A DNA stretch of 21,250 bases from Streptomyces roseochromogenus subsp. oscitans DS 12.976 (GTDB lineage: Bacteria > Actinomycetota > Actinomycetes > Streptomycetales > Streptomycetaceae). Location: positions 955,715-976,964 of the forward strand of contig NZ_CM002285.1 in assembly GCF_000497445.1 (NCBI RefSeq), in the 5' to 3' direction. This document shows positions 1-21,250 of this stretch, in pieces. The translations under genes and the position numbers were made by a program. The number at the start of each line of letters is the position of its first letter. The stretch's first letter is position 1. The notes under the pieces are model-generated. The model was not told the origin of the DNA and searched no databases. It was given only the letters and a program-made list of their open reading frames with translations.

Positions 1-542
1 CGATCTCCTCCAGCGCGCACAGGGGCCAGTTCCCGCGCCAGGCTGCCGTGCGCCACGGACACCGGGTCCGGTGCACGGGCCGGGTCCGGCTCGCGCGGGG
101 TGCCCTCGGCCGGTCCGCGGGCGTCGGCGAGCATCCGGCCGAACGCCGCGTCGATCCGGCCGTGCAGGACGTCGGGCACGGCCGGTACGGCGTACAAGCC
201 GTCGGACACGGCGTAAGGGGCGAGCCAGGGCGTCCAGGACGGGCGGGCCTGGCAGTGCGTCCACCAGAACCGCCAGCGCTCGGCGCCGGGCGCGACGGTG
301 TAGCGGTGGGAGGTGCCCGGGGCGAGCACCACCAGTTGCCCGGCGCCTGCCCGGGCCCTGGCAGCGCCCTGACGGAGCAGTCCGCAGCCGCCCAGGGTGA
401 AGGTGAACAGCCAGCTGTCCGAGCCCCTGGGCCGGTTCACGCCGTAGCCCGGCGGCTGGTCGTAGCGGCCGGTCACCACCAGTCCGGGCGGCGGGGACGG
501 GTCAGCGGCGGCAGCCGTCACGGGCAGGTCGTCAGCACGCAC
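1..542 (-). CDS. AraC-family transcriptional regulator, N-terminal part (runs off the left edge; possible frameshift)
   Basis: The minus strand is open from about 548 to the window edge. Its translation resembles the arabinose-binding-type sensor domain of AraC regulators: a beta-rich segment (SWLFTFTLGGCGLL), then LVVLAPGTSHRYTVAPG and RWRFWWTHCQARPSW, then a helical stretch. The DNA-binding HTH domain would lie beyond the window. An ATG at 548 directly abuts its purine tract, whereas GTG at 542 has AGGA five bases upstream, so I prefer GTG. It diverges from the dioxygenase gene at 644 and probably regulates it. Near the edge the frame reads ELAPVRAGGD, while one frame over reads LCALEEI, the residues expected here in this family. 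This suggests a one-base shift at the G run 22-25. The family is fairly sure; whether the gene is intact is not. Confidence 0.72.
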   Translation of the reverse strand, partial: MRADDLPVTAAAADPSPPPGLVVTGRYDQPPGYGVNRPRGSDSWLFTFTLGGCGLLRQGAARARAGAGQLVVLAPGTSHRYTVAPGAERWRFWWTHCQARPSWTPWLAPYAVSDGLYAVPAVPDVLHGRIDAAFGRMLADARGPAEGTPREPDPARAPDPVSVAHGSLARELAPVRAGGD

Positions 543-578
543 AGGCATCCTTCCGTCGGGCGCGCAGGCCTAGCGTGG

Positions 579-622
579 CAGGTGAGTGACCACCGGATCC
601 CAGGTGAGCAACCGCTGGATCC
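579..622. repeat. Two tandem 22-bp direct repeats between the divergent AraC and dioxygenase genes (candidate regulator site)
   Basis: Units at 579-600 and 601-622 both begin CAGGTGAG and end GGATCC, and match at 18 of 22 positions. A further CAG follows. AraC-family proteins usually bind direct repeats about two helical turns apart, so a 22-bp period in this intergenic space fits a binding site for the adjacent regulator. The role is inferred. Confidence 0.5.
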
Positions 623-643
623 CAGAAGCGCGGGAGCGGACAC

Positions 644-1453
644 ATGACAGTCATGGACAACGGCGCCATTCTGCCCGGGGCGCTCCGGCAGCGGTTCGAG
701 GAGGACGGCTTCATCGTCGTACGGGGGCTGTTCGGCCGGGCCGAGACCGAGCGGCTGTGCGCCGTTTTCGACGCGCTGCACGCGGCCGGTCCGGTGCCGG
801 GCCACTTCGCGCCCCGCCCGGCCGATCCCGACCCGCTGCGCCGGTATCCCCGGGTGATGCAGCCGCATGAATTCAGCTCCGTGGCACGGGAGTTCCTGCT
901 GGACGCCAGGCTGCGGGCGGTGCTGGAGGTGCTGTTCGGCGAGGAGGTGCTGGCCGCGCAGAGCATGTTCTACTTCAAGCCGCCGGGGGCGCGCGGGCAG
1001 GCGCTGCACCAGGACAACTTCTATCTGCGGGTCGAGCCGGGCACGTGTGTGGCGGCGTGGCTGGCCTGCGAGCCGATCGACCGGGACAACGGCGGTCTCG
1101 AGGTGGTCCCGGGCACCCATCGGATGGACCTGTTCTGCCCCGAACTCGCCGAAGAAGAGCTGTCGTTCGCCCGCGAATACGTTCCGCCGCCGGCCGGGCT
1201 GACCCCGGCTCCGGTGGATCTGGCCCCGGGTGACGTGCTGTTCTTCAACGGCAGCCTGGTGCACGGCTCCGGGCCCAACCGCTCGGCCGACCGGTTCCGG
1301 CGCTCGTTCATCGGGCACTACGTGGGCCGTTCGGCCGAGCGGATCGGGGCGTACTACCGGACGTTGACCATGTCCGGCGAGCGGGTGCCGCTGCCCGAGA
1401 GCGAGGGCGCCGGTCCGTGCGGCACGGAGTTCACACCGCACGGACCTCATTGA
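644..1453 (+). CDS. Phytanoyl-CoA dioxygenase (PhyH) family Fe(II)/2-oxoglutarate oxygenase
   Basis: A 269-residue protein of normal family length. The iron-binding facial triad is visible as H122-Q-D124 in GQALHQDNFYL and H207 in SLVHGSG. An arginine in RFRRSF shortly after H207 is the likely 2-oxoglutarate ligand. The MFYFKPPG and DNGGLEVVPGTH segments are also typical. Members hydroxylate or otherwise oxidise small molecules using O2 and 2-oxoglutarate in the cytosol; the substrate cannot be read from the sequence. The ATG at 644 has GGGAG about nine bases upstream; a second ATG at 653 is possible. It is transcribed away from an AraC-type gene and converges on the aldo/keto reductase, with 21 bases between the stops. 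The family call is firm; the substrate is unknown. Confidence 0.88.
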   Translation: MTVMDNGAILPGALRQRFEEDGFIVVRGLFGRAETERLCAVFDALHAAGPVPGHFAPRPADPDPLRRYPRVMQPHEFSSVAREFLLDARLRAVLEVLFGEEVLAAQSMFYFKPPGARGQALHQDNFYLRVEPGTCVAAWLACEPIDRDNGGLEVVPGTHRMDLFCPELAEEELSFAREYVPPPAGLTPAPVDLAPGDVLFFNGSLVHGSGPNRSADRFRRSFIGHYVGRSAERIGAYYRTLTMSGERVPLPESEGAGPCGTEFTPHGPH

Positions 1454-1474
1454 GCGGGCCCCGCCTCGTGCCCC

Positions 1475-2455
1475 CTACCGGGCGCCACCGTGGCCGCTGA
1501 TCGCGTGCGGGGTGTAGGGCTGCTCCAGTTCCTCGATCTCCTGGTCGCTCAGTTCCAGTTCCACCGCGGCCGCCGCGTCCTCGATGTGGTGCTGCTTGGC
1601 GGCGCCGACGATCGGGGCCGCCACCGTGTCCTGGTGCAGCAGCCAGGCGAGGGCCACCTGGGCACGGGGTACCCCCCGGTCGTTCGCGACGCGGGTGACG
1701 GCCTCGGCGATCGAGCGGTCGCTCTCCAGGTACAGGCGGCTGCCGAAGTTGTCGTTGGCACTGCGCTCGGTGACCGTGCCCCAGTCGCGGGTGAGCCGGC
1801 CCCGGGCGAGCGGGCTCCACGGCAGCACGCCGACGCCCTGGTCCGCGCAGAGCGGCAGCATCTCCCGCTCCTCCTCGCGGTAGAGCAGGTTGTAGTGGTT
1901 CTGCATGGACACGAACTTCGTCCAGCCGTGCCGCTCCGCCGTGTACTGCAGCTTGGAGAACTCCCACGCGTACATCGAACTCGCCCCGATGTAACGGACC
2001 TTGCCCGCCTTGACCAGGTCGTGCAGCGCCTCCATGGTCTCCTCGACGGGGGTCGAGTGGTCGTAGCGGTGGATCTGGTAGAGGTCGACGTAGTCGGTAC
2101 CGAGGCGGCGCAGGCTGTGGTCGATCTCGGTCATGATGGCCTTGCGGGACAGCCCGGCCCCGTTGGGCCCCGGCCGCATCCGGCCGTTCACCTTGGTGGC
2201 CAGCACGATCTCGTCACGGTCCGCGAAGTCACGCAGGGCCTTGCCGACGATCTCCTCGCTGGTGCCGTCGGAGTAGATGTTGGCGGTGTCGAAGAAGTTG
2301 ATGCCCGCGTCCAGCGCCTGCTGGATGAGCGGACGAGACGCCTCCTCGTCGAGGGTCCACTCGTGGACGCCGCGGTCCGGCAGGCCGTAGGTCATGCAGC
2401 CCAGACAGATCCGCGACACGTCCAGGCCCGTCGAACCGAGCTTCACGTACTGCAT
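1475..2455 (-). CDS. Aldo/keto reductase
   Basis: A 326-residue (beta/alpha)8 NAD(P)H-dependent oxidoreductase, soluble and cytosolic. The catalytic tetrad can be placed at D56, Y61, K88 and H129 (NFFDTANIY, LATKVNG, LYQIHR). The C-terminal cofactor-binding segment APIVGAAKQHHIEDA is present. It begins MQYVKLGSTGLDVSRICLGC, the standard start for the YajO-like group. Although the frame stays open upstream to 2743, ATG 2455 is chosen because family homology starts there and GGAG lies eight bases before it. It diverges from the GH114-like gene at 2595 across 139 bases. Such enzymes reduce aldehydes or ketones; the physiological substrate is not deducible. Confidence 0.92.
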   Translation of the reverse strand: MQYVKLGSTGLDVSRICLGCMTYGLPDRGVHEWTLDEEASRPLIQQALDAGINFFDTANIYSDGTSEEIVGKALRDFADRDEIVLATKVNGRMRPGPNGAGLSRKAIMTEIDHSLRRLGTDYVDLYQIHRYDHSTPVEETMEALHDLVKAGKVRYIGASSMYAWEFSKLQYTAERHGWTKFVSMQNHYNLLYREEEREMLPLCADQGVGVLPWSPLARGRLTRDWGTVTERSANDNFGSRLYLESDRSIAEAVTRVANDRGVPRAQVALAWLLHQDTVAAPIVGAAKQHHIEDAAAAVELELSDQEIEELEQPYTPHAISGHGGAR

Positions 2456-2519
2456 CGTTGCTGCTCCTGCCTTCGGGACGATGGTCACCGAGGAGCCTAC
2501 GACGTGGCCCGGCGGCGAC

Positions 2520-2549
2520 TTGACGACCGGACAGTACGGGCGATTTGAT
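2520..2549 (+). promoter_or_regulatory. Candidate promoter for the GH114-like lipoprotein gene
   Basis: TTGACG at 2520-2525 is followed after 18 bases by TTTGAT at 2544-2549. This is a good -35 and a fair -10 hexamer, about 45 bases before the GTG start. Read by eye only. Confidence 0.3.
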
Positions 2550-2594
2550 CGTGGCACGTGCCGCGCCGCCGGGCGTGCGCAGGATGGAGCGGAC

Positions 2595-3482
2595 GTGCCC
2601 CCCACGGGTGTTTCCCGCGCCGCTGGCGCCCGAAGGACCGCGGGCGCCCTGGCGGCGGCCCTGGTCGTCGTCCTTTCGGCGCTGGCCGGCTGCGACTCAG
2701 GCGGCTCCGGCCCGGCCGGCGACACCGGCGACTCCGGTGGCAAGCAGGGGCGCGACTCGTCGAAGCCCGCCGCGGTGCGGCTGCCCCCGCGGGGCGCCGG
2801 GTTCGACTACCAGATCGGCGGCGCCTATCCCCCGCCGAAGGGCGTCCGGATCGTCAGCCGCGACCGCTCCGACTCCCCCGCGCCCGGCCTGTACAACATC
2901 TGCTACGTCAACGCCTTCCAGGCGCAGCCCGAGGAGCGCTCCTCCTGGCCGGCCGGCCTGCTGCTGCGCGACGCGCACGGCCGGGCCGTCATCGACGAGG
3001 ACTGGAACGAGGCACTGCTCGACATCGGCACCCCGGCCAAGCGGGAGCGGGTCGCGCAGCGCGTGAACCAGTGGATCGACGGCTGCGCGCGAAAGGGCTT
3101 CGACGCCGTCGAGCCGGACAACTACGACAGCTACACCCGCTCCCACCATCTCCTCACCGCGGCCGACGCGACCGCGTTCATGACCCTGCTGTCCCGGCAC
3201 GCGCACGCCCGGCACCTGGCCGTCGCGCAGAAGAACACCGCGGAGCTGGCCGGTGCACGCAAGCGAGCCGGGCTGGACTTCGCGGTGACCGAGGAGTGCG
3301 GGCAGTACGACGAATGCGGGGTGTACGCGAAGGCCTTCGACGACCGGGTCGTGGACATCGAGTACACCGACACCGGTCTGCGCTCGGCGCTCGCCCGCTG
3401 GGGCGACCGGCTGAGCATCGTCCGCCGGGACCGGAACGTGTCCACGCCCGGGAGCAAGGGGTATGTCCGCGAGGTGAGGTGA
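2595..3482 (+). CDS. Secreted lipoprotein with GH114-like (endo-alpha-1,4-polygalactosaminidase type) domain
   Basis: A 295-residue protein. The N-terminus has arginines (GARRTAG), a hydrophobic core (ALAAALVVVLSA) and the lipobox LAGC, with Cys33 as the likely lipid-anchor residue. A Gly/Ser/Asp-rich linker follows. From about residue 62 the protein matches the GH114/DUF297 barrel: FDYQIGGAYPPP, NICYVNAFQAQPEE, FDAVEPDNYDSY (with E173 and D175) and VTEECGQY, where acidic residues are candidates for catalysis. Family members cleave galactosaminoglycan-type polysaccharides; the true substrate here is unproven. GTG 2595 is preferred to upstream in-frame starts because GGAG sits five bases before it and the signal peptide starts there. 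The product is probably anchored outside the membrane. Confidence 0.82.
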   Translation: MPPTGVSRAAGARRTAGALAAALVVVLSALAGCDSGGSGPAGDTGDSGGKQGRDSSKPAAVRLPPRGAGFDYQIGGAYPPPKGVRIVSRDRSDSPAPGLYNICYVNAFQAQPEERSSWPAGLLLRDAHGRAVIDEDWNEALLDIGTPAKRERVAQRVNQWIDGCARKGFDAVEPDNYDSYTRSHHLLTAADATAFMTLLSRHAHARHLAVAQKNTAELAGARKRAGLDFAVTEECGQYDECGVYAKAFDDRVVDIEYTDTGLRSALARWGDRLSIVRRDRNVSTPGSKGYVREVR

Positions 3483-3647
3483 CGCGCGGTCGGAAGACCG
3501 GATGCGGGTACTGCCGTCGGGGCGTTGTATTGCTGCCCTCAGGTGACCCGTCCGGCGTGGGAGCCGGGCGATCGTCATACTGTCTGCTCATCCTCGGCGG
3601 AGACGACCGGCATCCGGCCGGTCTCGGCCGCCCCCGGAGGAAACGCG

Positions 3648-4499
3648 GTGCCGACTCGTCCCAACACCCTGAGAACCCTGGCCGGAGCGGCACTGCTGCC
3701 TCTGGCCCTCGCCACCCCCGCCTGTGGACAATCCGCCGCCGCACCGGCGCCGGAGACCCCGGCCACGGTGTGCTCGCTCGCCGGCACACTGCACGGTACG
3801 CACGGTGAGCAGGCCGATGTGAGCCTGTGCGCGGACACCGGATCCCCCAGATTCAACATCACGGCCCCGGCCACCTGCCGGATCGGCCGTACCCGGGTGC
3901 GCTACGCCTGCCGCACCGACGGCACCTGGAAGGCCAGCCGGTCCGGCAAGTCGCTGGGCACCGGAATGCTGCCCGGCTCGGGCCTGTACCCGGGTCCGGG
4001 CACCTATGACCTCAGCGCGACCGTCCACGTCTGGTCGACGCCCGCCGGTGTCGACCTCAAGGGCACGGTGCAGACCACCGTGTCGCTGACCGCGCCCAAG
4101 GCGAAGGTCACACATGCCGTCACCGTCGACCAGAGCGTGCTGCACCGCAACGCCACGACCACCGTGACCTACACGATCCGGCGGGACAGCGACGACGGCG
4201 ACGGCAACGCGCGCCTGGGCATGATCGGCGAGGCGGGCACCGACCTGCAGATCACCACGGCCGACAAACGCTGTGTCAACCCGCTGGTGGGCCGCTACCC
4301 GTCGAAGACCCGGCTGGCGCACTCCCTGGACTGCACGGTGACCGAACTGCAGCCCGGCCACCCGGAGACGCTCAAGATCCAGTACACCGTCGGGGCGAAG
4401 TGCTCCACGGTGGTGTCGAAGCTCGGCTACTGGGTGCCGAAGGGGCAGGACATGTTCACCGGGAACATGCTGGCGGGGCCGACGCTGACCTGCCGCTAG
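3648..4499 (+). CDS. Secreted cysteine-rich protein of unknown function
   Basis: A 283-residue protein I do not recognise. The N-terminus (VPTRPNTLRTLAGAALLPLALATPACG) is a signal peptide. TPAC is not a standard lipobox, so ordinary signal-peptidase cleavage near residues 25-30 seems likelier than lipidation, but both are possible. The mature part has eight further cysteines, an even number that would suit disulfides outside the cell. Residues about 120-283 look beta-rich (KAKVTHAVTVDQSVLHRNATTTVTYTI), like an Ig-type fold of surface proteins. GTG 3648 has GGAGG seven bases upstream. The preceding lipoprotein gene ends 165 bases earlier on the same strand, so a shared transcript is possible but not shown. 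The stop TAG lies inside CTAG, which also contains the stop of the convergent flavoprotein gene. Confidence 0.75.
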   Translation: MPTRPNTLRTLAGAALLPLALATPACGQSAAAPAPETPATVCSLAGTLHGTHGEQADVSLCADTGSPRFNITAPATCRIGRTRVRYACRTDGTWKASRSGKSLGTGMLPGSGLYPGPGTYDLSATVHVWSTPAGVDLKGTVQTTVSLTAPKAKVTHAVTVDQSVLHRNATTTVTYTIRRDSDDGDGNARLGMIGEAGTDLQITTADKRCVNPLVGRYPSKTRLAHSLDCTVTELQPGHPETLKIQYTVGAKCSTVVSKLGYWVPKGQDMFTGNMLAGPTLTCR

Positions 4500-5020
4500 A
4501 GCAGGTCCAGCGCCCGCTCCCAGGCGAACTCCGGCCGTCCGCCGTCCGGTCGGGCTTCACCGGTGTGAGCGGCGCCGAAGCGGACGCCCATCCCGCGCAG
4601 CCGTGCCAGGCTGTCCTGGTAGGCGGGGTGGGCGGCCAGCGCGTCGGCGACACAGGGCAGGACGGCGATCGGTAGGCCCGTGCCCGCGGCCTCGCACAGG
4701 GTGCCGAGGGCGAGGGTGTCGGCGATGCCGGCCGCCCACTTGTTGACGGTGTTGAAGGTGGCGGGCGCCACCACGACGGCGTCCGGCGGCGGGAAGGGGC
4801 GAGGGTCGGCCGGTGTGCGCCAGGCCGACCGGACGGGGCGGCCCGTCTGTCCCTCCACGGCCGCGACGTCGAAGAAGCCGCCCATGGCGACCGGTGTCGC
4901 GATGACGCCGACCTGCCAGTCCCGTTCCTGAGCGGCGCTGATCAGCTTGCTGACGCCCGCGGCGATCCCGGCCGCGCACACGACGACGTAGAGGAAGGGC
5001 TGCTCGGCCTGTTCGGTCAT
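4496..5020 (-). CDS. HFCD-type flavoprotein (flavin-containing Cys decarboxylase family fold)
   Basis: A 174-residue flavoprotein-domain protein. The N-terminal YVVVCAAGIAAGVSKLISAA is the first strand and phosphate-binding segment. PDAVVVAPATFNTVNKWAAGIADTLA (about residues 84-109) is the family signature, comparable to the PAsaNTiaKlahGiaD motif of Dfp/EpiD/UbiX-like proteins that binds FMN. It lacks a fused CoaB-like second domain, so it is not the housekeeping CoaBC. It could be a decarboxylase or an FMN-binding protein of another function. It starts nine bases after the stop of the DUF1348 gene, with AGGG overlapping that junction, so the two are almost certainly co-transcribed and probably controlled by the divergent TetR protein. 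Confidence 0.82.
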   Translation of the reverse strand: MTEQAEQPFLYVVVCAAGIAAGVSKLISAAQERDWQVGVIATPVAMGGFFDVAAVEGQTGRPVRSAWRTPADPRPFPPPDAVVVAPATFNTVNKWAAGIADTLALGTLCEAAGTGLPIAVLPCVADALAAHPAYQDSLARLRGMGVRFGAAHTGEARPDGGRPEFAWERALDLL

Positions 5021-5029
5021 CCGGGCACC

Positions 5030-5488
5030 CTACTGAAGCGGGAAGGACACTCCTCGCTCGGCCTCGGGCCGGGGTCCGTGGATGCGGCGCTGCTCCTCCT
5101 CGATGGGTACGTCGTGGATGCCGGCCTCGCGCCGCGTCATGAGGCCGTGCTCGTCGAACTCCCACAGTTCGTTCCCGTAGGAGCGCCACCACTGGCCGGC
5201 CGAGTCCCGGGACTCGTACTGGAAGCGGACGGCGATGCGGTTGCCGTCGAAGGCCCACAGGTCCTTGCGCAGCGCGTACTCCAGCTCGCGCTGCCACTTG
5301 GCGGTGAGGAACGCGACGATCTCGGCACGGCCGGTGACGAAGGTGTCGCGGTTGCGCCAGACCGAGTCCTCGGAGTAGGCGAGCGCCACCTTGTGCGGGT
5401 CGCGGGTGTTCCAGGCGTCCTCGGCGGCCTGGACCTTCTGAACGGCGGTCTCGCGGGTGAACGGCGGCAGGGGCGGGCGGTCGGTCAT
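5030..5488 (-). CDS. DUF1348 / nuclear transport factor 2-like (SnoaL-fold) protein
   Basis: A 152-residue protein with the cone-shaped NTF2-like fold. Typical motifs are [77 protein letters not shown] and the C-terminal [11 protein letters not shown], which together mark the DUF1348 subgroup. Its biochemical function is not established; NTF2-like proteins often bind or isomerise small hydrophobic molecules. ATG 5488 is chosen over an in-frame upstream start because a near-perfect AGGAGG lies five bases before it. It is the first gene of a two-gene operon with the flavoprotein. Its promoter region holds two palindromes facing a divergent TetR gene, so repression by that protein is the obvious model. 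Confidence 0.85.
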
Positions 5489-5515
5489 GGTTTCCTCCTG
5501 GGCTCGCACGGCAGT

Positions 5516-5533
5516 GGAGAACGAGCGTTCTCC
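5516..5533. promoter_or_regulatory. Palindromic operator 1 for the adjacent TetR regulator
   Basis: GGAGAACG-AG-CGTTCTCC is a perfect inverted repeat with 8-base arms and a 2-base spacer. It lies 28 bases before the DUF1348 start. Its half-site GAGAACG recurs in operator 2. Binding by the divergent TetR protein is inferred. Confidence 0.72.
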
Positions 5534-5551
5534 GAATGGCTGCTACGGTAG

Positions 5552-5567
5552 GAGAACGCTCGTTCTC
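5552..5567. promoter_or_regulatory. Palindromic operator 2 for the adjacent TetR regulator
   Basis: GAGAACG-CT-CGTTCTC has the same 7-base half-sites as operator 1 with the spacer complemented (CT instead of AG), so the two sites are the same sequence on opposite strands. The centres are 35 bases apart. It lies 36 bases before the TetR start and probably mediates autoregulation. Confidence 0.72.
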
Positions 5568-5602
5568 TCGTCAAGGAGCGTCACGGACCGCATCGAGGAG
5601 TG

Positions 5603-6175
5603 ATGGTGTCGCCGATGGACAGCGCGGCCGCCCGGGACAGGGCGCTGGACGCCGCCGAGGAGCTGTTCTACGCCCGCGGTGTGCAGTCCGTGGGCATGGA
5701 CGAACTGCGCGGCGCCTCAGGTGTCTCGCTCAAGCGCCTCTACCAGCTCTTCCCCGCCAAAGAACAGCTCGTCGCGGCCTATCTGGCGCGGCGGGACCAG
5801 CGCTGGCGCGAGCGCCTCGCCGCGCACGTGGCCCGGCAGCAGGATGTGCGGGAGCGGATCCCGGCCGTGTTCGACTGGCTGGAGGAGTGGTTCGGCGAGC
5901 CCGGTTTCCGCGGCTGCGCCTGGATCAACGCCCACGGCGAGCTGGGCGCCACGTCGGACCTGGTGGCCGAGCAGGTGCGCGCCCACAAGGAGGCGTTCCA
6001 CGACTATCTCGCCTCGCTGGTGGCCGACGCCGGGCTGCCCGCCGGGCTCACCGGCCCCCTGTTCCTGCTCGCCGAGGGGGCCATGGTGACGGCGGGCATC
6101 ACCGGGACCACCCGGCCGGCGGCCGAGGCCCGCGAGGCCGCGCGGACCCTGATGACGGCGGCCGGCCGGGGTTAG
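5603..6175 (+). CDS. TetR/AcrR-family transcriptional regulator
   Basis: A 190-residue regulator. Residues about 8-58 form the TetR HTH: ALDAAEELFYARGVQSVGMDELRGASGVSLKRLYQLFPAKEQLV. The rest is a helical ligand-binding domain (CAWINAHGELG, FHDYLASLVADAGLP, FLLAEGAMVTAGITG). Several start codons lie close together: GTG 5600, ATG 5603, GTG 5606 and ATG 5615. GAGGAG ends at 5600, so GTG 5606 has the best spacing; I give the ATG at 5603, and the difference is one residue. It diverges from the DUF1348-flavoprotein operon, with two identical-half-site palindromes in between, which points to repression of both directions. The ligand is unknown. A strong hairpin at 6203-6240 follows the stop. Confidence 0.88.
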   Translation: MVSPMDSAAARDRALDAAEELFYARGVQSVGMDELRGASGVSLKRLYQLFPAKEQLVAAYLARRDQRWRERLAAHVARQQDVRERIPAVFDWLEEWFGEPGFRGCAWINAHGELGATSDLVAEQVRAHKEAFHDYLASLVADAGLPAGLTGPLFLLAEGAMVTAGITGTTRPAAEAREAARTLMTAAGRG

Positions 6176-6202
6176 GGCCGGTCCGGGTGGATCCTGCCGC
6201 AC

Positions 6203-6240
6203 AGGCGGGGGCCGACGCGCCGTGTCGGCGTCCCCCGCCT
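6203..6240 (+). terminator. Strong hairpin terminator after the TetR gene
   Basis: AGGCGGGGG (6203-6211) pairs with CCCCCGCCT (6232-6240). Inner CCGAC/GTCGG pairing leaves a three-base bulge. It begins 27 bases after the TetR stop. There is no U-tract, as is usual in high-GC actinomycetes. It lies between convergent genes and may work both ways. Confidence 0.7.
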
Positions 6241-6312
6241 TGCAGCTGGACATACCAGCCCCGCTCACCTGGGCTGATAGGGCGCCGCCGTTTTCCTGCG
6301 ACCTGATCCGCC

Positions 6313-6344
6313 GGACAGGCCCTGGCAAAGCCCTGTCCAGGGCC
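6313..6344. terminator. Two overlapping, mutually exclusive hairpins downstream of the ferredoxin gene
   Basis: GGCCCTGG (6318-6325) pairs perfectly with CCAGGGCC (6337-6344). The overlapping GGACAGG (6313-6319) pairs perfectly with CCTGTCC (6332-6338). Both cannot form at once. The site is 82 bases past the ferredoxin stop and is a likely terminator for the P450-ferredoxin operon. The rest of the 250-base gap 6176-6425 holds only this and the hairpin at 6203; I see no gene in it. Confidence 0.5.
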
Positions 6345-6425
6345 GCTCTTTCGGACCTTGCCCGGGCCGCGGGCCGGAGGGCGCCGCGGCGCGGAGTGCC
6401 CCTGGTCCGAGAGCGAGGCCCTGGC

Positions 6426-6626
6426 TCAGCCGGCCGGCTCCGACAGACTGATCGCGCTCACCGGGCAGGCGCGGACCGCCTCCCGGACCATCGGGTCGCC
6501 GGCGCCGTCCTCGCGTCCCGGCAGCAGGGTGCTGAAGCCGTCGTCGTCCTGGGTGAAGACGCCCGGCGCGGCCAGCGCGCACTGGCCCGCGCCGATACAG
6601 ACGTCCTTGTCGATGTCGATGTGCAT
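6426..6626 (-). CDS. [3Fe-4S] ferredoxin, partner of the upstream cytochrome P450
   Basis: A 66-residue electron carrier. Cluster ligands are C10, C16 and C54 in CIGAGQC and ACPVSAI. The position that would hold the extra cysteine of a [4Fe-4S] cluster (residue 13) is glycine or alanine-like, the pattern of small P450 ferredoxins such as SoyB/FdxB-type proteins. It passes electrons from a ferredoxin reductase to the P450; no reductase gene is in the window, so a shared cellular reductase must serve. It starts 12 bases after the P450 stop, with a GAGG eight bases before the ATG, so it is co-transcribed with the P450. Confidence 0.93.
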   Translation of the reverse strand: MHIDIDKDVCIGAGQCALAAPGVFTQDDDGFSTLLPGREDGAGDPMVREAVRACPVSAISLSEPAG

Positions 6627-6638
6627 GAGCAGAGCCTC

Positions 6639-7868
6639 TTACCAGGTCACGGGGAGTTCCAGCATCCCCTGGATCGTGTCGCCGCGCTTGAAGCGGACCT
6701 CGTCGGCCGGGACCGCCAGCCGCAGTCCCGGCAGCCGGGCCAGCAGGGTGCCGAGGGCGATCTCCAGCTCCGCGCGGGCCAGGTTCTGCCCGAGGCACTG
6801 GTGGATCCCGAAGCCGAACGCCACGTGGTGGCGGGCCGAGCGATGGAAGTCCAGGGTGTCGGGGTCCTCGTACCGGGCCGGATCGCGGTTGATCACCGAA
6901 GTCGAGAAGAGCACGCCCTCACCGGCGCGGATCGTGGTGCCGTCGACATCGATGTCCTCCAGCGCCACCCGCTGCAGCCCCTCCGCGATGGACAGCATCC
7001 GCATCAGCTCCTCGACGGCCTCGGGCAGCAGCGCCGGGTCGGCGCGCAGCTCGGCCAGCCGGCCCGGGTGCTGGAGCAGGGTGTACGTGCCGAGGGAGAT
7101 CATGTTGGCGGTCGTCTCATGGCCCGCGACCAGCAGGATGACGGCCAGCGACACGAGTTCGGCGCGGTCCGGGCCGCCGTCGCGCAGCCGGCCGTGAACG
7201 AGTTCGTCGAGGATGCCGTCGCCGGGTTCGGTCTGCCGCGCCTTGTCGTCGATCAGCTCTCCGAGGTAGCGCTCAAGGTGGTCACGGGCCTCCATGGCGT
7301 CGGCCGCCGTGGGGCCGCGCAGCAGCCGACGGGACTGCTCCTCGAAGAACTCGTGGTCGGCGTACGGCACTCCGAGCAGGCCGCAGATCACCATCGACGG
7401 CACGGGCAGCGCGAAGGCGGAGACCAGCTCGGCGGGCGGCCCCTGAGCGATCATCGCGTCCAGCAACCCGTCCACGGTCCGCTGGATCCACGGCCGCAGC
7501 TCGGTGGCGCGTTTGACGGTGAACGACGGGATCATCATCCGCCGTTGCCGGTTGTGTTCGGGATCGTCCACCCCGATCAGGGCCACCCGGCGGTCGCGGA
7601 TGCCGGCGAAGCGCTCGGTGGGCACAGGAAAGCCGGGATGGGTGCGGTTGCTGGACAGGCGGGGGTCGGAGAGCAGGGCGCGGGCGGCGGCGTGTGCGGT
7701 GACGGCCCAGACCTCGCGGCCGTCGAACAGGGTGATGCGGGACAGGGGGCGCTCGTCGCGCAGCGGCTGGTATCCGGTGGGCGGGTGGTAGGGGCAGGTG
7801 CGGTCCTGCGGGAAGGCGACGGGGCCGGCTTGGGCGGCCGGGCCGGTGATGTCCGTCAGTTCCGTCAT
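6639..7868 (-). CDS. Cytochrome P450, CYP105 family (CYP105D-like)
   Basis: A 409-residue soluble P450 of full length. The I-helix oxygen-activation motif AGHETT is at 248-253, the ExxR motif at E287-R290, and the heme loop FGFGIHQCLG at 351-360 with C358 as thiolate ligand. HPGFPVP, RRMMIPSFTVKR and SIAEGLQR resemble the SoyC/CYP105D group of Streptomyces, known for broad xenobiotic or secondary-metabolite hydroxylation. The subfamily is judged from memory of those sequences. ATG 7868 is preferred over the open upstream frame because GAGG lies seven bases before it and homology starts there. The ferredoxin gene follows. A palindrome inside the promoter suggests substrate-responsive repression. 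Confidence 0.94.
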   Translation of the reverse strand: MTELTDITGPAAQAGPVAFPQDRTCPYHPPTGYQPLRDERPLSRITLFDGREVWAVTAHAAARALLSDPRLSSNRTHPGFPVPTERFAGIRDRRVALIGVDDPEHNRQRRMMIPSFTVKRATELRPWIQRTVDGLLDAMIAQGPPAELVSAFALPVPSMVICGLLGVPYADHEFFEEQSRRLLRGPTAADAMEARDHLERYLGELIDDKARQTEPGDGILDELVHGRLRDGGPDRAELVSLAVILLVAGHETTANMISLGTYTLLQHPGRLAELRADPALLPEAVEELMRMLSIAEGLQRVALEDIDVDGTTIRAGEGVLFSTSVINRDPARYEDPDTLDFHRSARHHVAFGFGIHQCLGQNLARAELEIALGTLLARLPGLRLAVPADEVRFKRGDTIQGMLELPVTW

Positions 7869-7911
7869 GGAAAGACCTCGCAGACGAAAGAAGTGCGTCG
7901 TGCCGATCTTC

Positions 7912-7940
7912 ATTAGATGCCTTAGGCACCTATGGGTCGA
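7912..7940 (-). promoter_or_regulatory. P450 promoter with an embedded 19-bp operator-like palindrome
   Basis: On the minus strand TCGACC (7940-7935) and TCTAAT (7917-7912) are separated by 17 bases and make a plausible -35/-10 pair 44 bases before the P450 start. The palindrome TAG-A-TGCCT-T-AGGCA-C-CTA at 7914-7932 has one mismatched pair and lies across the spacer, the classic place for a repressor. No regulator gene adjoins it. Confidence 0.45.
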
Positions 7941-8171
7941 CGCCAAGTTCGGCCACTTCGGGGAACCGGGTGATCTGACCGAAGAAGAGGGGTCGGAGGG
8001 ACGGATTCCGGCCGGCCTGCGGCACGCGTCCACCGATCACGGTACCCGGCTCGCGCCGGACGGCGCGAGAGTACGGGTCACTGTGCCGCGGGCACGACGG
8101 TGGCTCGACCGCCCCGGAGGCCATCACCCCACCGGCCCAACCGGTCCGCGGTATGGATGATTCGCCGAGCG

Positions 8172-8207
8172 GCCGGTGTTGAAGGCCGGGCCGGTGTTGA
8201 ATGCCGG
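8172..8207. repeat. 18-bp tandem duplication upstream of the nitroreductase gene
   Basis: Units at 8172-8189 and 8190-8207 are identical except for one base (G8184 versus T8202). Each reads GCCGGTGTTGAA followed by GGCCGG or TGCCGG. They end 39 bases before the ATG at 8247 and so lie in the promoter or leader. Apart from these and the P450 operator, the 378-base gap 7869-8246 holds no convincing gene. Confidence 0.6.
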
Positions 8208-8246
8208 TGGCGGAAAGCTGTTGGACCGACGAAGGGGACGGATCTC

Positions 8247-8696
8247 ATGCCTCTTGAGGGCGAGTACGAGCCCAGCCCGACGCAGTGGGTGCGCGAGCAG
8301 GTCGAGCTGTACGAGAGCTCCGGCGGGACGAAGGGCACGACACTCATGGACACCGGGCTGCCGGTCGTCGTGCTGACCACGCGGGGCGCGAAGAGCGGGA
8401 AGATCCGCAAGACGCCGTTGATGCGGGTGGAGCACGACGGGACGTACGCGGTGGTCGCCTCCCAGGGCGGCGCGCCCAAGCACCCGGTGTGGTACTTCAA
8501 CATCACCTCCGATCCGCATGTCGAACTCCAGGACGGGCCGGTCAAGCAGGACATGAGGGCCCGTGAGATCACCGGCGAGGAGAAGGCCCGCTGGTGGGAG
8601 CGGGCCGTCGCCGCGTATCCGCCGTACGCCGACTACCAGAAGAAGACCTCGCGGGAGATCCCGATCTTCGTGCTGGAGCCTTTTGCCGGGAGCTGA
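8247..8696 (+). CDS. Deazaflavin (F420)-dependent nitroreductase family protein
   Basis: A 149-residue protein of the Ddn/FDR split beta-barrel family (PF04075). The signature runs [53 protein letters not shown] and [21 protein letters not shown], where the [13 protein letters not shown] and KHPVWYFN segments contact F420 in known members. Such enzymes use reduced F420 to reduce quinones, nitro compounds or enones. The frame is open upstream to 8100, but ATG 8247 matches the family start and has an AAGGGG tract about ten bases upstream. It diverges from the P450 operon, so a shared redox or detoxification role is possible but not shown. Confidence 0.9.
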
Positions 8697-8778
8697 TTCG
8701 GGCCGGGCACCGGCGGGATTCAGAAAAATCCACGCCGGGCAGGTGTGAACCCGTTCCGGGACGGGCACGCGTGCCACA

Positions 8779-8811
8779 GGCCCCGCCGCGTTCCCCCGTC
8801 GCGGCGGGGCC
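8779..8811. terminator. Bidirectional hairpin terminator between convergent genes
   Basis: GGCCCCGCCGCG (8779-8790) pairs perfectly over 12 bases with CGCGGCGGGGCC (8800-8811), with a 9-base loop. It lies between the nitroreductase stop (8696) and the PNPOx-like stop (8939). Confidence 0.82.
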
Positions 8812-8853
8812 CTTCGCCGTCACGAACGGGGTCGGTCTCCGGCGGCTGGGAAA

Positions 8854-8899
8854 TGCTCGCCGAACCGCCGGCCGCGCAGCCGAATCCGGTCGGCGAGCA
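8854..8899. terminator. Second hairpin between the same convergent genes
   Basis: TGCTCGCCGA (8854-8863) pairs perfectly with TCGGCGAGCA (8890-8899). After a one-base bulge, CCG (8865-8867) pairs with CGG (8887-8889). It is 39 bases past the PNPOx-like stop and is probably that gene's terminator. Confidence 0.6.
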
Positions 8900-8938
8900 C
8901 CCTCGTTCTCGCCGCCCGTGTCCGCTGTGGCCGCACCC

Positions 8939-9403
8939 CTACGGAACGCTCACCCACTCTCCGTCGCGCATCAGCTCTCGGCCCTTCAGTTCGTTCTCCT
9001 CGCGCCAGGCCTGAACGCGTTGCGGGAGGATTCTGAAGTAGAGGTAGCGGGTGGCGAGTCGGCGGGGGTCGAAGCCGGTGTGGCCGGCGAAGACCTCGGC
9101 ATCCTCCTCGGGGAGGTCCTCCGGGGTCACCACCTGGACGCTGCCCTCGATCAGGACGACGTCCCGGGTCGGGCCGAGGCCGAGGCGGACCCGGCCGGTG
9201 GCCACGAGGTTGCGGCCGGTGGGGCTCTCGGCCGGGGTGGCGATCAGCAGGGTGGCGCCGTCCCACACGAAGGACAGCGGCACGAGATAGGGGGCGCCGC
9301 CGTCTGGGCCCGCGGTGGCGACCCAGAGGTCGACGTCGTGCTCCAGCCGGTGCAGGGTGTCCTTCGTGCGCTCCGCGGTGGTGCGGGCGGGCGGTGGGGT
9401 CAT
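8939..9403 (-). CDS. Pyridoxamine 5'-phosphate oxidase-like split-barrel protein (FMN or F420 binding)
   Basis: A 154-residue split beta-barrel flavoprotein. The pattern DLWVATAGPDGGAPYLVPLSFVWDG, LLIATPAESPTGRNL and RVRLGLGPTRDVVLIEGSVQVV is the usual PNPOx-like core. The C-terminal TRYLYFRILPQRVQAWRE is conserved in actinobacterial members. It is too divergent to be called the vitamin B6 enzyme; an FMN- or F420-dependent reductase is the likelier role. ATG 9403 has a strong GAGGAGG nine bases upstream. The TetR gene at 9448-10167 lies 44 bases upstream on the same strand, so the two are probably transcribed together. Confidence 0.82.
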   Translation of the reverse strand: MTPPPARTTAERTKDTLHRLEHDVDLWVATAGPDGGAPYLVPLSFVWDGATLLIATPAESPTGRNLVATGRVRLGLGPTRDVVLIEGSVQVVTPEDLPEEDAEVFAGHTGFDPRRLATRYLYFRILPQRVQAWREENELKGRELMRDGEWVSVP

Positions 9404-9447
9404 GGCGTACGGCCTCCTCGGGATACGGATTCCGTCCAGTGTGGCCG

Positions 9448-10167
9448 TCAGTCCACGGTCCCCGCACGAATATGATCAAGGCGTGTCCGGGCGGCCGCCA
9501 GGAGCAGTTCGAGGGCGGCCGGGTAGGAGCTGGAGCGCATGGTGGCGACGAGGTGGGGAGCGGTGGCCGCGATGTGCGGATGGGTGTCGGCGGGCAGCCG
9601 GCCGTAGGTGCTCCGCCACACCTCCGCCTCGGCCTCGCGCGCCGGCTTCGGCAGGGCGGTGCCCGCGGAGTCCAGGGCGCCGAAGGCGAGGGACTGGTCG
9701 ACGAACGCGTGATAGATCCGCACCGCTTCCGGGTCCGGGAACCCGGCCCGGCGCAGCACACCGAGAATGCTCTCCACGGCCTGGATCTCATGGGCGCGCC
9801 CGGTGACACGGTGGGCGCTGAGCATCGCCGCCCGGGGCTGCGCGAGGGCGCCGGCATGCATGCGCAGGCCGAGTTCGCGCAGGTCGGCCACCCAGTCGCC
9901 GGTCGGCCGCCAGGCCTTGAGGGTACGGCCGATCAGCTCGTCGGCGATGGCCAGCATCAGGTCGTCGGTGTGCCGGAAGTACCGGTACAGGGAGCTGGGG
10001 TCGGCGCCGAGGGCCCGGCCGAGGCGGCGCACGGAGAGCGCGTCGGCGCCGTGCTCCTCGATCAGCCGCAGCGCGGTGGCGACGATCAGCTCCTCGGACA
10101 GCACAACGCCCTGTTTGGTGGGGCGGCGGCGCTGCCGGGCGGCGGGCTGGACGACACGGTCGGGCAT
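9448..10167 (-). CDS. TetR-family transcriptional regulator
   Basis: A 239-residue regulator. A basic N-terminal tail (RQRRRPTKQG) precedes the HTH at about residues 22-68: IVATALRLIEEHGADALSVRRLGRALGADPSSLYRYFRHTDDLMLAI. The remaining helices are the effector and dimer domain (WVADLRELGLRMHAGALAQPR, YHAFVDQSLAFGALDSAG). ATG 10167 is chosen because GGGAGG lies four bases upstream; the frame extends nine codons further. It diverges from the permease-amidohydrolase operon over 123 bases containing a CAACA-T-TGTTG palindrome, and probably represses that operon and itself. The PNPOx-like gene follows on the same strand. The effector is likely a compound imported or cleaved by the divergent genes (inference). 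Confidence 0.88.
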   Translation of the reverse strand: MPDRVVQPAARQRRRPTKQGVVLSEELIVATALRLIEEHGADALSVRRLGRALGADPSSLYRYFRHTDDLMLAIADELIGRTLKAWRPTGDWVADLRELGLRMHAGALAQPRAAMLSAHRVTGRAHEIQAVESILGVLRRAGFPDPEAVRIYHAFVDQSLAFGALDSAGTALPKPAREAEAEVWRSTYGRLPADTHPHIAATAPHLVATMRSSSYPAALELLLAAARTRLDHIRAGTVD

Positions 10168-10201
10168 GGGACCTCCCTCGTTCGTGCCGGGCACCTTATG
10201 A

Positions 10202-10239
10202 CAACATTGTTGACCTGTTAAGTACCCCGGCAGTTACAT
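10202..10239 (+). promoter_or_regulatory. Permease-operon promoter overlapped by an operator palindrome
   Basis: CAACA-T-TGTTG (10202-10212) is a perfect palindrome. Its right end overlaps TTGACC (10210-10215), a good -35. TTACAT (10234-10239), 18 bases further on, is a weak -10. The palindrome lies in an AT-rich patch between the divergent TetR and permease genes, so repressor binding would occlude the -35. Confidence 0.45.
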
Positions 10240-10290
10240 GTCCGGTCACCGGGGCCGACCGGGCCCCCGCGGTGCGAGCGGAGAGCCGGC

Positions 10291-11793
10291 ATGAGCGACA
10301 GCCCCTTCGGAGCGGATCCCCCCGCGCGGCCCGAGCTGCGCCAGTCCCTGAGCCTGGTGGACGGCGTCGCCGTCGCCGCCTCCAGTACGGCCGCCACGAC
10401 CAGCATCGGCATCGGACTCGGGGTGACCGCGGGGGTGGTCGGCCCGCATCTGCCGGCCATCATGCTGCTGGCGTTCCTTCCCGTCCTCGGTATCGCCGGG
10501 GCCTTCTCGCGGCTGAACCGGGTGGAGCCGAACGCGGGCAACGGCTATGTGTGGGTGGGCCGTTCGCTCAGCCCGTGGCTCGGCTTCATGGTCGGCTGGG
10601 TGAACTTCGTGGCGAGCGTGGCGTTCCTCGCGTACACCACAGCGGTCACCGGGTCGGCGCTGCTGCAGCTGGCCGGGGAGGCGGGCCTGCACCGGATCGG
10701 CTCGCTGGGCCTCGATCCGGGCTCGACCGCGCAGACGACGGCGGTGGGGATCGTCGTCCTGATCGCCGTCACGCTGACCGCCGTGACCGGTGTCCGCACG
10801 GCGGCCCGGCTGCAGACCGGGCTGCTGGTCTTCGAGTACGTCGTGCTGCTCGGATTCTGCGGCTACGGCATCGTCACGGGCCCGCACTCCTTCAGCCTGT
10901 CCTGGTTCGACCCGTTCGCGATCCCCTCGGCGACCGCGGTGGCGCAGGGGCTGCTGCTGTCGGTGTTCTGTTACTGGGGGTTCGAGGCCGCGTTCACCGT
11001 CAACGAGGAGGTGCGCGACCCACGGGACGCCTCCCGGGCCGGGATCATCACGCTGGTGACGATGCTCGGGCTGTTCCTGCTCGGCTCGGTCGCCTTCCAA
11101 CGGGTGCTGTCCCCGAGGGAGCTGGCCGGTCACGGAGCGCAGGGGCTCGCGTATTACGGGGACCGGCTGGCATCCCAGCCGCTGGCCGCGCTGCCGCTGG
11201 TCGCCCTGATGTTCTCGGCGGTGGCCTCGCTGCAGGCCGGCGTCATCCCGACGGCCCGCGGGATGTTCGCGATGAGCCGGGACCGTACCCTCGGGCCGGT
11301 GTGGTCCAAGGTCAGCGCCCGGTACGGGACTCCGGCGGCCGGGACGCTGCTGATCGGGGCGCTGGCCGTCGTGGTGGCGGCGGGTGCGCTGGTGATCCCG
11401 CGCCTGGCCGACATGATCAACGCGATCGTGAACGCGGTCGGCATCGTCGTCGCCCTGTCCTACGCGCTCACCGGGCTGGCGGCCGCCCTACGCTTCCGCG
11501 CCCTGCTGCGGGAGGACTGGCGGCAGGGCGTGCGGGCGGTGCTGCTGCCCACGCTCAGCGCACTGGCTCTGCTGGGCCTCGGCGGCTACCTCGGCTGGTC
11601 TTTCTACGACTCCGCCGACCACCTCGAACTCCGCGCGGACAACGGCTGGTTCCTGCTGCTCATGCCGGTCGCGATGATCGCCTCCGGTTTCGCGGTCGCC
11701 GCCTGGGCCAAGTGGGTGCGCAGATCGCCGTACTTCCGCACCGGCGCGGGCACCGACGCCGACTCCCCCGAGCTGCTCATCACCGCCAACTGA
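10291..11793 (+). CDS. APC-superfamily amino acid/amine permease
   Basis: A 500-residue integral membrane protein with about twelve hydrophobic helices, the normal size for amino acid-polyamine-organocation transporters. The first helix SLVDGVAVAASSTAATTSIGIG, the NAGNGYVWVGRSLSPWLGFMVGWVNF segment, the FEAAFTVNEEVRDPRDASRAGI loop and GMFAMSRDRTLGPVWSKV all fit the family. It would import an amino acid or amine by proton symport. ATG 10291 is preceded by GGAGAG. The amidohydrolase gene begins 18 bases after its stop, so the two form an operon, and the substrate may be an amide or cyclic amide opened by that enzyme (inference). A TetR gene diverges upstream. Confidence 0.9.
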   Translation: MSDSPFGADPPARPELRQSLSLVDGVAVAASSTAATTSIGIGLGVTAGVVGPHLPAIMLLAFLPVLGIAGAFSRLNRVEPNAGNGYVWVGRSLSPWLGFMVGWVNFVASVAFLAYTTAVTGSALLQLAGEAGLHRIGSLGLDPGSTAQTTAVGIVVLIAVTLTAVTGVRTAARLQTGLLVFEYVVLLGFCGYGIVTGPHSFSLSWFDPFAIPSATAVAQGLLLSVFCYWGFEAAFTVNEEVRDPRDASRAGIITLVTMLGLFLLGSVAFQRVLSPRELAGHGAQGLAYYGDRLASQPLAALPLVALMFSAVASLQAGVIPTARGMFAMSRDRTLGPVWSKVSARYGTPAAGTLLIGALAVVVAAGALVIPRLADMINAIVNAVGIVVALSYALTGLAAALRFRALLREDWRQGVRAVLLPTLSALALLGLGGYLGWSFYDSADHLELRADNGWFLLLMPVAMIASGFAVAAWAKWVRRSPYFRTGAGTDADSPELLITAN

Positions 11794-11811
11794 CCCACCA
11801 GGAAAGGCATC

Positions 11812-13446
11812 ATGCACGCTGATCTGCTGTTCACCGACGGCCCCGTCCTCACCTCCGGGGGACCCGAGGGCCGTACCGCGACCGCCGTCGCCGTCACCGG
11901 CGGCCGTATCACCGCCGTCGGCGGCGACGAGCTGCGCGACCTGGCCGGTCCGGGCACCGAGGTGGTCGATCTCGCCGGGCGGCTGCTGCTGCCAGGCTTC
12001 CAGGACGCGCACGTCCATCCGGTGCCGGCGGGGCTGGAGTTGGCCCAGTGCGATCTGTCCGGTACGCCGACGGCCGAGGAGAGCGTGGCCGCCGTACGGG
12101 CGTACGCCGACGCCCATCCGGAGCGGGAGTGGATCCTGGGCGGCGGCTGGTCGATGGAGGCGTTCGCGGGCGGGACGCCGACGAAGGAGCTGCTGGACGC
12201 GGTCGTACCGGACCGGCCGGTGTATCTGCCGAACCGGGACCATCACGGCGCCTGGGTCAACAGCCGGGCGCTGCGGCTGGCGGGCATCGACCGGGACACG
12301 CCCGATCCGGCCGACGGGCGGATCGAGCGGGACGCCTCCGGCGAGCCCAGCGGCACGCTTCAGGAGGGTGCGATGCAGCTGGTCGGCCGGCTCACCCCGC
12401 CCGCCACGCCGGCCGACCGGCTGGCCGCGCTGCTGCACGCCCAGCGGCATCTGCACGCGCTCGGCATCACCGCCTGGCAGGACGCGCTGGTCGGCGACTT
12501 CCTCGGCATGGACGACCCCGCCGAGGCGTATCTCGCGGCGGTGCGGGACGGTTCGCTGACCGCGCGGGTGGTGGGCGCGCTGTGGTGGGACCGGGGCCGC
12601 GGAGCCGAGCAGATCCCCGAACTCGTGGAGAAGCGGGCGGCGTTGAGCCAGGGACGGTTCCGGGCGGGCACCGTGAAGCTGATGCTGGACGGGGTCGCCG
12701 AGAACGGCACGGCGGCGCTGCTCGACCCCTATCTGGACCGGTGCGGGTGCGCGACCGCCAACCGCGGCAAGAGCTTCATCGATCCGGCTCAACTTCCCAA
12801 GTACGTCACCGAGTTGGACGCGCTCGGTTTCCAGTGCCACTTTCACGCGCTGGGCGACCGGGCCGTACGCGATGCGCTGGACGCGGTCGAGGCGGCCCGT
12901 GCCGCGAACGGGCCGGGCGACACCCGGCCGCATCTCGCACATCTGCAGGTCGTGCACCCGGACGACGTGCCCCGGTTCGCGCGGCTCGGCGCGACCGCGA
13001 ACATCCAGCCGCTGTGGGCCGCGCACGAGCCGCAGATGGACGAGCTGACGATCCCCTTCCTCGGGCCCGAACGGGCCGCCTGGCAGTACCCGTTCGGCGC
13101 GCTGCTGCGCTCGGGGGCGCGGCTCGCCGCAGGCAGTGACTGGCCGGTGAGCAGTCCCGATCCGCTCCAGGGCGTCCATGTCGCGGTCAACCGGATCGAG
13201 CCGGGCGGCACCGGACCGGTGTTCCTGCCCGAGGAGCGGCTCGGCCTCGCGGACGCGCTGACGGCGTACACGGCCGGATCGGCGTACGTGAACCATCTGG
13301 ACGACACCGGCCGGGTGGCCGTCGGGGCGCTCGCCGATCTGGTGGTGCTGGACCGCGATCCGTTCGCCGGACCGCCGGAGGAGATCGCGGAGACGGGCGT
13401 GGCGCTCACCTACGTGGACGGGGAGCGGGTGTACGACGCCGGGTGA
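11812..13446 (+). CDS. YtcJ-like metal-dependent amidohydrolase
   Basis: A 544-residue amidohydrolase_3 (PF07969) enzyme with a TIM barrel plus small beta-sandwich. The metal-binding H67-x-H69 is in PGFQDAHVHP. Further likely ligands are H343 or H345 (CHFHALGD), H377 or H382 (HLAHLQVVHPDD) and D443 (AAGSDWPVSSPDP). Such enzymes hydrolyse C-N bonds, often formamides or cyclic amides; the natural substrate of YtcJ-type members is mostly unknown. ATG 11812 has AGGAAAGG four bases upstream, and only 18 bases separate it from the permease stop. The stop TGA (13444-13446) lies one base before the left end of the MITE-like element, which now separates it from the convergent GlxA-type gene. Confidence 0.9.
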   Translation: MHADLLFTDGPVLTSGGPEGRTATAVAVTGGRITAVGGDELRDLAGPGTEVVDLAGRLLLPGFQDAHVHPVPAGLELAQCDLSGTPTAEESVAAVRAYADAHPEREWILGGGWSMEAFAGGTPTKELLDAVVPDRPVYLPNRDHHGAWVNSRALRLAGIDRDTPDPADGRIERDASGEPSGTLQEGAMQLVGRLTPPATPADRLAALLHAQRHLHALGITAWQDALVGDFLGMDDPAEAYLAAVRDGSLTARVVGALWWDRGRGAEQIPELVEKRAALSQGRFRAGTVKLMLDGVAENGTAALLDPYLDRCGCATANRGKSFIDPAQLPKYVTELDALGFQCHFHALGDRAVRDALDAVEAARAANGPGDTRPHLAHLQVVHPDDVPRFARLGATANIQPLWAAHEPQMDELTIPFLGPERAAWQYPFGALLRSGARLAAGSDWPVSSPDPLQGVHVAVNRIEPGGTGPVFLPEERLGLADALTAYTAGSAYVNHLDDTGRVAVGALADLVVLDRDPFAGPPEEIAETGVALTYVDGERVYDAG

Positions 13447-13447
13447 C

Positions 13448-13615
13448 CTAGGGGGTTTTGTCTGGATCAGCCCGGGTCCGCGACGCCCGGCACGGCACCT
13501 CGCCGCGTTGTCGGACCACCCGAGTACGCCCAGTACGCGGGTGCTCCTCCGCCTTGCGATGCACCGCACCGGACGCCGCGGCCTGATCCGGCCTGATCCA
13601 GACGAAACCCCCTAG
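13448..13615. mobile_element. 168-bp fold-back MITE-like element with about 31-bp terminal inverted repeats, bounded by CTAG
   Basis: The ends 13448-13478 and 13585-13615 are inverted repeats matching at 28 of 31 bases; both start CTAGGGGGTTT and continue GTCTGGATCAG. CTAG at each end is either the duplicated target or part of the repeat. The interior also matches its own reverse complement in patches, including a central hairpin ACCCG (13518-13522)/CGGGT (13538-13542), so the whole element folds back. There is no ORF for a transposase, so it would need one in trans; an IS5-family transposase is my guess from the CTAG target and GGGGGTTT-type ends. It sits between two convergent genes, contains the stop codon of the GlxA-type gene at its right end, and may now act as their terminator. 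Confidence 0.75.
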
Positions 13616-14580
13616 CGGGTCTGCTGGAAGGTCCGCCGGTACGCCTGCGGGGACACCCCGATCGCCGCGTGCAGGTGCTGGCGCAGCGAGGCACCGGTGG
13701 CGAAGCCGACCTCGGCGGCGATCCGGTCCACCGGCAGGTCGCTGGACTCCAGCAGATGCCGGGCGCGGGCGACGCGCTGCTGGATCAGCCAGCGGCCGGG
13801 ACTGAGGCCGACCTCGTCGCCGAAGCGGCGGGCGAACGTGCGCAGGCTCATCCGGGCGTGGCCGGCGAGATCGGTGAGGGTGAGCGGCTCCTGGAGGCGC
13901 TCCAGGGCCCAGGCACGGGTCGCCGCCGTGCTCGCCGCGCCGCTTTCGGGGACCGGCTGTTCGATGTACTGAGCCTGGCCGCCGTCCCGGAACGGCGGGA
14001 CGACACAGCGGCGGGCGACGGCGTTGGCCAGCTCGCTGCCATGGTCGGTGCGGACGATGTGCAGGCAGATGTCGACGCCGGAGGCGGCCCCGGCCGAGGT
14101 GAGCATGCGGCCGTCGGCGACGAACAGGACGTCCGGGTCGAGGTCGACCCGCGGGAAGCGGCGGCGGAATGCATCGGCCACCTGCCAGTGTGTGGTCGCC
14201 CGGCGGCCGTCGAGCAGGCCGGCCTCGGCGAGCACGAACGCGGCCGTGCAGATCGAGACGATCCGCGCGTCCGGGCGGATCCGGGCGAGGGCCGCGGTGA
14301 CCTCGTCCGGCAGCTCCGTGGGGATGTATGCGGGCGGCATCGAGGTGACCACGACCGTGTCGGCCGTGTCGAGGATCTCGGGGCCGTGTGCGACACCGAT
14401 TGTGAAGTCGGCGTTGGTGCGCACCGGGCGGCCGTCGACCGTGCAGGTCAGGACCTCGTAGTGGCCGTCGGCGGCGCCGAGGATCCGGCTGGGGATGCCC
14501 AGCTCGAAGGGATAGACGCCGTCCAGGGCCAGGACGGCCACCCGCTCGGGGCGCCGGGTGCGTAGCTGGACATCTGCCAT
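13612..14580 (-). CDS. GlxA/FtrA-type regulator: DJ-1/PfpI-like domain fused to AraC HTH
   Basis: A 322-residue transcription factor. Residues about 12-185 are a class-I glutamine amidotransferase-like fold, with C111 in the nucleophile-elbow position (IVSICTAAFVLAEAGLLDGRRATTHW). It is normally non-enzymatic in this family and serves ligand sensing or dimerisation. Residues about 215-320 form the two-HTH AraC domain (LTLTDLAGHARMSLRTFARRF, PVDRIAAEVGFATGASLRQHLHAAIGVSPQAYR). ATG 14580 has AGGA seven bases upstream. It diverges from the MDR oxidoreductase gene over 71 bases that contain a TGGCA-N4-TGCCA palindrome. Its stop TAG (minus strand 13614-13612) lies in the terminal CTAG of the MITE-like element. 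This protein group includes AdpA, but nothing indicates this is AdpA itself. Confidence 0.92.
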   Translation of the reverse strand: MADVQLRTRRPERVAVLALDGVYPFELGIPSRILGAADGHYEVLTCTVDGRPVRTNADFTIGVAHGPEILDTADTVVVTSMPPAYIPTELPDEVTAALARIRPDARIVSICTAAFVLAEAGLLDGRRATTHWQVADAFRRRFPRVDLDPDVLFVADGRMLTSAGAASGVDICLHIVRTDHGSELANAVARRCVVPPFRDGGQAQYIEQPVPESGAASTAATRAWALERLQEPLTLTDLAGHARMSLRTFARRFGDEVGLSPGRWLIQQRVARARHLLESSDLPVDRIAAEVGFATGASLRQHLHAAIGVSPQAYRRTFQQTR

Positions 14581-14600
14581 GGCACGATCCTATCGAAGCT

Positions 14601-14614
14601 TGGCATTCCTGCCA
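14601..14614. promoter_or_regulatory. TGGCA-N4-TGCCA palindrome, candidate site of the GlxA-type regulator
   Basis: TGGCA (14601-14605) and TGCCA (14610-14614) form a perfect inverted repeat in the 71-base divergent gap. Regulators with the same domain architecture (AdpA) recognise sites beginning TGGC, which supports but does not prove binding here. Confidence 0.5.
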
Positions 14615-14618
14615 TTTC

Positions 14619-14637
14619 CCGGGCGGGCGGCGCCCGG
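14619..14637 (+). other. Short hairpin in the leader of the MDR oxidoreductase gene
   Basis: CCGGGCG (14619-14625) pairs perfectly with CGCCCGG (14631-14637) across a 5-base loop. It ends 14 bases before the ATG. If transcribed it would lie next to the weak ribosome binding site and could reduce translation. Inferred from sequence only. Confidence 0.35.
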
Positions 14638-14651
14638 CAGGCTGGGTGACC

Positions 14652-15602
14652 ATGAACAGTGTGAACACGATGCGAGCCATCAGCCAGGACGTACTCGGCG
14701 GTCCCGGGGTCCTGAGGGAAGTGCGGGTGGAGCGGCCGGAACCGGGCCCGAACCAGGTGCTGGTGCGGGTGCGGGCCGCCGGGGTCAACCCCACCGACTG
14801 GAAGCACCGGGCCACCGGCGGCTTCCTCGGCCGGCCGCCGTTCGTCCTCGGCTGGGACGTCTCCGGGGAGGTCGTGGAGACGGGGATCGGCGTGGCCGCC
14901 TTCACGCCCGGCGACGAGGTCTTCGGCATGCTGCCCTACCCCTACGGCCATGGCTCGCACGCCGAGTATGTGATCGCGCCGGTCCGTGCCCTCACGCACA
15001 AGCCGGCCTCGATCGACCACACCCAGGCGGGCGCGCTGCCGCTGGTGTCCCTGACCGCCTGGCAGGCGCTGACCGAGCACGCGGACCTGAAGCCCGGGCA
15101 GCGGGTGCTGATCCATGCGGCGGCCGGCGGCGTCGGGCACGTGGCCGTGCAGATCGCCAAGGCGCGCGGCGCGTATGTGATCGGTACGGCGAGCGCGGGC
15201 AAGCATGACTTCCTGCGGGAGATCGGCGTGGACGAGCCGGTCGACTACCGGACGACCGAGGTCACGGAGGCGGTGCGGGACGTCGACGTGGTCCTGGACA
15301 CGCTCGGCGGGGACACCTCGGTGGCGTCGCTGAAGGTGCTGCGGCCGGGCGGTGTCGTGGTGTCGATCCTGCCCGGGGGCTCGCGGGAGTTCTACGACGA
15401 GGCCGAACGGCTCGGTGTACGGGCCGTGCGCATGCTGGTGGACGCCGACCGGGCCGGGATGGAGGCGATCGCGGAGCTGGCCGGGTCCGGGAAACTGAAG
15501 GCGACGATCGCCGGGACGTTCCCGCTGGCGGACGCGGCGAAGGCGCACGAAGTGGGCGACACCGGACGGACGACCGGGAAGCTGGTCCTTCTGGTCGACT
15601 GA
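14652..15602 (+). CDS. MDR-superfamily zinc-independent NADP-dependent alcohol dehydrogenase / quinone oxidoreductase
   Basis: A 316-residue medium-chain reductase of the quinone oxidoreductase group. GroES-like N-terminal part: VLVRVRAAGVNPTDWKHR and LGWDVSGEVVETG. Rossmann nucleotide-binding motif: VLIHAAAGGVGHVAVQIAKARGAYVIGTAS. It lacks the cysteine and histidine zinc ligands of true alcohol dehydrogenases. It would reduce enones or quinones with NADPH; the substrate is unknown. The start is uncertain: GTG 14646, ATG 14652 and ATG 14670 (MRAISQD, where homology usually begins) are all possible and none has a strong ribosome binding site. It diverges from the GlxA-type regulator gene and is its probable target. 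Confidence 0.88.
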   Translation: MNSVNTMRAISQDVLGGPGVLREVRVERPEPGPNQVLVRVRAAGVNPTDWKHRATGGFLGRPPFVLGWDVSGEVVETGIGVAAFTPGDEVFGMLPYPYGHGSHAEYVIAPVRALTHKPASIDHTQAGALPLVSLTAWQALTEHADLKPGQRVLIHAAAGGVGHVAVQIAKARGAYVIGTASAGKHDFLREIGVDEPVDYRTTEVTEAVRDVDVVLDTLGGDTSVASLKVLRPGGVVVSILPGGSREFYDEAERLGVRAVRMLVDADRAGMEAIAELAGSGKLKATIAGTFPLADAAKAHEVGDTGRTTGKLVLLVD

Positions 15603-15648
15603 CCGGTCAACTCGGCACGATTACCGGGCGGCAAGCGCCAAACTCGCA

Positions 15649-15658
15649 GACATATGTC
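15649..15658. promoter_or_regulatory. GACATATGTC palindrome in the AT-rich leader of the STAS gene
   Basis: A perfect 10-base palindrome about 90 bases before the STAS start. The segment 15640-15700 is noticeably richer in A/T than its surroundings, as promoters here often are. I cannot place convincing -35/-10 boxes. Confidence 0.3.
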
Positions 15659-15745
15659 AACCGAACATGCTCAAATTCCTTCCATCGAGGGTAACTTGAC
15701 GATCGGGAGACCGACGTCCGGGCGCGGGTGGGAGGTGATGCCGTC

Positions 15746-16126
15746 GTGCGAGACGAGCCTGCACCGCTCCCCCGTCACCTCCGTGTGTACGAGCATCGGG
15801 CGCACACGGTCCTGGAGTTGCGGGGCGAGATCGACCTGCTGTCGGCGACGGAGATCGGCCCGTCGCTGGACCGGATCACCGGCCGGCCCGGCGCCCGGGT
15901 CGTGATCGATCTGCGTCCGGTGGAGTTCTTCGACTGCTCGGGGCTGCGGCTGCTGTACCGGGCCCGCACCCGGGTGCTGGGCGGCGGCGGGCAGTTGCAC
16001 CTGGTGTGCACACACCCGCTGACGCTGCGCGTGTTCCGGGTCACCGGGCTGTCCCGGCTGCTGCCCCCGCATCCCACGCTGGACGCGGCCCTGGCCCGGT
16101 CCGGGGCCGCGTCCGGCTCGCTGTGA
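15746..16126 (+). CDS. STAS-domain protein, anti-sigma factor antagonist-like
   Basis: A 126-residue single-domain STAS protein. Motifs: [49 protein letters not shown] and [27 protein letters not shown]65 in FFDCSGL aligns with the serine phosphorylated by anti-sigma kinases in SpoIIAA/RsbV/BldG. It would release a sigma factor by binding its anti-sigma partner when unphosphorylated. No anti-sigma or sigma gene is adjacent, so the partner is encoded elsewhere. The start is uncertain: GTG 15746 is ten bases after GGAGG (15731-15735) and places homology at the N-terminus; GTG 15728 is an alternative lacking a ribosome binding site. Confidence 0.82.
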
Positions 16127-16130
16127 GCAC

Positions 16131-16492
16131 GGTGATGCGGAAGTGGAACTGGGTGCGGTGGTTCTCGAAGAACGGGGTGTGCCGACCGCCCTCGCCTTCG
16201 CCTTCGCCTTCGGACAGGATGTACGCGCGCGCCTCGAACTCCGTGTGCGGGGTGACCGTTCCGGGTGCCCTCGTCGAGGAGTCCGAGCACCGAGGCGGCC
16301 CAGCGCGGGTAGCTCTCCAGTGCCTTGAGCGCAGAGACCGGTACGACGGGGATGGCGTCGCCGGGGACCTCGTACTCGGTGAGCAGTTCGCGCACCTCCA
16401 GCTCGACCGGTGGCGAAGGCGAAGTTCGAGCGGACCAACTCGTCGTCGCCCCGAACAAGACCGACATGGTGGACGACGGGGAGATCCTGGAA
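16131..16492 (-). pseudogene. tuf: Scrambled remnant of a tuf1-type elongation factor Tu gene (deletions plus inversion)
   Basis: Four recognisable EF-Tu blocks remain. On the minus strand, 16407-16270 encodes [20 protein letters not shown] through SALKALES to LLDE (GTPase domain, around residues 150-200), and 16262-16131 encodes [20 protein letters not shown] through [13 protein letters not shown] to FRIT (domain III), in another frame. On the plus strand, 16410-16439 encodes the start [10 protein letters not shown], and 16439-16492 encodes [17 protein letters not shown] with the NKxD guanine-specificity motif, again frame-shifted. In intact EF-Tu, EILE is followed one residue later by VELEV, so the plus-strand piece looks inverted in place. 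Most of domains I and II is missing. A GAAGGC repeat expands the loop after YILSE. No functional product is possible. Confidence 0.88.
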
Positions 16493-16496
16493 CGCT

Positions 16497-17444
16497 CTAC
16501 GACTGCTCGAACAGGGCGCTCACGGATTCACCGTTGTGAATGCGCCGTACCGCCTCCGCGAGCGCCGGGGCGATGGAGAGCACCCGCAGCTTGCCGGTGG
16601 GCTCCCCGTCCACGGGCACCGGCACGGTGTTGGTGCAGACGATCTCCAGCACGTCCGGCTGCTCGCTCAGCCGCTTCAGCGCACCGGCGGCGAAGAGTCC
16701 GTGCGTGCACGCCACCCGGATCGACCGGACACCGGACTCGCGCAGCCGGGCGAGGAGTTCGAGCACGGTGCTGCCCTTGGCGATCTCGTCGTCCAGCACG
16801 ATGACGTCCTGGCCGGTGACGTCGCCGATCACAGAGCTGATGCTCACCCGGTCGTCCGCGAACCGCTGTTTGGCGCCGGCCGCCACCCGGGTGCCGATGA
16901 GCCGGGCGAAGGCGGCGGCCTCCTTGGCGTTGCCGAGGTCCGGCGAGACGACCGTGGTGTGCGCCAGGTCGTACCGGCGGAAGTGCCCGGCGAGTTCGCG
17001 CAGCGCGTTCAGATGGTCGACCGGCACCGAGAAGAAGCCGTGCACCTGCGGGGAGTGCAGGGTCATGGCGAGTACCCGGCTCGCACCCGCCGCCACGAGC
17101 AGGTCGGCGACCAGCCGACCGCCGATGGAGATGCGCGGGCCGTCCTTCTTGTCGGAGCGGGCGTAGGAGTAGTGCGGTATGACGACGGTGATCCGGGCGG
17201 CGGAGGCGCCCCGGGCGGCGTCGCACATCAGCAGCAGCTCCACCAGGTGCTCCTGCACCGGCCGGACCAGCGGCTGGATCAGGAAGACGTCCCGTTCCCG
17301 GCAGTTGGCCTGCAGCTGCACCCCCAGGCAGTCGTTGGCGAACCGGCTGATCCGGGTGGGGCTGAGAGGCACCCCGAGGTGGGCGCAGACCTCGCGGGCC
17401 AGGTCGGGGTGGGCGCTGCCGCTGAAGACGGCGATGTCTCGCAC
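16497..17444 (-). CDS. Ribose-phosphate pyrophosphokinase (PRPP synthetase), divergent second-copy type
   Basis: A 315-residue protein of normal length. It makes PRPP from ribose 5-phosphate and ATP for nucleotide, histidine and tryptophan synthesis. Conserved parts: [24 protein letters not shown], the flexible loop YARSDKKD (94-101; classical YARQDRKD), [10 protein letters not shown] with H130, and the PRPP-binding loop [14 protein letters not shown] (214-227). The classical loop is DDxxxTGGT; here it reads DDEIAKGST, and the DLHAGQIQGFF motif is also altered, so this looks like a specialised paralogue rather than the housekeeping enzyme. GTG 17444 has GAGGAG six bases upstream. Its stop directly abuts the tuf pseudogene. 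Confidence 0.9.
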
Positions 17445-17529
17445 GATCCGCTCCTCGCCTGTTCGGCACGGGCTGGGCCGTCATGCTATCGGCGGCCCGC
17501 CGTGCACCGGGGCACCGGCGACCCGTTAT

Positions 17530-17544
17530 CTGACTAGCCGTCAG
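17530..17544. promoter_or_regulatory. CTGAC-N5-GTCAG inverted repeat upstream of the GH16 promoter
   Basis: CTGAC (17530-17534) and GTCAG (17540-17544) flank TAGCC. It lies 22 bases upstream of the -35 box of the GH16 gene in the divergent prs/GH16 gap. It could be a regulator site; short arms make chance possible. Confidence 0.3.
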
Positions 17545-17565
17545 CAACAGGTTCGTACCAGAGTA

Positions 17566-17594
17566 TTGACGCCCGCTTTTCTCACTCCTTAAAT
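17566..17594 (+). promoter_or_regulatory. Housekeeping-type promoter of the GH16 gene
   Basis: TTGACG (17566-17571) and TTAAAT (17589-17594) are spaced by exactly 17 bases, in the most AT-rich part of the 191-base divergent gap. The GH16 ATG is at 17636, leaving a short leader. Confidence 0.5.
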
Positions 17595-17635
17595 CAAGAG
17601 GCATCCCCCACACCCCCCACGCCGAACGGAGAGCC

Positions 17636-18499
17636 ATGGCCTCCCCACGCCTGCTCCGCCGATGCATCCTCGCCACCCTGTCCGCCGCGCTGGTCGGCTC
17701 CGCCGCCGTCGGTCCGGCGCGCGCCCAGACCGCCGATTCGGTGGCGACGGCCGTCAGCACCTTCTCGGACACCTTCGACGGGCCCGCGGGCTCGGCGGTC
17801 GACTCCTCGAAGTGGACGCTGGAGACCGGGGACAACGTCAACAACCACGAGCGGGAGTACTACACCTCCGGGACGGACAACGCGGCCCTGGACGGCCAGG
17901 GCCACCTGGTGATCACGGCCCGCAAGGAGAACCCGGCCGGCTACCAGTGCTGGTACGGAAGCTGCCAGTACACCTCCGCCCGGCTGAACACGGCCGGCAA
18001 GTTCAACGCCCAGTACGGGCATGTCGAGGCGCGGATGAAGATACCGCGCGGGCAGGGCATGTGGCCGGCGTTCTGGATGCTCGGCACGCCCGTGAACTGG
18101 CCGGACTCGGGTGAGATCGACGTGATGGAGAACGTCGGCTTCGAACCCTCGACCGTGCACGGCACCATCCACGGCCCCGGATACTCGGGCTCCGGCGGCA
18201 TAGGCGCGGCCTACTCGCTGCCGAACGGCCAGGCCTTCGCGGACGACTTCCACACCTTCGCCGTCGACTGGGCACCCGGCTCCATCACCTGGTCCGTGGA
18301 CGGGAACGTCTACGAGCGGCGCACGCCGGCCGACCTCGGCGGGAAGACATGGGTGTTCGACAACAAGCCGTTCTTCCTGATCCTGAACCTGGCCGTCGGC
18401 GGCTACTGGCCCGGCGACCCGGACAACAGCACCCAGTTCCCGCAGCAACTGGTGGTGGACTCGGTGTCGGTGACGACGGGCAACAGCGCGGTCGGGTAG
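17636..18499 (+). CDS. Secreted GH16 endo-beta-1,3(4)-glucanase (laminarinase-like)
   Basis: A 287-residue exported enzyme. Residues 1-30 form a signal peptide (arginines, a hydrophobic core, and cleavage likely after ARA before QTADS). The mature protein is one GH16 beta-jelly-roll. Catalytic ExDxxE is at E160, D162 and E165 in DSGEIDVMENVG. Substrate-cleft motifs WTLETGDNVNNHEREYYT, GHVEARMKIPRGQGMWPAFWMLG and FHTFAVDWAPGSITWSVDG are typical of beta-1,3-glucanases from Streptomyces. There is no carbohydrate-binding module. ATG 17636 has GGAGAG close upstream and a good promoter at 17566-17594. It ends four bases before the convergent stop of the small unknown gene. Confidence 0.93.
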   Translation: MASPRLLRRCILATLSAALVGSAAVGPARAQTADSVATAVSTFSDTFDGPAGSAVDSSKWTLETGDNVNNHEREYYTSGTDNAALDGQGHLVITARKENPAGYQCWYGSCQYTSARLNTAGKFNAQYGHVEARMKIPRGQGMWPAFWMLGTPVNWPDSGEIDVMENVGFEPSTVHGTIHGPGYSGSGGIGAAYSLPNGQAFADDFHTFAVDWAPGSITWSVDGNVYERRTPADLGGKTWVFDNKPFFLILNLAVGGYWPGDPDNSTQFPQQLVVDSVSVTTGNSAVG

Positions 18500-18503
18500 C
18501 CGC

Positions 18504-18749
18504 TCAGCGCAGCGTCCAGGTGTACTTGTCCCCGCCGACCCAGCGGACCGTGTCGGGGTCGTCCGCGTCGTGGATGGTGATGCCGTACGAGGCGGCGGTC
18601 TCCAGTACGTCGGTGATGTTCCTGGCCTCGCCGATCACCTGACCGTCGATCTCCATGATCCGGAACGGCGGCTCGCCCGGTTTGCCCTGGCACACTCCGA
18701 GCACGAGGACCCTCGGATGGGCGATGTGGGGAACTCCTTGTTCGGTCAT
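18504..18749 (-). CDS. Small conserved-looking hypothetical protein
   Basis: An 81-residue protein I do not recognise. It contains PRVLVLGVCQGKPGEPPFRIMEIDGQVIGEARNITDVLETAASYGITIHD, a mixed beta/alpha pattern with balanced charge, and ends VRWVGGDKYTWTLR, which looks like real protein rather than a shadow frame. There is no signal peptide or membrane segment. ATG 18749 lacks a clear ribosome binding site. Its stop is four bases from the convergent GH16 stop, and its start is 65 bases from the divergent PHP gene. Confidence 0.68.
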   Translation of the reverse strand: MTEQGVPHIAHPRVLVLGVCQGKPGEPPFRIMEIDGQVIGEARNITDVLETAASYGITIHDADDPDTVRWVGGDKYTWTLR

Positions 18750-18814
18750 GCAATAGAGCCTAGAACCGTGCCGTTCCCCGCGCCCCTTTCGGGCAGCTGA
18801 TCCACCCTGAGTGC

Positions 18815-19855
18815 ATGGACCCCGTCGCCGCCCTGGAGCGGATCGCCTTCCTGCTGGAGCGGTCGCTCGCGCCCTCCTACCGGGTGAAAGCCTTCCGTAC
18901 GGCCGCCCGGACGCTGGCCGCCCTGCCGGAGGGCGAGGTCGCCGAGCGGGCGGCGGCCGGGACGCTGGAGGCGCTCAGGGGGGTCGGGCCGAAGACCGCG
19001 CAGGTGGTGCGGGAGGCGCTGGCCGGGCAGCTGCCCGGCTATCTGCGCGCACTGGAGGAGGAGAGCGGGGCGGCGCCCGCCGAGGGCCTCGGGGCCGGGT
19101 TGCGGGCGCTGGTCCGCGGCGACTGTCACACCCATTCGGACTGGTCCGACGGGGGCAGTCCGATCGAGGAGATGGGGCGGGCGGCGGCCGCGCTCGGCCA
19201 TGAGTGGACCGCCCTCACCGACCACTCCCCGCGGCTGACCGTGGCCCGTGGCCTGTCGGCGCAGCGGCTGCGCGAGCAGCTGGCCGTGGTGGCGGAGCTG
19301 AACGCGCGGTGGGCACCGTTCCGGCTGCTCACCGGCATCGAGTGCGACATCCTCGAGGACGGCTCGCTGGACCAGGAGCCGGAGCTGCTGCGGCGGCTGG
19401 ACGTGGTCGTGGTGTCCGTGCACTCCAAGCTGCGGATGGACGCCCGCTCGATGACCCGCCGGATGGTGGCCGCCGTACGCGATCCGCATGCCGACGTGCT
19501 GGGGCACTGCACCGGGCGCCTGGTCACGGGCCGGGGGCGGCCGGAGTCGGAGTTCGACGCGGACGCGGTGTTCGCCGCCTGCGCCGAGTCCGGTACGGCC
19601 GTGGAGATCAACAGCCGCCCCGAGCGGCTGGACCCGCCCCGCCGGCTGCTGCGCGGGGCCGTGGCGGCGGGGGTGCTGTTCGCCGTGGACACCGACGCTC
19701 ACGCGCCCGGCCAGCTGGACTGGCAGATCCTCGGCTGTGCCCGGGCCGAGGAGTGCGGGGTGCCCGCCGAGCGGGTGGTGACCACCTGGTCCGCCGACGA
19801 GCTGCTGGCCTGGACCCATGAGGGGCGGGTGCCGGCGCGCGCGGCGAGCTCCTGA
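18815..19855 (+). CDS. PHP-domain phosphoesterase with N-terminal helix-hairpin-helix region (PolX C-terminal-like)
   Basis: A 346-residue protein. Residues about 1-75 are helical with a helix-hairpin-helix (LEALRGVGPKTAQVVREAL, 51-69), like the DNA-binding 8-kDa region of polymerase X. Residues about 100-335 form the PHP phosphoesterase: H105 and H107 (DCHTHSDWSDG), D136 and H137 (TDHS), E176 (GIECDI), H203 (SVHSK), H231 (GHCTGR), and D294 and H296 (DTDAHAPGQLD), a complete set of metal ligands. The nucleotidyl-transferase palm of full-length bacterial PolX is missing, so this is not a polymerase. A DNA-end or nucleotide phosphoesterase role is inferred. ATG 18815 has only a weak GAG upstream. 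Confidence 0.86.
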   Translation: MDPVAALERIAFLLERSLAPSYRVKAFRTAARTLAALPEGEVAERAAAGTLEALRGVGPKTAQVVREALAGQLPGYLRALEEESGAAPAEGLGAGLRALVRGDCHTHSDWSDGGSPIEEMGRAAAALGHEWTALTDHSPRLTVARGLSAQRLREQLAVVAELNARWAPFRLLTGIECDILEDGSLDQEPELLRRLDVVVVSVHSKLRMDARSMTRRMVAAVRDPHADVLGHCTGRLVTGRGRPESEFDADAVFAACAESGTAVEINSRPERLDPPRRLLRGAVAAGVLFAVDTDAHAPGQLDWQILGCARAEECGVPAERVVTTWSADELLAWTHEGRVPARAASS

Positions 19856-19907
19856 CGCGGCTGGGCGGGCCGGGTGATCGCCACTCTCTCTTTGCCGCGT
19901 ACAGGGT

Positions 19908-20783
19908 CTAGGCGTCCGCCTTCGCCGCGGTGAGTGCGGTGCTCCGGGCGGCTCCGGTGTCGATGAACTCGCGCAGATCAGCCGTGAGCCGTTCCGCGTG
20001 CGTGACGAACAGGCCGTGGCCGCCGCGCTCGTACACCTTCAGGGTGCTGTCCGGGACGAGCCGGGCCACGCGTTCCGCGGTGCGGTCCAGGGGTGCGGAG
20101 GTATCGTCGGTGCCGTGCACGACGAGCACCGGCACGTTCACCCCGGGCAGCTCGTCGGCGATGTCGAGGGCGGCGACCACGCCCCGGATGCCCATCGCGG
20201 CGCGCGGGCCGGTGATCAGGCAGCGGTCGATCAGATGGCGGACGTACTCCGGGGACACCTCGTTGCCGGGCAGGTGGGCGGCGAAGAAGGCGTCGACCCC
20301 GGCGAGGAACCAGGCCGCCCGGTCGCGCCGGAACACCTCGTCGTCGGCCCGCAGCACCGCCGGGTCCACCCCGTCCGGGGTACCGGGTGAGCGGACCACG
20401 CCCGGGCTGACACCGGCGACGACGGCGACACCGGCCACCCGGCCGTTGCCGTGCCGGGTCACACAGCGCAGCGCCTCCGCCGTGCCGATGGAGTGTCCGA
20501 TCAGGGTGGCGCCGCGCAGGTCGAGGTGGTCGAGCAGACCGTGCAGATCGTCGGCGAGGGTGTCGAGGCCGAAGCCCGGCCAGGGGGCGTCGGAACGCCC
20601 GTGGCCCCGCCGGTCCAGGGCGACACAGCGGTAGCCGGCCTCCGCGAGCGGCAGCGTCTGGTACTCCCACATCTCGTGGCCGATATAGGCGCTGGCGGCG
20701 AAGACGGCGACGGGACCGTCCGCGGGGCCGTGGTCGATGTAGTGCAGGCGGGTGCCGTCGACGGGGCTGTCGTAGTACGGCAT
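19908..20783 (-). CDS. Alpha/beta-hydrolase fold enzyme
   Basis: A 291-residue cytosolic hydrolase. The nucleophile elbow GHSIG places S98. The acid is probably D226 or D227 in VVHGTDDTSAPLD, and the base is H256 in GGHGLFVTHAERL, so the triad is complete. The start MPYYDSPVDGTRLHYIDHG and the DRRGHGRSD segment resemble the cofactor-free haloperoxidase/esterase group; the substrate is unknown. ATG 20783 has an excellent GAGGAGG six bases upstream. It lies 146 bases downstream of the ROK-family gene on the same strand, and an ATTAC-N7-GTAAT repeat in that gap suggests its own promoter or operator. Confidence 0.9.
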   Translation of the reverse strand: MPYYDSPVDGTRLHYIDHGPADGPVAVFAASAYIGHEMWEYQTLPLAEAGYRCVALDRRGHGRSDAPWPGFGLDTLADDLHGLLDHLDLRGATLIGHSIGTAEALRCVTRHGNGRVAGVAVVAGVSPGVVRSPGTPDGVDPAVLRADDEVFRRDRAAWFLAGVDAFFAAHLPGNEVSPEYVRHLIDRCLITGPRAAMGIRGVVAALDIADELPGVNVPVLVVHGTDDTSAPLDRTAERVARLVPDSTLKVYERGGHGLFVTHAERLTADLREFIDTGAARSTALTAAKADA

Positions 20784-20872
20784 GGGGTGCCTCCTCGGCT
20801 GTCCGGGCCAGGGGCGACGCTGCTCGGTCGCGCTGACGTCCTCGATGCTCCCCGGATCCCGCGCAGGGGTCG

Positions 20873-20889
20873 ATTACCTGCCATGTAAT
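20873..20889. promoter_or_regulatory. ATTAC-N7-GTAAT inverted repeat upstream of the hydrolase gene
   Basis: ATTAC (20873-20877) and GTAAT (20885-20889) form a perfect inverted repeat in a local AT-rich patch, about 90 bases upstream of the hydrolase start. It has the T-N11-A form seen at LysR-type sites, though no LysR gene is in the window. Confidence 0.4.
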
Positions 20890-20929
20890 GGCCGGGTGCG
20901 CGGGAGGCGCCGTGCCGGTGAGGGTCCGC

Positions 20930-21250
20930 TCAGCGTGATGCCCGCTGCCGGAGCGCAGCCCGCCAGGCGGGCAGACGGTCCTCGGCGACCGGCTCGGGGC
21001 GGCGGCCGCCGCTGGCGAAGAAGTCGGCCAGCGGCAGGATCGCGGCGCCGACGGTGACCGCGTCCGGGCCGAGCCGGCCGAGGTCGATGGTCACCCTGTC
21101 GGCCGGATGGCGCAGCGCGTACGTCGTCGCGTGGCGGCGTACGGCGGGCAGGAAGCGGGTGCCGAGCTGGAGTCCGGCCCAGCCGCCGATCAGGATCCGC
21201 TCGGGCTGGAAGAGGTTGATCAGGTCGGACAGGCCGGCGCCGAGGTACTC
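20930..21250 (-). CDS. ROK-family protein, C-terminal part (probably a transcriptional regulator; runs off the right edge)
   Basis: Only the last 106 residues are inside the window, in a single open frame from the right edge to TGA at 20932-20930. EYLGAGLSDLINLFQPERILIGGWAGLQLG is the conserved C-terminal segment of the ROK sugar kinase/repressor fold, where the GxGLSNLINLFNP-like helix and the following GG turn contribute to the ATP/sugar cleft. The tail LPLADFFASGGRRPEP is common in Streptomyces ROK regulators of the NagC/XylR type. The N-terminal HTH and the sugar-binding motifs lie outside, so repressor versus kinase cannot be settled. It would control sugar uptake or metabolism genes beyond the right edge. 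Confidence 0.82.
   Translation of the reverse strand, partial: EYLGAGLSDLINLFQPERILIGGWAGLQLGTRFLPAVRRHATTYALRHPADRVTIDLGRLGPDAVTVGAAILPLADFFASGGRRPEPVAEDRLPAWRAALRQRASR

Follow-up and report, generated by a model that had tools for sequence, protein, structure and literature searches.

The window analysed here, a stretch of 21,250 nucleotides from Streptomyces roseochromogenus subsp. oscitans DS 12.976, contains two convergent genes, one encoding an amidohydrolase (Amidohydro_3 domain, E 9.9e-106) and the other a GlxA-type regulator with DJ-1/PfpI and HTH_18 domains, that are separated by a CTAG-bounded fold-back element of 168 bp (Table 1). The two terminal arms of this element, 31 nt each and 106 nt apart, are complementary at 28 of 31 positions (90%). 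The CTAG copies at its borders occupy positions 13448-13451 on the left and 13612-13615 on the right. The amidohydrolase TGA (13444-13446) is separated from the left CTAG by the single base C13447, and the TAG stop of the regulator is the complement of 13612-13614. An earlier, sequence-only reading of this DNA had described an element of this length with terminal inverted repeats (TIRs) of about 31 bp and CTAG at both ends lying between convergent genes, the right CTAG supplying the regulator stop and the left one following the amidohydrolase stop after one base, and the coordinates bear out both points. The 168 bp between the two genes hold no transposase gene. Because a class of these elements that starts with A still sits in C-TA...TA-G, we read the target as CTAG and the duplication as TA; judged by these borders, the element proper is of 162 bp (13451-13612) and the duplicated bases are the TA inside C-TA-G.

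Table 1. The element and its neighbours in the window (positions counted from the first base of the window).
Feature	Position	Strand	Evidence
Whole element with both CTAG ends, 168 bp	13448..13615	.	96% identical full-length copies in S. echinatus (G016); 154/168 positions identical in S. canus plasmid copy
TA, left target-duplication copy (C-TA-G)	13449..13450	.	C before left TA in 57/64 and G after right TA in 58/64 resolved copies, no flank bonus
TA, right target-duplication copy; with 13612 forms the regulator TAG stop	13613..13614	.	
Left terminal inverted repeat	13448..13478	+	28/31; first 22 nt with 2 differences from IS5-family end
Right terminal inverted repeat	13585..13615	-	28/31; first 22 nt with 1 difference from same IS5-family end
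Conserved hairpin core; structure kept on - strand via G-U pairs	13480..13580	-	
Amidohydrolase (Amidohydro_3), left neighbour, TGA stop	11812..13446	+	
GlxA-type regulator (DJ-1/PfpI + AraC-type HTH), right neighbour, TAG stop from element boundary	13612..14580	-	

The interior of the element had also been described as partly self-complementary, and we found that the fold lies far below those of shuffled sequences on both strands. The predicted energy of the 168 nt is -107.3 kcal/mol on the + strand and -127.5 kcal/mol on the - strand, which corresponds to z-scores of -9.9 and -12.5, respectively, with 0 of 200 shuffles as low and the - strand folding best. A search of positions 13200-13900 against Rfam returned as its best result one match (E 0.33, 19.6 bits, for a gathering score of 70), and no family fits.

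The sequence-only reading had called for a search for other copies in Streptomyces genomes, and such copies are widespread. In our survey of this genus 131 of 150 genomes match; because scoring stopped at 5 candidates per genome, the copy numbers are minimum values. Furthermore, 62 of 72,556 plasmid records match, including the S. canus plasmid copy of Table 1, and the phage records searched with the element gave no match. S. echinatus CECT 3313 (G016) contains 23 matches to the ends (at most 3 mismatches) and no fewer than 11 paired elements with lengths of 168, 196 and 229 bp, as well as one 58-bp form without the core; further copies are found in genomes G146, G064 and G117. The own genome of the window holds one full copy only, together with two diverged copies of the core that have other ends.

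We found ends nearly identical to those of the element in insertion sequences (ISs) of the IS5 family. Streptomyces sp. WAC 04229 carries the 22-bp end CTAGGGGGTTTCGTTTGGATCA, on whose inner side comes the 3′ end (C-terminal part) of an IS5-family transposase gene; the left and right ends of the window element differ from this 22-bp end at 2/22 and 1/22 positions. Among the ten plasmid IS loci that we fetched, three are 0.9-kb ISs with CTAGGC(C/A)GTTTCGTTYGGATCA at both ends, and in a damaged IS of G117 the sequence CTAGGCGGTTTCGTTTGGATCA adjoins a PF13340 match. The likeness of these partner ISs to the element is confined to the ends; the core is absent from them and their interior is unrelated. 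The search for an IS with the same ends, also proposed in the sequence-only reading, was thus answered in other species with nearly the same ends and not in the own genome, where neither a pattern search nor the inspection of 24 PF13340 places yielded an IS with matching ends, so that the partner is either now absent from this genome or was missed.

On these grounds the window element is classed as a MITE: it combines terminal inverted repeats, a target-site duplication and a short length without a transposase gene with dispersed similar copies in other genomes, and it has its ends in common with an IS found in other species and not in its own. The suggestion that the element is of a mobile type is accordingly upheld by the copies elsewhere, by the near-identical IS5-family ends and by the comparison of occupied and empty sites given below.

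Several variants were seen among the copies. Forms of 58-59 bp that consist of the two end repeats only occur at L055, L061, L072, L148, L154 and L180 (L072 and L148 are possibly one place), and in the two of these inspected by eye the core has been lost and short direct repeats (CGGA or TCCG) flank the gap. G-rich hairpins of 28-33 bp (TGGGGGTACC...GGGGGAG type) are nested in the stem of L058, L064, L069 and L071 in G016, of L052 and L057 in G117, and of L331 and L339, which looks like the insertion of a further, REP-like repeat into the MITE. The two core copies in the own genome, L380 and L381 (C1:8971633 and C1:8549673), bear ends of the GGCCCTGTCGTCA and GGGCCTGTCCGAC types, and one of their arms contains additional hairpins.

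Orthologous loci give a direct view of the site. In G146 the same two genes, 96-98% identical, are adjacent without the element, and the site reads TGACCTTCAGCGGG where the window has TGAC[CTAG...CTAG]CGGG. The alignment of loci lacking the insert, which had been named as a check, therefore yielded an adjacent pair without the element, with CTTCAG at the place where CTAG was expected. G373, G302, G349 and G290 are likewise without the element at this site. The regulator stop is TGA in the five nearest empty sites that we read (TCAGCGGG on the + strand), whereas it is TAG in the window; since the window TAG stands at the same codon as the TGA of the relatives, the end of the regulator protein is unchanged, and the claim that this gene was left intact holds down to its last codon. 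The further claim that insertion used a stop-carrying CTAG and duplicated it is supported in part. CTAG is the target in the family, but the duplication comprises only TA, and with TGA at the five nearest empty sites a ready TAG as the landing place is conjectural here. Either a 2-bp change would first have made a CTAG, or the insertion would have been imprecise.

In G254 an empty CTAG serves as the regulator stop at this site. In G380 (L374) a different MITE, with CTAGGCCCTGTCGTCAAA ends and a truncated core, lies in the same regulator stop, and the site has apparently been hit twice. Further genes separate the two neighbours in other relatives, among them some that are as close (G033, G020 and G117; 90-93% identity). 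A deletion scar, considered when the genes were found about 1-14 kb apart in the first relatives, was set aside as the wider sample has adjacent pairs without the element; the relatives at 90-93% identity with an intervening gene remain beside it. An immobile spacer or terminator of ordinary kind, formed at this very site, would agree with the single full copy in the own genome, but the dispersed near-identical copies, the ends in common with ISs and the relative without the element make this explanation extremely improbable.

The target site was studied in 120 loci, which are the best-scoring places of the Streptomyces survey with several per genome. Ends were fixed by inverted-repeat alignment with TA outside and the next base unweighted, and both could be fixed in 64 of the 120 fetched loci (one of these, L307, is probably misplaced). 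Among these resolved copies the left TA has a C before it in 57 cases and the right TA a G after it in 58, and the first base of the element is G in 50, A in 12 and C in 2. With G or A in this position, TA and the first base together form a TAG or TAA stop. We found, using a codon-usage gene finder, that such a boundary stop ends a neighbouring gene in 46 of the 64 resolved copies, and stricter thresholds kept it in 44, 38 and 35 copies. Counted by facing 3′ ends, 48 of 86 have a boundary stop (39 TAG and 9 TAA), and the genes that end in this way are long ones, with a median of 282 aa. Reading frames that extend into the element were seen for 2 of the 86 facing genes. Simple truncation by random insertion was rejected on this last count, since about two thirds of the facing genes would then read into the element. 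The gene finder was custom-built and Streptomyces-trained; set against the annotation of 13 plasmid loci, it found 23 of the 38 stops and called 2 others.

Because demanding an intact TA favours copies whose TA serves as a stop, we recounted docking on all loci with the ends placed by similarity, and found that 69 of 120 Streptomyces copies supply the stop of a neighbour. As background we took the CTAG sites outside elements in 0.96 Mb of Streptomyces sequence: of 153 sites, 50 are at stops, 89 are intergenic and 14 are in genes, where CTAG is scarce given that genes make up 81% of this sequence. The difference between docking and background is significant (p 5e-5, copies taken as independent). 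Copies from other genera were resolved in 16 of 52 cases, the other 36 being without resolvable ends; 13 of these 16 have a boundary stop and 6 of them supply the stops of both convergent neighbours. In annotated plasmids (NCBI), a small sample with an incomplete gene table, the boundary stop is present in only 4 of 13 loci (15 fetched).

These counts bear on the possibility that the element is a passive MITE, whose position at stops reflects the distribution of CTAG only and whose core is kept by descent and by replication errors that correct palindromes. The concentration of CTAG at stops and its scarcity in genes are what this explanation would predict, and the plasmid rate equals the CTAG background; docking on the fetched chromosomal loci, however, exceeds that background.

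Borders that are no longer CTA, seen in copies outside the 64 resolved ones (within L221-L340), are mostly CCA (27) or CTG (12). The CTAGG border looks as if it were drifting to CCAGG, a change that presumably resembles the outcome of very-short-patch repair.

The gene context of the elements is also skewed. Convergent contexts are more frequent at elements than at non-genic CTAG sites (28/63 versus 25/127, p 5e-4), whereas divergent contexts are in deficit (5/63 versus 37/127). Over all 120 loci, 51 are convergent, 53 tandem and 11 divergent, the remainder lying at an edge (4) or within a gene (1).

Between its changing ends, the family has a conserved hairpin core. This core of about 100 bp is common to elements with quite different ends: in a comparison of 34 loci and the window, with the ends compared ungapped, L221 and L239 agree at 94% of core positions and at 22% of the first 18 end bases, and for the window and L237 the corresponding figures are 93% and 22%. 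We aligned the cores of 69 of the 120 loci with that of the window (A1; removal of near-duplicates, odd lengths and low scores had reduced the set to 72, of which three were left out), and made a second, hand-chosen alignment of 39 of these loci and the window (A2). Over 70 aligned cores, the stem cells that are not Watson-Crick pairs comprise 352 A-C on the + strand, equivalent to G-U on the - strand; only 24 cells are G-U on the + strand, and 130 are mismatches. Over 40 rows, 94.3% of the cells of the named structure form pairs. Two-sided changes affect 19 of 39 pairs (10.1 when shuffled) and 104 cells (29.3 when shuffled), with 0 of 500 shuffles as high; one control of this covariation count leans to the named structure, because that structure came from the window's fold and the arms. 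On the first alignment RNAalifold returned only 7 pairs. The internal loop of the core is nearly invariant, and the tip varies and covaries.

A covariance model of the core found it, within the class, in 39 of 148 genomes at E 0.001, which represent 17 of 81 genera, with at least 27 copies in one genome. Across the phylum at E 1e-5 it is found in 7 of 198 genomes, six belonging to the genus of the window and one lying outside the class. Among the matches listed, many of the copies in other genera have inverted ends and CTAG-like borders, and most have the same internal-loop motif. On a core tree of 58 loci and the window, TIR class changes 13 times, for a minimum of 9 and a shuffled mean of 39.1, and the ends appear to be mostly inherited together with the core and not freely exchanged. 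Well-supported branches nevertheless force at least two origins on 4 of 10 end classes, the base of the tree being poorly resolved. That TIR class mostly tracks the tree is in line with a passive MITE. The presence of the core in 16 other genera, with the internal loop mostly kept in the copies listed, argues against it, as does the fact that correction during replication predicts perfect pairs and not conserved wobbles on one strand, and we consider a purely passive element rather unlikely.

Another explanation is that the core acts as a bidirectional or one-way transcription terminator, or as a 3′-end stabiliser, that is useful to the host, with docking selected as a transcript ending. The hairpin is very stable, elements adjoin stops, and the excess of convergent and deficit of divergent contexts would follow; the avoidance of promoters alone, however, yields the same orientation pattern. 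Furthermore, no U-run was seen by eye past the window hairpin, and the strand that bears the wobbles is unbiased with respect to the direction of the docked gene (27 versus 21, p 0.47) or of tandem genes (31 versus 22, p 0.27). A strand-specific terminator was rejected for this lack of orientation bias, and a host-serving role at transcript ends in general seems to us doubtful. We infer, with modest confidence, that selection maintains the core as a folded strand, of either RNA or single-stranded DNA, which works for the element and not for the neighbouring gene; this role is favoured over a host terminator because the fold of the core is one-stranded, yet its strand is not tied to the direction of the docked gene.

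Our preferred explanation, to which we assign a probability of about 0.8, is a non-autonomous IS5-type MITE, targeted to CTAG with duplication of TA, that rebuilds stops, is selectively retained and, more tentatively, carries a self-serving core. An IS5-family transposase of the PF13340 type would insert the element in trans at CTAG and duplicate the central TA. As nearly all copies start with G or A inward from either end, TA and this base would read TAG or TAA, and a gene that formerly ended in C-TAG would retain its stop, whichever strand it is on. Insertions elsewhere would be purged by selection, and the survivors would pile up at stops and between convergent genes; this accumulation would be expected because CTAG is scarce in genes and frequent at stops and because other insertions are selected against. 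The core could act, for example, in the recognition of a folded strand during mobilisation. This explanation is built on the observed copies, ends, target and stop positions and on one occupied/empty comparison, for which transposition in trans, with selection as a filter, would account. Counting against it are the own genome, in which neither a partner IS nor a second full copy was found, the TGA of the nearest relatives, the relatives with genes between the two neighbours, the plasmid loci, the 36 of 52 copies outside Streptomyces whose ends could not be fixed and, as regards the core, the lack of bias of the wobble strand towards the docked gene.

A wider scenario can be offered tentatively, as possible rather than probable. 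An ancient, non-coding mobile hairpin may be common to the actinomycetes, with a core that outlasts its ends. Its TIRs would be exchanged in the course of time to suit whichever IS5-type transposase was active, its core would fold on one strand into an RNA or single-stranded DNA signal required for its own spread, and its TA-plus-purine borders would turn stops into safe places to land, including a 4-bp CTAG shared by two convergent genes.

The stop-rebuilding border offers a concrete rule for harmless entry into a compact, gene-dense genome, in that a mobile element restores the stop that it hits. The ends required by the transposase are separable from the interior, which would be expected to drift freely; in this family it is conserved better than the ends. 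Functional cores in non-autonomous elements thereby become testable, and the family can be used to mark where convergent genes end in actinomycetes. In the open-access literature, with most subscription journals outside its scope, we found no description of the family, which is weak evidence of absence; within the same scope, neither the stop-codon rule as a property of a family nor a covarying core under unrelated actinomycete ends was found.

Among known systems, the IS5-family ISs of the PF13340 (DUF4096) type, for which we take IS427 to be the subgroup name, resemble the window element in their ends (20 and 21 of 22 bases) and in the CTAG boundary; the window element differs from them in having no transposase gene and an unrelated interior. 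MITEPsy1 of Pseudomonas syringae, an element of 100 nt with 18-nt inverted repeats, duplicates CTAG or YTAA, possibly derives from the IS5-family ISPsy2 and is present in six copies in the strain studied (PMC3189936). It is like the window family in its IS5-type link and CTAG duplication, and docking at stop codons is absent from the part of its description available to us (PMC3189936). The MITEs of Haloquadratum, like the window element, resemble their transposon at the terminal repeats only; they differ in being archaeal, and a core conserved under different ends is absent from the available part of their description (PMC3119063). Short MITEs are further represented by the Correia/NEMIS elements of Neisseria, whose NEMIS RNA folds, and by the pneumococcal RUP, which is mobilised by an IS transposase; these belong to other hosts and are likened here by their description and not by sequence (PMC2229807). 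MITEs tied to IS5-type ISs with CTAG duplication, and MITEs that are IS-like only at their ends, are thus already known. A different system is formed by the REP/BIME palindromes, which are extragenic, carry a GTAG/CGTC tag and are associated with RAYT transposases of the Y1 tyrosine type. The window element shares with REP/BIME a conserved imperfect hairpin and an extragenic position, but it has the ends of a DDE-type IS and a TA duplication, which speak against its membership in the REP/RAYT system.
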